Below, in pieces: positions 1 to 64,000 of a stretch of DNA of 64,000 nt. The translations under genes were made by a program, and so were the position numbers. The notes beneath the pieces were generated by a model. It was not told the DNA's origin. It was given only the letters and a program-made list of their open reading frames with translations, and did not search any database. The DNA comes from Thermoanaerobaculia bacterium. GTDB lineage: Bacteria; Acidobacteriota; Thermoanaerobaculia; Thermoanaerobaculales; Sulfomarinibacteraceae. The stretch lies in NCBI GenBank assembly GCA_027061805.1, contig JAMOWA010000018.1:1-64000 (forward strand), written 5' to 3'. How positions within the stretch are numbered: the first letter of the stretch is position 1; every line of letters begins with the position of its first letter.

Positions 1-83
1 CCAGCCTCGACCCGCTGAACGGCCATGATACGGATCTCTTCCCTCGTCTTGTGGCTCAGACGGCGACCATCGAACTTCTTCAT
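1..83 (-). CDS. IS630-family transposase, N-terminal fragment (runs off window edge)
   Basis: Minus strand from ATG at 83 reads MKKFDGRRLSHKTREEIRIMAVQRVEA, matching the N-terminus pattern of IS630-family transposases; TATACT -10-like box just upstream. Confidence 0.75.
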   Translation of the reverse strand, partial: MKKFDGRRLSHKTREEIRIMAVQRVEA

Positions 84-125
84 GAGCACAGTATACCAAT
101 GTCGGGTGCGTTATGCACACTTTAG
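1..125 (-). mobile_element. Left-edge IS630-like element terminus, inserted at a TA (126-127)
   Basis: Transposase start at 83; upstream sequence interrupts the protease ORF right after a conserved WRTDL motif; a TA dinucleotide lies at the junction. Confidence 0.6.
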
Positions 126-2249
126 TAGGTCCGTCCGCCAAGCTGTCCCAACCGCTCCAGTTGCGTGAGCAACCCCTGCTACCAGGTGACGATAGTTATC
201 GGTACCACCTGTCCCCGACTGCGTAATCGTGACTCTCTGTCCAGCTACGGTGAGCAGCCCCGTTCTGGACCCTGGATTCGGGTTGGAATCAACAGAGTAC
301 CCGACCGTACCGCTCCCCGTACCGTCAGATGTAGAAGTAATCCGCAACCAAGTTGAGTTTGATGTCGCTCCCCAAGAACAACCATCAAGGGTCGAGACCG
401 TTACGGCACCGCTTCCTCCTTTCTTGCCGAATGATGCTGACAACGGTGAAACAGAATAGGTACAAGAAGCTGCTGGAGGATTACCGAGAACAAGCCGACC
501 ATACCCATAGTCGTTGTCCTTACCGTAGATTCCCATATCAACAGTATTGGACTCAAGGTAGTTTCGTACGGAAGATGCACTCCAATGTGGAGACGCCGAC
601 CAGACCAATGCAGCTGCTCCAGCAACGTGTGGACACGCAGCAGATGTTCCATTGAACGGCTGAACTCCATCGCGGGGACCGTATGAAACAGTTGAAACAT
701 TCGCATAGCCGGAAATATCGGGTTTAGTGATGCCTCCTGAGAGGTTACCCCCCGGACCGTTTGCCGGACCGGCAGAGCTATAACCCTCGAGCACGTAGGG
801 CACACCTGCATCGAGCGCAGCGACTGCCAACACTGAAGACTTGTCAGCTGGTATTGATATTGATCCCTCAGGTCGAGTAATGGTGAGGCTCGGCCCATGA
901 TGAGAAGCCCACAACTCAACGTCGACATATGTTGACCCTGATGAATGCCGAACGGCAAGTCCATAGTAACCTGTTTCCGACAATGTCCAGGAGATTGATT
1001 CCACCGGCACCTGACTAGGTAGGCCAGTTTGTGGATTGTGAGAACACTCAAGAATCGACACACCAGCCCCATCGTTTCGATCAATTACGAGGCACAAATC
1101 AAGATCCGTGTCTGGAGAGGTCCATTGATTCCACATCAGTTGGGAAGATAGTTCGGTCAAGAAATACGTACTGGTGAAGTAGGTTCGGCTGTACCCATCA
1201 AGTGAGAACCAAGTCACCTCTGATGATCCACCTGAAAAATCCAACCATCCATTCGCGTTCGAATCTACCCAAGACCCTTGCCAGTGGTGTCTTCTCGAAT
1301 TTCCAGCACTGTTGATCCATAGCCTCCCACCAGCTACCCAAGCATCGATTTCAGGCATTTCTGATCCATCTCCCGGCCCTACTGTAGAACCAAGAGATAC
1401 CGACGCAATCTTGACTCCCTGTCCAACAAGCCAAGTAATTGCATTTTCGATATCAACATCTGTCTTCACCACAACAAGGTATAGGTGATCCAATCCTGGT
1501 GCTAGGTCACTGACGATCTCCGCACAAGCTGTACCGTGTCGAATACTCGGATCGTCAGGAGGCCCTCCAAATTCGATATAGGTAACCCTCTCTGGCGGAG
1601 GCAGTTCTGCACCGAGAAGGTCTTGATAGCCAGAAAACCCCAAGTCTATGATGGCAACAAGGATACCCTGGCCCATATACCCCTCGTCATGCCAACGGTT
1701 CGCTCCCATGGCGTTGAGTCCTTCGGTTTGGTACACACCTTGAGCAGAAGACTCTGACGAATCTAGCGATACCTGCGTTTCAGGACCTATACATTCAAAG
1801 TACCTTGGTTTACGGACCCAAAGAACATCACTCCGATCAGCAAGTTCCCAAATATGTTCATACCTCAGGTAAGCTTGGACGATATCTTGGGCAGAGATGA
1901 TGTAAAGCGCTTCTTTTTCTTCAAGCCAAGACATGACCTCTTCAAGAGAATCTGCACTAACCGCCGCATGGATTTGTATGCGATTGTCTATAATTCTGAA
2001 TCCGCGACGAGCAGCCTCGCTGAGAGGGTCTTTGGCACTCACAACCCAATTCAAATCCCCACCAAGCTTCGGGTGAATCTCCAGTGCTGACTTTTGCAAA
2101 GCGAATCTCTCTATAAGAGATTCTCGGAGTTTGTCACCAGATGGCGACGTCTCATCTGCAATAGATAGACCAGATACAAAAACCAATCCAGAAAGTAGTA
2201 GGCAGCTTTTTGAGCGGAAAAAAATGCGGATAATCACGGGTACCTCCAA
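111..2249 (-). CDS. Subtilisin-like S8 serine protease with BACON-type domain, C-terminally truncated
   Basis: VAIIDLGFSG, HGTACAEI and GTSAACPHVAGAAAL catalytic motifs; signal-like N-terminus; CSWGATSNSTWLRITS...GSRTGLLTVAGQRVTITQSG BACON-like repeat; ends abruptly in WRTDLLKCA. Confidence 0.85.
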   Translation of the reverse strand: MEVPVIIRIFFRSKSCLLLSGLVFVSGLSIADETSPSGDKLRESLIERFALQKSALEIHPKLGGDLNWVVSAKDPLSEAARRGFRIIDNRIQIHAAVSADSLEEVMSWLEEKEALYIISAQDIVQAYLRYEHIWELADRSDVLWVRKPRYFECIGPETQVSLDSSESSAQGVYQTEGLNAMGANRWHDEGYMGQGILVAIIDLGFSGYQDLLGAELPPPERVTYIEFGGPPDDPSIRHGTACAEIVSDLAPGLDHLYLVVVKTDVDIENAITWLVGQGVKIASVSLGSTVGPGDGSEMPEIDAWVAGGRLWINSAGNSRRHHWQGSWVDSNANGWLDFSGGSSEVTWFSLDGYSRTYFTSTYFLTELSSQLMWNQWTSPDTDLDLCLVIDRNDGAGVSILECSHNPQTGLPSQVPVESISWTLSETGYYGLAVRHSSGSTYVDVELWASHHGPSLTITRPEGSISIPADKSSVLAVAALDAGVPYVLEGYSSAGPANGPGGNLSGGITKPDISGYANVSTVSYGPRDGVQPFNGTSAACPHVAGAAALVWSASPHWSASSVRNYLESNTVDMGIYGKDNDYGYGRLVLGNPPAASCTYSVSPLSASFGKKGGSGAVTVSTLDGCSWGATSNSTWLRITSTSDGTGSGTVGYSVDSNPNPGSRTGLLTVAGQRVTITQSGTGGTDNYRHLVAGVAHATGAVGTAWRTDLLKCA

Positions 2250-2552
2250 GTCCCTTTACTCACCCAAAATGTGTGAACCTGTCACGATGTGATCAGGTTA
2301 AGGCACACCCGTCCTCTGCCCTAAGCATCGTACTGCACAAGAATAGCACCCTCTGAAATGAGAATGGGTATTCCCATCGAGATTTGGACCATTGTCTTGA
2401 GAGAGTAGTTTCATAGTGCATCCCGTTCGCGTACCGTTTAGCTTTCCTGCACCCGTGGTTCGTCAGGTAAGCCTTGTACTACTTGCCTTACACTCTCACC
2501 ACCTCACCCCCAGGCCAGCTACACTCTCCCCGACGGCGAATGGAGGTGGACC

Positions 2553-3446
2553 ATGACCACGACGCATCCGAAGGCGGCGTTTCTGGGGACCGGCCTGCTG
2601 GGCTTCCCCATGGCGGAGAGGCTCCTGGAGAACGGTGTGCCGCTCGCGGTGTGGAACCGCACGGCGGCGAAGGCGGCACCCCTGGGGGAACGGGGGGCGC
2701 GTGTCGCGGAGTCCGCCGCGGACGCGGTCCGGGACGCGGAGGTGGTGATCCTGATGCTGACGGACTTCCCGGCCATCCGGGAGGTGCTGCTCACGCAGCC
2801 CGTGATCGGCCGGCTCTCGGGGAGGGTGGTGGTGCAGATGGGCACCATCGCCCCGGACGAGAGCCGGGAGGCGGCGGCCCGGGTGGAGGAGGCCGGCGGC
2901 GCGTACCTGGAGGCGCCGGTGCTGGGTTCGATCCCCCAGGCCAGGGCCGCGGAGCTCATGGTGATGGCGGGGGGCGAGCCGGACCTGCTGGACCGCGTCC
3001 GGCCCGTGCTGGCGTGCTTCGGGCCCCTCCGGCACATCGGGCCGGTGGGCGCCGCGGCCGCGCTGAAGCTGGCCCTCAACCAGCTCATCGCCACCCTGGC
3101 CACGGCCTACGCCACGGGCCTCGCCATGGTCCGCGCCCGGGGCGTCCCGGTGGAGCACTTCATCGAGATCGTCCGGTCGAGCGCGCTCCACTCGCCGAGC
3201 TTCGACAGGAAGCTCCCGCGCTGGCTCGGCCGCGACTACTCGGACCCCAACTTCCCCGTGAAGCACCTCCTCAAGGACGTGCGGCTCTGCAGGGACACGG
3301 CCGCGGGGGGCGGCCTCGCCACCGAGGTCCTGGACGGTCTCGCCCGGATCCTCGAGCGCACCATCGGGCTGGGCTGCGGCGAGGGGGACTACTCGGCCCT
3401 GGCCGTGGGGATCGAGGGACGGCGCGGGGAGGACGTGAGCTGCTGA
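2553..3446 (+). CDS. NAD(P)-dependent oxidoreductase, 3-hydroxyisobutyrate dehydrogenase family
   Basis: AAFLGTGLLGFPMAERLLENG Rossmann motif and family-typical layout. Confidence 0.85.
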   Translation: MTTTHPKAAFLGTGLLGFPMAERLLENGVPLAVWNRTAAKAAPLGERGARVAESAADAVRDAEVVILMLTDFPAIREVLLTQPVIGRLSGRVVVQMGTIAPDESREAAARVEEAGGAYLEAPVLGSIPQARAAELMVMAGGEPDLLDRVRPVLACFGPLRHIGPVGAAAALKLALNQLIATLATAYATGLAMVRARGVPVEHFIEIVRSSALHSPSFDRKLPRWLGRDYSDPNFPVKHLLKDVRLCRDTAAGGGLATEVLDGLARILERTIGLGCGEGDYSALAVGIEGRRGEDVSC

Positions 3447-3450
3447 AGGC

Positions 3451-4197
3451 TCACCGGTTCCCCGCGGCGAGGACGGCCTCCAGCCGGGCCAGGTCCTCCC
3501 GGGTGTTGACGCCGGCCATCTCCAGGGGGTCGTCCAGCACGTGGGCGGCCACGGGAAGGCCGCGGGCCTTCAGGACGCCGATCACGTCGGTGAGGTAGTA
3601 CTCGCCCTGGTCGTTGTCGGGCCTCAGCCCGGCGAGGGCCTGCTCCAGCGGCTCCCGCCGGAAGGCGTAGACACCGGCGTTGACCTCGCGGCAGGCGAGC
3701 TCCTCCGGGGAGGCGTCCCGGGCCTCCACGATGGCGGCCACGCTCCCGTCCGCCTCGCGCAGCACCCGCCCGTAGGCGCCGGGCTCCTCCAGGATCGCCG
3801 TCAGCAGCGCCGCGGCGGCACCGTGCTCCACCGCGTCCCTGAGGCCCGCCACCGTGGCGGGGCGCAGCAGGGGCACGTCACCGGACAGGACGAGGACCCC
3901 GTGGACGCCGGCACCCATGCCGCCCAGGGCCACCCGGACCGCGTCGCCCGTGCCCAGCTGCGGCTCCTGGAGCACCGTCCGCGCCCCTCGGGCGGCGGCC
4001 ACCGTCTCCACCCGGGCCGCGCCGTGGCCCACCACCACCACGACCCTGTGGGGCGGCACGAGCTCGAGCGCGGTGTCCAGCACGTGCTCGAGCAGCGGCC
4101 TGCCCGCCAGGGGATGCAGGACCTTGGGCAGGTCGCTCCTCATGCGGGTGCCCTTGCCCGCGGCCAGGACGGCGACGGCCCACCCGGACCCGCTCAC
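3451..4197 (-). CDS. GlmU-like N-terminal uridylyltransferase (nucleotidyltransferase domain only)
   Basis: VAVLAAGKGTRMRSDLPKVLHPLAGRPLLEHV motif; 248 aa, lacks the left-handed beta-helix acetyltransferase half. Confidence 0.85.
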   Translation of the reverse strand: MSGSGWAVAVLAAGKGTRMRSDLPKVLHPLAGRPLLEHVLDTALELVPPHRVVVVVGHGAARVETVAAARGARTVLQEPQLGTGDAVRVALGGMGAGVHGVLVLSGDVPLLRPATVAGLRDAVEHGAAAALLTAILEEPGAYGRVLREADGSVAAIVEARDASPEELACREVNAGVYAFRREPLEQALAGLRPDNDQGEYYLTDVIGVLKARGLPVAAHVLDDPLEMAGVNTREDLARLEAVLAAGNR

Positions 4198-4535
4198 GGT
4201 GCCGCCTCCAGCAGTGTCCGCACCGCCCGCCCCACGTCCCCCGTCATCTGGAGGAGGCCCGTCAGGAACAGGTTCCCCAGCGAGTGCCCCCCGAGGGGGC
4301 CGTCGCCCGCGAAGCGGTGGTCGAAGAGCCGGGCCAGCAGCTCGTGGTCCTCGGCCAGGGCCACCAGGCAGTGCCGGAGGTCGCCCACGGCGGGGATGTC
4401 GAACTCCCGCCGCAGCCGGCCCGTGGACCCGCCATCGTCGGTGATGTGGCGGAGGGGCAGGGTCTTCAGCGCCATCAGGAGGGCGGACAGGCCGGTGCCC
4501 CCACCCAGTGCAGCCAGTCGCTGGTCCGGGGACAT
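4194..4535 (-). CDS. YvcK/CofD-like protein, N-terminal fragment (possible pseudogene)
   Basis: LAALGGGTGLSALLMALK..DDGGSTGRLRREFDIPAVGDLRHCLVALAED..GHSLGNLFLTGLLQMTGD; only 113 aa; overlaps the next gene by GTGA. Confidence 0.7.
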   Translation of the reverse strand: MSPDQRLAALGGGTGLSALLMALKTLPLRHITDDGGSTGRLRREFDIPAVGDLRHCLVALAEDHELLARLFDHRFAGDGPLGGHSLGNLFLTGLLQMTGDVGRAVRTLLEAAP

Positions 4536-4539
4536 GGCC

Positions 4540-5124
4540 CTACTTGCGGCGCAGCTCGTAGAGGACCTGCTTGGCCACCGCCTTGAGCGTCTCGAAGACG
4601 CCCATGCCCTGGGGCGCGATGGCCTCGTAGGTGGGCTCGCCCTTGTAGTTCAGCAGGCGGTACATCTCGTCCACGGACACCGCCGTGGGGAGGTCGCGCT
4701 TGTTGAACTGGAGCACGTAGGGGATGGCCTTGAGCTCGAAGCCGTTCTCGCGGAGGTTGTCCTCCAGGTTGCGCAGGGACTCCACGTTGGCGTCCATGCG
4801 CGCCTCCTGGGAATCCGCGACGAAGACCACGCCGTCCACGCCCTTGAGGATGAGCTTGCGGCTGGCGTCGTAGAACACCTGGCCGGGGACCGTGTAGAGG
4901 TGGAACCGGGTCTTGAACCCCCGCACCGTCCCCAGGTCCAGCGGCAGGAAGTCGAAGAAGAGCGTCCGGTCGGTCTCCGTGGCCAGCGAGATGAGCCGCC
5001 CCTTCTGCTGCGGGTTGGAGCGCTCGTAGATGTACTGGAGGTTGGTGGTCTTGCCGCAGAGGCCAGGACCGTAGTAGACGATCTTGACGTTGATCTCGCG
5101 GGCGGCGTAGTTGATGAAGCTCAT
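4540..5124 (-). CDS. mglA: MglA-type Ras-like small GTPase
   Basis: [21 protein letters not shown]-loop, [37 protein letters not shown]. Confidence 0.92.
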
Positions 5125-5609
5125 TCGGAGAACAGGGCGTCGATGTCTTCGTCGGTGATCTCGGCGAACGGCGATGCGGCCTCCATGGCGCCCACCTCCT
5201 TGGCCTTGGCCTCCATCTGGGTGAGGACCCTCTCGATCTCGGCGGCGGCCTTCCGGACCCTCAGGCGCACGAGACCCAGCGACGAACGCTCGTCGAAGAT
5301 GACCACGAGGATCAGCCGCTGGCCGACGATGGAGATGTGGATGTTGTCCTTCTTCCCCTCGTGGAAGAGGATGGAGAACTCCTTCTCACCGATGAGCTTG
5401 GCGAGGCCGTCGGTCGCGGCCACGTTGCCGGCGGTCAGGGAGGCCAGCGAGGTGGTGTCCACGCGGTCGATCTCACCGGCACCGGCGATCTGCTGGCCGT
5501 TCTTGTCGACCAGGAACACGATGTTGGCGCTCGACTCCACCCGCAGGCGGTTGAGGATCGAGGTGATCCTGTCGAACTCTTCCTCGTACATGACTAGACC
5601 AGCATCCAC
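5121..5609 (-). CDS. mglB: Roadblock/LC7 domain protein, MglB-like
   Basis: Roadblock fold sequence, ATGA overlap with mglA. Confidence 0.85.
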
Positions 5610-5709
5610 GGCGTGAGCCTCCCTGAATCAACCTCTTCTAGCATACTACCGCTTCCCGGGCAAGATATGGAGGTTTTTCGCGGCTTTTTCGCATCCTGAT
5701 GGTCGAAGC

Positions 5710-6309
5710 CTAAACCTGCCGGCGGAGCTGGAGGGCCTGGGCCAGGGTGACCTGGTCCACGGAGCCCACCTCGCCGCCCACCGGGATCCCCGAGGCGGGA
5801 CGGCTCACCTCCACACCCAGGGGCTCGAGCCGGCGCGCGATGAAGAGCGCCGTGGTCTCCCCCTCCACCGTGGGGTTCGTGGCGAGGATCACCTCGCGGA
5901 CGCCGCCCTCCCCGACCCGTTCCAGCAACCGCTCGATGGTCAGGTCCTCCGGGCCCACCCCGTGGAGCGGCGACAGGTGCCCCAGGAGCGCGTGGTAGAG
6001 GCCGCGGTACTCCCCGGTCCCCTCCACCGACCACGCGGTGGTGGGGTCCTCCACCACGAGGATGGTGGTGCGGTCCCGGCCCGGGTCGGCACACACCGGG
6101 CAGGGGTCCTCCTCCGTGAGCAGGAAGCAGGTGGAGCACAGCCGCACCGATCCCCGGAGGCGGGCCAGGGACTGCGCGAAGGCCTCCACCTCCTCCTCCG
6201 GGCAGGTGAGGAGGTACTCCACCAGCCGCCGGGCCGACCGCGGACCCACGCCGGGGAGGCGTCCCAGGTGGGCCAGCAGGTCCCGGACGGCCCGGGGTCT
6301 CAGGTCCAC
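5710..6309 (-). CDS. recR: Recombination protein RecR
   Basis: LGRLPGVGPRSARRLVEYLL, CSTCFLLTEEDPCPVC zinc finger, Toprim-like ILVVEDPTT. Confidence 0.93.
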   Translation of the reverse strand: MDLRPRAVRDLLAHLGRLPGVGPRSARRLVEYLLTCPEEEVEAFAQSLARLRGSVRLCSTCFLLTEEDPCPVCADPGRDRTTILVVEDPTTAWSVEGTGEYRGLYHALLGHLSPLHGVGPEDLTIERLLERVGEGGVREVILATNPTVEGETTALFIARRLEPLGVEVSRPASGIPVGGEVGSVDQVTLAQALQLRRQV

Positions 6310-6340
6310 CGCACTCCCCCGCAGGTGCCCTGCGACCGGC

Positions 6341-7942
6341 TCATGCCTCGTCTCCCCGGCGATCCGGCACCACCCGCACGACCTCGCCGCCCAGCACGCG
6401 CCGGGCCAGGGCCACGCCCTCGTCGGCCTCGGCGGAGGTCCTCAGCCCCGGATCACCCTCCGTCCCCTCGGCCCCCTCAACCCGGATCACCACCGTCGTG
6501 CCCTCCCCGAAGGCCGAGCGCACGGCCTCCTCCACCACGGGAACCACGTCCGGGTTCCGGAGGTAGGCCGCCAGGGGGGCGTGGGAGGCGGGAAGGACGA
6601 GCTTCACCGTGTCGGACCCGAGGATGACCTCCGCCTCCTCCACGGCCCCCGCCACCCGGGGGCTCCGGGGCCACAGGAGCTCCGCGAGGCGGTGGCCCGG
6701 GGATCCCGGCGGATGCCGGCCCTCGGCTCCACCGTGGGGCGCCGCGGCGGAACCGCCACCTCCACCTGCCGAGCTCGCTGCCGCACCCCTCGACCGCTGC
6801 GAACCATCCGGAGGTGACACGGGGCCGCCGCCGGCCAGCAGCGACTCCACGGCCTGCACGGCGGGCCACCGGGCGAGCCGGAGGCAGGCCACCTCCAGGA
6901 CGAGCTCCCGGTTGGCGGCGTCCCGGAGGAGCGGCTCCTGCTCCACCCACAGGCCCAGCATCCTCGTGAGCGCCGTGGCGTCGAGGCCTCCGGTCGCCTC
7001 CCGGAGCCTCTGGACCTGCTGCTCCTCGAGACCATCCGCCAGCTCTGGGTCCACGGTCAGGTGGACCATCTGGCGCAACGCCCGCCCCAGCTCGTGGTAG
7101 AGCACCACCGGATCGTGGCCGGCGGCCAGCTCCCCGCGGAGGGTGCCCAGGGCGTCGGCGATCTCGCCCCGCACCAGGTGACCCAGGAGGCGGGCCACGC
7201 GGTCCGCCGGCGGCACGCCGAGCACCGTGGCCACGGCCTCCTCGTCGATGGATTCCCCGGAGAAGGCGCGGAGCTGGTCCAGCAGGGAGAGGGCGTCGCG
7301 GAGGCTCCCCTCGGCGGCCCGGGCCACGGCCGAGGCGGCGGCCCCCGTGAGCCCGAACCCCTCCTTCTCGGCGATGGACGCGAGGTGCTCCGCAATGCGG
7401 GCCGCGGGGACCGGGCGGAACTCCAGCTGCTGGCAGCGGGAGAGGATGGTCGGGGGCACCTTGTGGCGCTCGGTGGTGGCGAAGATCCACAGGATGTAGG
7501 GGGGCGGCTCCTCGATGGTCTTGAGGAGCGCGTTGAACGCCGCCCTGGACAGCATGTGGACCTCGTCCACGATCATCACCCGGTACCGGTCCCGGGTGGG
7601 CCTGTAGCGCAGCATCTCCTGGATGTCCCGGACGTTGTCCACGCCCGTGTGGGTGGCCGCGTCCAGCTCGACCACGTCCAGGCTGGACCCCTCCACGATC
7701 TCCCGGCAGGAGACGCACTCCCCGCAGGGCTCCGGCGCCGGGCCCCGCTCGCAGTTGACGGCCATGGCCAGGAGCCGCGCCACCGTGGTCTTGCCCACGC
7801 CGCGCAGGCCGGAGAAGAGATAGGCCTGGCCGAGCGTGCCGGAGCCGAGAGCGTTCTGGAGGGTCCGGACCACCCCCTCCTGGCCCACGAGATCCGCGAA
7901 GCGGCGGGGGCGGTAGGCGCGGGCGAGGACCTGGTACGTCAC
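6341..7942 (-). CDS. dnaX: DNA polymerase III subunit gamma/tau
   Basis: VTYQVLARAYRPRRFADLVGQEGVVRTLQNAL, FSGLRGVGKTTVARLLA, VDEVHMLS; GTG start chosen at 7942. Confidence 0.93.
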   Translation of the reverse strand: MTYQVLARAYRPRRFADLVGQEGVVRTLQNALGSGTLGQAYLFSGLRGVGKTTVARLLAMAVNCERGPAPEPCGECVSCREIVEGSSLDVVELDAATHTGVDNVRDIQEMLRYRPTRDRYRVMIVDEVHMLSRAAFNALLKTIEEPPPYILWIFATTERHKVPPTILSRCQQLEFRPVPAARIAEHLASIAEKEGFGLTGAAASAVARAAEGSLRDALSLLDQLRAFSGESIDEEAVATVLGVPPADRVARLLGHLVRGEIADALGTLRGELAAGHDPVVLYHELGRALRQMVHLTVDPELADGLEEQQVQRLREATGGLDATALTRMLGLWVEQEPLLRDAANRELVLEVACLRLARWPAVQAVESLLAGGGPVSPPDGSQRSRGAAASSAGGGGGSAAAPHGGAEGRHPPGSPGHRLAELLWPRSPRVAGAVEEAEVILGSDTVKLVLPASHAPLAAYLRNPDVVPVVEEAVRSAFGEGTTVVIRVEGAEGTEGDPGLRTSAEADEGVALARRVLGGEVVRVVPDRRGDEA

Positions 7943-8252
7943 CCGGGCATCGTAGCCCGGACCGGCCGTTCCGGTCCACCACCACTCCCCAGGTCCGGCC
8001 TCTCCGGGGTCCCGACCGTGGATACCCGTCTCGATTTCGTGTTCCGCGACACATTCTCGTGTGGATTGTCCCCTCGGCGGCAGCGATCCACGAAAAGAAT
8101 GGTTTACCATGATGGCTCGCATCCTGGAGGAGACGGGAATGACCCGGGTTCTCAACCGTTTCGACGGACGGGGGCATTCTCTCCAGGATGCGGCAACGAC
8201 AACACAAGGACACGGCGCCGGGAGACCGGCGGCGAGCACCAAGGAGGACGAC

Positions 8253-9431
8253 ATGCAGCGAACGACGATCCTGACATTGACCCTGGCGGTCGTGGTGGCC
8301 CTGGCCTCACCCGCCCTTGCCCTGAACCCTGCCACGGAGCTCTACGTGCCCGCAGCGGCCACGGCGAGCGGTGCTGGCGGCTCCATGTGGATCACAGACC
8401 TCTACATCTTCAACCCGGGTACCCGGTCGGTGAACGTGGACATCTACTTCCTGCCCAGGAGCTCCGACAACTCGGGGGCCACGCCCGAGAGCTTCACCAT
8501 CGGAGCGATGGAGACTCTCGTGCTCCCCAACGTGATCGTGAACACCTTCGGCCTCTCCTCGGGCGCCGGTGCGTTCCGCATCGTGGCCTCGGGCGAGGTG
8601 ATCGCCAACACCCGGGTCTACAACCAGGCCACCGGCGGCACCTTCGGCCAGGGCCTCGAGGGTGTTCCGGCCAGCTCCGCCGTGACGCCCTCCTCGCCCA
8701 CGGACATCGTGGGCCTGGCCTCGAGCACGGCGTTCCGCTCCAACATCCTGGCCGTGAACACCTCATCCGGCACCACCAGCCTCACCTTCACGCTCATGGA
8801 CCCGAGCGGGGCCACGCTGGCCACCCGGACCTACACGCTGCAGCCCTACTCGGCGTTCTACGCCAAGGTCACCGACCTGGGCGCCTCCAGCTTCGACGAC
8901 GGCACGCTCCACGTGGAGGCCGGCTCCGGTTCGGCCATCGTGGTGGCCTCCAAGGTGGACAACGGTCCCGCGGGCGACCCCACCACCCTCGAGGCCTGGT
9001 GGGCCGGTGGCGGTGCGGGCGGTGGTGACGGCACCTACCAGTTCGCGGTCTACGACTCCATCGGGCCCGCGGGCGGCGGCAACGTCACCATCGCATCCGG
9101 CCAGGTGCCACGCCTCGGCGGTGTCTACTTCAACTGGGACAAGGATGAGGATGCCGACCAGATCCCCGACTGCACCCTGATCTTCGATTTCTCGAATGCC
9201 TTCGAGACTCCGGTGCCCGTGGGCGACTTCGGGAGCGGCATCAGCTACGACCTCAACTATCCCGCGAGCGGCGACTTCGCGGGCGGCGACATGACCTGGA
9301 CCATCACGTTCTCCATGGCCGGCGGCGGCTTCTCCGGCACCGTGGGCGCCGTGGGTGCCAACTTCTCCGGCACCGACTCGGGCTGCAATGGGACCTTCCC
9401 GGCACTGATCCTCCACGGCGGCGTGCAGTAG
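8253..9431 (+). CDS. Secreted hypothetical protein with VPAAA-GS-W-TDL-FNPG domain
   Basis: Signal peptide MQRTTILTLTLAVVVALASPALA; AAGGAGG RBS at 8241-8247; domain shared with the truncated tail of the S8 protease. Confidence 0.75.
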   Translation: MQRTTILTLTLAVVVALASPALALNPATELYVPAAATASGAGGSMWITDLYIFNPGTRSVNVDIYFLPRSSDNSGATPESFTIGAMETLVLPNVIVNTFGLSSGAGAFRIVASGEVIANTRVYNQATGGTFGQGLEGVPASSAVTPSSPTDIVGLASSTAFRSNILAVNTSSGTTSLTFTLMDPSGATLATRTYTLQPYSAFYAKVTDLGASSFDDGTLHVEAGSGSAIVVASKVDNGPAGDPTTLEAWWAGGGAGGGDGTYQFAVYDSIGPAGGGNVTIASGQVPRLGGVYFNWDKDEDADQIPDCTLIFDFSNAFETPVPVGDFGSGISYDLNYPASGDFAGGDMTWTITFSMAGGGFSGTVGAVGANFSGTDSGCNGTFPALILHGGVQ

Positions 9432-9462
9432 GCATCCGCCCGAACGCGTCGGGACGCCACGA

Positions 9463-9489
9463 GCCGGCCCGGACCACCGGGCCGGCTTT
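9463..9489 (+). terminator. Intrinsic terminator-like hairpin
   Basis: GCCGGCCCGG-acca-CCGGGCCGGC-TTT after the 8253 gene. Confidence 0.75.
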
Positions 9490-9493
9490 ACCG

Positions 9494-10786
9494 TCAGCGC
9501 ACCTCCTGGGCTCTTCCCTCCCCCGAGGCCACCAGGGCGTGGCGCCACAGTACGGGGCCCACCAGCTGGTTGACCACCACGGCCCCCACGATGACGGCGG
9601 CCAGGCTGGAGCCGAAACCGGGGAACTCCCGGGCGATGCGCGACGCCAGCCCCAGGGAGAGGCCCGCCTGGGCCACGAAGCCCATCCAGGCCCAGCGGCG
9701 GACAGGGAGAGACGCCCCTGCCGCCGTGCTCGCAGCCGCCGTGACCCCCCAGGTGAGCCCGAACCGGACCACCACCACCACCGCCACCCCGATCCACGTG
9801 GTGCGGAACACGCCGAGATCGAGGCCCGCCCCCACCAGGGCGAAGAAGATCACATAGATGGGGGGCGACGAGCGTTCCAGGGCGTGGAGGAACCCGGTGG
9901 CCGCGCGGGAAAAGAGGTTCCGGGCGGCGAAGCCGGCGGCCATGGTGATGAGCAGGTGCTCCAGATGGAGCGTGTGGGCCAGCTCCATGGAGACAAGCAC
10001 CACCGCCAGAACCGTGATCTCGGGGTGGAGCCCCACGGTGGTCAGGTAGGCGCCCAGCAGGATCCCCAGCAGCAGGCCGGCACCGAGGGAAAGGGCCATC
10101 TCGCCCACGAGGGCCCCCAGGGCCCGGGCATCCAGCTCTCCTCCCTTCACCAGGGCCGACGCCAGGCCACTGGCCCACGTGAAGAGCAGCAGGATGGCCA
10201 GATCCTTCAGGATCGTGACGCCGAGGACGGTGTCCACCAGCTCGCCCCGGGCCCCGGTCTCCGTGATGATGGCGATGGTGGTGGCCGGAGATGTGGCCAC
10301 CGCGATGACCCCCAGGAGGAGGGCCGCCGCCATCACCGCCTCCGGAGGAAGACCTCCGAGCACGAGGCCCTGCCCCAGCAGCGCCCAGAAGATGCCGAAC
10401 GAGAGCAGGACGATGCCCACAACGTGGGCTCCGCTGATGCCGAGCACCGCCCGCCAGTTCCTGGCCAGCGACTCCAGCTGGAGCTCGCCCCCCGCGGTGA
10501 GCGCGATGAGACCCAGCGCCAGCTCCTCGAAGACCGTCAGCGTGGCCAGATCGCCGTTGGTGACCAGGCCGGCCAGCGACGGGCCGAGCAGCATGCCCAG
10601 CACCAGGTAGCCCGTGACCCGCGGCAGCCGGAACCGCTGGGCCATGTCGCCGCTGAGCTCCCCCCCGATCATGACGATGCCGAAGGCCAGCAGGGCCGAG
10701 GCCGTCGCGTCCACCCCCTCGGGCCCGAGCACCGCTCGCAGGAGGCCCACCACCGCGGCCACGATGAGGACAAAGAACCACCTCAC
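9494..10786 (-). CDS. Cation:proton antiporter (CPA2-like)
   Basis: About 12 hydrophobic segments; RLPRVTGYLVLGMLLGPSLAGLV; GTGA overlap with upstream antiporter supports start at 10786. Confidence 0.8.
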   Translation of the reverse strand: MRWFFVLIVAAVVGLLRAVLGPEGVDATASALLAFGIVMIGGELSGDMAQRFRLPRVTGYLVLGMLLGPSLAGLVTNGDLATLTVFEELALGLIALTAGGELQLESLARNWRAVLGISGAHVVGIVLLSFGIFWALLGQGLVLGGLPPEAVMAAALLLGVIAVATSPATTIAIITETGARGELVDTVLGVTILKDLAILLLFTWASGLASALVKGGELDARALGALVGEMALSLGAGLLLGILLGAYLTTVGLHPEITVLAVVLVSMELAHTLHLEHLLITMAAGFAARNLFSRAATGFLHALERSSPPIYVIFFALVGAGLDLGVFRTTWIGVAVVVVVRFGLTWGVTAAASTAAGASLPVRRWAWMGFVAQAGLSLGLASRIAREFPGFGSSLAAVIVGAVVVNQLVGPVLWRHALVASGEGRAQEVR

Positions 10787-11970
10787 GGGTGGCCCTCCGC
10801 CGTACCGGATCTCCGTGGAAAGAGCACGTTCCGGTGCCACCGGGCGCCCACCACGTGGTTGACCACCAGCGAGGCGAAGACCCCCACCGCCACCGAGGCC
10901 GGGAGCGACCCGTCACGGGTGGCGGCCACCAGGAAGGCCAGGGCGAGGGGGCCGTGGGGGGCGAGACCCAGGCCCAGCCACCGGACCAAGACCGGCGCCG
11001 TGCGCCGCCGTGCCTCCGAGGCCAGCACCCCACCCGCCGCCAGGAGAAGGGCCGCCCGGACCAGGACCAGCACGCCCAACGCCAGGAGGGAGAACCCGCC
11101 CGGGTGCCACCAGGCCCCCACCAGCAGGAGGATGGCGGTGAGCATGGGCACCTCGAGCCCGTGTGCCGCCCGGAGGATCCGGTGGGGGTTGGGGCTGCGG
11201 TTGGCGATGAGTGCACCCGTCAGGGCCGCCATGAGCATGGGCTCGGCGCCGGTGAGCTCCGCGGCCCCGGCGATCAGCGCCATCACCCCCACGAGGAGCG
11301 CCAGGATGTGGACGCTCTCCGTCTCGCCCCGCAGCAGGACCATGGTGGCGTACCCGAGGATCACGGCGAGCCCCGCCGCCAGGATCAGGGTGGCGGCCTG
11401 GCCCGGGAGGACCGCCATCTGGAAGTGCGGCTCCGACACCAGCGTGATCCCCACACCCCAGGTCAGCAGGGCCGGAACGCTGGAGAGCGCCGCCACGAGC
11501 TTCACGAGGCGCATGGCCGAACGGTCCGTTGGGGGGCCGGTCCGGGACAGGTGATCCACCACCCGCGGCGTGGTCACCATGGCCACCGACCCCAGCAGCA
11601 CCAGCGTGGGACCGCGTGCCCCGAGGGCGAACGCCACTCCGGCCACCCCCAGCCCCACCCCCAGGGGGAGCAGGAAACCCACACGCCGGTGCCACGGCTG
11701 GAGGCTCCCGAGCACCCTCAGGTCGAACTGGAGGCCCACGATGAGCCCCACCCAGGCCAGACCGAGCAACACCACGGGGCCGATGGTGACGAGGATGTTC
11801 TCCGTGAAGAGCCCGAGCCCGGCATGGCCCAGGAGCGCACCCAGGAGAACCGTGAGGAAGCTCTGGAGGCCCGGGGCCTCGAGACCCCTGCGGCCCAGGC
11901 GGCGGCTGGCCTCCGTGGCGGCCAGGGCCAGCACCACCAGGAGCACGAAGGCCAGGGTTCCCTTCACCAC
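10783..11970 (-). CDS. Cation:proton antiporter (CPA-like), second paralogue
   Basis: Multi-TM protein with TVLLGALLGHAGLGLFTENILVTIGPVVLLGLAWVGLIVGLQFDLRVLG. Confidence 0.75.
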   Translation of the reverse strand: MVKGTLAFVLLVVLALAATEASRRLGRRGLEAPGLQSFLTVLLGALLGHAGLGLFTENILVTIGPVVLLGLAWVGLIVGLQFDLRVLGSLQPWHRRVGFLLPLGVGLGVAGVAFALGARGPTLVLLGSVAMVTTPRVVDHLSRTGPPTDRSAMRLVKLVAALSSVPALLTWGVGITLVSEPHFQMAVLPGQAATLILAAGLAVILGYATMVLLRGETESVHILALLVGVMALIAGAAELTGAEPMLMAALTGALIANRSPNPHRILRAAHGLEVPMLTAILLLVGAWWHPGGFSLLALGVLVLVRAALLLAAGGVLASEARRRTAPVLVRWLGLGLAPHGPLALAFLVAATRDGSLPASVAVGVFASLVVNHVVGARWHRNVLFPRRSGTAEGHP

Positions 11971-12000
11971 GTCATGACCCCCCCGGCGGGCAGGGCGGGC

Positions 12001-12327
12001 TCAGAGCTGGAGCGCCGCGGTGACCGGCAGCAGGAACGCGGTGGTGGGCGCCTCGCCGGGGAGCGAGGGGATCTTCAGCCCGCGGAGCCCCTCCAGCACC
12101 TCCTCCGCCTGGTCGTCCTCCAGCAGGCAGAAGACCGTCCGGCAGAAGTCGAGGCCACCGGGGACCAGCGTCCTCACACCCGCGAAGACCGGCAGGTCGC
12201 GCTCCAGGAGGCCGAGCCCCGTCTGGGACTGCAGGACGACGGAGTCCGGGAAGCCGTACTCCACGAGGGTGGAGAGCACGTCGTCCAGCACCTCCTCGTG
12301 ATGGAGTATGACCACCAGCAGCTGCAC
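12001..12327 (-). CDS. Small PII-like (ferredoxin-fold) protein
   Basis: MQLLVVILHHEEVLDDVLSTLVEYGFPDSVVLQSQTGLGLL; 108 aa; length and pattern resemble divergent PII-like proteins. Confidence 0.5.
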   Translation of the reverse strand: MQLLVVILHHEEVLDDVLSTLVEYGFPDSVVLQSQTGLGLLERDLPVFAGVRTLVPGGLDFCRTVFCLLEDDQAEEVLEGLRGLKIPSLPGEAPTTAFLLPVTAALQL

Positions 12328-12801
12328 TCACCCCTCCCCCTCGAGCCGCTTCAGGGCGGCGACGAACTCCTCGCCCGTGGTGGCGTTGATCAGGGGTTCC
12401 AGCTCGTCGGACCGCCGGGCCAGCCGGGCGATCCGGGCCAGGCCCGCCAGGTGGGGGGCCGCCGTGGTGGCGTCCCCGAGCAGGCAGAAGGCCAGCCGGA
12501 TGGGCTCGCCGTCCAGGGAGGGGTAGTCCGCAAGCCCCGAGGGGTGGGTCGATGCGGCGACCAGGACCTTCCCCAGGCCCTCGATCTGGGCGTGCGGGAC
12601 GGCCACACCGCGGCCGATGCCGGTGGAGAGGATGGCCTCCCGCTCCTTCAGGTGGGCGACCACCTCGGCCGGGTCGGTCACCCCGCCCGTGCGCGCGAAG
12701 AGCTCGGCGAACGCCGCGAAGAGCTCCTCACGGCTGCCCACCGGCGGATCGATGAGCACCCGGTCCGCCTGAAGCTTCTGGTAGAGACACAGACCGCCCA
12801 C
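12328..12801 (-). CDS. PTS EIIA-like (fructose/nitrogen type) protein
   Basis: LKEREAILSTGIGRGVAVPHAQIEGLGKVLVA: EIIA active-site His motif; start uncertain. Confidence 0.75.
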   Translation of the reverse strand: MGGLCLYQKLQADRVLIDPPVGSREELFAAFAELFARTGGVTDPAEVVAHLKEREAILSTGIGRGVAVPHAQIEGLGKVLVAASTHPSGLADYPSLDGEPIRLAFCLLGDATTAAPHLAGLARIARLARRSDELEPLINATTGEEFVAALKRLEGEG

Positions 12802-12890
12802 GTCGCCTCCGAACCCCGGCCGGTCCGCGCCGCCGCGACGGCCGGTCCCTTCGAGGGTACCGGGGCGGCCGCGGTTCCACAAGAGAGCAC

Positions 12891-12910
12891 GGCGCCCCGC
12901 AGGGGGCGCC
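12891..12910. terminator. Hairpin between RDD gene and EIIA gene
   Basis: GGCGCCCC-gcag-GGGGCGCC stem-loop. Confidence 0.45.
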
Positions 12911-12942
12911 TCCCGTCAGTTCCGGCGCGTCGGTGCGGCTCC

Positions 12943-13479
12943 TCAGTCGTTCGAGTCCACCACCATGGTCTCGGCCAGCTTGTCGCCCATGCGGCGCCCA
13001 TCGGCATCGGTGAGGACCAGGATGACCTCGATCAGGCCGATGATCATGGCCACCACGGGGCCGATGATCCAGCCCAGGACCGGGACCACCATGATCAGCG
13101 GCCCGATGGCGAAGGGGATGTTCCGCTTCACCGACGTGCCGATGTCCATGGCCTGTCCGTCCAGCCTCAGGACCCGGAGTTTCATCACGGTCTTGCCGAT
13201 GGAGCGGCCCTTCATGAAGTCCAGGTCCAGGCCGTCGCGGAGCAGCATGTAGGCCGCGCCCACGAGGCCTCCAACCACGGGGATCACCCCGACCACGCCG
13301 GCGATCACTCCGTCGATGATGGCCGCCACGATCCGCCTGCCCAGGTCGGCCTTCACGGGCGCTCCGGGCGCCTGGGCCTGCACCTCGGGTGGTGGTGGCG
13401 GCGGCACGCTCCCCGTCGGCGGCGGTGGCGGTGTCTGGCCCTCGGGCGGCTGGGTCGTGTCACGGGTCTCGTCGGTCAT
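12943..13479 (-). CDS. RDD-family membrane protein with proline-rich N-terminus
   Basis: GRRIVAAIIDGVIAGVVGVIP, RSIGKTVMKLRVLRLDG. Confidence 0.75.
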   Translation of the reverse strand: MTDETRDTTQPPEGQTPPPPPTGSVPPPPPPEVQAQAPGAPVKADLGRRIVAAIIDGVIAGVVGVIPVVGGLVGAAYMLLRDGLDLDFMKGRSIGKTVMKLRVLRLDGQAMDIGTSVKRNIPFAIGPLIMVVPVLGWIIGPVVAMIIGLIEVILVLTDADGRRMGDKLAETMVVDSND

Positions 13480-13584
13480 CGGTCCCTCCCTCTTCCCTCG
13501 TTGATGCTCCCACACTGGGGGGTGGAGAGAGTCTACCGCACGCCGGGACAGCTGGGAAGAGCCACCGCCAGGGGAACGGCCTCC

Positions 13585-14172
13585 TCAGGTCTCCTCCGGA
13601 TTCCCACACTTCCGGATCCTTGCGCTCCCGGGCAACCCCTCGATGCTCGTCCGCGGCTCCCTCTTCCAGGCCTCCCCCTCGCTCGCGGCCAGGTCCACCC
13701 TCGCCACGGACCCGTCCTCCGCGAGGTAGACGGTCACCCGGGGCAGCGGCCGTAGACACAACACCCTGAACCTGCCGCCATGCTCACGAAACCAGTCCTT
13801 CGCGTACCGGACCATGGCGTCCATGTTCCCGTGCAGGTCGGCCGGGAAGGGCACCTCCCCGTAGACGGTCGGCATGTACCGGACGATCATTCGTGGCTCG
13901 AATGGACGATCCCTTTCTTCTGCTGCTTCGTCATCCCGTGTTCGCTGCGCATCCTTGCGCGCCAGGCGTTCAAGGACCCTGGAGTTCAGCCCGAGGGGCT
14001 CTTCCAGAAGGGTCAGGAGCAGGAAGTTCTCCATGCCCCTGTCGAGCCACTTCTCGTACAGCTCGATGAAGGACCGCTCGTCCCGCCAACCGCATCGCCG
14101 GGCGAGCTCCGGCAGGCTCAGCCCCAGCTGGCGGCGTCTTGTCTCCACATAGGCCGAAATGAGGAATCCCAT
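13585..14172 (-). CDS. Hypothetical protein with HTH-like N-terminus
   Basis: 195-aa ORF; RRQLGLSLPELARRCGWRDERSF. Confidence 0.5.
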   Translation of the reverse strand: MGFLISAYVETRRRQLGLSLPELARRCGWRDERSFIELYEKWLDRGMENFLLLTLLEEPLGLNSRVLERLARKDAQRTRDDEAAEERDRPFEPRMIVRYMPTVYGEVPFPADLHGNMDAMVRYAKDWFREHGGRFRVLCLRPLPRVTVYLAEDGSVARVDLAASEGEAWKREPRTSIEGLPGSARIRKCGNPEET

Positions 14173-14427
14173 GGCATCCTCCTTCGTGTCGCGCCCGGAT
14201 CACCGGGTCGGTTCCGGCGAACCCGTCCACGAAGCAGGACGGGCTGTTTAGCTGCTTGTTTTACGTCGCCGCAAGTCGCCATAAATCACGACGGGTCCCC
14301 CACGGACCGCTGCGGGACCCCCGGGGCGTCCCACGCTCCAAGCCTACATCGCGCCGCGGCCCACTACGGGCCGTACGGACCATGGAGCTCGTTCTGCTTT
14401 TCGGAACAAGGGGGTTTGAAGGAAGGT

Positions 14428-14503
14428 TGGCAGCGCGTACGGGATTCGAACCCGTGTTACCGGCGTGAGAGGCCGGCGTCCTAGACCCCTAGACGAACGC
14501 GCC
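14428..14503 (-). tRNA. tRNA-Glu (CTC), CCA encoded
   Basis: Cloverleaf GGCGCGTTCGTCTAGGGGTCTAGGACGCCGGCCTCTCACGCCGGTAACACGGGTTCGAATCCCGTACGCGCTGCCA. Confidence 0.93.
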
Positions 14504-14515
14504 GCAGGGATGGGT

Positions 14516-14544
14516 ACTCTACCAAAGGGTCACTGGGCGTGCAA
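14516..14544 (-). promoter_or_regulatory. Sigma70-like promoter of tRNA-Glu
   Basis: TTGCAC -17 bp- TAGAGT just upstream of the tRNA. Confidence 0.65.
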
Positions 14545-14622
14545 CCCCCCCTTCCCGACTCGCCCCTGCGCGGCCTCTCCGCTATACTGTTGGCCCCATT
14601 CTGAGCGCACGGAGGTTCACCC

Positions 14623-15633
14623 ATGACGTATCGTATCGCCATCAACGGTTTCGGACGGATCGGCCGGCTCGTGGCCCGCCACCTCATGGCCCACGAGGAC
14701 TTCGAGCTGGTGGCCGTCAACGACCTGACCTCGCCGGACATGCTGGGCTACCTCTTCGCCCACGACACGGTCCACGGACCCTGGAAGGGCACGGTGGAGG
14801 TCGAGGGCGACACCATCGTGATCGACGGCCACCCCGTGAGGGTGCTGGCCCAGAGGAACCCCGCCGACCTGCCGTGGACGGAGCTGGGCGTGCAGGGGGT
14901 CTTCGAGGCCACCGGCCTCTTCCGGGAGCGCACCAAGGCCGCCGCCCACCTGGACGCCGGAGCAAAGAGGGTCATCATCACGGCCCCCGGCAAGAACGTG
15001 GACGCCACCTTCGTCATGGGCGTGAACCACACGGAGTACGACCCGGCGAGCCACTTCATCGTCTCCAATGCCTCGTGCACCACCAACTGCCTGGCCCCCC
15101 TGGTGAAGGTGCTCCACGAGACGGTGGGCATCGCCCACGGCTGGCTCACCACCATCCACGCCTACACCAACGACCAGCGCATCCTGGACGTGCAGCACCC
15201 CTCGGACATGCGCCGGGCGCGGGCCGCGGCGGCCAACATCATCCCCACCTCCACCGGGGCGGCGAAGGCCATCGGGCTGGTCTACCCCGTGCTGGAGGGC
15301 AAGCTCCACGGGGCCGCCATGCGGGTCCCGGTGGTGGACGGCTCGGTCTGCGACCTGACCTTCGTGGCCGAGCGGGACGGCACGGTGGAGGAGCTCCGTG
15401 AGGCCTTCGTGGCCGCCGCAAAGGGCGAGCTCGCGGGCATCCTCAAGGCCTCGGACGAGCCCCTGGTCTCCTCGGACATCATCGGCGAGAGCCACTCCTC
15501 GGTGGTGGACCTGCCCCTGCTGACCAGGGTGGCCCCCAGCTTCTTCCGGGCCGTGAGCTGGTACGACAACGAGAACGGCTACTCCATGCGCTGCGTGGAC
15601 CTGCTCCAGTACATGCTGGGGAGGGAGGCGTGA
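14623..15633 (+). CDS. gap: Glyceraldehyde-3-phosphate dehydrogenase
   Basis: INGFGRIGRLVARH, SNASCTTNCLAPLVKVLHE. Confidence 0.95.
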   Translation: MTYRIAINGFGRIGRLVARHLMAHEDFELVAVNDLTSPDMLGYLFAHDTVHGPWKGTVEVEGDTIVIDGHPVRVLAQRNPADLPWTELGVQGVFEATGLFRERTKAAAHLDAGAKRVIITAPGKNVDATFVMGVNHTEYDPASHFIVSNASCTTNCLAPLVKVLHETVGIAHGWLTTIHAYTNDQRILDVQHPSDMRRARAAAANIIPTSTGAAKAIGLVYPVLEGKLHGAAMRVPVVDGSVCDLTFVAERDGTVEELREAFVAAAKGELAGILKASDEPLVSSDIIGESHSSVVDLPLLTRVAPSFFRAVSWYDNENGYSMRCVDLLQYMLGREA

Positions 15634-16814
15634 GCGTCCCCCGCCTGGAGGACCTCCGGGAGCTCGAGGGCGCCCGGGTGCTCCTCCGCCTGGACCTGAA
15701 CGTGCCGGTGGCGGAGGGTGAGGTCCGGGACGACACCCGGATCCACGCCGCCCTGCCCACGCTGCGCTGGCTGCTCGAGCGGGCGGAGGTGGTGGCGGCC
15801 TGCTCCCACCTGGGCAAGGCCAGGGGCTCGCCGGACCCGGCCTACTCCCTGCGGCCCGTGGCGGCCGTGCTCGAGCGGGAGCTGGGCCGGCCGGTGCGCT
15901 TCGTGCCCGACTGCATCGGGCCGGAGGTCCACCGGGCCGTGGAGGCCGGCGGTCTCCTCCTCCTGGAGAACCTCCGCTTCCACCCCGGCGAGAAGGCCAA
16001 TGATCCCGGCTTCGCCCGGGAGCTGGCCTTCCCCTTCACGCACTACGTGAACGACGCCTTCGGCACGGCCCACCGGGCCCACGCCTCGGTGGTGGCCGCC
16101 GCCAGGCTCTTCGGCGCGGGGCGCCGGGCCGCGGGCCGGCTCATGGAGGCCGAGGTGAGCGCGCTGCGCCGCGTGGTGGACGACCCGGAACAGCCCTTCG
16201 TGGCCGTGGTGGGCGGCGCCAAGGTCTCCACCAAGACCGCGCCGCTCATGGCCCTGCTCGAGCGTGTCCGGCGTCTGGCCATCGGCGGCGGCATGGCCAA
16301 CACCTTCCTCCTGGCCCGGGGCCGGGAGGTGGGGCGCTCCCTGGTGGAGGCCTCGGAGGTCCCCACCGCGCAACGGGTCATGGAGTCCGCCGAGGCCCGC
16401 GGCGTGGAGCTCCTGCTGCCCACGGACGTGGTGGTCACCGACAGCCTGGAGGGGCCCACGAGGGTCGAGACCGTGCCGGTGGAGGCCATCCCCGCCGACC
16501 TCATGGTGGTGGACATCGGTCCCGCCACGCGGCAGGCCTTCGCCGCGGCGCTGGCCGACGCCAGGACCGTGTTCTGGAACGGCCCCATGGGGGTCTTCGA
16601 GGTGGAGGCCTTCGCCGCCGGCACCGTGGCGGTGGCCGAGGCCATGGCGGCCTGCCCCGGCTTCACGGTGGTGGGCGGCGGCGAGTCGGTCATGGCGGTC
16701 CACCGGGCCGGCGTGGCCGACCGCATGAGCCACGTCTCCACGGGCGGCGGGGCCTCGCTGGCGCTGGTCTCCGGCGAGACCCTCCCCGCCGTGGAGGCCC
16801 TGGAGGAGTCATGA
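15630..16814 (+). CDS. pgk: Phosphoglycerate kinase
   Basis: VLLRLDLNVPV, GGAKVSTK, VVGGGESVMAV. Confidence 0.95.
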   Translation: MSVPRLEDLRELEGARVLLRLDLNVPVAEGEVRDDTRIHAALPTLRWLLERAEVVAACSHLGKARGSPDPAYSLRPVAAVLERELGRPVRFVPDCIGPEVHRAVEAGGLLLLENLRFHPGEKANDPGFARELAFPFTHYVNDAFGTAHRAHASVVAAARLFGAGRRAAGRLMEAEVSALRRVVDDPEQPFVAVVGGAKVSTKTAPLMALLERVRRLAIGGGMANTFLLARGREVGRSLVEASEVPTAQRVMESAEARGVELLLPTDVVVTDSLEGPTRVETVPVEAIPADLMVVDIGPATRQAFAAALADARTVFWNGPMGVFEVEAFAAGTVAVAEAMAACPGFTVVGGGESVMAVHRAGVADRMSHVSTGGGASLALVSGETLPAVEALEES

Positions 16815-17590
16815 CGGATCGCAGGTACCTGGTGGCGGGCAACTGGAAGATGCACAACGGCGTGGCGGACACCAGCGCGCTCCTCGAGCGGCTCCTCGCG
16901 GAGAAGCTGCCGGGCACGGTGGACGCGGTGGTCTGCCCGCCCTTCGTGTCGCTGCCGGCCGCGGCCATGCTGCTCGCCGGCTCGGAGATCGGCCTGGGCG
17001 CCCAGAACGTGCACTGGGAGGCAAAGGGCGCCTTCACGGGCGAGATCGCGCCGGGGATGCTCACCGAGATCGGCGTGCGGTGGGTCATCGTGGGCCACTC
17101 CGAGCGCCGCAGCTACTTCGGCGAGACCGACGAGACCGCCGGGAAGCGGGCCGCCGCGGCCCAGGCCGCGGGCCTCGAGGTGATCTTCTGCCTGGGCGAG
17201 ACCCTCGAGCAGCGGGACGCCGGGGAGACCCTGGCCGTGCTCGAGAGACAGTCGGCGGTGCTGGGCGACCTGGATCCCGCCCACCTGGTGGTGGCCTACG
17301 AGCCCGTGTGGGCCATCGGCACCGGCCGGACGGCCAGCCCGGAGCAGGCCCAGGAGGCCCACGCCTTCCTGAGACAGCGGCTGGAGGCCGCCTTCGGCGG
17401 GGCCGCCGCGGGCATCCGCATCCTCTACGGTGGCAGCGTCAAGCCGCAGAATGCGGCCGTGCTCTTCGGCCAGCCGGACGTGGACGGCGGCCTCATCGGG
17501 GGTGCAAGCCTTGACGCCCGGTCATTTTCCGATATCATCCGCGCTGCGGCTTCGTGTGCCGCGGGAGATGAACAGTGGCAATACTCTTGA
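16811..17590 (+). CDS. tpiA: Triosephosphate isomerase
   Basis: VAGNWKMHNG, VGHSERRSYFGETD, AYEPVWAIGTGRTA. Confidence 0.95.
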   Translation: MTDRRYLVAGNWKMHNGVADTSALLERLLAEKLPGTVDAVVCPPFVSLPAAAMLLAGSEIGLGAQNVHWEAKGAFTGEIAPGMLTEIGVRWVIVGHSERRSYFGETDETAGKRAAAAQAAGLEVIFCLGETLEQRDAGETLAVLERQSAVLGDLDPAHLVVAYEPVWAIGTGRTASPEQAQEAHAFLRQRLEAAFGGAAAGIRILYGGSVKPQNAAVLFGQPDVDGGLIGGASLDARSFSDIIRAAASCAAGDEQWQYS

Positions 17591-18024
17591 TGATCCTGTA
17601 CGTCCTGGTGTGCCTGTTCCTGATCATGGTTGTGCTCCTCCAGCAGGGCAAGGGCGCGGACCTGGCCGGCGCCTTCGGCGGCGGCGGCAGCCAGACCTCC
17701 TTCGGTCCCCGCAGCGGAACCACGCTGATGCACAAGCTCACCACGGGCTCCTTCGTGCTGTTCGTGATCCTGGCCATGTCTCTGGCCATCATTCAGGGCA
17801 AGCGCGCCCGATCCGTGATGGAGGACGTGAAGGTCCAGCCCACGCCGGCGCCTGCGCCGGCCGAGGCGGGCCAGACCCAGGCGGCTCCCGCGGAGGAGCC
17901 GGCGGCCGGCGGCCAGGAGCAGCAGGCTCCCCAGGCCGGTGAGACCTCGAGCGACACTGCCCCGGAGCAGGCCCCGGAGGGTGCTCCCTCGGCACCCGCC
18001 GAAGGTGGCCAGTCCGCCGGCTGA
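17575..18024 (+). CDS. secG: Preprotein translocase subunit SecG
   Basis: LIMVVLLQQGKGADLAGAFGGGGSQTSFG; GTG start overlapping tpiA. Confidence 0.9.
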   Translation: MAILLMILYVLVCLFLIMVVLLQQGKGADLAGAFGGGGSQTSFGPRSGTTLMHKLTTGSFVLFVILAMSLAIIQGKRARSVMEDVKVQPTPAPAPAEAGQTQAAPAEEPAAGGQEQQAPQAGETSSDTAPEQAPEGAPSAPAEGGQSAG

Positions 18025-18034
18025 TCCGGGTTCC

Positions 18035-18062
18035 GGGACTTGCCTCCCGGGAGGCAAGTCCC
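18035..18062. terminator. Perfect 28-bp palindrome after secG
   Basis: GGGACTTGCCTCCC/GGGAGGCAAGTCCC. Confidence 0.5.
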
Positions 18063-18079
18063 TACAATACGCAGCGCGT

Positions 18080-18164
18080 GCCGAAGTGGCGGAATTGGTA
18101 GACGCGCACGGTTGAGGGCCGTGTGGAGCGATCCGTGCCGGTTCGAGTCCGGCCTTCGGCACCA
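18080..18164 (+). tRNA. tRNA-Leu (GAG), CCA encoded
   Basis: GCCGAAGTGGCGGAATTGGTAGACGCGCACGGTTGAGGGCCGTG...CCGGTTCGAGTCCGGCCTTCGGCACCA with long variable arm. Confidence 0.93.
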
Positions 18165-18165
18165 T
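18149..18165 (+). repeat. attL core in the tRNA 3' end
   Basis: CCGGCCTTCGGCACCAT. Confidence 0.85.
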
Positions 18166-18277
18166 CCCCCCTTCTCCCAACATCTCAAAAAGCCTCTAAC
18201 AAGTTGTTCTGTCATGGGGATATACTACATTCCCCGTCTCACGGTGTCTAGCGGAATCTGGTAGAATCTCATGCAGA

Positions 18278-18300
18278 GACGGGTACCGAAACGGGGACCC
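18278..18300 (+). promoter_or_regulatory. Possible integrase/excisionase arm-binding repeat, left
   Basis: gACGGGTACCgaaACGGGGACCc: two 9-bp units spaced 3 bp, mirrored at the right end. Confidence 0.5.
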
Positions 18301-18316
18301 ACTAGGGGGTGACACC

Positions 18317-19522
18317 GTGGCGAAGCTCGGAAAGCTCACAGCAAGGACCGTGGAGACCGCGGGGGTTGGCAAGCATGGGGACGGCGGGGGGCTCTGGTTC
18401 GTCGTTCGGAAGAACGGCTCGAAGGCATGGGTCTTCCGGTATACCTGGCACGGGAAAGAGCGGAGCATGGGGCTCGGGCCGTATCCAGACGTGGGGCTCG
18501 CCGAAGCCCGGGAAAAGGCCGCCGACGCTCGCCAGCTACTCAGGAACGGGGTTGACCCCATCTCCTACCGCCGCTCCCAGAGCCGGAAGGTGCCGACCTT
18601 CAAGGTGTGCGCGGAGCGGTATCTCGCAGCCCATGCCCCGGCGTGGAGCAACCCCAAGACCCCCAAGCACTGGCGGGGAAGCCTGGAGCGCCATGCATAC
18701 CCGATCATCGGGGACATGCCCGTCAACGCCATCGAGACCTCCCACGTCATGGAGATTCTGGAGACCCTGTGGTTTGACCGCCCAGAGATGGGGTCGAGGG
18801 TGCGGGGGAGAATCGAGCGCATCCTGTCATGGGCTGCTGTGCAAGGGTACCGGGACCCCCTCAACCCCGCCCGCTGGCGCGGTCACCTTGACCAACTCCT
18901 GCCCCAGCCCACGAAGGTGCGGGCCGTCGAGCACTACAAGCACGTCCCCTACCAGGAGCTGCCCGGGGTGCTGGAGAAGATCCGCTCCATGCCCGGGATC
19001 ACACCACAGGCCGTGGTGTTCATGGCTCTCACCGCTGCCCGCGGCATCGAGGTTCGGCAAGCGGAGTGGGCGGAGATCGACCTTGAGACCTCCACGTGGA
19101 CCATCCCCGGGGGGAAGATGAAGGCCGGCAAGGAGCACCGGGTGCCGCTCTCTCCCGAGGCGGTGGCACTCCTGGAAGCCCTGCCCCGCTTCGAGGGGAA
19201 AGGATCGCAGCTCATCTTCCCGAGCCCTTCGGGCGGTGTGCTTTCGGACATGGCCCTCAAGCGGGTTCTCGTTCGTGCCGGCATCGATGCGACCCCCCAC
19301 GGGCTCCGCTCCACCTTTGCGACCTGGGCGCGGGAGCAGACCGGCTACCCGTGGGAGATCGTCGAGAGCTGCCTTGCTCACGCCGTGGGATCGTCCGTTG
19401 CCCAGGCTTACAACCGAGGGGACATGCTCGCCAGGCGACGCCGGCTCATGGAGGAATGGGGAGCGTATCTCTCGACGCCCCGGCCGGCCGGCGAGGTTGT
19501 GCCGCTGCCGATGCGGGGGTGA
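18317..19522 (+). CDS. int: Tyrosine recombinase/integrase (P4-like)
   Basis: N-terminal DUF4102-like GDGGGLWFVVRKNGSKAWVFRYTWHGKERSMGLGPYPDVGLAEAREKA; ALTAARGIEVRQ, THGLRSTFATWA-type catalytic boxes. Confidence 0.92.
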   Translation: MAKLGKLTARTVETAGVGKHGDGGGLWFVVRKNGSKAWVFRYTWHGKERSMGLGPYPDVGLAEAREKAADARQLLRNGVDPISYRRSQSRKVPTFKVCAERYLAAHAPAWSNPKTPKHWRGSLERHAYPIIGDMPVNAIETSHVMEILETLWFDRPEMGSRVRGRIERILSWAAVQGYRDPLNPARWRGHLDQLLPQPTKVRAVEHYKHVPYQELPGVLEKIRSMPGITPQAVVFMALTAARGIEVRQAEWAEIDLETSTWTIPGGKMKAGKEHRVPLSPEAVALLEALPRFEGKGSQLIFPSPSGGVLSDMALKRVLVRAGIDATPHGLRSTFATWAREQTGYPWEIVESCLAHAVGSSVAQAYNRGDMLARRRRLMEEWGAYLSTPRPAGEVVPLPMRG

Positions 19523-19525
19523 CGC

Positions 19526-20173
19526 ATGACCGTGAAGAAGTACCGCAACGGTGAAGGCTGGACCGAGCGTGAGCGGACCCGCGTCACGCTGAGCACTCCC
19601 CCGACGGCAGAGGAAGTCAAGGCCATCGAGGAAGCCCTGACCTACCATGCCGCTATGAGTGACCCGATAGGGCGGGCACGTGCCTTCTGTAAGGAGCTGG
19701 CCGGGGAATACGCACAGAAGGAACGGCAGGCCATGAAGAGCGACGACCCGGCGACCCTTGCCGCGGTTCAAGAGGGGAAGCCCGAAGAAGAGACCCCCGA
19801 GGGTGTCGCCTACGCTGTCCTCCGTCGGCTGGACCTGGCGGACGCTGCCGCATCCCGTAACGACATGGCCGCCGTTGCGCGGTTCACGTGGGAAGCGGCG
19901 CAACTCTTCACCTTCGCCGCCATCCGCTACCGGTGGGAGACTCATGCACTCCGTGGCGAAAAGATCGCCAGGTCGGCCGAAGAAGGTGGGCGGATCATGC
20001 GGGAGCGGACCCTGGGCAACATCACTCCCAAGACGGAAGAGGTGCTGCGCTATGTGGCGGCCGGGCACTCCTATCAGCAAGCAGCCCGCAGGTTCGGAAA
20101 AACCAAGGCATCGGTTTCAAAGCTCTGCCAGCGTCACAAGGATCTGATGGAAAAGTTCAAGGCGGAGCTGTAA
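19526..20173 (+). CDS. Hypothetical protein with C-terminal HTH
   Basis: EEVLRYVAAGHSYQQAARRFGKTKASVSKLCQRHKDL. Confidence 0.65.
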   Translation: MTVKKYRNGEGWTERERTRVTLSTPPTAEEVKAIEEALTYHAAMSDPIGRARAFCKELAGEYAQKERQAMKSDDPATLAAVQEGKPEEETPEGVAYAVLRRLDLADAAASRNDMAAVARFTWEAAQLFTFAAIRYRWETHALRGEKIARSAEEGGRIMRERTLGNITPKTEEVLRYVAAGHSYQQAARRFGKTKASVSKLCQRHKDLMEKFKAEL

Positions 20174-20288
20174 GCCCTCCCCACCCCTTCCATGAAACCC
20201 GCACCTTCGTTCAACTGTGGGAAAGGTGGACGTGACCCCGCCCCGTGTCGCCACGCCTTGCGCCATTCTGGGCGGCAAGGAGGCGAAA

Positions 20289-20486
20289 ATGAACGAGGAA
20301 ACACTGCTCCGGCTGCCACAAGTCATTGAGCGCGTTGGGGTTTCTCGGGCAACGCTCTACCGGTGGATCGCTGACGGCACCTTCCCGCCCCCCCGCCTGC
20401 TCGGTTTGAGGGCGGTCGCCTGGCTGAGCACGGAAATCGACGGCTGGATCCAGGAACGCCAACCCGCCCGCCGACCCGCGGAGTAG
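20289..20486 (+). CDS. AlpA-like HTH regulator/excisionase
   Basis: LLRLPQVIERVGVSRATLYRWIADGTFPPPRLLGLRAVAWLSTEIDGWIQER. Confidence 0.88.
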   Translation: MNEETLLRLPQVIERVGVSRATLYRWIADGTFPPPRLLGLRAVAWLSTEIDGWIQERQPARRPAE

Positions 20487-20488
20487 CC

Positions 20489-22201
20489 ATGCCAGCGGTG
20501 GGCGATTCTGCCGGGCTCCACGACGCTGAGCGCGCGGTTCTCGGCGCGGCGCTGCTCGACCCTGACGCGGCACGGACCGCGGCCGAACTCCTGACCGCTG
20601 AGGACTTTGCCGAGGAACGGCACGGGGTGATTTTCGACGGGGTCTTGCGCGTCCTGGCGAACGGTGGGAGCCCTGACCTCCTGCTAGTCACCGAGGCTCT
20701 CCGATCCGCCGGAACCCTCCAACGCGCCGGTGGCGCAGCGTATCTCTCGGAGCTGCTTGACGTTACACCGGACGTTGCCAACGTCGCGCACTACGCAGGG
20801 CTCCTTCGCCGCGGCGCCGCCCATCGGCGCGCGACTTCGGCAATGCGGGCCGCGGCTCTGGACCCCCAGCCCGCCACCGTTGCCGCGGCAAAATCCGCGC
20901 TCGACGAACTGGAGCACGGCGCCCAGGGCGAGCCCGTCGGCGTGGTGCTGGCCGACGTCCCGCCCGAGCGTGTGGATTGGCTCTGGCCGGGGCGGATCCC
21001 GCTCGGAAAACTGACCGTGCTTGATGGTGACCCGGGGTTGGGCAAGTCAACAATCCTTCTCGACCTGTGCGCCAGGCTCAGCACAGGCCGACCCTTCCCG
21101 TTCGCCGGCGACTACGAGCCGGTTAACGGCGGCGCCGTGGTTCTGACCGCCGAGGATGGCCTCGGCGACACCGTCCGTCCGCGCCTGGAAGCGGCAGGAG
21201 CGAACCTCGCCTGCGTGCTTGCTCTCCAGACCATCGGCAAGGGGAAGGACCGGCGCGGGATCCAGCTTCCCGCCGATCTCCCGATAGTTGAGGCTGCTAT
21301 CCGGCGCGTCGATGCCCGGCTCGTTGTGGTCGATCCTCTGATGGCCTTCCTCGCCGGTGAGGTCAACTCCCACCGAGACCAAGACATTCGGCGCGCGCTC
21401 TTCGCCTTGAGCGACCTTGCGGAGCGTACCGGAGTGGCGCTGACGCTCGTCCGGCATCTCAACAAGCGGGGCGGCGGAATCCCACTTTACCGGGGCGGGG
21501 GTTCCATCGGAATCGCCGCCGCGGCACGATCCGGGCTCCTTGTCGGGAAGAAGCCCGGAGACGATGAGGTGCGGGTCCTTGCTTCGACGAAGTCAAACCT
21601 TGCACGCCCGCCCCGCTCGGTTGAATACCGGCTCGACCCGGCCGGAGGGGTTGCGGTGGTGCGCTGGACCGAAGAGTCTGACACCACCGCGGCCGACCTT
21701 GTAGCCCCACCACAGCGACGCCGGGATCTGGCACAGGCCGAGGCGGAAGACTTCCTCACCAGTCTGCTCTCCGATGGACCGATCCCGGCGGCCGAGGTCT
21801 GGTCGGCGGCTCGTGCCGCGTCGCTTTCTCGAAACACTGTTCAGCGGGCGAAATCCCGCCTCGGGATCGCCTCCACCCAGGGGCGCGATGGCTGGCTCTG
21901 GAGCCTGCCGAACGACACCCCAGAGACCCAGAGCCCCAACTCTGGGTTTTGGGGCTCTGCCCCTGCCGCTACAATGCCGATTACCCAGGAAACCCAATCG
22001 GTAGAAGGCAGAGCCCCACAGAGCCCCAATGCTGGGCACGTGCCCAAGTCAATGGCAGAGCCCCAACTCGGGATCGACCCCAGGCACTGGCCGGCGGAGC
22101 CCCGATATGAGCTTGCTTCGCTGGTGCGCGGGGGGACGCCGAGAGCTGAAGCCGTCGAGCGGATCCGCGCACAGTGGGAGCCGAACCGCTCCACCGCATA
22201 A
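20489..22201 (+). CDS. DnaB N-terminal domain fused to RepA-like AAA ATPase and C-terminal wHTH; putative replication protein
   Basis: AERAVLGAALLDPDAARTAAELLTAEDF (DnaB_N), LDGDPGLGKSTILLDL Walker A, LVVVDPLMAFL Walker B, LTLVRHLNKRGG. Confidence 0.85.
   Translation: MPAVGDSAGLHDAERAVLGAALLDPDAARTAAELLTAEDFAEERHGVIFDGVLRVLANGGSPDLLLVTEALRSAGTLQRAGGAAYLSELLDVTPDVANVAHYAGLLRRGAAHRRATSAMRAAALDPQPATVAAAKSALDELEHGAQGEPVGVVLADVPPERVDWLWPGRIPLGKLTVLDGDPGLGKSTILLDLCARLSTGRPFPFAGDYEPVNGGAVVLTAEDGLGDTVRPRLEAAGANLACVLALQTIGKGKDRRGIQLPADLPIVEAAIRRVDARLVVVDPLMAFLAGEVNSHRDQDIRRALFALSDLAERTGVALTLVRHLNKRGGGIPLYRGGGSIGIAAAARSGLLVGKKPGDDEVRVLASTKSNLARPPRSVEYRLDPAGGVAVVRWTEESDTTAADLVAPPQRRRDLAQAEAEDFLTSLLSDGPIPAAEVWSAARAASLSRNTVQRAKSRLGIASTQGRDGWLWSLPNDTPETQSPNSGFWGSAPAATMPITQETQSVEGRAPQSPNAGHVPKSMAEPQLGIDPRHWPAEPRYELASLVRGGTPRAEAVERIRAQWEPNRSTA
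21929..22068. repeat. Iteron-like cluster inside the replication gene
   Basis: AGAGCCCC at 21930, 22010, 22020 and 22057 (direct) and 21951 (inverted); 11-bp-arm hairpin CAGAGCCCCAA/TTGGGGCTCTG at 21929-21959. Confidence 0.6.
22109..22130 (+). repeat. 22-bp direct repeat copy 1
   Basis: GAGCTTGCTTCGCTGGTGCGCG, identical to 22513-22534. Confidence 0.8.
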
Positions 22202-22239
22202 CCTCAACGCGCTGCGGAACATATAACGGAGGATGACCG

Positions 22240-22749
22240 ATGCCACTATTCCAACCGAAGAACAAGACCACGACACCAGAGCCGGGGTTGATCGAGCGAA
22301 CGAAGCAGGAGCGGCAGGAAGCCGCCTCCCGCGTCTCTGAGCTGCGAGAAGAGCTTTCACAGGCCAGAAGCGAAGCGTGGAGGCTGGAAGAGGCCGCGAA
22401 GAGGCTTCCGCATGGTCCCGAGCGCCAGCAACTGGAGTGGGACACCAGGAACGCCGGGGATCGAGCCGCGGAGCTGCGGGCCGAGATCGAGACCCTTGAG
22501 GAAAAGGACGGGGAGCTTGCTTCGCTGGTGCGCGACCTTGAGCGCGAAGCCGAGCAAGCCGAGGCACGGATCCGGTACCACGCCGAGATCATCGCAAACC
22601 ACGATGCCGCCGTGAAGGCCGCCGAGGAAGAGCTGGAGCGTACCCGCCGGAACCATGATGAAGCCGTGCAGTTGAGGCAACGTGCCCTCGATGAGCTGGT
22701 GGAACGCTTGCGGGAGCTGACCGGTGAGGATGCCGGCACGGGGAGCTAA
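22240..22749 (+). CDS. Coiled-coil protein
   Basis: Heptad-rich RVSELREELSQARSEAWRLEEAAKRL... Confidence 0.7.
   Translation: MPLFQPKNKTTTPEPGLIERTKQERQEAASRVSELREELSQARSEAWRLEEAAKRLPHGPERQQLEWDTRNAGDRAAELRAEIETLEEKDGELASLVRDLEREAEQAEARIRYHAEIIANHDAAVKAAEEELERTRRNHDEAVQLRQRALDELVERLRELTGEDAGTGS
22513..22534 (+). repeat. 22-bp direct repeat copy 2
   Basis: GAGCTTGCTTCGCTGGTGCGCG; both copies in frame encode ELASLVR. Confidence 0.8.
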
Positions 22750-22751
22750 CC

Positions 22752-23486
22752 GTGGCGCGCCCCTGTACCGTCTGCTCGCACCCTGACCGTGCCGTGATTG
22801 ATGAGGCGCTGGTGGCTGGAAACGAAACGAGCCGCGCGGTTGCGCAACGGTACGGTCTGGGCAGGCACGCCGTCTGGCGGCACGCCAGGAACCACCTTGC
22901 ACCACGTCTTGCAGAGGCCGTCCGGGAGCGGGAGGCGGCAGCACGGACGGAGGCGGAGGCTCTGGTGGAGGTGGTCATGGAGCACCAGGAGGTGGAGCGC
23001 CTGACCGCCGAGAGCTTGCTCCGGCGTCTTGAGGGGACCGTGGAGGCGGCCCAGGGGCTGCTTGATGCCGCCATCGATGATGGTGACCTCCGGACCGCCG
23101 TGGGGGCGGTGAGAGAGCTTCGTGCGAGCCTCGTGACGCTGGCCCAGGCCGTGGCCGCGGCCGATGGTGCGAACCTGGAAGCCCTGGCGGGGATCCCCGA
23201 ACCTGCCCTCGACCTGGTGCACGAGGCGGTGGAGACCGTGACCGTAGCCGGCGAGGACCCCGCCACGGTGTTTGGCCGGGCCGGCCTTGCGGTCTGTGCA
23301 TCGGTCACGGCAGAGGAAGACGGCGAGGTGGTCACCCGGTGGCGGCCACTGACCGAGGTGTACCAACCCCTCGATGGAGGCATTCCCCGCGCCATCGTGG
23401 TACACGGCGAGCTTGAGGACCTGCCCGAAGGTGACCCCTTGCGAGACGCGGACCCCTCCGCGCACGTGATCCTTGTTGGCGGCTAG
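22752..23486 (+). CDS. HTH/zinc-finger-like protein, possible small-terminase-like
   Basis: CTVCSHPDRAVIDEALVAGNETSRAVAQRYGLGRHAVWRHARNHL followed by coiled coil. Confidence 0.6.
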   Translation: MARPCTVCSHPDRAVIDEALVAGNETSRAVAQRYGLGRHAVWRHARNHLAPRLAEAVREREAAARTEAEALVEVVMEHQEVERLTAESLLRRLEGTVEAAQGLLDAAIDDGDLRTAVGAVRELRASLVTLAQAVAAADGANLEALAGIPEPALDLVHEAVETVTVAGEDPATVFGRAGLAVCASVTAEEDGEVVTRWRPLTEVYQPLDGGIPRAIVVHGELEDLPEGDPLRDADPSAHVILVGG

Positions 23487-23549
23487 AAGCCCGTCTCCCG
23501 CCGCTTTCGGAGCAACCGCCCCAACCCCTGCCCGACCCGGGAAACGGCT

Positions 23550-23804
23550 TCAGAGGGGCGATTCTTTGCCGCCTTCGAGGATGATGAGCACGTCCCACAC
23601 CACACCGCCGACCGTGTGGACCTCTGCCGGTGTGGGATCGGTCAAGCCGAACCAACCCGCGACGGTGACCCGCTCGCCTGTGGGCTCCAGCACTCCCGCC
23701 TGACACGCCAGACTCCCCGCTTCCCGCCATACGTCGATCACCGTGCAGAGGCCGTCTTCCCAACGTGCGAGCGCCCGGATAACGTCGGTCTCTCCGTGTG
23801 CCAT
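23550..23804 (-). CDS. Small hypothetical protein at right end of element
   Basis: 84-aa ORF from ATG at 23804: MAHGETDVIRALARWEDGLCTVIDVWREAG... Confidence 0.45.
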   Translation of the reverse strand: MAHGETDVIRALARWEDGLCTVIDVWREAGSLACQAGVLEPTGERVTVAGWFGLTDPTPAEVHTVGGVVWDVLIILEGGKESPL

Positions 23805-23943
23805 GCCCAAGCCCTCCGAGCGGGGTTCCCCGGGGCTCCCGAGCGGCACCCCATCGCCGCCCGGACCCTCCCCGTTGCTCGGGGATCCAGGGGGTGCACG
23901 GGGGCTCCGCAGTGGCCCGTAAGTCGCTTCAAGCGACCGCGCG

Positions 23944-23968
23944 AACGGGGACCGAAACGGGTACCGGG
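23944..23968 (+). promoter_or_regulatory. Possible integrase/excisionase arm-binding repeat, right
   Basis: aACGGGGACCgaaACGGGTACCggg: same pair as at 18278-18300, units in the other order. Confidence 0.5.
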
Positions 23969-24025
23969 TTTTTCTCTGATCTTGTAACCGGCGCGGTATC
24001 AGTGTTTCCGGTCTTGGGTTCGATG

Positions 24026-24042
24026 CCGGCCTTCGGCACCAT
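24026..24042 (+). repeat. attR core (tRNA-Leu 3' fragment)
   Basis: CCGGCCTTCGGCACCAT, with partial flanking identity (GGTTCGA before, CCCC after). Confidence 0.85.
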
Positions 24043-24047
24043 TCCCC

Positions 24048-24100
24048 CCTCCCACCCACCCGGTGAAGACGTGAAGAGGTGAAGACGTGAGAGCGTGAAG
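24048..24100 (+). repeat. CCCACCC-GGTGAAGACGTGAAG intergenic repeat
   Basis: cccacccacccGGTGAAGACGTGAAGAGGTGAAGACGTGAG. Confidence 0.6.
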
Positions 24101-24291
24101 CCCCGGGCAGGCCTTCCGGGTCCGCACGGCCGTCGCACCGTCCACTCCCCGCGTCCCAACCTCCCAACCTCCTGGCGCCCTTTTCCCCGACGTCCTGACG
24201 TCCCCACCCACCTTCGTTTCATGACGGACGGGGGTGGAAGACGGCCGGTGGCGGACGGCGTGTGGCGCTCCCCACCCCCGAATGATCTACG

Positions 24292-24890
24292 ATGGGCGCG
24301 GTGCAGCCCTTCACCCGCCCCCAGGCCCGCTCCGGTTCCTCTTCGGCGAGGACCCTCCGGATGCTGCTCCCCGTACTGCTCCTCCTCGTGGCGACTCCCG
24401 GGGCCGGACAGACCGTCACCCGCAGGGTCGAGAACAGGGACACGTCCTACCGCCCGTACCATCTGGTGCTGCCCTACGCGTTCTACTCCGAGTCCTTCAG
24501 CTTCGCCCTGGGGGTGGGGGCGGCAGGATCCGGCCTCCTGGGCCAGGAGCAGTTCTCCGGCTTCGTGGCGGGCTCCGCCGGCACCAACGGGAGCTGGTCG
24601 GTGATCGCGGGCGGCTGGGGCCTCCGCCTGGGCCACCGCCTCTTCCTGGACCCGCGCCTGATGGCCGGAAGCTGGGTGGAGCCGCGGCTCTACGTGGATG
24701 GCAACCCCGACTTTCCCCACGAGCGCGCGGGGTCCAACGACTCCTCCGAGGACAACTTCGTGGACGGCGCCCAGGACATGGGCTGGGCCACCGCCGATCT
24801 CCGGTACATCCTGCCCCTGGGCCACGGCCGCGACCCGGTGGTGACCACCTACTGGCTGGAAGAGGGCCTCCTGGCCGCGGACGCCATCCC
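24292..24890 (+). pseudogene. BamA/TamA-like outer-membrane protein, 3'-truncated
   Basis: VLPYAFYSESFSFALGVGAAGSG...YVDGNPDFPHERAGSNDSSEDNF...RYILPLGHGRDPVVTTYWLEEGLL, then non-family sequence running into glnS. Confidence 0.6.
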
Positions 24891-24988
24891 TCCGTTATTG
24901 ATGAGTCACGATTTCCACCGTGCGGCGCGATCCACCATTCCCGGCGGCGTTGTCCCACCTCGCAACGAACCCTCCCGGACAGTTCGGG

Positions 24989-26695
<1,707 letters not shown>

Positions 26696-26856
26696 GGGCC
26701 CGTTCCTCCGGTCCGGGGAGTATAGCCCGGAAGCGCTCGGCCTTCCTCCACCCGCACCCCCACCAGGACCGCCGCCATGATCCCGCGCCAGCGGGACCGG
26801 ACCGGCGCCGCGGGGAGCGCCAGCGTCTCCATGCCTCTATCCTACGCCCCTCCGCC

Positions 26857-26886
26857 TTGACACTTCCTCGGGGCCGTCCGTATACT
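26857..26886 (+). promoter_or_regulatory. Sigma70-like promoter of tRNA cluster
   Basis: TTGACA -18 bp- TATACT, 58 nt upstream of tRNA-Pro. Confidence 0.75.
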
Positions 26887-26943
26887 CGCAGCCCGCCTTC
26901 GGGCGGATGCTCTTTGGAATCGGCATTGCGTGGAACCTGAGAT

Positions 26944-27020
<77 letters not shown>

Positions 27021-27044
27021 CTCCCCGACGCCGGACCGGACCAG

Positions 27045-27121
27045 CCGCCTGTAGCTCAGCTGGACAGAGCAACGGACTTCTAATCCGTGGGTCAGAGGTT
27101 CGAGTCCTCTCAGGCGGGCCA
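27045..27121 (+). tRNA. tRNA-Arg (TCT)
   Basis: CCGCCTGTAGCTCAGCTGGACAGAGC...ACTTCTAAT...CAGGCGGGCCA. Confidence 0.94.
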
Positions 27122-27135
27122 CTGATCGCCAGCAT

Positions 27136-27212
27136 GGTGGGCGTAGCTCAGCTGGTAGAGCACAGGATTGTGGCTCCTGTGGCCGTGGGTTCGAGTCCCA
27201 TCGCCCACCCCA
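27136..27212 (+). tRNA. tRNA-His (GTG)
   Basis: GGTGGGCGTAGCTCAGCTGG...ATTGTGGC...CGCCCACCCCA with G-1. Confidence 0.94.
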
Positions 27213-27213
27213 T

Positions 27214-27290
27214 GCGCCCGTAGCTCAGCTGGATAGAGCGTCAGACTCCGGATCTGAAGGCCGCGCGTTCGAATCGCGCCGGGCGCACCA
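27214..27290 (+). tRNA. tRNA-Arg (CCG)
   Basis: GCGCCCGTAGCTCAGCTGGATAGAGC...CTCCGGA...CGGGCGCACCA. Confidence 0.94.
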
Positions 27291-27330
27291 TTTTTCCAGA
27301 TCGGCCTCCCGAAAGGGGGGCCCCTGTTTT

Positions 27331-27380
27331 TCCACCCGCCCACCCTCCCGGTGAGGACGTCGGGACGTGAAGACGTCCCC
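27331..27380 (+). repeat. CCCACCC-GGTGAGGACG intergenic repeat
   Basis: ccacccgcccaccctcccGGTGAGGACGTCGGGACGTGAAGACGTCCCC. Confidence 0.55.
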
Positions 27381-27685
27381 CGCCCACCCGGGGGCAGGGG
27401 CGAGGGGGAGAAGCCCGGAGAGGCCGGCGTACGGAGGGGCGTCCTGACGTCCTCACTTCCTCACCCTCTTTCGTTTCACGTTTCGTCGTTCACGTTTCAC
27501 GAATGGGCGCGCGGAGGAGCGAAGCCCCCGCGCGCCACACCGCCTCGGTCTCGGTCAGGGTCACGGCCACGGCCCGGAGGCCCTGCCTGTTCCACGCCCC
27601 TGCCACCACCATTCCCGCCTCCATTGACACCCGCAGCACCCCGGACCACAATGCACTCTCCGCGTCCGTGCGGAATGGAGGCACC

Positions 27686-28678
27686 ATGAGCGAGAACAGC
27701 GGCTCGAACCCCGTCGCCGTCATCGCCTTCGGGGGCAACGCCCTCTTGAGGCCCCAGGACCACGGGACCCAGGAGGAACAGTTCACCCTGGCCTGGAAGG
27801 CCACCCGCTGGCTGGTGGAGATCATCCAGCGCGGCTACGAGCTGGCCATCGTTCATGGCAACGGCCCCCAGGTGGGCAACATCATGATCCAGGTGGAGGA
27901 GGCCATCACCAAGATCCCGCCCCAGACCCTGGACGTCTGCGTGGCCCAGACCCAGGGCTCCATGGGCTACCTCCTGGCCAACCAGCTCCGCAACCGCTTC
28001 AACGAGGAGGAGCTGGACAAGGAGATCGCCGCGTTGCTCACCGAGGTGGTGGTGGACCGCGACGACCCCGCCTTCGAGAACCCCACCAAGCCGGTGGGGC
28101 CGTACTTCACCTCGTACCGGGCCAACCTGCTCATGCAGGAGCAGGGCTGGCAGATGGTGGAGGACGCGGGCCGCGGCTGGCGCAAGGTGGTGCCCTCGCC
28201 CAGGCCGAAGGAGATCCTGGGCTCCCGGCTCTACCGCAAGCTCATCGAGGACGGTGCCGTGCTCATCGCGGGCGGCGGCGGCGGCATCCCCGTCTACCGG
28301 GACGTGGGCGGCTACTACCGGGGCGTGGAGGCGGTCATCGACAAGGACTACGTGGCCTCCATCCTGGCCCGGGACCTGGACGCCGACCTCTTCATCGTGC
28401 TCACCCAGGTGCCCATGGTGGCCGAGAACTTCGGCCGTCCCAACCAGCAGTGGCTGCGCCGGCTCCCCGTGGCGAGGGCCCGCGAGATGCTCGAGGCCAA
28501 CCAGTTCCCGCCGGGCTCCATGGGGCCCAAGATCCGCGCGGCCATCGAGTTCGTGGAGGCCACCGGCAAGGAGGTGCTGATCACCGACGACGAGCACCTC
28601 AAGCGGGCCCTGCGCCGGGAGGCCGGCACCTTCATCGTGCCCGACGGCGAGGTGGAGGTGGCCACCAGGGACAGCTGA
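27686..28678 (+). CDS. arcC: Carbamate kinase
   Basis: AFGGNALLRPQD, VHGNGPQVGN, CVAQTQGSMGYLL, GGGGGIPV, EAVIDKDYVASIL. Confidence 0.92.
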   Translation: MSENSGSNPVAVIAFGGNALLRPQDHGTQEEQFTLAWKATRWLVEIIQRGYELAIVHGNGPQVGNIMIQVEEAITKIPPQTLDVCVAQTQGSMGYLLANQLRNRFNEEELDKEIAALLTEVVVDRDDPAFENPTKPVGPYFTSYRANLLMQEQGWQMVEDAGRGWRKVVPSPRPKEILGSRLYRKLIEDGAVLIAGGGGGIPVYRDVGGYYRGVEAVIDKDYVASILARDLDADLFIVLTQVPMVAENFGRPNQQWLRRLPVARAREMLEANQFPPGSMGPKIRAAIEFVEATGKEVLITDDEHLKRALRREAGTFIVPDGEVEVATRDS

Positions 28679-28706
28679 GCCCCGGACGGTGCGCTACCCT
28701 GGGCCC

Positions 28707-29999
28707 ATGGCACCGCCGTCCCTCTGGCTCTACCGGGCGCTCTACCGCGGCGGCCTCGCTGCAGCTGCTCCCTTCCTGTGGGCGAAGGACCGCGCCACCG
28801 GCAAGGCCCGGCCGCCCCTCCGGGCCCGCCTGGGACACGGCGCGCCGGAGCTCCCGCCCGGGGGCCTCTGGATCCAGGCCGTCTCCGTGGGCGAGACCGA
28901 GATCGCCCGCCGCCTCCTCAAGGAGCTGGCGCTGCGCTCGCCGGGCCTGCCGGTCCTCCTGACCGCCACCACCGCCACCGGCCTCGCCCTGGCCCGCAAG
29001 CTGGAGGGAGGCGGTGTGCGGGTGCACCCCTGCCCGCTGGACCTGGCCCGTCCCGTCCGCCGCGTGCTGGAGGCCGCCCGGCCCGCCCTGCTCGTGCTGG
29101 TGGAGACGGAGATCTGGCCCGAGATGCTCCACCAGGCGGTCTCCCGCGGCATCCCCGCGGCCATCGTCAACGCCCGGCTCTCCGAGGGTTCCTTCCGCCG
29201 CTACCGCCGGGTCCGCGCGCTGCTCCAGCCCCTGCTCGCACCCGTGGCGGCCGTGCTGGCCCGGAGCGACGCCGATGCGGAACGCTTCGCCGCCCTGGGC
29301 GTGCCGGAGGACCGGATCACGGTGACGGGCAACGTGAAGTACGACCTGGAGCCCGACCCCGAGCCCCTGCCGTGGGGCGAACGGCTCGCGGCCTGGGCCG
29401 GGCAGCGTCCCGTGCTGGTGGCGGGCTCCACCATGGAGGGCGAGGAGGCCATGGTGCTGGACGCCCTGGGGGGACTGCCGGAGGAGCTCCGTCCCTTCCT
29501 CGTCCTCGCACCCCGCCACCCCGAGCGTTTCGGCGAGGTGGCGGAGCTGATCGAGCGCCGGGGCATCCCCCTGGCCCGGCGCACGGCCCTGGACGAGGCC
29601 CCCTCCGCTCCCGGCGCCTTCCTCCTGGACGCCATGGGCGAGCTGGCGCGGGCCTACAACGGCGCGGCGGTGGCCTTCATCGGCGGGTCGCTGGTGCCCA
29701 CCGGCGGCCACAACCCGCTGGAGCCCGCGGTCTGGGGCGTCCCGGTGCTCTCGGGACCCCACGTCCACAACTTCCGGGAGGTCTACGCGGAGATGACCGC
29801 CGCGGGGGCCGCCCGGATCGTGCCGGATCCGGGCCGGCTCGGGCCCATGCTCCGCCACTGGCTGGAGCATCCGCAGGAGGCCCGCGCCGCCGGCGCCGCG
29901 GGCCGCGCCGTGGTGGAGGCCAACCGCGGCGCCACGGCCCGCACCGTGGAGCGGCTGCTTGAGATCGGGCCTCCCCGGGGTTCCGTCAGCCGCTCCTGA
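28707..29999 (+). CDS. kdtA: 3-deoxy-D-manno-octulosonic acid transferase
   Basis: WIQAVSVGETEIARRLLKEL, VETEIWPEMLH, GHNPLEPAVWGVPVLSGPHVHNF. Confidence 0.92.
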   Translation: MAPPSLWLYRALYRGGLAAAAPFLWAKDRATGKARPPLRARLGHGAPELPPGGLWIQAVSVGETEIARRLLKELALRSPGLPVLLTATTATGLALARKLEGGGVRVHPCPLDLARPVRRVLEAARPALLVLVETEIWPEMLHQAVSRGIPAAIVNARLSEGSFRRYRRVRALLQPLLAPVAAVLARSDADAERFAALGVPEDRITVTGNVKYDLEPDPEPLPWGERLAAWAGQRPVLVAGSTMEGEEAMVLDALGGLPEELRPFLVLAPRHPERFGEVAELIERRGIPLARRTALDEAPSAPGAFLLDAMGELARAYNGAAVAFIGGSLVPTGGHNPLEPAVWGVPVLSGPHVHNFREVYAEMTAAGAARIVPDPGRLGPMLRHWLEHPQEARAAGAAGRAVVEANRGATARTVERLLEIGPPRGSVSRS

Positions 30000-30045
30000 G
30001 CCCCACCGGCCCGCCACAGGTCCCCTCCCGTGCTACGCTCGCTCC

Positions 30046-31059
30046 ATGGGCTCGGAGATGCTGCTGCTGCCGCTCACACCCCTGTACGCGGGGGTGGTGC
30101 GGGCCCGGGCCGCGGCCTACCGCCACGGCCTGCTCCGCCGGCACCTCCTGGAGCGCCCCGTGGTGTCGGTGGGCAACCTGACCTTCGGCGGCACGGGCAA
30201 GACCCCCACGGTGATCGCCCTGGTCAGGGACCTGGTGCGCCGGGGCAGGAGGCCCGCGGTCCTGACCCGGGGCTACGGCCGCCGGGGCCGCGATCCCGTG
30301 GTGGCCGTGGGCCCCGGCATGATCCCGGAGGCCCGGACGGCCGGTGACGAACCCGTGGAGATGGCCCGGCGCCTCCCGGGGGTCCCCATCGTGGTGGACG
30401 AGGACCGGGTCCGGGGAGGCCGCGAGGCCGTGGCCCGCGGTGCGGACGTCCTCGTGCTGGACGACGGCTTCCAGCACCTCAGGGTGGCCCGCGACCTGGA
30501 CCTCCTGGTGGTGGACGCCGGAGACCCGTGGGGGGGCGGCCACCTGCCGCCGCGGGGCCGGCTCCGGGAGCCCCTGTCCGCCATGGCCCGCGCCACAGCC
30601 GTGCTCGTGACCAAGCTGGGGGACGACCCGGGACCGCTGGCGGCCATCCGGGACACCGTGCAGCGGCTCGCACCGGGGATCCCGGTCCTGGGGGCACGGC
30701 TCGAACCCACCCGCCTGGTCACGCCGGAGGGCGTGCTCGAGCCGGCGGCACTGGCGGGGCGGAGGGTGCTCGCCTTCGCCGGACTGGGCCGGCCGGAGGG
30801 TTTCCGGGAGCAGCTGGAGCGCCTGGGAGCCGTGGTGGTGGGAACGCGCTGGTTCGCCGACCACCACCGGTACGGCGACACCGAGCTCGCGGACCTGGTG
30901 GCGGAGGCGGAGAGGCTCGATGCCGTCCCCGTGACCACGGCCAAGGATGCCGCCAGGCTCCGGAACGACGCGCCGGTCCAGGTGCTGGAGGTGGAGATGG
31001 TCCCCCTGCAGGAAAGCTGGGAGGCCCTGTGGGCCGCGGCGCCGGAGGTGCTGCCGTGA
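30046..31059 (+). CDS. lpxK: Tetraacyldisaccharide 4'-kinase
   Basis: VVSVGNLTFGGTGKTPTVIAL, LTRGYGRR, VLDDGFQHLRVARDLDLLVVD. Confidence 0.93.
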   Translation: MGSEMLLLPLTPLYAGVVRARAAAYRHGLLRRHLLERPVVSVGNLTFGGTGKTPTVIALVRDLVRRGRRPAVLTRGYGRRGRDPVVAVGPGMIPEARTAGDEPVEMARRLPGVPIVVDEDRVRGGREAVARGADVLVLDDGFQHLRVARDLDLLVVDAGDPWGGGHLPPRGRLREPLSAMARATAVLVTKLGDDPGPLAAIRDTVQRLAPGIPVLGARLEPTRLVTPEGVLEPAALAGRRVLAFAGLGRPEGFREQLERLGAVVVGTRWFADHHRYGDTELADLVAEAERLDAVPVTTAKDAARLRNDAPVQVLEVEMVPLQESWEALWAAAPEVLP

Positions 31060-31991
31060 GCCGGAGGCGGTCGGCGCTGCGGAACCGGGTGGAGTACGGG
31101 GCCTACCTGCTCGGCCGGGCCCTGGCCCACCGGGCCGGGCCGCGCGTGCTCGCCCGGGTGGGTGGCACGGTGGGCGACCTCTACCTGGCCACGGGCAGAC
31201 GCCGCCGGGAGATCCTGGAGTTCAACCTGCGCCTGGCCTTCCCAGGGATGACACCCGCGGACCGGAAGCGCCTGGGCCGGGAGGTGGCGCGCCACTTCGG
31301 CCGGGTCCTGCTGGACGGCCTGCGGCTCCAGAAGGCCACGCCGGAGACGCTCCTCGCCCAGGTGGACGTGGTGGGCCGCAAGCACCTGGACGCCGCCCTG
31401 GAGAGGGGGCGCGGCGTCTTCCTCCTCTCGGCCCACATCGGGTCCTGGGAGGTGGCGGCCCTCACGGCCGGACTGCTGGTTCCACAGGGCTTCGCCGTGG
31501 TGAACCGGCCCCTGGACAACCCGCTGCTGGAGGCCGAGCTGGCACGTTTCCGGGCGCTCTTCGGCAACCGGGCCCTGGGCAAGGAGAACGTGACCCGGGA
31601 GATGCTGCGCCAGCTCAGGCGGGGCGGCGCCGTGGGGATCCTCATCGACCAGCGCACCCTCAAGGAGGAGGGGGTTCTCGTCCCGTTCTTCGGACACCCC
31701 GCCTGGACCCATCCGGTGCTGGGCAAGCTGGCCCTCCGCACCGCTGCGCCCGTGGTCCCCATCTGGGGCCTCTGGGAGGGACCGGGACGCTACACCGTCC
31801 GCTTCGACCCGCCCACATTCCCGGACGAGCTGCCCGAGCCCGAGCGGGACGAGGTGGCCCTCACGGCGCGCTTCACCGCACAGATCGAGGCCGTGATCCG
31901 CGAGCACCCCGCCCAGTGGCTCTGGTTCCACGACCGCTGGCGCTCCCTCCGGCTGGGGGAGGAGGAGGCGCCCCCGCCCACCCGGTCGTGA
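31056..31991 (+). CDS. Lipid A/lysophospholipid acyltransferase (LpxL/HtrB family)
   Basis: FLLSAHIGSWEVAAL, IDQRTLKEEGVLVPFFGHPAWT, PAQWLWFHDRW. Confidence 0.9.
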   Translation: MSRRRSALRNRVEYGAYLLGRALAHRAGPRVLARVGGTVGDLYLATGRRRREILEFNLRLAFPGMTPADRKRLGREVARHFGRVLLDGLRLQKATPETLLAQVDVVGRKHLDAALERGRGVFLLSAHIGSWEVAALTAGLLVPQGFAVVNRPLDNPLLEAELARFRALFGNRALGKENVTREMLRQLRRGGAVGILIDQRTLKEEGVLVPFFGHPAWTHPVLGKLALRTAAPVVPIWGLWEGPGRYTVRFDPPTFPDELPEPERDEVALTARFTAQIEAVIREHPAQWLWFHDRWRSLRLGEEEAPPPTRS

Positions 31992-31994
31992 AAC

Positions 31995-32112
31995 GTGAGC
32001 CTGTTGCAAGAGTCCTGGATCGAGGTGGATTCCTGCGGCATCGGCCCCCACCTACCCGGGAAAAGGAACCACGGATTACACAGATTTATCGGATGAAGAA
32101 GAAGATAGAAAT
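31995..32112 (+). repeat. Dispersed ~118-bp repeat copy A
   Basis: GTGAGCCTGTTGCAAGAGTCCTGGATCGAG...GGCCCCCACC..CCGGGAA..GAACCACGGAT...; homologous to 51949-52066. Confidence 0.75.
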
Positions 32113-32344
32113 ATCCCGGACATACGCCCGAATTCACGCCAGGCAGATGGGTATGACCTTCAGAGAGGTTTGCAAATGGCTCACGTGAAACGGATGAAGG
32201 TGAGGGGGTCAGGGCGTGAGGACGTGAGGACGTACCGGTCCTGGAAACCGGTTCACCAGCCAGTACCGGGCTGCGAGCTGTCGCATCCCCTCTCCTCCGC
32301 GCCCCTGCGCCCCCGTTCCCCTGCATCTTCAGGCCGGGCGGACG

Positions 32345-32400
32345 ACGACTTCACCCCTTCACGTCTTCACCTCTTCACCGGATGGGCGGGCGGGGGACGT
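32345..32400 (-). repeat. CCCGCCC-GGTGAAGAGGTGAAGACG intergenic repeat
   Basis: Reverse complement: cccccgcccgcccatccGGTGAAGAGGTGAAGACGTGAAGGGGTGAAG. Confidence 0.6.
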
Positions 32401-32427
32401 CCTCACGCCTTCACGCCCTCACCCTCG

Positions 32428-33690
32428 TCAATCCCGCACCAGCGGGTGGGTGAGGCAGTGGGGGCCGCCGCGGGCCCGGGAGATCTCGTGGCTCTCCAGG
32501 AGCACGCAGACGGCCTCGCCCGCGTCCAGGCGCACCTCCTCCCGGCCCAGGAGCACGTCGGCGGCCGCCACGATCCGGAAACCGCGGCGGTCCAGCTCCT
32601 CCACCGTGCGCACGTTGCGGTCGTAGAGCGTGATCACCCCCGGGGCCAGCGCCAGGGCGTTGGCCCCGTCGGTCCACTGCTCCCGCTGCTGCGCCACGGG
32701 ATCGGCGCCGCCGCAGGGGATGGGCTCCACCTCGAAGCCCACGCAGGCCAGGGCCGCCGGGAGGTCGCCGAAAGTGGTGGGCTCGGCACCATCGGTGGCC
32801 AGGTCATGGACCACCGCCGGAGCCGTCTCGCCGCCGTCCGGAAGGATCACCTGGGGCGCCACCAGCGCCCGGTGGCCGTCCACCATGGTGAAGACCGTGT
32901 CCAGGTGCATGAACGCCCGGCGCCGCGGCAGCCGCACCTCCACCAGCCAGCGGGGGCCATCCCCGGCCCGCCGCAGCGCCCGGGCCAGGCACTCCACCGC
33001 CACCGTGTTGGTGCGCTCGGACACGCCCACGGCCAGGATCTCGGGTGAGAGCACCAGCACGTCGCCCCCCTCCAGGCGTGGCCGGTGCAGGCCCAGGAAG
33101 AGCGGCCGGTCCGCCTCGGGCATGAGGGGGTCCATCAGGGGCGCGCCCGAGAAGCGCGGATGGAAGCGGAAGACCACCCGCGCCAGGATGGCCTCCCGCC
33201 ACCGCGCGGGCGTGGCCATGGCCGAGAGCACCACGCCAGGCCCCACCACCACCTGCGGGTCCCGCTGGAAGCACCAGTTGGGGATGGGCGGCAGGGCGTA
33301 GAGGTCGTCCACCCCGATACCGCCACCGTCCTCGCTGCGCGCGCCGGAGACCAGGATCTCCACGAGCTCCCCGGTGGGGACCTCCCGGAGCCGGTCGCGC
33401 AGGCCGGGCGGCAGCTCGGGAAGGACCACCTCGGCCAGCCACTCCCGGGCACCCTCCACGTGCAGGGCCTCTGTGAGCAGGTCCCGGGCGTCCAGCACCT
33501 CCACGCCCAGCAGCTGCATGAGCCGCCGGAAGCGCCGGTGCTCCTCCCGGACCCGGTCTCCGAAGAGGATGTCGTCGAAGAGGAGCTCCTCCATCATGGA
33601 GGGCACCATCTGGTCCACCTCGGGCCCCGGCTCGTGGACCAGCACGATCCTCAGACGGCCCACCTCGGACGTGACGTGAAGCATCTGCAC
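32428..33690 (-). CDS. arcA: Arginine deiminase
   Basis: GRLRIVLVHEPGPEVDQMVPSMMEELLFDDILFG, PNWCFQRDPQVV, EGGDVLVLSPEILAVGVSERTN, MHLDTVFTMVD. Confidence 0.93.
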   Translation of the reverse strand: MQMLHVTSEVGRLRIVLVHEPGPEVDQMVPSMMEELLFDDILFGDRVREEHRRFRRLMQLLGVEVLDARDLLTEALHVEGAREWLAEVVLPELPPGLRDRLREVPTGELVEILVSGARSEDGGGIGVDDLYALPPIPNWCFQRDPQVVVGPGVVLSAMATPARWREAILARVVFRFHPRFSGAPLMDPLMPEADRPLFLGLHRPRLEGGDVLVLSPEILAVGVSERTNTVAVECLARALRRAGDGPRWLVEVRLPRRRAFMHLDTVFTMVDGHRALVAPQVILPDGGETAPAVVHDLATDGAEPTTFGDLPAALACVGFEVEPIPCGGADPVAQQREQWTDGANALALAPGVITLYDRNVRTVEELDRRGFRIVAAADVLLGREEVRLDAGEAVCVLLESHEISRARGGPHCLTHPLVRD

Positions 33691-33784
33691 CTCCAGCGCG
33701 CGGTGCCCATTATGATTGACTCGTCCCCACGATCAATCCATAGTGGGGCCGCCGGGGTCCAGGCCCCCGGACCGAGGTGATGCC

Positions 33785-35224
33785 ATGACGTCCATCGACG
33801 GCTTCGACCATCCGCTCGCCGGCCGCTACGCCTCTCCCGAGATGCTGGCGCTCTTCTCCCCCAGGCACCGCTACACCACCTGGCGGAGGCTCTGGCTGGT
33901 GCTGGCCGAGGCCGAGGCCGAGCTGGGCCTGCCCATCCCGGAGGAGGCGCTCGAGCAGATGCGGGCCGCCCTGGAGGTCACCGCGGAGGACCTGGAGCGC
34001 GTGGCCGCCTACGAGCGCGAGACCCGCCACGACGTGATGGCCCACCTCCACGCCTTCGCCGACCGGGCCCCCGCCGCCCGGCCGTGGCTGCACCTGGGGG
34101 CCACCTCCGCCTACGTGGGCGACAACGCCGACCTCCTGGTCATGGCAGACGCCCTGGACCTGGTGGAGCGCCGCCTGCTGGCCGTGATCGCCGCCCTGGC
34201 GGACTTCGCCCGGCGCTGGGCCGCCGAGCCCGCCCTGGGCCACACCCACTTCCAGCCGGCCCAGCCCACCACCGTGGGCAAGCGGGCCTGCCTCTGGATC
34301 GAGGACCTGCTGCTGGACCTGGAACGGCTCCGCTTCGAGCGGGGGCGCCTGGCACTCCGGGGCGCCAAGGGCACCACGGGCACCCAGGCCACCTATCTCG
34401 AGCTCTTCGACGGCGACCACGGCAGGGTCCTGGAGCTCGACCGCCTGGTGGCGGAGAAGCTGGGCTTCGCCGCCACCTACCCCGTCACGGGCCAGACCTA
34501 CCCCCGCAAGGTGGACACCTTCGTCCTGGACGCCCTCTCCGGCCTCGGCCAGTCCGCGGCGCGCATGGCCACCGACATCCGCCTGCTGGCCCGCCTCAAG
34601 GAGCTCCGGGAGCCCATGGCCGAGGGCCAGGTGGGCTCCTCCGCCATGCCCTACAAGGCCAACCCCATGCGCTCGGAGCGGGTGACCTCCCTGGCCCGCT
34701 GGCTGGTCTCGCTGGCGGCCAACCCCGCCCACACCGCGGCCACCCAGTGGCTGGAGCGCAGCCTGGACGACTCGGCCAACCGGCGCATGGCCCTGCCCGA
34801 GGCCTTCCTCACCGCCGACGCCATCCTGCGGATCCTCCACAACGTGGCCGCGGGCCTCGTGGTCTTCCCCGCCATGGTGCGGCGGAACCTCGACGCCGAG
34901 CTGCCCTTCATGGCCTCCGAGGCCATCCTCATGGAGGCCGTCCGCCGCGGCGGTGATCGCCAGGCCCTCCACGAGCGCCTGCGGGTCCACGCCCGCGAGG
35001 CCGCCCGCGCCATCCTGGAGGAGGGCCGGGAGAACCCCTTCCTGGACCTGGTGGCCTCCGACCCCGGGGTGGGCCTCCCCCGCGCCGAGCTCGAGGCCCT
35101 CCTGGACCCCGCCCGCTTCACCGGCCGCGCCCCCGAGCAGGTCCGCGAGTTCCTCGCCGCCCACGTGGAGCCCCTCCTCGCCGCCGCGGGCGAGCTCCCC
35201 GAGGCCCGCGACCTGGAGGTGTAG
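33785..35224 (+). CDS. purB: Adenylosuccinate lyase
   Basis: HDVMAHLHAF, GSSAMPYKANPMRSERV signature. Confidence 0.94.
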   Translation: MTSIDGFDHPLAGRYASPEMLALFSPRHRYTTWRRLWLVLAEAEAELGLPIPEEALEQMRAALEVTAEDLERVAAYERETRHDVMAHLHAFADRAPAARPWLHLGATSAYVGDNADLLVMADALDLVERRLLAVIAALADFARRWAAEPALGHTHFQPAQPTTVGKRACLWIEDLLLDLERLRFERGRLALRGAKGTTGTQATYLELFDGDHGRVLELDRLVAEKLGFAATYPVTGQTYPRKVDTFVLDALSGLGQSAARMATDIRLLARLKELREPMAEGQVGSSAMPYKANPMRSERVTSLARWLVSLAANPAHTAATQWLERSLDDSANRRMALPEAFLTADAILRILHNVAAGLVVFPAMVRRNLDAELPFMASEAILMEAVRRGGDRQALHERLRVHAREAARAILEEGRENPFLDLVASDPGVGLPRAELEALLDPARFTGRAPEQVREFLAAHVEPLLAAAGELPEARDLEV

Positions 35225-35242
35225 GGCCACCGCCCGCCCTGT

Positions 35243-35510
35243 GGGTGCAGGGGAGCAGGGGGGCAGGGGTGTGGGGGAGCGGAGGGGCAGGGGAGAGGCT
35301 CGGAGGAGCCGGCGCACGGAGGTGAGAAGCTCCCGCCCGCCACACCGCCGGGGGCACGGACACGGTCGGGGGCGGGGCCAGGGTCGGAGCCGGGGTCACG
35401 GTCCCGACCACGGGTGGGTGGGTGTCGCACGGGTGGGAGGGAGCCGTCACACCTCGCACGGGAGGCAGGAAGGGCGTCGCACTTCCCCGGGTGGGCGGGG
35501 GCCAACCGTT
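35243..35510. repeat. GC-rich intergenic repeat block
   Basis: GGTGCAGGGGAGCAGGGGGGCAGGGGTG plus GTGTCGCACGGGTGGGAGGGAGCCGTC.CACCTCGCACGGG, both recurring at 58920-59030. Confidence 0.6.
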
Positions 35511-35543
35511 TCTCTTTTCCTCTGCCCGCTCTATGATCATGGC

Positions 35544-36230
35544 ATGGAAGCTCCACACCGTCTGGCTGCCGTCCTGGTCCTCGCAGCCGGTCTGGCGGTC
35601 GTCGGGGCCTGCGGACACGGGGGCGGGGGTGAACCGGCGCTGGCCTCGGTGGAGGAGGGGTGGACCCAGAAGGGGGAGGCCTCCTGGTACGGGAACCCCT
35701 ACCACGGGCGGCGGACGGCCTCGGGAGAGATCTACGACATGGACGAGCGCACGGCGGCGCACCGGACCCTGCCCTTCGGGACCCTGGTCCGGGTGACGCG
35801 GCGGGACACGGGCGCTTCCGTGACCGTGCGCATCACCGACCGCGGTCCCTTCGTGAAGGGGCGGATCATCGACCTGTCGCGGGCGGCGGCGCGACAGATC
35901 GGCCTCGACGTGGACGGCGTGGCTCCCGTGAAGCTCGAGGTGGTGGGCACGGCGCCGCCCCGGGCGAGAGCGGAGCGGAAGAAGGGCACGCTGGCCGTCC
36001 ACTCCGCATGTTTCTGGGTGCAGGTGGGGGCCTTCGGGAAGCTGTCCAACGCCGAGGGGGCCCGGAAACTGGTGCGCGAGACCGGGGAGCCGGTGGTGGT
36101 CCTTTCGGGCACCGGAGACGGTCTCTACCGGGTGCGGGCCGGCCCCTACGAGTCGGAGAAGGAGGCCGGGAAGGCCCGCGAGCGGTTGCTCGAGACCTGG
36201 CCGAAGGCCAGGATCGTCCCCTGCGGGTGA
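35544..36230 (+). CDS. rlpA: RlpA-like septal ring lytic transglycosylase with SPOR domain
   Basis: GEASWYGNPYHGRRTASGEIYDM, LPFGTLVRVT, ITDRGPFVKGRIIDLSRAAA; C-terminal SPOR-like repeat. Confidence 0.9.
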   Translation: MEAPHRLAAVLVLAAGLAVVGACGHGGGGEPALASVEEGWTQKGEASWYGNPYHGRRTASGEIYDMDERTAAHRTLPFGTLVRVTRRDTGASVTVRITDRGPFVKGRIIDLSRAAARQIGLDVDGVAPVKLEVVGTAPPRARAERKKGTLAVHSACFWVQVGAFGKLSNAEGARKLVRETGEPVVVLSGTGDGLYRVRAGPYESEKEAGKARERLLETWPKARIVPCG

Positions 36231-36260
36231 GGTGACGGAATCCTTCCGGGGGAATGGAAA

Positions 36261-36282
36261 ACGGCGCCCCGCAGGGCGCCGT
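36261..36282. terminator. Hairpin between convergent rlpA and CsgG-like gene
   Basis: ACGGCGCCC-cgca-GGGCGCCGT. Confidence 0.6.
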
Positions 36283-36305
36283 AGCAGCATTCAGAATCCG
36301 CAGTC

Positions 36306-37226
36306 TCAGGGAAGATGGACCCCCATGCCCTTGCGAATGCGGCCAGGATCACCGCTCACCACCGAGCAGATGGAGAGCTTCTCCTTCACCCGATCCACCC
36401 TGAGGCGGGCCACCTCTTCCATGGACTCGTCGAGCACCTCACCGGTGTCGGGGTCCCGGAGGACCTCCACCTCACCAACGATGAACTCCTGACCCGGCTG
36501 TACACCCTCACGGGCGCCGCGGTTCACGTAGACCTTCCCGTTCTTGGCAAGGACCACGGTACCCGTCCACGGAATGTTCGGAAGCTGGGCGACGATGAAG
36601 TCCACGGCCTGGGCGCAGGCAGCCTCCACCGCCTTGCCCAGGTTGTCCTTCTTGTGGCCGCCGAAGGCCGCACCCCAGCCTCCGGTGTCGTACCCGATCC
36701 TCATGCCCTTGTCCTTGCCCACTGCCGTGATGGACTTGGAGGCCATGACCTGGCCCGTGGTGGAGTCCACCACGTAGATGGTGACGTTGATCTCGGCCTT
36801 CTTGCCCTTCCCACCCACGCGGAAGCCACCGATGCGGATGGCACCGCCGCCGCCACCGGTGTCGTACTGCACGTGGGTGATGGCGCCCTTCACCAGCAGC
36901 TGGGCAGGTGTCATCTGGCCCGTGACCGGGGCCTTCTTGCCCTGGGCCGTCCGGCCGGAGGCCGCGAAGTCCTGCTCGTTGAGGGCCTCCATCCGCATGT
37001 CCGTCTCACCCAGCACGATGAAGCGGCCGGTCTGGTTGAGCATGTCGGTGAGGATGGTCCCCCAGGCGTCACCAATGTCCCACTGACCGTGCCACCCGGC
37101 GCGGTTCTCGAACTTGGACACCGTGATGGAGTAGCGGAGACCTCCCGAGGCCTCCTGCGCGAGCATGGGTGATACGGCCACCAGGACCACGATGAGCAGA
37201 ACCGGCACGAACGTTCTGAGCTTCAT
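36306..37226 (-). CDS. CsgG-family secreted protein
   Basis: Signal peptide; SVSKFENRAGW-type N-terminus, GAWG..LTDMLNQTGRFIVLGE CsgG-like pattern. Confidence 0.65.
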   Translation of the reverse strand: MKLRTFVPVLLIVVLVAVSPMLAQEASGGLRYSITVSKFENRAGWHGQWDIGDAWGTILTDMLNQTGRFIVLGETDMRMEALNEQDFAASGRTAQGKKAPVTGQMTPAQLLVKGAITHVQYDTGGGGGAIRIGGFRVGGKGKKAEINVTIYVVDSTTGQVMASKSITAVGKDKGMRIGYDTGGWGAAFGGHKKDNLGKAVEAACAQAVDFIVAQLPNIPWTGTVVLAKNGKVYVNRGAREGVQPGQEFIVGEVEVLRDPDTGEVLDESMEEVARLRVDRVKEKLSICSVVSGDPGRIRKGMGVHLP

Positions 37227-37343
37227 GGGATCTCCCTCCTCGATACGTCTGCGATGAAGAAATGATACTCCACTCCGGGCCGTGCCGCCACCATCCTCCT
37301 CAGAAGATGGCGGCCACCGCCCGCATCTTCCGAGGCCACGCGG

Positions 37344-37787
37344 TCAGGCGGGATACCTGCCGGTGATGTAGTCCACCAGGTTCCTGATATGGTGCTGCTG
37401 GAGTCGCGAGGCCCAGCGTGTGAGATCTCCGATGGAGACCATGCCCAGCAGCGTGTCACCCTGCATCACCGGCAGGTGCCGGACCCGTTTTTCGGTCATC
37501 ACCGCCATGGTCTCCTCCACCGTGGCCTCCGGGTGGATCACCACCATCTCGCCGGACATCACCTCGGCAACCTTCGTGGTCTCCGGGTCCCTCCCGGCGT
37601 CCACGACCCTCCGGAGAACATCCCGTTCCGTGAAGATACCCACCACCCCGCCGCCGTCCATGACGAGCAGGGAGCCGATGCCCCGGTCGTTCATGGCCCG
37701 GACCGCCTCCAGCACGGTGGTCCCGGGGTCCGTGGAGTGCACCACTGGCCCCTTCTCCTTCAGGATGGACTCGAGTGTCGTCTTCAT
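37344..37787 (-). CDS. CBS-domain protein
   Basis: Two CBS repeats: VLEAVRAMNDRGIGSLLVMDGGGVVGIFTERDVLRRV; VEETMAVMTEKRVRHLPVMQGDTLLGMVSIGDLTRW. Confidence 0.9.
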   Translation of the reverse strand: MKTTLESILKEKGPVVHSTDPGTTVLEAVRAMNDRGIGSLLVMDGGGVVGIFTERDVLRRVVDAGRDPETTKVAEVMSGEMVVIHPEATVEETMAVMTEKRVRHLPVMQGDTLLGMVSIGDLTRWASRLQQHHIRNLVDYITGRYPA

Positions 37788-37943
37788 GGCTCCCCCCTGC
37801 GTCGTTGCGCCCGGTACGGGACGCGGCCCGTGCCTCGCTCTCGTTGCGATACTGACTCAAGTGTACACCATGAATCCGCGTGACACGAAAGGGCGGACGG
37901 CCCGGGGGGACCGCCCGCCTCTGGAAGGAACGATGCGCCGGAC

Positions 37944-40205
37944 CTAGGTGTACCGCTGGGCCTTGAGCACGCAGAGCGCCGCCATGTTGACGATGTCGTT
38001 GACGTCCACGCCACGCTGGAGGATGTGCACCGGTGCCGCCAGGCCGCCCAGGATGGGTCCGATGGCCTCCACCTTGCCCAGCCGCCACAGCAGCTTGTAG
38101 GCGATGTTGGCCGACTCCAGGTCCGGGCAGATGAGGATGTTGGCGTCCCCCTGGATGGCCGAGAACGGGTAGGACTCCTCGGCGATGGAGGGCTCCACCG
38201 CGGTGTCCGCCTGCATCTCGCCGTCCACGATCAGGTCGGGCCACCGCTCCCTGACGATCTCCGTGGCACGCCGGACCTTGGCCGTGCGCCCGTCGCGCTT
38301 GGAACCGAAGTTGGAGTAGGAGAGCATGGCGACCCTGGGCTCCACGTTGAAGAAGGCGGTGGCAATGTCCGCCGCCACCTTGGCCGCCCCGGCCATCTCC
38401 TCCGCTGAGGGGTCCTCCACGACGGTGGTGTCCGCGATGAAGAGCATCCGGTCCTCGAAGAGGAGCGCGTAGACGCCGATCACCCTGGAGATGCCCTCCC
38501 GGATGGGGTGGATCTGGAGGGCGGGCCGGATGGTGTCGGGGTAGTGCATGGTCAGGCCGGCGATGAGGCCGTCCGCCATGCCGGTGCGCACCATCATGTT
38601 GCCCAGGTAGACCGGGTCACACATGAGCTTGCGGGCATCGCTCAGGGTGATCCCGTGCCGCCAGCGCATGGTGTGGAACTCCACGGCCAGCGTGGAGCGC
38701 CGCTCGTCGTCGTGGGGGTCCACGATCTCCACCGTGGATTCGTCCATCTCGTGCTCGGCGAGCAGCGCACGAAGCCGCGCCGGATCCCCGATGAGGAGTG
38801 GCCTGCAGATCCCCTCCTCGATGAGGATCTTGGCTGCCCTGACGATCTTGGGGTCCTCGCCCTCGGGGAAGATGATGCGCTTGGGCCTGGCCTTGGCCTG
38901 GTCGAAGACCACGTGCATCACCTGGCGGGTCCGCGAGAGGCGGGTCTCCAGCTCGCGGATGTAGTCCTCCTTCGAGGTGTAGGGCTTCCGTGCGATCCCC
39001 GTCCGGATGGCGGCCTCGGCCACCGCGGGCGCCTCCCACAGGAGAACCCGGTAGTCGAAGGGCTTGGGGATCAGGTACTCCCGTCCGAACTTGAGCTTCT
39101 TCCCGCCGTAGGCCCGGATCACGGAGTCGGGCACGTCCTCCTTGGCGAGGTCGGCCAGCGCCTTGGCGGCGGCCAGCTTCATCTCCTCATTGATCCCGCT
39201 GGCCGCCACGTCCAGGGCGCCCCGGAAGATGAAGGGGAAGCCCAGCACGTTGTTGACCTGGTTGGGGTAGTCCGAACGGCCGGTGGCCATGATCACGTCG
39301 GGGCGGGCGGCGAGCGCCTCCTCCGGAGTGATCTCCGGATCGGGGTTCGCCATGGCGAAGATGATGGGGTTCTCGGCCATGGTCTTCACCATCTCCCCGG
39401 TGAGCAGGCCCTTGACCGAGACCCCCGCGAACACGTCGGCGCCCCGCATGGCATCGGCGAGCGTTCGCGCGTCGGTCTCCACCGCGAAGCGCTCCTTGTA
39501 GGGGTTCATCCCCTCGGTGCGGCCCTTGTAGATCACGCCCTTGGAATCCACCAGGAGGAGGTTCTCCGGCCTCACACCCAGCGAGATGTAGAAGGAGGCG
39601 CAGGCGATGCCCGCCGCACCCGCACCCGAGAACACCACCTTGATGTCCTCGATCCGCTTGCCGGCCACCTCCAGGGCGTTGATGAGCGCCGCGCCGGAGA
39701 TGATGGCGGTGCCATGCTGGTCGTCGTGGAAGACGGGGATCCCGCAGGTCCGCTTGAGCTCCTCCTCGATCTCGAAGCACTCGGGAGCCTTGATGTCCTC
39801 GAGGTTGATGCCGCCCACCGTGGGCTCGAGGAGCTGGCAGAAGCGGATGATCTCCGCGGGGTCCTTGGAGTCCACCTCGATGTCGAAGACGTCGATGTCG
39901 GCGAAGCGCTTGAACAGGACCCCCTTGCCCTCCATCACCGGCTTGCCCGCCATGGGGCCGATGTCACCGAGCCCGAGCACGGCCGTCCCGTTGGAGACCA
40001 CCGCCACCAGGTTCCCCTTGTTGGTGTACTCGTACACCAGGTCCGGGTCCCTGGCGATCTCCAGGCACGGCTCCGCCACGCCGGGGGTGTAGGCGATGGA
40101 GAGGTCCCGCTGGGTCACGCACGGCTTGGTGGGAACGACCTCCAGCTTGCCGTGGCGTTTTCCGGTGTGGTACGCCAGCGCCTCTTCACGAGTGATCTTC
40201 TTCAT
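37944..40205 (-). CDS. maeB: NADP-dependent malic enzyme with phosphotransacetylase-like C-terminus
   Basis: [28 protein letters not shown]-terminal PTA-like [16 protein letters not shown]. Confidence 0.93.
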
Positions 40206-40366
40206 GGAGTCCTCCAGGACGTCGGCAGGCCGGGACCGCGGGCCCCGGGGCCGGAATGTGGTGTGTTCCGCTCCCACCGGCGACAAACGCCGGGAACGAT
40301 GGTCGGGAGGGGCGGGAACAAGAGAAAAATTTCACGAGCGCACCTTAGGCCCATAACCACCGGGAG

Positions 40367-41422
40367 TCAACCGCCGCGTCCGGAGTTGCTCTCCCGGGCA
40401 TGCCGTTCCAGCGCCAGCTCCACCAGGCGATCCAGGAGCCGGCCGTAGGGGAGCCCCGTGAGCTCCCAGAGGCGAGGGTACATGGAGATGGAGGTGAAGC
40501 CCGGTATGGTGTTGATCTCGTTGACCATGAAGCGGTCCGAACCCCGGTCGAGGAACAGGTCCACGCGGGCCATTCCCTCGCACCCCAGGGCCGTGTAGGC
40601 CTCCACCGCCAGCTTCCGCGCATCCTCGGACCGGTCGGTCTCCAGGGGTGCCGGCGCCAGGAGCTGGGAGGTCTCGTCGAGGTACTTGTCCTCGAAGGTG
40701 TAGAACTCCCCGCCCGGGACCACCTCGCCCGGCACCGAGGCCCGGGGCCTGCGGTTCCCCAGCACGGCCACCTCGATCTCCCGGGCATCCACGGCCGCCT
40801 CCACCACCACCTCACGGTCGAACCCGAAGGCCAGCTCGAGCGCCCCGTCCAGGGCACTGCCCTCCGTCACCTTCGTGATGCCCACGGAGGACCCCAGGCG
40901 GGCCGGCTTGACGAAGAGCGGCAGCCCCAGGGCGAGGCAGCGATCCCTGACGGCGGCCGGCTCGGCCCGCCAGGCCTCCCTCCGCACCTCCACCCAGGAG
41001 GGTGTGGGAAGCCCGGCACTGACGAGCAGCCGCTTGGTGAGGCCCTTGTGCATGCACACCGCCGAGGCGGTCACGCCCGGGCCCACGTAGGGGATCCCCA
41101 GGACCTCCAGCAGGCCCTGCACCGTGCCGTCCTCCCCGAAGGGCCCGTGGAGCACCGGGAAGACCACGTCCAGCCGCGTGTTCACCAGCCGGAGGTCGAG
41201 GCGGGTGGCACCCTTGAAGGGCATGACCCGGTCGGTGCGGTCCCCGGAGCGCTCCAGGACCTCCGCGGCCGTGGCGGGGTCCGCCCAGAGCCCCTCGCGG
41301 TCGATGGCCATGGGCACCACCTTGTACCGGCCGGGATCCAGGGCGCGGGCCACCGACCGGGCCGACACCACGCTGACCTGGTGCTCCCCGGAACGGCCCC
41401 CGAAGACGAGCCCCAGGCGCAT
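40367..41422 (-). CDS. ddl: D-alanine--D-alanine ligase
   Basis: VFGGRSGEHQVSVVSARSV, HGPFGEDGTVQGLLE, ARVDLFLDRGSDRFMVNEINTIPGFT. Confidence 0.93.
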   Translation of the reverse strand: MRLGLVFGGRSGEHQVSVVSARSVARALDPGRYKVVPMAIDREGLWADPATAAEVLERSGDRTDRVMPFKGATRLDLRLVNTRLDVVFPVLHGPFGEDGTVQGLLEVLGIPYVGPGVTASAVCMHKGLTKRLLVSAGLPTPSWVEVRREAWRAEPAAVRDRCLALGLPLFVKPARLGSSVGITKVTEGSALDGALELAFGFDREVVVEAAVDAREIEVAVLGNRRPRASVPGEVVPGGEFYTFEDKYLDETSQLLAPAPLETDRSEDARKLAVEAYTALGCEGMARVDLFLDRGSDRFMVNEINTIPGFTSISMYPRLWELTGLPYGRLLDRLVELALERHARESNSGRGG

Positions 41423-41425
41423 GGT

Positions 41426-41755
41426 TCAGTCGGCGGTGTTCCCGGAGCCGAAGAGCGCGCCCCGGAGCCTGCGCAGAAAGCCGGTGTCGGCGGCCTCCAG
41501 GATCTTCTCCACCTCCCCCTTGTCGAAGAAGGTGCCACCGCAGGAAAAGCACGCGTCCACCATGACGCCGTACAGCTCCACCTCGTTGAGCTCCATGCCG
41601 CACTTGGGGCACCGCATCCAGTGGAGCTCCTTGAGCCGGCGGCACTCCTCCTCCTCCATCCGCCGGCACTCCTCCTCCCGGAGCTTGCGGAGCTTCTTCA
41701 GCTCCTGCATCTTGAAGTAGGCCTCTTCCTTCTCGCTGGGCTTGCCGAGTGTCAC
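41426..41755 (-). CDS. zf-TFIIB-type zinc-ribbon protein
   Basis: MRCPKCGMELNEVELYGVMVDACFSCGGTFFDKGEVEKIL. Confidence 0.8.
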   Translation of the reverse strand: MTLGKPSEKEEAYFKMQELKKLRKLREEECRRMEEEECRRLKELHWMRCPKCGMELNEVELYGVMVDACFSCGGTFFDKGEVEKILEAADTGFLRRLRGALFGSGNTAD

Positions 41756-41782
41756 GTTGTCCTCCTCCGTTCCGTGATCATT

Positions 41783-42457
41783 CTACGGGACCCCACCCCG
41801 TCCGTCCCGGAGCCATCCCGGCAGGGCCGCCACATCGGGCAGGACCACGGTGGCACCCGCCGCCAGGAGCACCTCCGGCGAACGCGCCCCGCAGGCCACG
41901 CCGACCACGGGCACCCCCGCGGCCCGGCCGGTCTCCACGTCCACCTCCATGTCGCCCACGACGAGCGCCTCCCCGGGGCCGATCCCCCGGGGATCCAGCA
42001 CCGCACGCACCATGGCCGGATCGGGCTTCCGTGCGCCCGCGGACTCCGGTCCCTCCACGGCGGAGAAGAGCTCCCCCCACCCCAGGTGCTCCACCAGGCG
42101 CAGGGTCCAGTCCAGGGGCTTGTTGGAGATCACCGCGAGGAGGTGATCCCGCGCCAGCTCCCGGAGGGCCTCCTCCACGCCAGGGAAGGGCGGCGAGCTG
42201 GCAAGGAAGATCGCCCCGTAGGCCTCCCGGAATCCCTCCAGGAGCGCCTCCGCCCTCTCCGGTGCGCCGCCCCGCCGGGCGGCGTCCGCCACCAGGGCCG
42301 GAGAGCCGCGCCCCACATGCTCGCGGACCCACTCAGCGTCCACCGGCGGGAGGCCCTCCCGCTCCAGGGCCCGGTTGAGCGCCTCGGTGATGCCGGGGAA
42401 GGAGTCCACCAGCGTGCCGTCCATGTCCAGCAGGATCGCCCGGGTCCTGGGTGCCAT
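41783..42457 (-). CDS. HAD-family phosphatase (phosphoglycolate phosphatase-like)
   Basis: AILLDMDGTLVDSFPGITEALNRAL, VISNKPLDWTLRLVEHLG, VGDMEVDVETGRAAGVPVVGV. Confidence 0.88.
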   Translation of the reverse strand: MAPRTRAILLDMDGTLVDSFPGITEALNRALEREGLPPVDAEWVREHVGRGSPALVADAARRGGAPERAEALLEGFREAYGAIFLASSPPFPGVEEALRELARDHLLAVISNKPLDWTLRLVEHLGWGELFSAVEGPESAGARKPDPAMVRAVLDPRGIGPGEALVVGDMEVDVETGRAAGVPVVGVACGARSPEVLLAAGATVVLPDVAALPGWLRDGRGGVP

Positions 42458-42641
42458 GGGCGAAGGGTAGGGGATCCGGGGCGGGATGTGAACCATCGGG
42501 ACGGGATTCGGTGGACGGGCACGGCGGCAGGGGGCGGCCACCATCACCGCCGTCCTCCGTCCCCGCCAACAGAAATGCTGTAGGCTTGACGTGGAACCAC
42601 ATCGGGCGTATAAGGCCGCGCGGCAGGAGAAGGAGGCGGTG

Positions 42642-43925
42642 ATGACCACGGAGTTCAACGCATTCGAGATGGCCCAGCGACAGTTCGATGCCGTGGCCGG
42701 GAAACTCCAGCTGGACGGAGGCTCATGCGAGCTCCTGCGGTGGCCGCTCAGGGAGTACCACTTCCTGATCCCGGTCCACATGGACGACGGCTCGGTCCAG
42801 GTGTTCAAGGGGTACCGGGTCCAGCACAACGACGCCCGTGGTCCGGCCAAGGGAGGCATCCGCTTCCACCCCCAGGAGACCGTGGACACGGTCCGTGCCC
42901 TGGCCATGTGGATGACCTGGAAGTGCGCCGTGGTGGACATCCCGCTGGGGGGCGGCAAGGGGGGAGTCATCTGCAACCCGCCCAACCTCTCGCCCCGTGA
43001 GCAGGAGCAGCTCTGCCGGGGATGGGTCCGCCAGGTGGTCCGGAACGTGGGCCCCGTGCAGGACGTCCCCGCCCCTGACGTGATGACCAACCCCCAGCAC
43101 ATGGTCTGGATGATGGACGAGTACGAGAAGATCACGGGGGGCCACGCCCCCGGGTTCATCACGGGCAAGCCCGTGGAGGTGGGTGGCTCCCTGGGCCGAA
43201 CGGAGGCCACGGGATACGGCGTGATCTACACGGTGCGGGAGGCCCTCCAGCGTCTGGACATTCCGGTCGAGGGCGTCCGGGCCGCCATGCAGGGTTTCGG
43301 CAACGTTGCCCAGTACGCTGCCAAGAAGCTCATCGAGCTCGGCGGCACGGTGGTCACCGTGTCCTCGTGGGACAACACGGACCGGACGGCCTACGCCTTC
43401 GTCAGGGCCGACGGCGTCGACGTGGACTTCCTGCTCTCCATCACGGACCGCTTCGGCTCCATCGACAAGGACAGGGCCCGGGAGGCGGGGTACCAGGTGC
43501 TCCCCGGCGACGCCTGGATCGAGCAGGAGGCCGAGATCCTCATCCCGGCGGCGCTGGAGAACCAGATCACCGGCGAGACCGCCGCGAGGATCCACCCCGC
43601 CGTCCGGGTGGTGGCGGAGGGCGCCAACGGGCCCACCACGCCCGAGGCCGACGCCATCCTCAAGGAGCGGGGGATCTTCGTGATCCCGGACTTCCTCTGC
43701 AACGCCGGTGGGGTCACCTGTTCCTACTTCGAGCAGGTGCAGTCCAACACCAACTTCTTCTGGCCCAAGGACGAGGTCCTGGAACGGCTGGACCAGAAGA
43801 TGACCACGGCCTTCCACGCGGTGGCCGACCTGGCCGACGACACCGGGGAGTACATGCGGGACGCGGCCTACATGATCGCCATCCAGCGGGTGGCCACGGC
43901 CTGCCGGCTGCGGGGCTGGGTCTAG
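42642..43925 (+). CDS. gdhA: Glutamate dehydrogenase
   Basis: GYRVQHNDARGPAKGGIRFHP, KCAVVDIPLGGGKGGV, APDVMTNPQHMVWMMDEY. Confidence 0.93.
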   Translation: MTTEFNAFEMAQRQFDAVAGKLQLDGGSCELLRWPLREYHFLIPVHMDDGSVQVFKGYRVQHNDARGPAKGGIRFHPQETVDTVRALAMWMTWKCAVVDIPLGGGKGGVICNPPNLSPREQEQLCRGWVRQVVRNVGPVQDVPAPDVMTNPQHMVWMMDEYEKITGGHAPGFITGKPVEVGGSLGRTEATGYGVIYTVREALQRLDIPVEGVRAAMQGFGNVAQYAAKKLIELGGTVVTVSSWDNTDRTAYAFVRADGVDVDFLLSITDRFGSIDKDRAREAGYQVLPGDAWIEQEAEILIPAALENQITGETAARIHPAVRVVAEGANGPTTPEADAILKERGIFVIPDFLCNAGGVTCSYFEQVQSNTNFFWPKDEVLERLDQKMTTAFHAVADLADDTGEYMRDAAYMIAIQRVATACRLRGWV

Positions 43926-44166
43926 GAAGGGGTCCGGCCCGATCGGGCTCCTCCGCGCTCCCGGCGCGGGGCGGGGCGCACGCGGGCGGCCGGGACCATG
44001 GTGGTGGCCAGGTAGGGGCCGGGGATCAGGCGTTCGAGCCACGGGGGCCGGGCCCACCAGGGTCCGGGCTTCGGGGTCGCCTCCCGCCGGTTCCGCCTTC
44101 GTGTGGTCACCCGCGCATGGTACCGCAGCGTCAGGGGATCGGGTGGCCCCGGTACAATGGTCTTCC

Positions 44167-46467
44167 GTGAGCGGAAACGATTCCCCCTCGTGGCGGGAGA
44201 GGTTCGACGATCTCCGCCGCCGCCGGCCAGATCTCGCGGAACGTGTCTGCCGTACCCTCCTGACCGACATGCACCGCAAGGGGCTCGTGGACCTGGACGA
44301 GCTGGACGACGAGTTCGCGCTCCTGCTGAAGCTGGGCATCAAGCGGCGGAAGGAGGACCCCAACCGCCCCATGCCCCAGCTGCCCTCGGGGTCCAGCCGG
44401 ACCCTCTACGAGCTGGCCCTCAAGCATGCCGAGCGGCACATGAGCCCGGAGGAGATCAACGCCACCATCCTGCTCACGGAGAAGCGCCATCTGGGCTACG
44501 AGGTCTCGCGCTCCGCCGAGGACCCCGAGACCTCCCTGGAGCTCCTCCGGGAGCGGATCCACGAGTTCCTGGATTTCGCCCCGGGCGAGGCGGTCATCCC
44601 TCCCGAGGACGTCATCGGGACCCGGGCGGCGCTGGTGCGCCGCCTGCTCACCGAGCAGCTGGACTTCATCTCGGTGGCCAAGCGCTACGTGAAGGTGCGG
44701 GACTTTGCCGAGGTCCTGGACCACATGATCCCCACCGACGGCAACCTGGGCCGGCTGGGGGGCAAGGCGGCCGGGCTCGTGCTGGCCCGCTCCATCATCC
44801 AGCGGGCCCAGGAGGAGAAGGACTTCCCCGAGGAGATCGCCTTCCCGGAGTCCTGGTTCATCCCCTCCAACGGGATCCTGGAGTTCATGGAGCACAACGG
44901 GCTCGAGGACCTGATCAACGTGAAATACCGTCCGGTGGAGGAGGTGCGGCAGGAGTACCCCCTGGTCCAGCGGCTGTTCAAGTCGAGCGCCTTCCCGGCC
45001 ACCCTCCACAACGGTCTGGCCGAGATGCTGGAACGCGCCGGCGAGGGGCCCCTGGTGGTGCGGTCGTCGAGCCTCCTGGAGGACCGGATCGGCCACGCCT
45101 TCTCCGGCAAGTACAAGAGCCTCTTCATCGCCAACCGCGGCACGCCCGAGCAGCGCCTGGAGGAGCTGGAGGACGCCATTGCGGAGGTCTACGCCTCCAT
45201 CTTCGGGCCCGACCCCATCGAGTACCGCCGGGAGCGGGGCCTCCTGGACTTCCAGGAGCAGATGGGCATCCTGATCCAGCGGGTGGTGGGTGTGGAGCTG
45301 GGCGGCATGGTGTTCCCCATCCTGGCGGGGGTGGGGTTCTCCCTGTGCGAGATGCGGTGGGCCTCCCGCATCAAGCGGACGGACGGCATGGCCCGGCTCG
45401 TGGTGGGCCTCGGCACCCGGGCCGTGGACCGTACCGGGGACGACTACCCCATGCTGGTGGCCCTGGAGCAGCCGACCCTCCGGGCGGTCCAGCAGCCGGA
45501 CGAGATCTACCGCTACAGCCAGCACACGGTGGATGTCATGGACGTGGAGAGGGGAGAGTTCGTCTCCCTGCCGCTCGTGGGGTTCATGGAGCGCGTGGGA
45601 CGGCGGTTCCCCATGGCCAACAAGGTGTTCTCCCTGTACCGCGAAGGCCAGATCCTGCCGCTCATCGGCGTCATGGCCCAGTTCGAGCCCCACGAGCTGG
45701 TGGTGACCTTCGACGGGCTCCTGCGATCGGATTTCCCGGGCCGGCTCAAGAAGATCCTGGACATCCTGGAGGAGGGGCTCGGTGAGCCGGTGGACATCGA
45801 GTTCGCCCACGACGGCACGGCCTTCCACCTGCTCCAGTGCCGGGCCCTGAGCCACCGGGCCTCGGCCCAGCGGGAACCCATCCCGGTGAACGTTCCCGAC
45901 GAACGGAAGATCTTCTCCGCCAACCGGTACGTGCAGACCGGCCAGATCCGGGACCAGGAGTGGATCGTCCTGGTGGACCCGAGGGACTACGAGAGGCTCC
46001 CCTCCGAGGACGCCATCCGCAGGGTGGCCCAGGCCGTGGGGGCCGTCAACAGGACCCTGCCCGCCCGGAAGTTCATCCTCATGGGGCCGGGCCGCTGGGG
46101 GAGCCGGGGCGATCTCCGGCTGGGCGTTCCCATCACCTACGCCGACATCTGCCACACCTCCCTGCTGGTGGAGATCGCCCGGAAGAAGGGATCCTACCTG
46201 CCCGACGTCTCCTTCGGGACCCACTTCTTCAACGACCTGGTGGAGTCCCAGATCGCCTACCTCCCCCTCTACCCGGATGACGAGGACGTGGTCTGGAACG
46301 ACGACTTCCTCCTGGGCTCCCCCAGCTCCCTGGGCCTCGTGGTCCCCGAGTTCGCCGACATGGAGGAGGTGGTCCGCCTCATCAACGTGCCGGAGGTCTC
46401 CGGCGGCCTGCGCCTCCAGATCGTCATGGACGGTGAGGAGGACCGGGCCCTGGCCTACCTGGAGTAG
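44167..46467 (+). CDS. PEP/pyruvate-binding (PPDK_N) domain protein
   Basis: LGGKAAGLVLARSII, LVVRSSSLLEDRIGHAFSGKYKSLF; no swivelling His or PEP-utilizing C-terminal domain seen; GTG start at 44167. Confidence 0.85.
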   Translation: MSGNDSPSWRERFDDLRRRRPDLAERVCRTLLTDMHRKGLVDLDELDDEFALLLKLGIKRRKEDPNRPMPQLPSGSSRTLYELALKHAERHMSPEEINATILLTEKRHLGYEVSRSAEDPETSLELLRERIHEFLDFAPGEAVIPPEDVIGTRAALVRRLLTEQLDFISVAKRYVKVRDFAEVLDHMIPTDGNLGRLGGKAAGLVLARSIIQRAQEEKDFPEEIAFPESWFIPSNGILEFMEHNGLEDLINVKYRPVEEVRQEYPLVQRLFKSSAFPATLHNGLAEMLERAGEGPLVVRSSSLLEDRIGHAFSGKYKSLFIANRGTPEQRLEELEDAIAEVYASIFGPDPIEYRRERGLLDFQEQMGILIQRVVGVELGGMVFPILAGVGFSLCEMRWASRIKRTDGMARLVVGLGTRAVDRTGDDYPMLVALEQPTLRAVQQPDEIYRYSQHTVDVMDVERGEFVSLPLVGFMERVGRRFPMANKVFSLYREGQILPLIGVMAQFEPHELVVTFDGLLRSDFPGRLKKILDILEEGLGEPVDIEFAHDGTAFHLLQCRALSHRASAQREPIPVNVPDERKIFSANRYVQTGQIRDQEWIVLVDPRDYERLPSEDAIRRVAQAVGAVNRTLPARKFILMGPGRWGSRGDLRLGVPITYADICHTSLLVEIARKKGSYLPDVSFGTHFFNDLVESQIAYLPLYPDDEDVVWNDDFLLGSPSSLGLVVPEFADMEEVVRLINVPEVSGGLRLQIVMDGEEDRALAYLE

Positions 46468-46488
46468 CCTCCCCCACCCACGAGGAAC

Positions 46489-46510
46489 GGGGCGGCCCGG
46501 AGGCCGCCCC
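46489..46510. terminator. Bidirectional hairpin between convergent genes
   Basis: GGGGCGGCC-cgga-GGCCGCCCC. Confidence 0.7.
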
Positions 46511-46514
46511 TGGA

Positions 46515-47900
46515 TCATCCGTCGTTGCCGTCGCCGGGTGGTGGCGAGGGGCTCGGCGTGGGTTCCACGCCGCGGAGGGCGTCGAGGTTCTCGAAGAGCT
46601 TCGCCGCACCGTCCCGGTCCACGCTCATGACGGTGTCGCGGGCGTCCACCACCGCCAGCGCACGGCCCCCGGCGGTGAAGGGCTCCTGGAAGGTGAAGGT
46701 GACCTTCCGGGGCTTGTCCTGGCCCCCGTCGGCGGAGAGTGTCAGCGTGATCCTCCCGATCTCCGGGGTCCCGGTCCTGACGAGGTCGAAGTCCAGGGCC
46801 TTCATGGAGGCCAGGGCGTTGAGGCGCCTGAGCACCTCGGCGCCGTCGGCGTCCCCGCCGTCGGCGGTCTTCCAGACGCCGTCCTTCCGCTCGAGCTCCA
46901 CGGTGGTGTCGCCCGAGGAGAACGCGACCTTCTCCACGTCCCACGAGCTGAAGGGGTAGAGCACGTGGGAGCGCCAGAGGACCGGGGCGCGGCCGAGCCT
47001 GAGCTCGGCGTTGTCGCCCACCCAGAACAGGTCCTTCCCGTCCCGCCGGCAGGCCACCTGCTTCGAGCCGTCGCGCTCCTCGACCCTGCCGAACTCCAGC
47101 CGGACCGGGGCCTTGCCCTCGGTCCGCACGATGGTGACCACGTACCGCGGCCGGTCCAGGCCGAGCTCCGCGGGGTCGGTGTCCCCGTCGAGGAAGGTCT
47201 TGACCCGGAGGGCGTTGAGGTCGGCAATGAGATCCTCCACGTGGGTCCGGTCCGCCAGGTCCTCGAGCGGCTCCAGCAGCTTCCACAGGCCACCGTCCCG
47301 GACCACCTCGATGCGGTCCTTCCCCTTCTTGAGGATCTTCAGGTCGGCCACCTGGTCGGCGAAGAGGTCCACCACGTCCCGGGAGCGCCAGTCGTCGAGC
47401 CCCCTGTCCAGGTCGGTGACGAACCATCCGGTGGTGATGAGGACGTTGCCATCGCCCCGGCTCACGGCACGGTCGCTTCCCAGGGCGGTCTTCGAGCCCA
47501 CCGCCAGCTCCCAGTGGCCGCCGTCCTTCCCGGTGAGCGTCACCCGGATCTCCGGCTCGTCCAGCCCGTAGGCCGTGGGATCGACCTCGTCCCTTCCGAG
47601 GGACCGGTTGACCTTGAGGTTGCCCAGGGCCGTGAGCAGGGAGCCCACGGAGGTGTCGTCGGCCCGGGTCTCGATGGGGGCGGTGAGGTACCAGTCCCCG
47701 TCCCGTTTCTCGAGGGTGAAGTCACCGTGGGCGTTGTGGATCTCGAGGCCCGTCACCGCGTCGCGGTCGAAATCGGGAAAGACCTTGTCGGCCCGCTGCT
47801 TCGCCTGGTCGGTGGTGGGCATGTGGCGCTCCACCAGGAGGATCCAGGCTCCGAGGGCCACCACCAGCACGGCCAGGACGACGAGGCGAGAGGTCTTCAT
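46515..47900 (-). CDS. DUF4340 domain protein of Gld-like ABC cluster
   Basis: N-terminal TM, LEIHNAHGDFTLEKRDGDWYLTAPI, adjacent GldG-like gene. Confidence 0.8.
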   Translation of the reverse strand: MKTSRLVVLAVLVVALGAWILLVERHMPTTDQAKQRADKVFPDFDRDAVTGLEIHNAHGDFTLEKRDGDWYLTAPIETRADDTSVGSLLTALGNLKVNRSLGRDEVDPTAYGLDEPEIRVTLTGKDGGHWELAVGSKTALGSDRAVSRGDGNVLITTGWFVTDLDRGLDDWRSRDVVDLFADQVADLKILKKGKDRIEVVRDGGLWKLLEPLEDLADRTHVEDLIADLNALRVKTFLDGDTDPAELGLDRPRYVVTIVRTEGKAPVRLEFGRVEERDGSKQVACRRDGKDLFWVGDNAELRLGRAPVLWRSHVLYPFSSWDVEKVAFSSGDTTVELERKDGVWKTADGGDADGAEVLRRLNALASMKALDFDLVRTGTPEIGRITLTLSADGGQDKPRKVTFTFQEPFTAGGRALAVVDARDTVMSVDRDGAAKLFENLDALRGVEPTPSPSPPPGDGNDG

Positions 47901-47910
47901 GGCCGCCTCC

Positions 47911-49410
47911 TCAGTGGCGCCGCCGCCGCCACACCAGGATGCCCGCGAGAATGGCGGCCAGCGGCATGAACACCAGGGTGATCAGAAGGATGAGCTGCAT
48001 CTGCTGCCGGGAGAGGAAGAGGTTGACCTGCTCCACCTCCCGGGGTGGGATGCCCAGGGACTCGTCCCGCTGGACCAGCCAGTTGAAGATGTTGAGCGCC
48101 AGGGTCAGGTTGCCGGCGTTCTCGATCTGGCCGTCCACCAGGAAGTCGGAGTCGCCCACGGCCACGAGGCGGTAGCCGTTGCCGTTCCCCTCGGCCCCGT
48201 CCCCGCTGGAGGGTTCCTCCGTGTCCCCGGCGGCCTTCCCCGGCTTCGACTGCTCCACGGCCACGGCCACGGTGACCGGGCCGGGCGTGTCGGCGTCGTC
48301 CTTCTCCACGGGCCTGCCCAGCAGGAGTTGCTTCAGGTTGGTCTCGCCCCAGCCGTCGGCGGAGGTCTGGATCAGCGCCCTGGAGGTGTACTCGTTCCCT
48401 CCCGGCAGGGCCTTGAGCGAGCGGGCCACGGGGAAGAGCACCGCGAGCCCCTCGAGGCTCCTGGTGATCGGGTGCGTCTGGAAGTCGGTCAGGTAGACCG
48501 CCGAGAGGTCGAAGAAGGGCAGGCGCCGGGAGGGGTCGATGACCAGGTCGTCGTGGACCTCCACGCCGTGGTCGGCCAGGAAGGGCTCCAGCCGTGTGGA
48601 CTTCATGGTGCCGTCACGGTCGATGAGCGGGTCCAGGCAGACCAGCAGGCGCCCGCCTCCGGCCACCCAGTCGGTCAGCAGCTGGACCTCGTTGGCCGCG
48701 AAGGGCGCGGTGGGCCCCAGGATGGCCAGGGCGTCGGCGTCCTCCGGGATGCTTCCCCCCAGGAGGGAGGTGTCCGCCGTCTCCATGTTCTCCCGCTTGA
48801 GGCTTTCCTTGAGCGCCCGGAGGCTGCGGCCGGTGGCCGTGCTCTTGAGCGAGGCCTCGCCGTGGCCGGTGACGAAGTAGACCCGGGGGACCTTGGGGGC
48901 CACCAGCGAGAGGATGGCCGAGGTGAACTGCTCCTCGCCCTTGAAGGCCTTGAGCGCCGGCCCCTGTCCCATCTGGAGGCCGCTGTAGTCGTACTCGGCC
49001 ATCTGGTCGGAGCTCACGTACTTGGTGCGGTCGCCCACGGCGAAGACCACGGTGTTGGCCACGGAGATGCCGAACTGCTCGGCCAGCTGCCGCGTCTTCA
49101 GCGGCTCCTTGTCCGGGTCGATGTACTCCACCTGGATCCGGTCGGTGACCGCCGCGTAGCGGTCGAGGAGCTCGTGGACCTGCTCGTAGAGGGGGCTCGC
49201 CGGTGTCATGAAGACCACCACCCTCACGTCCTCACCCAGGTCCTTGAGGATGTTCTCGGTCTTCTCGGACAGGGTGTAGAGGTGGGAGGAGGTCCAGTCG
49301 GAGCGGACCCAGTGCCGGGCCCCGATCCAGTTGACCATGAAGGCCAGGGCGATCACCAGGATCACGCCGGCGGTCCCGGTGGCGGTCGAGCGGATGGCGT
49401 GCTTTCTCAC
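47911..49410 (-). CDS. GldG-like ABC-type auxiliary protein
   Basis: DWTSSHLYTLSEKTENILKDLGEDVRVVVFMT, C-terminal TM WRRRRH. Confidence 0.85.
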   Translation of the reverse strand: MRKHAIRSTATGTAGVILVIALAFMVNWIGARHWVRSDWTSSHLYTLSEKTENILKDLGEDVRVVVFMTPASPLYEQVHELLDRYAAVTDRIQVEYIDPDKEPLKTRQLAEQFGISVANTVVFAVGDRTKYVSSDQMAEYDYSGLQMGQGPALKAFKGEEQFTSAILSLVAPKVPRVYFVTGHGEASLKSTATGRSLRALKESLKRENMETADTSLLGGSIPEDADALAILGPTAPFAANEVQLLTDWVAGGGRLLVCLDPLIDRDGTMKSTRLEPFLADHGVEVHDDLVIDPSRRLPFFDLSAVYLTDFQTHPITRSLEGLAVLFPVARSLKALPGGNEYTSRALIQTSADGWGETNLKQLLLGRPVEKDDADTPGPVTVAVAVEQSKPGKAAGDTEEPSSGDGAEGNGNGYRLVAVGDSDFLVDGQIENAGNLTLALNIFNWLVQRDESLGIPPREVEQVNLFLSRQQMQLILLITLVFMPLAAILAGILVWRRRRH

Positions 49411-49414
49411 GGTG

Positions 49415-50158
49415 TCACCTCCCCTTCTTCACCTGGAGCGAGACCGCGGCGAGGTAGAGGAACAGGAGCCCGCCCGAGAGCGTGTACACCACGTGGCGGG
49501 TGTCCACGATGCCGCGGGAGAAGTCGTCCATCTGGGTCCAGAGGTTCATGTAGGTCAGCGCGTCCTTGAAGAACGACGAGGACAGGAACAGCTGGTCCAG
49601 CAGGCCCACCGAAAAGAGCAGCACCATGGCCGCGAACGCGAGGATGGCGGCGATGAGCTGGTTCCGGGTGAGCGTGGACATGGACGTTCCCACGCCCAGG
49701 AAGAGGAAGCCCAGGAGGAACACCCCCAGGTAGCCGGAGGCCACGGGCCCCAGGTCGATGGCGGTGTACCGCTTGAGGATGATCACGTAGACCACCGTGG
49801 GCAGCCACAGCACCACGTAGAAGAGCAGGGCCGCCAGGAACTTGCCGGCGATCACCTGCCCCTCGGTGATGGGGGCGGTGAGCAGGGGCTCGATGGTGCC
49901 GGAACGCCTCTCCTCGGCGATCAGCCGCATGGTGATCACCGGGACCACGAAGAGCAGGAAGAGCCAGAAGAAGATGGTGCCCCCGAAGAAGAGCCTCAGG
50001 GGGGTCATGGCCTGGGTCCTGGGGTCGTTGAGGAAGGAGACGATCAGGTAGAAGATGTAGCCCTGCAGCAGCAGGAAGGCCGTGAGGACCATGTACGCCA
50101 GGGGCGACGAGAAGTAGGCGATGAGCTCACGGCGGATCAGTGCCAGGATCTTGCGCAT
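49415..50158 (-). CDS. ABC transporter permease (GldF-like, ABC-2)
   Basis: ALIRRELIAYFSSPLAYMVLTAFLLLQGYIFYL, RLIAEERRSGTIEPLLTAPITEGQVIAGKFLAAL. Confidence 0.88.
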   Translation of the reverse strand: MRKILALIRRELIAYFSSPLAYMVLTAFLLLQGYIFYLIVSFLNDPRTQAMTPLRLFFGGTIFFWLFLLFVVPVITMRLIAEERRSGTIEPLLTAPITEGQVIAGKFLAALLFYVVLWLPTVVYVIILKRYTAIDLGPVASGYLGVFLLGFLFLGVGTSMSTLTRNQLIAAILAFAAMVLLFSVGLLDQLFLSSSFFKDALTYMNLWTQMDDFSRGIVDTRHVVYTLSGGLLFLYLAAVSLQVKKGR

Positions 50159-50159
50159 C

Positions 50160-51134
50160 TCACACCTCCTCCGCGGCGGCGACCGCCTCGGGTTCTGCGG
50201 AGGGCTCCCGGTCCTCCTCCCGGGTGGTCAGCCGGACGAAGATGTCCTCCAGGGAGGCCCTCTCTGAGCTCATCTCGGTGAGGACCCACCCGCGCTCCAC
50301 GGCCAGGCGGAAGACGGGCTCCCGGGGATCCTCCTCGCCGGAGTGCTCCAGGGTGAAGCGCCCGTCTCCCGTGGGTGTCACCCGGATCACGCCGGGGAGC
50401 CGGGAGAGGGCCTCGGCGGCCTCATTGTCGGCGCCCCGGAGCTCCACCCGGATGGCGGGGTTGCCCACGAAACGGCTCCGGAGGTCGTCCGGGCTGCCGT
50501 CGGCCACGATGCGGCCCCTGTCGATGATGAGCACCCGCTCGCACACCTGCTCCACCTCGGGCAGGATGTGGGTGGAGAGGATCACGGTGTGGTCCCGTCC
50601 GAGCTCGATGATCAGCTCCCGGATCTTGATGATCTGGTTGGGGTCGAGACCCACGGTGGGCTCGTCCAGGATGAGCACGGGGGGGCGATGGATGAGGGCG
50701 CCGGCCAGGCCCACCCGCTGGCGGAAACCCTTGGACAGCGTGCCGATCACCTGGCGCCGCACCTCGCCCAGCATGCACCGGTCCACCACGTACTCGGTGT
50801 TGGCGCGGATCTCCGAGCGGGGAACGTCCTCGATGTCGGCGCGGAACCGGAGGTACTCGTCCACCCGCATCTCCGGGTAGAGGGGGACGTTCTCCGGGAG
50901 GTAGCCCACCTCACGCCGGAGCCCCACGGGGTCGGCGTCCAGGTCGATGCCGGCCACCACCACCCGGCCCGCCGTGGGCGGGAGGAAGGCTGTCAGCATC
51001 CGCATGGTGGTGGTCTTGCCCGCACCGTTGGGCCCGAGGAACCCGAGGACCTGCCCCTCGGGCACGAAGAAGGACAGGTCGTCCACCACCGGGACGTCCA
51101 CGAAGACCTTGGAAAGGTTTTCCACTTCGATCAT
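50160..51134 (-). CDS. ABC transporter ATP-binding protein (GldA-like)
   Basis: FLGPNGAGKTTTMRMLTAF, LSKGFRQRVGLAGALIHRPPVLILDEPTVGLDPNQ. Confidence 0.92.
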   Translation of the reverse strand: MIEVENLSKVFVDVPVVDDLSFFVPEGQVLGFLGPNGAGKTTTMRMLTAFLPPTAGRVVVAGIDLDADPVGLRREVGYLPENVPLYPEMRVDEYLRFRADIEDVPRSEIRANTEYVVDRCMLGEVRRQVIGTLSKGFRQRVGLAGALIHRPPVLILDEPTVGLDPNQIIKIRELIIELGRDHTVILSTHILPEVEQVCERVLIIDRGRIVADGSPDDLRSRFVGNPAIRVELRGADNEAAEALSRLPGVIRVTPTGDGRFTLEHSGEEDPREPVFRLAVERGWVLTEMSSERASLEDIFVRLTTREEDREPSAEPEAVAAAEEV

Positions 51135-51308
51135 GGGCTCGAACCTCCTCCTGGCACGACCTGACCGGGGGTCGCCGTGAAGCCCTCCCGCGGGCCTCCG
51201 GGACCCGCCCGGCCGATGTTCGAAAAGCAAGAATCCTGCCGGATCCGGGGCCGAGACGACCGCTTTCCGACCTGCTTCCGGCGTCGTTTCGGCACCGGAG
51301 CGCCAATT

Positions 51309-51905
51309 CTACACGCCGTGGTCCCCCAGGGACGTCACCAGGAACATGAGGGTGGTGGACCCCAGGGTAAACTCGGACTGGTGCGTGAGCCGGACCTGGT
51401 CGATCCGCTCCCCGGCGAACCACGTGCCGTTGGTGGAACCCAGGTCCGTGAGCGTTCCCTCGTCGTCCCGGATCTCCAGCATGGCGTGGCGGCGGGAGAC
51501 CTCGGCGTCCCGCACCTGGACGTCCATGCTGGAGCCACGGCCCAGGTAGATCCGGGGTCTGGTGATGGTATGGACGGAGCCCGCATCGGGACCGGTGAGC
51601 ACCGCCAGCGAGTACCTGAAGTCGCGGGAGAGGGGGGGCAGGTCGGGAAGCTCGGGTGCCTCGGGCTCCTGGGTGCGCCGGGCGGCGGGGGCGGCCGTGC
51701 CGGGCGCCCCCGGGGCCGATCCGGTGGAGTCGAGGCTCTCCGCCGAGGGGTTCCTCACGTCGAAGATGTCACCGCACCTCGGACACTTGAGCTTGCGCCT
51801 CGCCGCGCCGCCGAAGCGCACCTCGTCGTACCGGTAGACGGTTCTGCATTGTGGGCAGGTGACCTTCACTGGCTCCCCCGGCTCGTGTTCCTGTTGGTCT
51901 TCCAT
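51309..51905 (-). CDS. Zinc-ribbon + FHA domain protein
   Basis: VTCPQCRTVYRYDEVRFGGAARRKLKCPRCGDIFDV; YLGRGSSMDVQVRDAEVSRRHAMLEIRDDEGTLTDLGSTNGTW. Confidence 0.88.
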   Translation of the reverse strand: MEDQQEHEPGEPVKVTCPQCRTVYRYDEVRFGGAARRKLKCPRCGDIFDVRNPSAESLDSTGSAPGAPGTAAPAARRTQEPEAPELPDLPPLSRDFRYSLAVLTGPDAGSVHTITRPRIYLGRGSSMDVQVRDAEVSRRHAMLEIRDDEGTLTDLGSTNGTWFAGERIDQVRLTHQSEFTLGSTTLMFLVTSLGDHGV

Positions 51906-51948
51906 GGTAGCACCGTCGTGGAGGGAGGAATCTGGCAGCAGGTAACAT

Positions 51949-52066
51949 GTGAGCCGATTGCACGAGTCCTGGATCGAGACCGATTCCCGGGACACCGGCC
52001 CCCACCCATCCGGGAATATGAACCACGGATCCTGAGGATTTCACGGATCAGAAAGAAGATAACGAA
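51949..52066 (+). repeat. Dispersed ~118-bp repeat copy B
   Basis: GTGAGCCGATTGCACGAGTCCTGGATCGAG...GGCCCCCACCCATCCGGGAATATGAACCACGGAT... Confidence 0.75.
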
Positions 52067-52258
52067 GACTGGGGTGTACTTTCCGTGTCCCGCCAGACCG
52101 GTGAGGATGCCCGTCCGGGGAGTCGCGCATGGAGCTCATGCCTGTCCGAGATGGAAGTGGCGCGAATCACGGCGGAGGTTCATCGTCCGGCCCCGGGAAG
52201 CACCTCCGGTTGCCGTGGTAGCGTGAGGCGGGCCGGGACCGCCGGCCGGGGAGGGGCC

Positions 52259-53017
52259 ATGCTCGAGACCGTCCAGCACGATGAGATCCTGGAGATCAGG
52301 CTCGCCCGGCCGCCGGCCAACGCCCTGGACACCGGGCTCCTGCGGGCCCTGGACGGGGCCCTGCGGGAGGCGGAGGCGGGCGGGGCCGCCGGCGTGGTCC
52401 TCTCGGGGAGGCCCGGCCTGTTCACGGGCGGGCTGGACCTGCCGTTCCTGATCGGGCTCTCCCGGGAGGAGATCCTGGAGCCCTTCACGGCGTTCTTCGA
52501 GCTCCTGGCCACCGCCGCGCGCCTGGAGATCCCCCTGGCCGCCGCCATCACCGGCCACAGCCCCGCCGGCGGGGCCGTGATCGCCCAGTTCTGCGACCTC
52601 CGGGTGATGGCGTGGGGCGAGTTCCTCATCGGCTTCTCCGAGGCCCAGATCGGGGTGGTGATGCCCCGGTCCCTGGTGCAGGTCATCGCCCTGCGCCTGG
52701 GCTGGGCCACCATGGCCGACCTGGTGGTGAGCGGCCGCCTGGTGGGCCCGGAGGAGGCCCTCGAGCTCGGCATCGTGGACGGGCTGGCCGAGCCGGAGCA
52801 GGTGGTGGAGACCGCCGTGGCCCGCCTCGGGAAGCTCCTGTCCGTCCCGCGCGAGGCGATGCTCGAAACCCGGCGCCGTGTGCGCAGGCCCCTGGTGGAG
52901 GCCATGGCCACCGGCATCGAGGAGGACACCGCGAGCTTCGTGGACTGGTGGTTCCACCCGGAGACCCAGGCGGCCCTGAAGGCCGCCGTGGCCCGGCTCA
53001 CCGGACGGGGACGCTGA
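52259..53017 (+). CDS. Enoyl-CoA hydratase/isomerase family protein
   Basis: ARPPANALDTGLLRALDGAL, AAAITGHSPAGGAVIAQFCDLRVMA. Confidence 0.88.
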   Translation: MLETVQHDEILEIRLARPPANALDTGLLRALDGALREAEAGGAAGVVLSGRPGLFTGGLDLPFLIGLSREEILEPFTAFFELLATAARLEIPLAAAITGHSPAGGAVIAQFCDLRVMAWGEFLIGFSEAQIGVVMPRSLVQVIALRLGWATMADLVVSGRLVGPEEALELGIVDGLAEPEQVVETAVARLGKLLSVPREAMLETRRRVRRPLVEAMATGIEEDTASFVDWWFHPETQAALKAAVARLTGRGR

Positions 53018-53023
53018 GGCGCC

Positions 53024-55096
<2,073 letters not shown>

Positions 55097-55187
55097 GGAA
55101 ACCTCCCGGCCCGCGGTGGCGGGCGCCCCCAATGGTACCGCGGCCAGCCCCCTCGCCGCGCAGCGGGGGTGGCGCCGGGCCCCCGGG

Positions 55188-56417
55188 TCAACCCTGCTCG
55201 CGGTAGACGTGGGGCAGGAGGGCGTAGAAGGCCATGGCGGGCTGGAGCTGGACCAGCGGGATCTGGTCGTTCACCGAGTGCGAGTGCACCTCGTCCGCGG
55301 GGCCGAAGCCCACGGTGGGGATGTCGAACATGCCGGCGGTGGTGCACCCGTTGGAGGAGAAGTTGGACCGGTGGATCCGGGGCTCCCGGCCCAGGACCTG
55401 GCGCGCCGTGATCAGGGCCGCCTGCACGGCGGGGGTCTCCAGCGGGGTCTCCCAGGCGGGGAAGCTCTTGGTGGTGGGGTAGGTGAGGCCCCTCCAGGAG
55501 GGCTCGTTGTACTCCAGGACCCGGACGCTGGCGTCGTTGGCCTGGACCTCCGGGAGGTTCTCCAGCTGCTCCAGGACGGCCTCCAGGGTCTCCCCCAGCG
55601 TGAGGCGACGGTCCACGTGGATGGTGCACTCGTCCGGGATGGCGGTGAGCGAGGGCGATCTCGACGAGATTCCCGTCACGGCGATGGAGCCCTTCCCCAG
55701 CCTGGGGTGCTCTACCTCCAGGTTCCCGTGGAGGCGCTGCAGGGCCTGCACCACGGGCACCATGGAATAGATGGCGTTGGCGCCCCGGTCGGGCTGGGAG
55801 CCGTGCGTGGCCACGCCCAGGGTCCGGAGCTCCAGCTCGGTCCGGCCCCGCTGACCGTGGCAGACCCCCAGGTGGGACGCCATGGCGATGACCACCAGCT
55901 CGGGCCGGAGGTCCGTCTCGTTGAGGAGGTACTGCCAGGAGAGCCCCACGCAGTCCTCGCCGTTGACCGTGGCGGTGACCCAGATGGTGAACTCCTCGGG
56001 GATGCCCAGCTGCTGGAGGAGGGCCACGCCGTGGACGATGGCGGCCAGGCCGCCCTTCTGGTCCGAGGCGCCGCGCCCGTAGAGCACGCCGCCGGAGATG
56101 ACGCCCCGGAACGGGTCGAACTTCCACTGGGTGGGGTTGCTGATGCCCACCGTGTCCACGTGGGCGTCGAAGGCCAGGGTCCTGGGGCCCGAGCCGAGCC
56201 GGCCCAGGACGTTCCCCATGCCGTCCAGGTGGACGTCCTCGTACCCCAGCTGTTCCATCTCCCGGAGGACCCGCTCGCAGGCGAGCCGCTCCGCGCGGGA
56301 GGGGGAGGGGATGGTCACGAGGTCCCTGAGGAACTCGATGCACGCCGGCGCGGCCTCCGTCACCAGGGTCAGGATGTCCTTCTCGAGCCCGGTCCGTGCC
56401 TGCGTCTGTTGTCTCAT
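55188..56417 (-). CDS. M20-family metallohydrolase (YgeY/ArgE-DapE-like)
   Basis: LAFDAHVDTVG, YGRGASDQKGGLAAIVHG, TVNGEDCVGLSW. Confidence 0.87.
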   Translation of the reverse strand: MRQQTQARTGLEKDILTLVTEAAPACIEFLRDLVTIPSPSRAERLACERVLREMEQLGYEDVHLDGMGNVLGRLGSGPRTLAFDAHVDTVGISNPTQWKFDPFRGVISGGVLYGRGASDQKGGLAAIVHGVALLQQLGIPEEFTIWVTATVNGEDCVGLSWQYLLNETDLRPELVVIAMASHLGVCHGQRGRTELELRTLGVATHGSQPDRGANAIYSMVPVVQALQRLHGNLEVEHPRLGKGSIAVTGISSRSPSLTAIPDECTIHVDRRLTLGETLEAVLEQLENLPEVQANDASVRVLEYNEPSWRGLTYPTTKSFPAWETPLETPAVQAALITARQVLGREPRIHRSNFSSNGCTTAGMFDIPTVGFGPADEVHSHSVNDQIPLVQLQPAMAFYALLPHVYREQG

Positions 56418-56725
56418 GCCAGCTTCTCCTGTTGGGGAATTTTTTCACAAGTTTCCGGGAATGACAAACGGGGCGGCCCCGGCGCCCTGGCCCCCACGTT
56501 CGGAATGACCTGCTGCCGGCACGGGCTCGCCGCGGAGCCCCGGCTCTCTCGGCCGATGCCTTCCACCCTCTTCGCGGCCAGGCTCCTCACACCCGGGAAA
56601 TGACTGCACTCCCTGCATTCCCTTGCAGTTCCCGCACCGCACCGGAGACCGGGCGGATCCGGCGCCCGAGTTCCACCACCACGTACTAAGGCAAACGAAA
56701 CCCACCAGACCGAGTCGTCAAGGCT

Positions 56726-56775
56726 CCGATGGCCAGTCATCGGTGCAAGAACGCCCCGGCAATCTTGAGATTGCC
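56726..56775. repeat. Two adjacent hairpins upstream of asmA-like gene
   Basis: CCGATGgccagtCATCGG (56726-56743) and GGCAATCTtgAGATTGCC with 8-bp arms (56758-56775). Confidence 0.5.
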
Positions 56776-56942
56776 AGTCGTCCGTGTCGGGATGCTTTCC
56801 TTCGCCTTGGCAACTGCTGCGTCTCCTCCTTCTTCCGGGTCGCTGCCAGGAACCATCCACTTTTCTGCGCCTTTCCCCGGGGCGGTCTATATTGGATTCT
56901 CCGGAGGGGCCCGCCGGGCGGGCCCACCACGGGAGGTGGACC

Positions 56943-58883
56943 GTGAAGAAGATCCTGATCGTGGCCGCTGGCCTCCTCGTCCTGACCGTGCTGGCCGCGG
57001 TGCTCGTCCTCCCGCGGCTCGTGGATCCGGAGCGCTACCGCCCACAGATCGAGGGAGCCCTCCGGGACGCCACGGGCTGGGAGGCATCGCTCGGCGACAT
57101 GGGGCTCCGGATCCTGGGGGGGACAGCCCTCACGGTCCACGACGTGACACTGGCCGACCCTCCCTCCGGATTCCACATGGAGGTGGACGAGTTCCGGGTG
57201 GGCGTGGCGCTCCTGCCCCTCCTGAAGCGGCGGCTCGAGGTCACGAGGATCGAGGTCCTCAGGCCCTCCGTCACGCTCCGGTGGACCGGCGAGGGGCTCC
57301 AGCTCCCCTCTCTTCCGGAGGATTCCGGCTCCGGGCAGCCGGCGGGGGAGACCACCGGCGAGCCCGCCTTCTCCGTGGTGGTGAACCGGATCGCCGCACG
57401 GGACGGCACCCTGATCCTGGAGCACACGGCCGGGCAGACCCCGCAACGCTGGGCCCTCACCGGCTTCGACGCCACGCTGCTCCCCGGCAGCCGGGAGCTC
57501 GAGATGAACGCCCGTGCCGGGAGCGGAACGGTGAAGGCCGGGGGCGTCCTCGGGGAGCAGGTGACGCTCGAGCTCGACGCCATCCGGAGCGAGGAGCTCC
57601 CACCCTGGCTGCTGGGTGACCTGCTCCAGCCCGGGGGGACCCTCTCGGGCACCGTGAAGGCCCTGTTGAAGGAGGGGTCTCCACGGATCACGGCCCACCT
57701 GACGGCCTCCGGCCTCCTGATGGAGGGCGGAGAGGCACCGCTGGACGACGTCACGGCGACCCTGGAGGTGGTCCGGAACGGCTCCTCGTTCGTGCTCCGA
57801 GAGCTGCAGCTCCAGGCGGCCGGAGCCACGCTCACCGGCTCGGGTCCCCTGACCCCCGATCTCGGGCTCCACCTGAAGCTCGGCCCCTCGCCCATCGAGT
57901 CGGCGCTCCGCATCGCCCGGGCGGCGCGCCCGATCCCCCTCCATGTGAAGGGTCCCGGGAACCTGGAATCCGGCATCTCCCTCCGCGCCACCGGCGGCGG
58001 GGTGCCGGCCATCGGTGCCTCCGGGGTCCTCTCCGCGGCGAGTGTCACCCTGGCCGAGGGGCTCCCCGACGTCCGGGACGCCCGGATCACCTTCGAGCTC
58101 GATCCCTCCGGAAAGCTCACCGCCCGCCTCACCGCCGGGACCTTCGCCGACGGGCCCGTCACGGGGACCTTCGCCCTGAGCCCGGTGAACCCCCCGGGGA
58201 AGCTCGCGCTGGACGCCCGCCTCGAGGACGCCGACGTCGCCGGCTTCCTCCGCGCCATCGGCTCCGCGCAGGCCGACCGGATCTCCGGGCGGGCCTCCGG
58301 CACCGCACGGCTCACCACCGACCTCTCCCGGGGGCTGCCGGGCCCCGCCGGCCTCCGCGGCGAGCTCGTCGCCACTCTCGCCGACCTCACGCTCCCAGGC
58401 TGGGACCTCCTCACGGCGGTCACCGGACAGCTGGCAAAGGGCGGCTCCTGGAAGGAGATGCTCCAGGCCGTGGCCGGTGCGGGACAGGAGGGCACGGCGG
58501 GACCCGCCACGTTCCGGAAGGCCCGGCTCGAGGTGGCCATGGAGGGGCTCCCCTGGAAGGTCCGCCGCCTCGACCTGGACGGGGGCGACCTCACCGCGGA
58601 GGGCTCGGGCACCTTCGAGCCGGTGAAGGGCACCGTGGCGCTCGAGCTCCGGACCCGCCTGGGGCCCGAGCAGAGCCGGAAGATCGTGAAGAACGCCTCC
58701 TTCCTCGCCTCCCTCCAGGACGAGAAGGGACGGATCGTGGTGCCGGTCACCGTCCGTGGCCCCCTCACCGAGCCCTGCATCTCCGTCGACCTGGAGGGGG
58801 TCCTCACGGACACGGAGGGTGACGTGGGCGGCCTGGTGGGCGGCCTGATCGACTCGCTGCTGGGCGGGGGGGAGAAGAAGTAG
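56943..58883 (+). CDS. AsmA-family protein
   Basis: KKILIVAAGLLVLTVLAAVLVLPRLVDPERYRPQIEGALRDATGWEASLG; GTG start with upstream purine-rich RBS. Confidence 0.85.
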   Translation: MKKILIVAAGLLVLTVLAAVLVLPRLVDPERYRPQIEGALRDATGWEASLGDMGLRILGGTALTVHDVTLADPPSGFHMEVDEFRVGVALLPLLKRRLEVTRIEVLRPSVTLRWTGEGLQLPSLPEDSGSGQPAGETTGEPAFSVVVNRIAARDGTLILEHTAGQTPQRWALTGFDATLLPGSRELEMNARAGSGTVKAGGVLGEQVTLELDAIRSEELPPWLLGDLLQPGGTLSGTVKALLKEGSPRITAHLTASGLLMEGGEAPLDDVTATLEVVRNGSSFVLRELQLQAAGATLTGSGPLTPDLGLHLKLGPSPIESALRIARAARPIPLHVKGPGNLESGISLRATGGGVPAIGASGVLSAASVTLAEGLPDVRDARITFELDPSGKLTARLTAGTFADGPVTGTFALSPVNPPGKLALDARLEDADVAGFLRAIGSAQADRISGRASGTARLTTDLSRGLPGPAGLRGELVATLADLTLPGWDLLTAVTGQLAKGGSWKEMLQAVAGAGQEGTAGPATFRKARLEVAMEGLPWKVRRLDLDGGDLTAEGSGTFEPVKGTVALELRTRLGPEQSRKIVKNASFLASLQDEKGRIVVPVTVRGPLTEPCISVDLEGVLTDTEGDVGGLVGGLIDSLLGGGEKK

Positions 58884-58887
58884 GACG

Positions 58888-59160
58888 TCAGGGCGTGAGA
58901 ACGTCCCCCGCCCTCCCTGAAGGTGCAGGGGAGCAGGGGGGCAGGGGTGCGACACCCGCCCTTCCCGCCGTGCGAGGTGCGACGGCCCCCTCCCTCCCGT
59001 GCGACACCCGCCCACCCGCCCGTGCGGGACCACCTCTCGCGTTACCGGGCGGACGGGATCCGCCGCTCCCCCTCTCCCCTGCACCCTTGCCCCCCTGCTC
59101 CCCTGCGCCCCGTCGGACGGCTGTCGCACCTCCCCACGCCCTCACGCCCTGACCTCCCCA
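58888..59160. repeat. GC-rich composite intergenic repeat block
   Basis: Shares GGTGCAGGGGAGCAGGGGGGCAGGGGTG with 35243 and an inverted CACGGG..GTGTCGCACGG segment. Confidence 0.6.
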
Positions 59161-59189
59161 CCCTCCCCCGGGCGCGCTACAGTGGTTCC

Positions 59190-60182
59190 ATGGCACCCCG
59201 GATCAGTCCCCTGTGGTGGCCGGCGCTGGCGGTGACAGCGCCCATGTGGATCCCCTGGCTGGCCGTGCGCCACCGCGCCTTCGCCCGGAACGTGGACGCG
59301 GCCCGCGACCGCAACGACCGCCGGCTCGAGACGGCACGTCCACTCCCCCTGCCGGAGCTCGAGAAGCTCTCGATCACCGTGCTCGTGGACGAGAAGGCCC
59401 GGCCCGGTTTCCTCCACGACGACGGCGTGGCCTACCTGCTGCGCACCGGGGCCGGCGGCCTGCTCGTGGACGTGGGCTTCGGCCCCGCCACACCCGCCCT
59501 CGAGCACAACGCCCGCCGCCTCGGCTTCTCCTGGGAGGGCGTGGACGGCCTGCTCATCACGCACCTCCACGGTGACCACATGGGCGGTCTCGCCGCCGCC
59601 CGGTCCCGCACCGTGGCCCTGCCGGACACGGTGAGGCCCCCCCGGGCCGGCCTTCCCTGCTTCCTCCCGGAGCCCGCGGAGGCGCCGGGTTTCGAACGCG
59701 TCGTGGTGGACGCGCCGCGCCCGCTCGTGGCGGGCCTGGGGACCACGGGTCCCCTCTCCAGGAGCCTCTTCTTCCTGGGACCCGTGGAGGAGCAGGCCGT
59801 CCTCGCGCGGCTCCGCGGCAGGGGCACCGTGGTGGTCACCGGGTGCGGGCACCCCGGGCTCCCCCTGATCCTGGAGATGGCGCGCCGCCTGGCTCCCGGC
59901 CCCATCCACGCCGTGGCGGGAGGCCTCCACTACCCCATCACCAGCGGCCGCGGCAGCTACCCCGGCTTCCAGGCCCAGCGCCTCTTCGGCACGGGCCGTC
60001 CCCCCTGGCGGCCGCTCACGGAGGAGGACCTGGACCGCGGCATCGCCGCCCTCCGCGGTGCCGGGGTCGAACGCCTCCTGCTCTCCGCCCACGACACCTG
60101 CGACCACGCCATCCGGCGCTTCGCCACGGAGCTCGACGCCGAGGTGGAGGTGCTGGAGGCCGGCAGCACCGTCACGCTCTGA
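59190..60182 (+). CDS. MBL-fold metallohydrolase
   Basis: DGLLITHLHGDHMGGL, VVTGCGHPGL, TSGRGSYPG. Confidence 0.87.
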   Translation: MAPRISPLWWPALAVTAPMWIPWLAVRHRAFARNVDAARDRNDRRLETARPLPLPELEKLSITVLVDEKARPGFLHDDGVAYLLRTGAGGLLVDVGFGPATPALEHNARRLGFSWEGVDGLLITHLHGDHMGGLAAARSRTVALPDTVRPPRAGLPCFLPEPAEAPGFERVVVDAPRPLVAGLGTTGPLSRSLFFLGPVEEQAVLARLRGRGTVVVTGCGHPGLPLILEMARRLAPGPIHAVAGGLHYPITSGRGSYPGFQAQRLFGTGRPPWRPLTEEDLDRGIAALRGAGVERLLLSAHDTCDHAIRRFATELDAEVEVLEAGSTVTL

Positions 60183-60283
60183 CCCCCAGCGCGGGCTGCC
60201 GCAGCGCGGCGAAACACGCTACACTGTGGAGGCCCCCGCAGGCCGGACACCCGGCCGTGCGGGCAGGGGAAAGGACGCACACC

Positions 60284-61903
60284 ATGTTCGCTCCGGGATG
60301 GCGCGACGAGGCCCTGGCGGCCCTGGACGGCGGATTCGACCTCGTGGTGATCGGCGGCGGCATCACGGGCTGCGGGATTGCCCTGGACGCGGCCCAGCGC
60401 GGCCTCTCGGTCCTGCTGGTGGAGCAGGGGGACATCGCCTCGGGCACCTCCTCCCGCTCCTCCAAGCTGGTCCACGGGGGGCTCCGCTACCTCAAGCAGA
60501 TGCAGTTCCGGATCACCCGCATGGCCTGCCGGGAGCGGGACCGCATGCTCCAGCTGGACCCCCACCTGGTGGAGCCCGTCCGCTTCCTCTACCCCGCCTA
60601 CGAGGGGGACCGGACCCCGGGCTGGAAGATCGACCTGGGCCTCTGGATGTACGACAGGCTGGCGCAGTCCCCGGAGAAGCACCACCGCCTCGAGCCGGAA
60701 GAGGTGGCCGCGGTGGCGCCCGGGCTGCTCACCGAGGACCTGGACCGGGCCCTGGTCTACCGGGATGCCATGGCGGACGATGCCCGCCTGACCCTGGCCG
60801 TGGCGGCCACCGCCGCCGCCTTCGGGGCGCGGTTCCTGACCTCCGCACGGGTGGAGAAGGCCCTCCGCAGGCGATCGGGCGAGCTCAGGGGCGTCCGGGT
60901 CCGGGACCTGGAGACCGGCACGGTCCACACGGTGGAGGCGGGCGTGGTGGTGAACGCCACCGGCGTGTGGGTGGACGAGCTCCGGGACCGGCTGGGCCTC
61001 GAGGGCACCCACCTCAGGCCCTCCCGCGGCAGTCACATCATCCTGCCCCACGACCGGCTGCCGCTCGAGGTGGCCGTGGCCGTGCCCGCTCCGGACGACG
61101 GCCGGCCGGTCTGCTTCATCCCCCATCCCGAGGGCGTCCTGGTGGGCACCACGGACCTCTACCACGAGGGACCGCTCGACGATCCCCGCCCCACCCGGGA
61201 GGAGATCGCCTACCTCCTCCGGACCATCGCCTCGGTCTACCCGGAGAACCCCCCCGGCCCGGCCGACATCGTCGGGGCCTTCGCCGGGCTGCGCCCCATC
61301 CTCGACACCCACGCCGAGGACCCCTCCGAGGCCAGCCGCGAGGAGGCCATCTGGGAGGAGGGGGGGCTGCTCTCGGCGGCCGGCGGCAAGCTCACCACCT
61401 GGCGGGTCATGGCCGAGGAGGCCGTGGACGCGGCGCTCAAGCTCCTTCCGGAGGAGCGGGCGGAGCGGTCCGGCCCCTGTGCCACCGACGGGACCGCCCT
61501 GTCCGGCCTGGTCCACCCGGGCTCCGCGGCCCGTCTCCAGGAGTTCTTCGGCATGCCGGAGGAGGTGTCCCGGGCCATGGTCCGCCGCCTGGGCGCGCTG
61601 GCCTGGTCGGCGGCGGCCCTGGCGCGGCGGGAGCGCGACCTCCACCCCGTGGCGCCCGGCGTGGACCTCTGCCCCGCGGAGGCCCGCACCTGGCTCCGGC
61701 ACGGCGCGGTGCTCCACGTGGAGGACCTCCTGCTCCGGCGCGTCCGGCTGGGCATGTGGCAGCCCGACACCGCCCGTGACGTGGCCTGGCGGCTTCGCAT
61801 GATCTTCCAGCGCGAGCTCGGGTGGAGCTTCGGACGGTGGAGCGAGGAGCTGGAACGCTTCGACGAGGCGCTCGAGGGCTGGACACCGCCGCCCGTGGAG
61901 TGA
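60284..61903 (+). CDS. glpD: FAD-dependent glycerol-3-phosphate dehydrogenase
   Basis: DLVVIGGGITGCGIALDAAQRGLSVLLVEQGDIASGTSSRSSKLVHGGLRYL. Confidence 0.93.
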   Translation: MFAPGWRDEALAALDGGFDLVVIGGGITGCGIALDAAQRGLSVLLVEQGDIASGTSSRSSKLVHGGLRYLKQMQFRITRMACRERDRMLQLDPHLVEPVRFLYPAYEGDRTPGWKIDLGLWMYDRLAQSPEKHHRLEPEEVAAVAPGLLTEDLDRALVYRDAMADDARLTLAVAATAAAFGARFLTSARVEKALRRRSGELRGVRVRDLETGTVHTVEAGVVVNATGVWVDELRDRLGLEGTHLRPSRGSHIILPHDRLPLEVAVAVPAPDDGRPVCFIPHPEGVLVGTTDLYHEGPLDDPRPTREEIAYLLRTIASVYPENPPGPADIVGAFAGLRPILDTHAEDPSEASREEAIWEEGGLLSAAGGKLTTWRVMAEEAVDAALKLLPEERAERSGPCATDGTALSGLVHPGSAARLQEFFGMPEEVSRAMVRRLGALAWSAAALARRERDLHPVAPGVDLCPAEARTWLRHGAVLHVEDLLLRRVRLGMWQPDTARDVAWRLRMIFQRELGWSFGRWSEELERFDEALEGWTPPPVE

Positions 61904-61953
61904 ATCCGGGAACCCCGGCCCCCTCCCGTACGTATGACCGGGTGGAGGCAGCC

Positions 61954-62349
61954 ATGAACGAGCACACCACGTCCCACGCCACCATCGCCGGGGTCCTCGA
62001 CATCGCCGCCGGGCTCATGGCGCTGACGGGCGGCCTGGTCCTGGCCCTGCTGGCCGTCCTCGGCGCCGGGGTCCTGGCCGCCATCCCCGAAGACATCCCC
62101 CCGCTGCAGTTCGTGCCGCTGGCCCTCTTCGGCCCCCTGGCGCTCCTGGTGCTGGGCGCCGCCGCGGTGTGCATCGCCGGAGGCATCGCCGCCCTGAAGC
62201 GCTCCAGCTGGGGCTGGGCCCTCGCCGGTGCCGTGGCCGCGCTCCTGGCCTTCCTGCCCCTCGGGGTGGTGGCCCTGATCTTCACCATCCTGGCCGAGCG
62301 CGAGTTCCAGGCGCAGCCCCCGCAGGCGGCCGCTCCGCCCTCAGGCTGA
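61954..62349 (+). CDS. Small membrane protein
   Basis: 131 aa with hydrophobic helices, ATG at 61954. Confidence 0.65.
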   Translation: MNEHTTSHATIAGVLDIAAGLMALTGGLVLALLAVLGAGVLAAIPEDIPPLQFVPLALFGPLALLVLGAAAVCIAGGIAALKRSSWGWALAGAVAALLAFLPLGVVALIFTILAEREFQAQPPQAAAPPSG

Positions 62350-63174
62350 GAGCCGGCCCGCCGCCAGCTGCCGCGCCGCGGCCCGCACGGCCTCCGGACC
62401 CCACGCCCGCTCCAGGCGCCGCACCGTGAAGTGGCCCCGGGCCATGCGCTGGAAGTGCCGGATGAACACCGCGTTCACCGCGGCGCCCCCCGCGGCGCCC
62501 AGCAGCGGGGCCGCCTGGGCCACCGCCTTCTCCGACACCACGATCTCGAAGCGCGCGGCGATCTTCCCCACGAAGCCCACCAGCGACCGGGTGAGCCCGC
62601 GCCCCGCACCCTCCTGGGCCACCCGCCGCATGGCGTCGGCGAGTCCCGCCCGGATGGCGAAGTAGGCATTGTCCGCGGCATCGTCCGTCGTGGTGGGTCC
62701 CCCGAGGGCGAAGACCTGGAGGCAGGCCAGCCTGGCCTCCAGCCGGGAGAGGTCCTCGCCCTCCTCCCGGGCGATCTCCGCGATGGAGCGCAGCATGATG
62801 GTGGTGGTCACCGGCAGCTCCACGGCCAGGGCCGCGAGCCCTCCCGCACCGCCCACGGCGCCGGATACCGTGGCCGCCAGGGTGTGCCAGCGGCCCGACC
62901 GCCCCCGGAGGAGGCCGGCGTCGAGGCTCTTCACCGCAAGGTCCAGCGCCGCCCTGAGCGCCCGGTCCACCGAGCCCGACACGATCCGTGAGGCCCTCCC
63001 CGGCAGCCGGGCCATGAGCTTCTCGATGGGCACGCCCACGTGGTTCGCCACCTGGATCAGGAACCCCGGGCTCTCGAGCAGGCGCAGCGCCTCCGCAAGC
63101 TCCCGGAGCGCCGGCTCCGGCAGCCCATCCTCCGGCCGCTCCCACTCCCCGTCCACCACGATCGTCTCGCTCAC
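62341..63174 (-). CDS. EcsC-family protein
   Basis: SGAVGGAGGLAALAVELPVTTTIMLRSIAEIAREEGEDLSRLEARLACLQVFALGG. Confidence 0.85.
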   Translation of the reverse strand: MSETIVVDGEWERPEDGLPEPALRELAEALRLLESPGFLIQVANHVGVPIEKLMARLPGRASRIVSGSVDRALRAALDLAVKSLDAGLLRGRSGRWHTLAATVSGAVGGAGGLAALAVELPVTTTIMLRSIAEIAREEGEDLSRLEARLACLQVFALGGPTTTDDAADNAYFAIRAGLADAMRRVAQEGAGRGLTRSLVGFVGKIAARFEIVVSEKAVAQAAPLLGAAGGAAVNAVFIRHFQRMARGHFTVRRLERAWGPEAVRAAARQLAAGRLSA

Positions 63175-63239
63175 CTCGAGCCTCCCTGGCCCCGGAGGGG
63201 CCGTATTCCCAGGGTACAGGAATCGGGAGGGGAAGGCGG

Positions 63240-63425
63240 GTGATCGGGGACATGGTCAAGGTGAGGACCATGGACACGGTCACGGCCAGGGTCGGGGACA
63301 GGGTCGGAGACACGGGCACGGACACCGTCACAGGAGCAGGGGAGCAGGGGCGAGGGAGGACCGACGCGGCCATGGACGCCGTCACGGTTACCGGCACCGT
63401 GATGGTCACGGACCCATCTCCGGAG
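63240..63425 (+). repeat. Degenerate hexanucleotide (GGTCAC/GGACAC)n tract
   Basis: ggacacggtcacggccagggtcggggacagggtcggagacacgggcacggacaccgtcac; complementary ORF reads VTVPVTVTA..VTVSVPVS..AVTVSM. Confidence 0.65.
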
Positions 63426-63586
63426 TGCGGGCGGGCCGCCTCCCACCATGGCGGGCCACTTCTCCGGGCCTTCTTCCCGTGCGGAGCCCGGTACGGCGTT
63501 TCCCGGGTCTTGGGATTCGGAAAGCGTCACGGGAAACGCCGTGCCCGGCACGCGCCGCCGGGCGCCACCTCCTCCGGGTGGGTAGG

Positions 63587-63630
63587 GGACGTCTTCACCC
63601 CTTCACCGGGCGAGTGGGCGGGTGGAGGCC
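63587..63630 (-). repeat. CCCGCCC-GGTGAAGGGGTGAAGACGT intergenic repeat
   Basis: Reverse complement: ccacccgcccactcgcccGGTGAAGGGGTGAAGACGTCCCC. Confidence 0.6.
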
Positions 63631-63698
63631 ACACGTTTCGGAAGACGAAAACGCCACGGAGCGGCGAGGACCACCCGTGGCGCGAGGGCACGAACACA

Positions 63699-63775
63699 TG
63701 GCGCGCCGGAAGGGACTCGAACCCCAAACCTTCTGATCCGTAGTCAGATGCTCTATCCAATTGAGCTACCGGCGC
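63699..63775 (-). tRNA. tRNA-Arg (ACG)
   Basis: GCGCCGGTAGCTCAATTGGATAGAGCATCTGACTACGGATCAGAAGGTTTGGGGTTCGAGTCCCTTCCGGCGCGCCA. Confidence 0.94.
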
Positions 63776-63788
63776 AGCCGGGATGGGC

Positions 63789-63817
63789 ATTCTGCCACAG
63801 GGGACGTCTCGTTGCAA
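63789..63817 (-). promoter_or_regulatory. Sigma70-like promoter of tRNA-Arg(ACG)
   Basis: TTGCAA -17 bp- CAGAAT. Confidence 0.6.
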
Positions 63818-63901
63818 GGGGTGATTGCGCCTGGAAGCCCATGGAAACACCGGGCCGGGTGGTGCGTATCATTGGCGGACACGACACAGGGAGGAGCCGA
63901 C

Positions 63902-64000
63902 GTGGAATCGATCCTGGAGCTTCGAGACCTGAGCAAGCGTTACGGGGACCACGTGGCCGTGGAGGGGCTGTCCTTCGCGGTGCCGCGGGGCTCCATCTTC
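63902..64000 (+). CDS. ABC transporter ATP-binding protein, N-terminus (runs off window)
   Basis: VESILELRDLSKRYGDHVAVEGLSFAVPRGSIF. Confidence 0.85.
   Translation, partial: MESILELRDLSKRYGDHVAVEGLSFAVPRGSIF

Follow-up and report, generated by a model that had tools for sequence, protein, structure and literature searches.

What kind of element sits at positions 18149-24042 of the window, a stretch of 64,000 nt from contig JAMOWA010000018.1 of a Thermoanaerobaculia bacterium, and how could it move and replicate? The first-pass annotation had described this segment as a very small satellite or replicating island at a tRNA-Leu gene. We profiled its seven ORFs against Pfam, PHROGs, and NCBIfam and found no internal stops in any of the element genes. 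The features of the locus are as follows, with TerS and TerL denoting the small and large terminase, respectively.

18080-18164 (+): tRNA-Leu(GAG), integration target, intact (ARAGORN); the same tRNA lies by secG in seven relatives
18149-18165 (+): attL core, 17-bp exact repeat shared with 24026-24042
18317-19522 (+): tyrosine integrase, 401 aa (Pfam Phage_integrase 6e-16, Arm-DNA-bind_3 4e-24; phrog_1 2e-56)
19526-20173 (+): HTH protein, 215 aa, directly behind int (weak C-terminal HTH matches)
20217-20486 (+): AlpA-like activator/excisionase (Phage_AlpA 9e-18)
20489-22201 (+): Rep, 570 aa, Pfam DnaB_N (2e-23) fused to a RepA-type AAA_25 (1e-38)
21929-22066 (four copies +, one −): five copies of CAGAGCCCCA, candidate iteron origin inside the 3′ end of rep
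22240-22749 (+): coiled-coil protein, 169 aa, directly upstream of the terS-like gene (coiled-coil matches only)
22752-23486 (+): small-terminase-like protein, 244 aa (synteny with TerL; AF2 model)
23550-23804 (−): small opposing ORF, 84 aa, weakly supported, homologue not found
24026-24042 (+): attR core, 17-bp exact repeat shared with 18149-18165

Integration site and gene content

The intact tRNA-Leu(GAG) and the 17-bp duplicate of its 3′ end at 24026, both reported in the first-pass annotation, were recovered by ARAGORN and a repeat search. The exact att repeat, CCGGCCTTCGGCACCAT, delimits an element of 5.9 kb and is enclosed by an imperfect longer match, GGTTCGAnnCCGGCCTTCGGCACCATnCCCCC, that extends it on both sides. 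A search for empty tRNA-Leu sites in relatives, which had been proposed as a check, was successful: in seven genomes of the same family, the element-free locus tpiA-secG-tRNA-Leu(GAG)-GlnRS contains one tRNA 3′ end, with a tRNA-to-GlnRS spacing that differs among genomes (about 57-2900 bp). Judged against these seven relatives, the attL sequence is of the chromosomal tRNA type (..CGAGTCCGG), and the attR sequence is a two-base variant of the element's own (..CGATGCCGG), as expected if the right copy derives from the element's attP. Since the site is empty in seven same-family genomes, comparison of the sequences indicates that the segment is a mobile insertion. The shortness of the exact repeat (only 17 bp) could be taken to suggest that a chance repeat of the tRNA end surrounds ordinary, non-mobile genes; however, shuffled DNA matched the tRNA end over no more than 14 bp (mean of the longest matches 9.9; 500 mononucleotide shuffles, 7 kb), an integrase and AlpA lie inside, and the empty sites already refute this explanation, which we regard as practically discounted. 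Exactly this element is known as one copy, in a single MAG that is 97% complete, and no exact attP junction was found in IMG/VR. Placement of the host in Thermoanaerobaculia (Acidobacteriota) was reached indirectly, through a class-mate: locus L003, whose genome ranks in the class of the window, matches JAGOBQ010000641.1 of a Thermoanaerobaculia bacterium letter for letter.

The integrase, HTH, AlpA-like, DnaB_N/RepA-like ATPase, and coiled-coil genes and the small opposing ORF lie where the first-pass annotation had them; the opposing ORF had no match. The integrase comprises the Pfam domains Arm-DNA-bind_3, Phage_int_M, and Phage_integrase. The HTH protein behind it (19526-20173) may have an accessory excision or regulatory role, and the same slot also holds a gene in loci L036, L038, L040, and L223. 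For AlpA, the ATG at 20289 (65 aa) is the likelier start. Coiled-coil genes also occur close to terS in L042, L027, and L225; PADLOC matches of the coiled-coil protein at 22240-22749 were rejected as coiled-coil noise. As the first-pass annotation had stated for capsid, tail, large terminase, and conjugation genes, no large terminase, portal, capsid, tail, or other structural or lytic gene was found among the element ORFs, and no relaxase, conjugation, or plasmid-maintenance family was matched among its proteins (Pfam, PHROGs, NCBIfam). No interference gene was recognized in the element. The bacterium's own genome contains no credible TerL (top phrog_2 match 4e-6, in a 358-aa frame), so a helper would have to come from outside.

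The putative small terminase and the candidate origin

The product of 22752-23486 has no family in Pfam or NCBIfam. Its N-terminus has a CxxC and HxxxH pattern and an HTH, followed by a long helix, and its AF2 model shows this HTH, a hairpin formed by helices 38-110 and 113-137, and a pair of C-terminal strands, with a pLDDT of about 95 over the first 70 residues that is low beyond residue 140. This domain order fits the published description of TerS as an N-terminal HTH, a helical hairpin core, and a stalk (PMC9611059). To follow its gene neighborhood, profiles were built from the members of its family, which is found in 32 IMG/VR contigs, and from the neighboring TerL. TerL lies downstream on the same strand in 28 of the 32 contigs, its ATPase ORF abutting or overlapping the family member in 24; the TerL profile detected none in the remaining four. 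PHROGs verified the adjacent TerL in L041 and L044 (3e-47 and 3e-68, respectively), with weak portal and major-head matches also present in L041. Prophages of Thermoanaerobaculia likewise pair the family member with TerL. Meiothermus phage MMP7, Thermus phage Riverbug, and vir515 have it overlapping the gene annotated as terminase, and TerL lies three genes beyond it in Methanoculleus virus Blf4. The annotators of Riverbug give the TerS name to another gene, behind TerL. Owing to this pairing with TerL in IMG/VR contigs, prophages, and cultured phages, the protein is probably a small terminase. Thus, the earlier proposal of a small terminase is supported by gene order, while the fold comparison gave it no support: the TerS models, compared by Foldseek with PDB and BFVD, matched no small terminase, and a profile search of PDB sequences with the family returned coiled coils and HTHs only. 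A C-terminal PEWxxLR...ALxPYPEAR motif present in many phage members is absent from this protein.

The five copies of CAGAGCCCCA fall within 140 bp, compared with at most two in 200 Markov shuffles of the element, and no comparable repeat cluster was found in its host flanks. The two halves of Rep correspond to two separate genes of the IMG/VR contigs L036 and L037, with 54-55% identity for the DnaB_N half and 64-66% for the AAA_25 half, and the homologous place in their rep holds five copies of a different repeat, AAGTTGGCA. In L224, eight copies of ATCCGGAAC from about 9503 onward form a candidate origin at the 3′ end of the primase gene. Taken together, these repeats suggest that an origin lies within the terminal part of rep. 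As a single query against the genome contigs, Rep alone gave no match, and an alignment search drew in numerous RepA-like proteins from Actinobacteria, Chloroflexi, and other groups; because most of them are found without this TerS or a detected TerL, Rep is not diagnostic. The AAA_25 family of rep also adjoins int and AlpA in Mycobacterium. In L108 (uncultured Rubrobacteraceae), Rep is followed by a TerS-family gene, without a detected TerL, between chromosomal genes, so that elements of this kind may also occur in Actinomycetota. Next to its gene for the closest relative of Rep, L037 encodes an HTH/helical protein without a PHROG match (16962-17480), which may be another TerS type.

Related elements in Thermoanaerobaculia

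Members of the TerS family occur in 19 of 151 genomes of the class. At least six further repeat-bounded elements of 6.4-12.3 kb contain int, AlpA, and a TerS of this family but lack TerL:

L219: 45-bp perfect repeat, tRNA-Val, 10.6 kb
L220: 49-bp perfect repeat, tRNA-like, 8.5 kb
L223: 56-bp perfect repeat, tRNA-Leu-like, 6.4 kb
L224: 25-bp perfect repeat, in tRNA-Ala, 7.6 kb
L042: 24-bp perfect repeat, 12.3 kb
L048: 19-bp perfect repeat, 12.3 kb

Our TerL HMM misses some families (e.g., the full-length TerL of L225), and the absence of TerL in relatives was therefore also read from gene lists. The TerS-bearing, TerL-less elements of the class are mostly located in tRNA genes, with direct repeats. 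Neither of the outcomes that the first-pass annotation had named as contrary to its proposal, namely these genes lying away from tRNA loci with no att repeats, or a lack of homologues in any mobile element, was observed. Among the ORFs tested, PHROGs matched only a primase in L224, a primase in L220, and, weakly, one small ORF in L223, in which no primase was recognized. One genome alone (G080) holds three different TerL-less TerS elements (L048, L219, and L220), and L219 has a head-maturation-protease-like gene at 12140-12949 (phrog_9427 5e-23) in an otherwise capsid-less element, which could be a capsid-remodeling gene.

In L038 (12.4 kb), repeats and this TerS are accompanied by a tape-measure-like gene, and the elements L221 and L225 carry both TerS and TerL. 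L036 and L037 (IMG/VR 3300013233) share the int-HTH-AlpA-DnaB_N layout and also hold ERF-like, gp10-like, tape-measure-like, and P27-like TerS genes, as read from the sequence rather than by profile; L036 has a tRNA remnant between rep and int. We considered and rejected a tandem of satellite and phage for these two contigs, as they are fragments for which a circularly permuted single phage is equally likely. In four elements, TerS is accompanied by a split TerL (L044 8822-11599, L049 5019-8322, L217 278-3806, and L218 3737-7179), whose nuclease-domain gene (phrog_27743-like) is present as at least three tandem paralogues; no capsid or portal was recognized in the stretches read of these loci.

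In a quick tree, nine satellite TerS and one phage sequence formed one set (support 95), with the TerS of the 18149-24042 element falling outside it. The satellite label required four changes on the TerS tree versus 10.8 in shuffles, none of 500 of which was as low. On balance, we lean toward the view that the minimal phage satellites of Thermoanaerobaculia form a family of their own that has not been described before, with a size of about 6-12 kb, insertion mostly in tRNA genes, an int-AlpA-primase/rep-TerS order, a zinc/HTH small terminase, and no TerL, some of which lie in tandem with a prophage at the same tRNA gene and could co-excise. Such a tandem is seen on contig 28 of G036 (L229/L230/L223), which reads tRNA-Leu(CAA), integrase, a prophage of about 39 kb, an att copy, the 6.4-kb L223 element, and another att copy. 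The prophage encodes TerL (5e-26), portal (6e-72), major head protein (8e-51), and tape measure (5e-29). As its own putative TerS is a small HTH protein different from that of L223, the prophage can be proposed only hypothetically as the helper of L223 in a possible pair.

A probable phage satellite and its alternatives

P4-like satellites are marked by psu, delta, and sid, and cfPICIs by a capsid set; no P4-like, cfPICI, or PLE marker had a PHROG or Pfam match in the seven ORFs. Gram-negative PICIs are close in kind and share int, an alpA regulator, a replication module with iteron-like repeats, a terS of their own (putative in the element), an att site, and the absence of structural and lytic genes (PMC6092414). 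Specifically, integrase, master regulator, and replication module follow the conserved order (int-HTH-AlpA-Rep), no structural or lytic gene was found among the ORFs by Pfam, PHROGs, and NCBIfam, the origin expected after rep is represented by five iteron-like repeats in its 3′ end and is only a candidate, and the terS homolog that some PICIs carry is represented by a family with strong TerL synteny and no fold match. PICI att sites are described as never prophage-occupied, which nothing at tRNA-Leu(GAG) contradicts, while the relative L223 shares tRNA-Leu(CAA) with a complete prophage. In contrast to PICIs, the element measures 5.9 kb rather than the typical 12-15 kb, its TerS belongs to a separate CxxC/HTH family, its Rep is a DnaB_N-AAA_25 fusion, no interference gene was recognized, and its host phylum is Acidobacteriota. 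PICMIs (PMC10803314) are likewise capsid-less, of about 6 kb with six or seven genes, and ordered int, small gene, alpA, and replication; the HTH gene (19526-20173) holds the position of iolg, the int-overlapping gene that PICMI115 needs for excision together with int and alpA (PMC10803314). PICMIs sit at fis and have a DUF3987/DUF5906 primase, whereas the element sits at tRNA-Leu with an AAA_25/DnaB_N Rep, which places it outside that group, and the described gene set of PICMI115 has no terS, whereas the element carries a TerS-like gene. Candidate Mycobacterium PICIs (PMC10654092) are also small int elements at tRNA genes but are defined by a capsid gene, which the element does not have. By analogy, then, the element would work like a minimal PICI/PICMI, and its formal assignment to the PICIs is at most tentative, given its small size and a TerS identified by gene neighborhood.

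We consider it likely that the segment is a very small but intact phage satellite operating in the manner of a PICI, a reading favored by the TerS synteny, the absence of TerL and structural genes, the iterons, and the recurrence of TerL-less elements in the class. The TerL synteny, the empty sites, and this recurrence also support the first-pass proposal. Excision from tRNA-Leu(GAG) would be carried out by the tyrosine integrase, probably assisted by the HTH protein and AlpA, with AlpA as the likely switch that responds to a helper phage, as in the Gram-negative PICI EcCICFT073, whose alpA is switched on by helper phages (PMC6092414). Rep, a DnaB_N-RepA fusion that could use the host DnaG, would replicate the circle from the iterons in its own 3′ end, and the element's own TerS would recognize element DNA and pass it to the TerL and capsid of the helper in a hybrid terminase, with the helper phage supplying everything else.

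Two other explanations have to be weighed against this one. A prophage remnant, in which int, early genes, and terS survived and everything from terL through lysis was deleted before the right att, would account for the layout shared with the phage-like contigs L036/L037, for the tape measure in L038, and for the coexistence of TerS and TerL in L221 and L225. It is nevertheless unlikely, given that the genes are open and on one strand (except for one weak ORF), att and tRNA are intact, and the same endpoint was reached at different sites by at least six TerL-less elements bounded by perfect repeats; most of their TerS form a group of their own, unlike what repeated decay would be expected to produce. 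Alternatively, the segment could be a plasmid-like replicating integrative island spread by transformation, GTA, or generalized transduction, with the Zn/HTH protein acting as a transcription regulator or partition-like DNA binder instead of a terminase. Rep-type AAA_25 proteins do occur on plasmids, many int-AlpA-Rep loci lack this TerS, and the C-terminus of the element's TerS is not of the phage type, but the neighborhood of the Zn/HTH family is overwhelmingly terL and none of the relaxase, conjugation, or plasmid-maintenance families was matched among the element proteins, leaving such an island a slim prospect.

Phage satellites have been described mostly from Proteobacteria, Firmicutes, Cyanobacteria, and Actinobacteria. 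In the searched library of open-access papers, none links them with Acidobacteriota; the first-pass annotation had also supposed a poorly described lineage. If the satellite reading is true, TerS-based packaging theft extends to this abundant, largely uncultivated phylum. The zinc/HTH TerS profile provides a marker for finding more such elements, and the prophage-satellite tandem of G036 is a possible, testable helper pair. Under the same reading, sizes of around 6 kb point to the smallest gene set of a satellite: one that excises, replicates, and presents its own DNA to the motor.

Follow-up and report, generated by a model that had tools for sequence, protein, structure and literature searches.

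A candidate replication origin directly 3' of the winged-helix code in AAA_25 helicase genes of mobile elements

Introduction

Why should the last stretch of a replication gene, where the encoded protein is disordered, be crowded with short DNA repeats? The question is raised by a 64,000-nucleotide stretch of a Thermoanaerobaculia bacterium genome (contig JAMOWA010000018.1, referred to as a whole as the window), for which a preliminary description had pointed to five AGAGCCCC octamers, four direct and one inverted, within about 140 bp of the tail of a replication gene, and to a hairpin with 11-bp arms at 21929-21959. The octamers and the arms were all located as described. Here we propose that this cluster is very probably the own replication start of the element that carries the gene, although there are no binding or replication data. 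The features concerned are collected in Table 1.

Table 1. Features of the element, its replication gene and the repeat array (positions in the window; L029 and L030 are loci on viral contigs, see text)
Feature	Position	Strand	Basis or remark
tRNA-Leu (GAG), integration target; 3' end is the left attachment site	18080..18164	+	ARAGORN
attL core CCGGCCTTCGGCACCAT	18149..18165	+	17-bp exact direct repeat with 24026-24042
Tyrosine integrase (Arm-DNA-bind_3, Phage_int_M, Phage_integrase)	18317..19522	+	Pfam
AlpA-type excisionase/regulator	20217..20486	+	Pfam PF05930, E 9e-18
Replication gene: DnaB_N (aa 12-107), AAA_25 RecA-fold helicase (aa 154-328), winged helix, disordered tail	20489..22201	+	
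C-terminal winged-helix code (aa 414-472)	21728..21904	+	AlphaFold pLDDT 92.9 and 90.5; PDB winged-helix neighbours
Recognition helix (aa 448-458)	21830-21862	+	
Iteron 1 CCAGAGCCCCAA	21928..21939	+	aligned to GAAGGATGCCAA in L029
Iteron 2 GCAGAGCCCCAA, inverted, hairpin partner of iteron 1	21949..21960	-	
Iteron 3 GCAGAGCCCCAC	22008..22019	+	
Iteron 4 ACAGAGCCCCAA, 10 bp from iteron 3	22018..22029	+	same 10-bp doublet in L029/L030
Palindrome TGGGCACGTGCCCA	22033..22046	.	aligns with TTGGCAACGTTGCCAA in L029/L030
Iteron 5 GCAGAGCCCCAA	22055..22066	+	
Iteron 6 GCGGAGCCCCGA, degenerate, 2 mismatches	22094..22105	+	
Locally AT-richer stretch after the stop codon, 55% GC vs ~66%	22200..22299	.	composition; possible unwinding region, inference only
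attR core CCGGCCTTCGGCACCAT, right end of the ~5.9-kb element	24026..24042	+	17-bp exact direct repeat

Results

The replication gene is carried by a ~5.9-kb element that is bounded by a 17-bp duplication of the 3' end of tRNA-Leu and in which a tyrosine integrase gene, an AlpA regulator gene and the replication gene follow one another. In the AlphaFold model the RecA-fold core is confident and the winged helix canonical, while confidence is low for the residues after the winged helix, at the start of the array region; the array lies in DNA that encodes the disordered tail of the protein. The helicase core is structurally similar to RadA, DnaB and RSF1010 RepA (1olo, TM 0.68 by target). The winged helix is weakly similar to ArgR and PadR-type domains, and its best PDB match (E 0.013) indicates only that it is a winged helix. 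Further downstream, the gene at 22752-23486 has an HTH-like region at its N-terminus (a weak phrog_664 match), and short matches similar to it occur near the replication genes of two homologous loci, L070 and L081.

The octamers start at 21930, 22010, 22020 and 22057 on the forward strand and at 21951 on the reverse strand. Since AGAGCCCC is not rare, being near its expected count in the 64-kb window (9 against 6.4), its frequency alone was rejected as evidence, and the weight is carried by the clustering and by the longer 11-mer unit CAGAGCCCCAA. This 11-mer has four copies in the whole 3.1-Mb assembly, all inside 138 bp of the replication-gene tail, and the inverted arms CAGAGCCCCAA/TTGGGGCTCTG occupy 21929-21939 and 21949-21959. 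When near matches are included there are six sites between 21928 and 22105, which are spread over all three reading frames and occur in both orientations. GC content over the array is 62%, so that AT enrichment is weak, and dyad symmetry of the window's own array was tested and was not significant.

A dispersed genomic repeat of the REP/BIME type that had inserted into the gene was also considered, as short GC-rich palindromic repeats do look like REP sequences. Such a repeat should be present in many copies, but the genome has no copy of CAGAGCCCCAA outside this cluster and the hairpin is absent from all 59 related genomes searched, and this candidate was rejected as practically ruled out. 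The exact hairpin was likewise absent from the viral contigs searched.

Counted as repeated 9-mer pairs, the tail contains 35, against a mean of 0.57 and a maximum of 10 in 1000 shuffles of codon order, and equal-length windows elsewhere in the replication gene contain no more than 4. It could be argued that the disordered tail has been selected for its amino acids with the DNA repeats as a by-product, since the tail is translated and many in-frame repeats are present at the homologous loci L035, L084 and L085. In the window, however, 17 of the 20 direct pairs fall out of frame, the other 15 pairs being inverted, and because the copies use three frames and both strands, 32 of the 35 pairs are not explicable by in-frame amino-acid repetition. 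The tail protein is also poorly conserved, and selection on the protein is contradicted by loci with short tails, where arrays run past the stop codon or lie wholly after it; we regard it as barely tenable.

Folding of the region as RNA is also favourable (z -5.3 over 141 nt), which would suit an RNA element or terminator in which the 11-bp hairpin acts in the transcript. Inverted iterons fold trivially, however, no T-run terminator was found, and the homologous loci L140, L150 and L176 have only direct copies and hence no conserved hairpin, making a role in the transcript very improbable. The hairpin merely results from two iterons in inverted orientation, given that direct-only arrays occur in some relatives. 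Separately from the iterons, an exact 22-bp direct repeat, GAGCTTGCTTCGCTGGTGCGCG, is present at 22109-22130 and 22513-22534, at the end of the replication gene and in the next gene; it reads ELASLVR in both genes and may represent a duplication or a shared motif.

The closest comparison is provided by two viral contigs, one labelled L021 or L029 and the other L022 or L030. The L029 and L030 proteins are 71% identical to that of the window over the AAA-wHTH region, and in the alignment no site is missing and the spacing is kept, including the 10-bp doublet and the central palindrome. The 4-bp core, though, is switched in every copy, from AG[AGCC]CCAA in the window to AG[GATG]CCAA in L029/L030, with one GGTG variant. 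Such a concerted change of the core, in sites read in different frames, would be expected if the sites co-evolve with a DNA-binding protein. In a second, Rubrobacter-type pair (L069/L070) nucleotide identity is 89% for the sites against 65% for the rest of the tail DNA, and protein identity is 53% in the tail against 91% over AAA-wHTH. The preliminary description had suggested that homologues be aligned to see whether the repeats are kept while the linker protein is not, and this is the pattern that the pair displays. A comparison of L172 with L183 was excluded, L183 having been taken from the wrong strand. Two other observations were made on the L022 contig. Three tandem 32-bp palindromic repeats, CACTTGAATATCCGCTCAAGTGTTTGGCGTTT, lie at 2888-2983, 3' of the replication gene, and are unrelated to the iterons; and a second gene, at 5839-6819, combines a DnaB_N domain close to the N-terminus of the window's protein with a different ATPase half, which suggests domain swapping among replication genes.

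To survey the family, we gathered homologues purely on protein similarity, disregarding repeats, and reduced them to 106 at 80% identity. A search of genome contigs found no relatives with a single sequence as query and 20 with a 3-row alignment. The window's gene matches the definition of the family, having AAA_25, a C-terminal wHTH and an array 3' of the wHTH code. In the 250 bp 3' of that code, the 106 non-redundant homologues have a mean of 17 and a median of 10 repeat pairs, whereas windows starting at -1500 to -250 and at +250 to +1500 have means of 0.8 to 2.0. At least 6 repeat pairs were found at 63% of the wHTH loci, against 4% (in the final 250 bp) to 8% (past the stop codon) for other long ORFs of the same loci. 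The array was significant at p<=0.002 in 67 of the 104 testable loci and at p<0.05 in 75, p-values being derived from shuffles. By the same test there was no array (p>=0.05) in 29 of the 104 homologues, including members from gut plasmids and phages; an array near the wHTH was absent from Campylobacter and Subdoligranulum plasmids (L024, L025), a mycobacteriophage (L190), and L192 and L193. At L192, the Pseudomonas plasmid pBYT1-1, the region 3729-6502 encodes an AlpA regulator and a short AAA_25-like protein, with a TnsA-like endonuclease and a DDE transposase alongside but no array.

The distance from the wHTH code to the stop codon ranges from +6 to +460 bp while the array stays put, inside the gene if the tail is long, which is the window's case, and past the stop if it is short (L036, L081). 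Since the stop position floats, the array keeps its place relative to the winged-helix code, not relative to the gene end. GC content dips locally by 4-7 points over the arrays of the family. That homologues lacking the repeats would refute selection at the DNA level, as the preliminary description had stated, is a condition met only literally: the homologues carry other repeat sequences in the same place, and this recurrence strengthens the DNA-level case. The earlier suggestion of DNA-level selection in the linker, which looks dispensable, is thus supported by the use of three frames and both orientations, by the conservation of the sites in L069/L070 and by the family-wide recurrence, and a DNA-level reading of the repeats has good support.

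Motifs were derived by a simple seed method. Over 59 aligned loci the sites are divergent, with a consensus of about CCAAGGTGSCCAA in which AA and CCA are conserved anchors around a variable centre, and a 9-bp tandem spacing is frequent. Motif similarity is correlated with wHTH identity (Mantel r 0.35, p<0.001), also when AAA identity is controlled for (partial r 0.33, p<0.001), while the reverse partial correlation, of motif with AAA identity, is not significant (0.04, p 0.24). The repeat sequence therefore tracks the identity of the wHTH and not that of the helicase, which bears on binding only indirectly. Mirror-image pairs of sites number 118 across 57 loci against 82 +/- 3 expected (at most 93 in 1000 shuffles), L071, L172, L183 and L184 being clean examples.

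Some members are found on plasmids. In pCG2, an autonomous 6.8-kb plasmid, the strongest repeat cluster of all, with repeats at 2340-2650, lies right on the 3' side of an AAA_25-family replication gene, a match in layout that is suggestive of a role for the array in autonomous replication. The end of this gene is a maximum of the cumulative GC skew, not a minimum, which is ambiguous and was not used as evidence. A Streptomyces plasmid has a similar array directly 3' of its replication gene.

It is possible that the sites are bound by the winged helix or by another protein of the element, but for autoregulation, control of copy number or incompatibility, partition or excision, since the anatomy of a binding site is silent on what the binding does. 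Some plasmids also have stronger repeat clusters elsewhere, as in the Streptomyces plasmids L187 and L189, where clusters in windows 16176 and 7301 (replication-gene strand) exceed that of the replication gene and are of unknown role. Against such a role, the array lies 3' of the gene whatever comes next, and in the window no promoter was detected at that place; its sequence follows the wHTH of the helicase protein itself, and it accompanies a helicase that in many members is joined by a primase or a DnaB_N domain. The recognised N-terminal modules of array-bearing proteins are all priming-related, being PrimPol, Toprim or DnaB_N. We therefore consider a role outside initiation unlikely, though not to be dismissed.

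Discussion

We consider it likely that the iterons of the array are bound by the C-terminal winged helix that their own gene encodes and that the array is, at the same time, the replication origin of the element, both binding and origin activity being inferred. What can be read from the sequences themselves is the array, its family-wide place 3' of the winged-helix code, the constraint at the DNA level and the covariation with the winged helix. Upon excision or induction, winged helices would dock on the CAGAGCCCCAA sites, and the AAA_25 RecA-fold domains would assemble there as a hexamer or hexamers and melt nearby DNA. The DnaB-type N-terminal domain may then recruit the host DnaG primase, with priming supplied by PrimPol or Toprim in relatives, and a host polymerase would extend. 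Binding, melting, primase recruitment and actual origin activity are all inferences in this scheme. Since reader and sites are adjacent, they would travel and diverge together.

On a broader scale, we lean slightly towards the view that these loci form a widespread and undescribed class of origin, used by AAA_25 (RecA-fold) self-loading helicases, in which winged helix and iterons lie back to back as one inherited recognition cassette, the reading frame is free to run through the origin or to stop before it, and there are often two mirror-image half-origins for oppositely oriented helicases. No paper describing these arrays was found in the open-licence literature. If this view is correct, many wHTH-iteron pairs become readable from sequence, and dozens of paired examples of protein and DNA site would make a recognition code workable. 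Candidate origins of phages, satellites, plasmids and integrative elements with AAA_25-wHTH helicases could be located just 3' of the winged-helix code, the non-conserved low-complexity tails of these genes would be accounted for, and the idea of the self-loading helicase would be widened from AAA+ to a RecA-fold motor. Possible uses include the prediction of incompatibility groups and replicons for bacteria without vectors.

Candidate origins are the best explanation of the arrays, which extend the known iteron origins that lie in or adjacent to a gene. Clustered direct or inverted copies near an initiator gene, beyond chance, are expected of an iteron origin and are present here. SaPI Rep and SCCmec Cch2 are self-loading initiator helicases whose C-terminal DNA-binding domain reads iterons immediately downstream (PMC7581432), and SaPI Rep is an established precedent that favours the reading proposed here. 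The likeness includes a mobile-element helicase, its C-terminal DNA-binding domain, short iterons 3' of its own gene and an associated primase, and the arrangement of a C-terminal winged helix with iterons directly 3' of its code is met in the window, with binding inferred. Theirs, however, are DUF927/D5 AAA+ helicases. Neither a DUF927 nor a D5/Primase_Cterm helicase was found in the window's protein by Pfam or structure, which has the AAA_25 RecA fold (RepA/RadA-like) instead, and here the array is often inside the coding sequence.

In RepA_N plasmids, such as that encoding pSK41 Rep, Rep boxes lie mid-gene over a dispensable linker (PMC5703833). Iterons within the replication gene in DNA for a dispensable linker, binding by a winged helix and recruitment of DnaG by another domain are common to both, but RepA_N proteins have an N-terminal wHTH and are not helicases, and their array is mid-gene and not at the 3' end; the RepA_N domain (PF06970) had no Pfam match in the window's protein. 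Since the defining helicase or RepA_N domains were absent on testing, the AAA_25-wHTH family, which would work like the SaPI and RepA_N cases, belongs to neither.

The parallel with lambdoid O genes drawn in the preliminary description holds only as an analogy, in that origin iterons lie within an initiator gene, but the two cases differ in protein family, in where the DNA-binding domain sits and in which part of the gene the array occupies. Lambda O lacks a helicase domain and has its DNA-binding domain ahead of the origin, in mid-gene, whereas the window's protein is itself a helicase and its array follows the last folded domain; Pfam found DnaB_N and AAA_25 in it and no match to the O family. 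In lambda, ori-lambda is located in gene O (PMC6022878).

Closer in domain composition are the PrimQH/All3500 proteins of mobile elements (Kazlauskas et al.), where the WH of primase-RepA-WH proteins was predicted to recognise origins (PMC5862659). Several relatives share with them a PrimPol, a RepA-family helicase and a C-terminal WH, while the window's member has DnaB_N in place of PrimPol. RSF1010 RepA resembles the window's protein in the fold of its helicase core; it is without a wHTH, its iterons being read by a separate protein, RepC, and in pRN1 a stem-loop 3' of the gene is used (PMC4234260).
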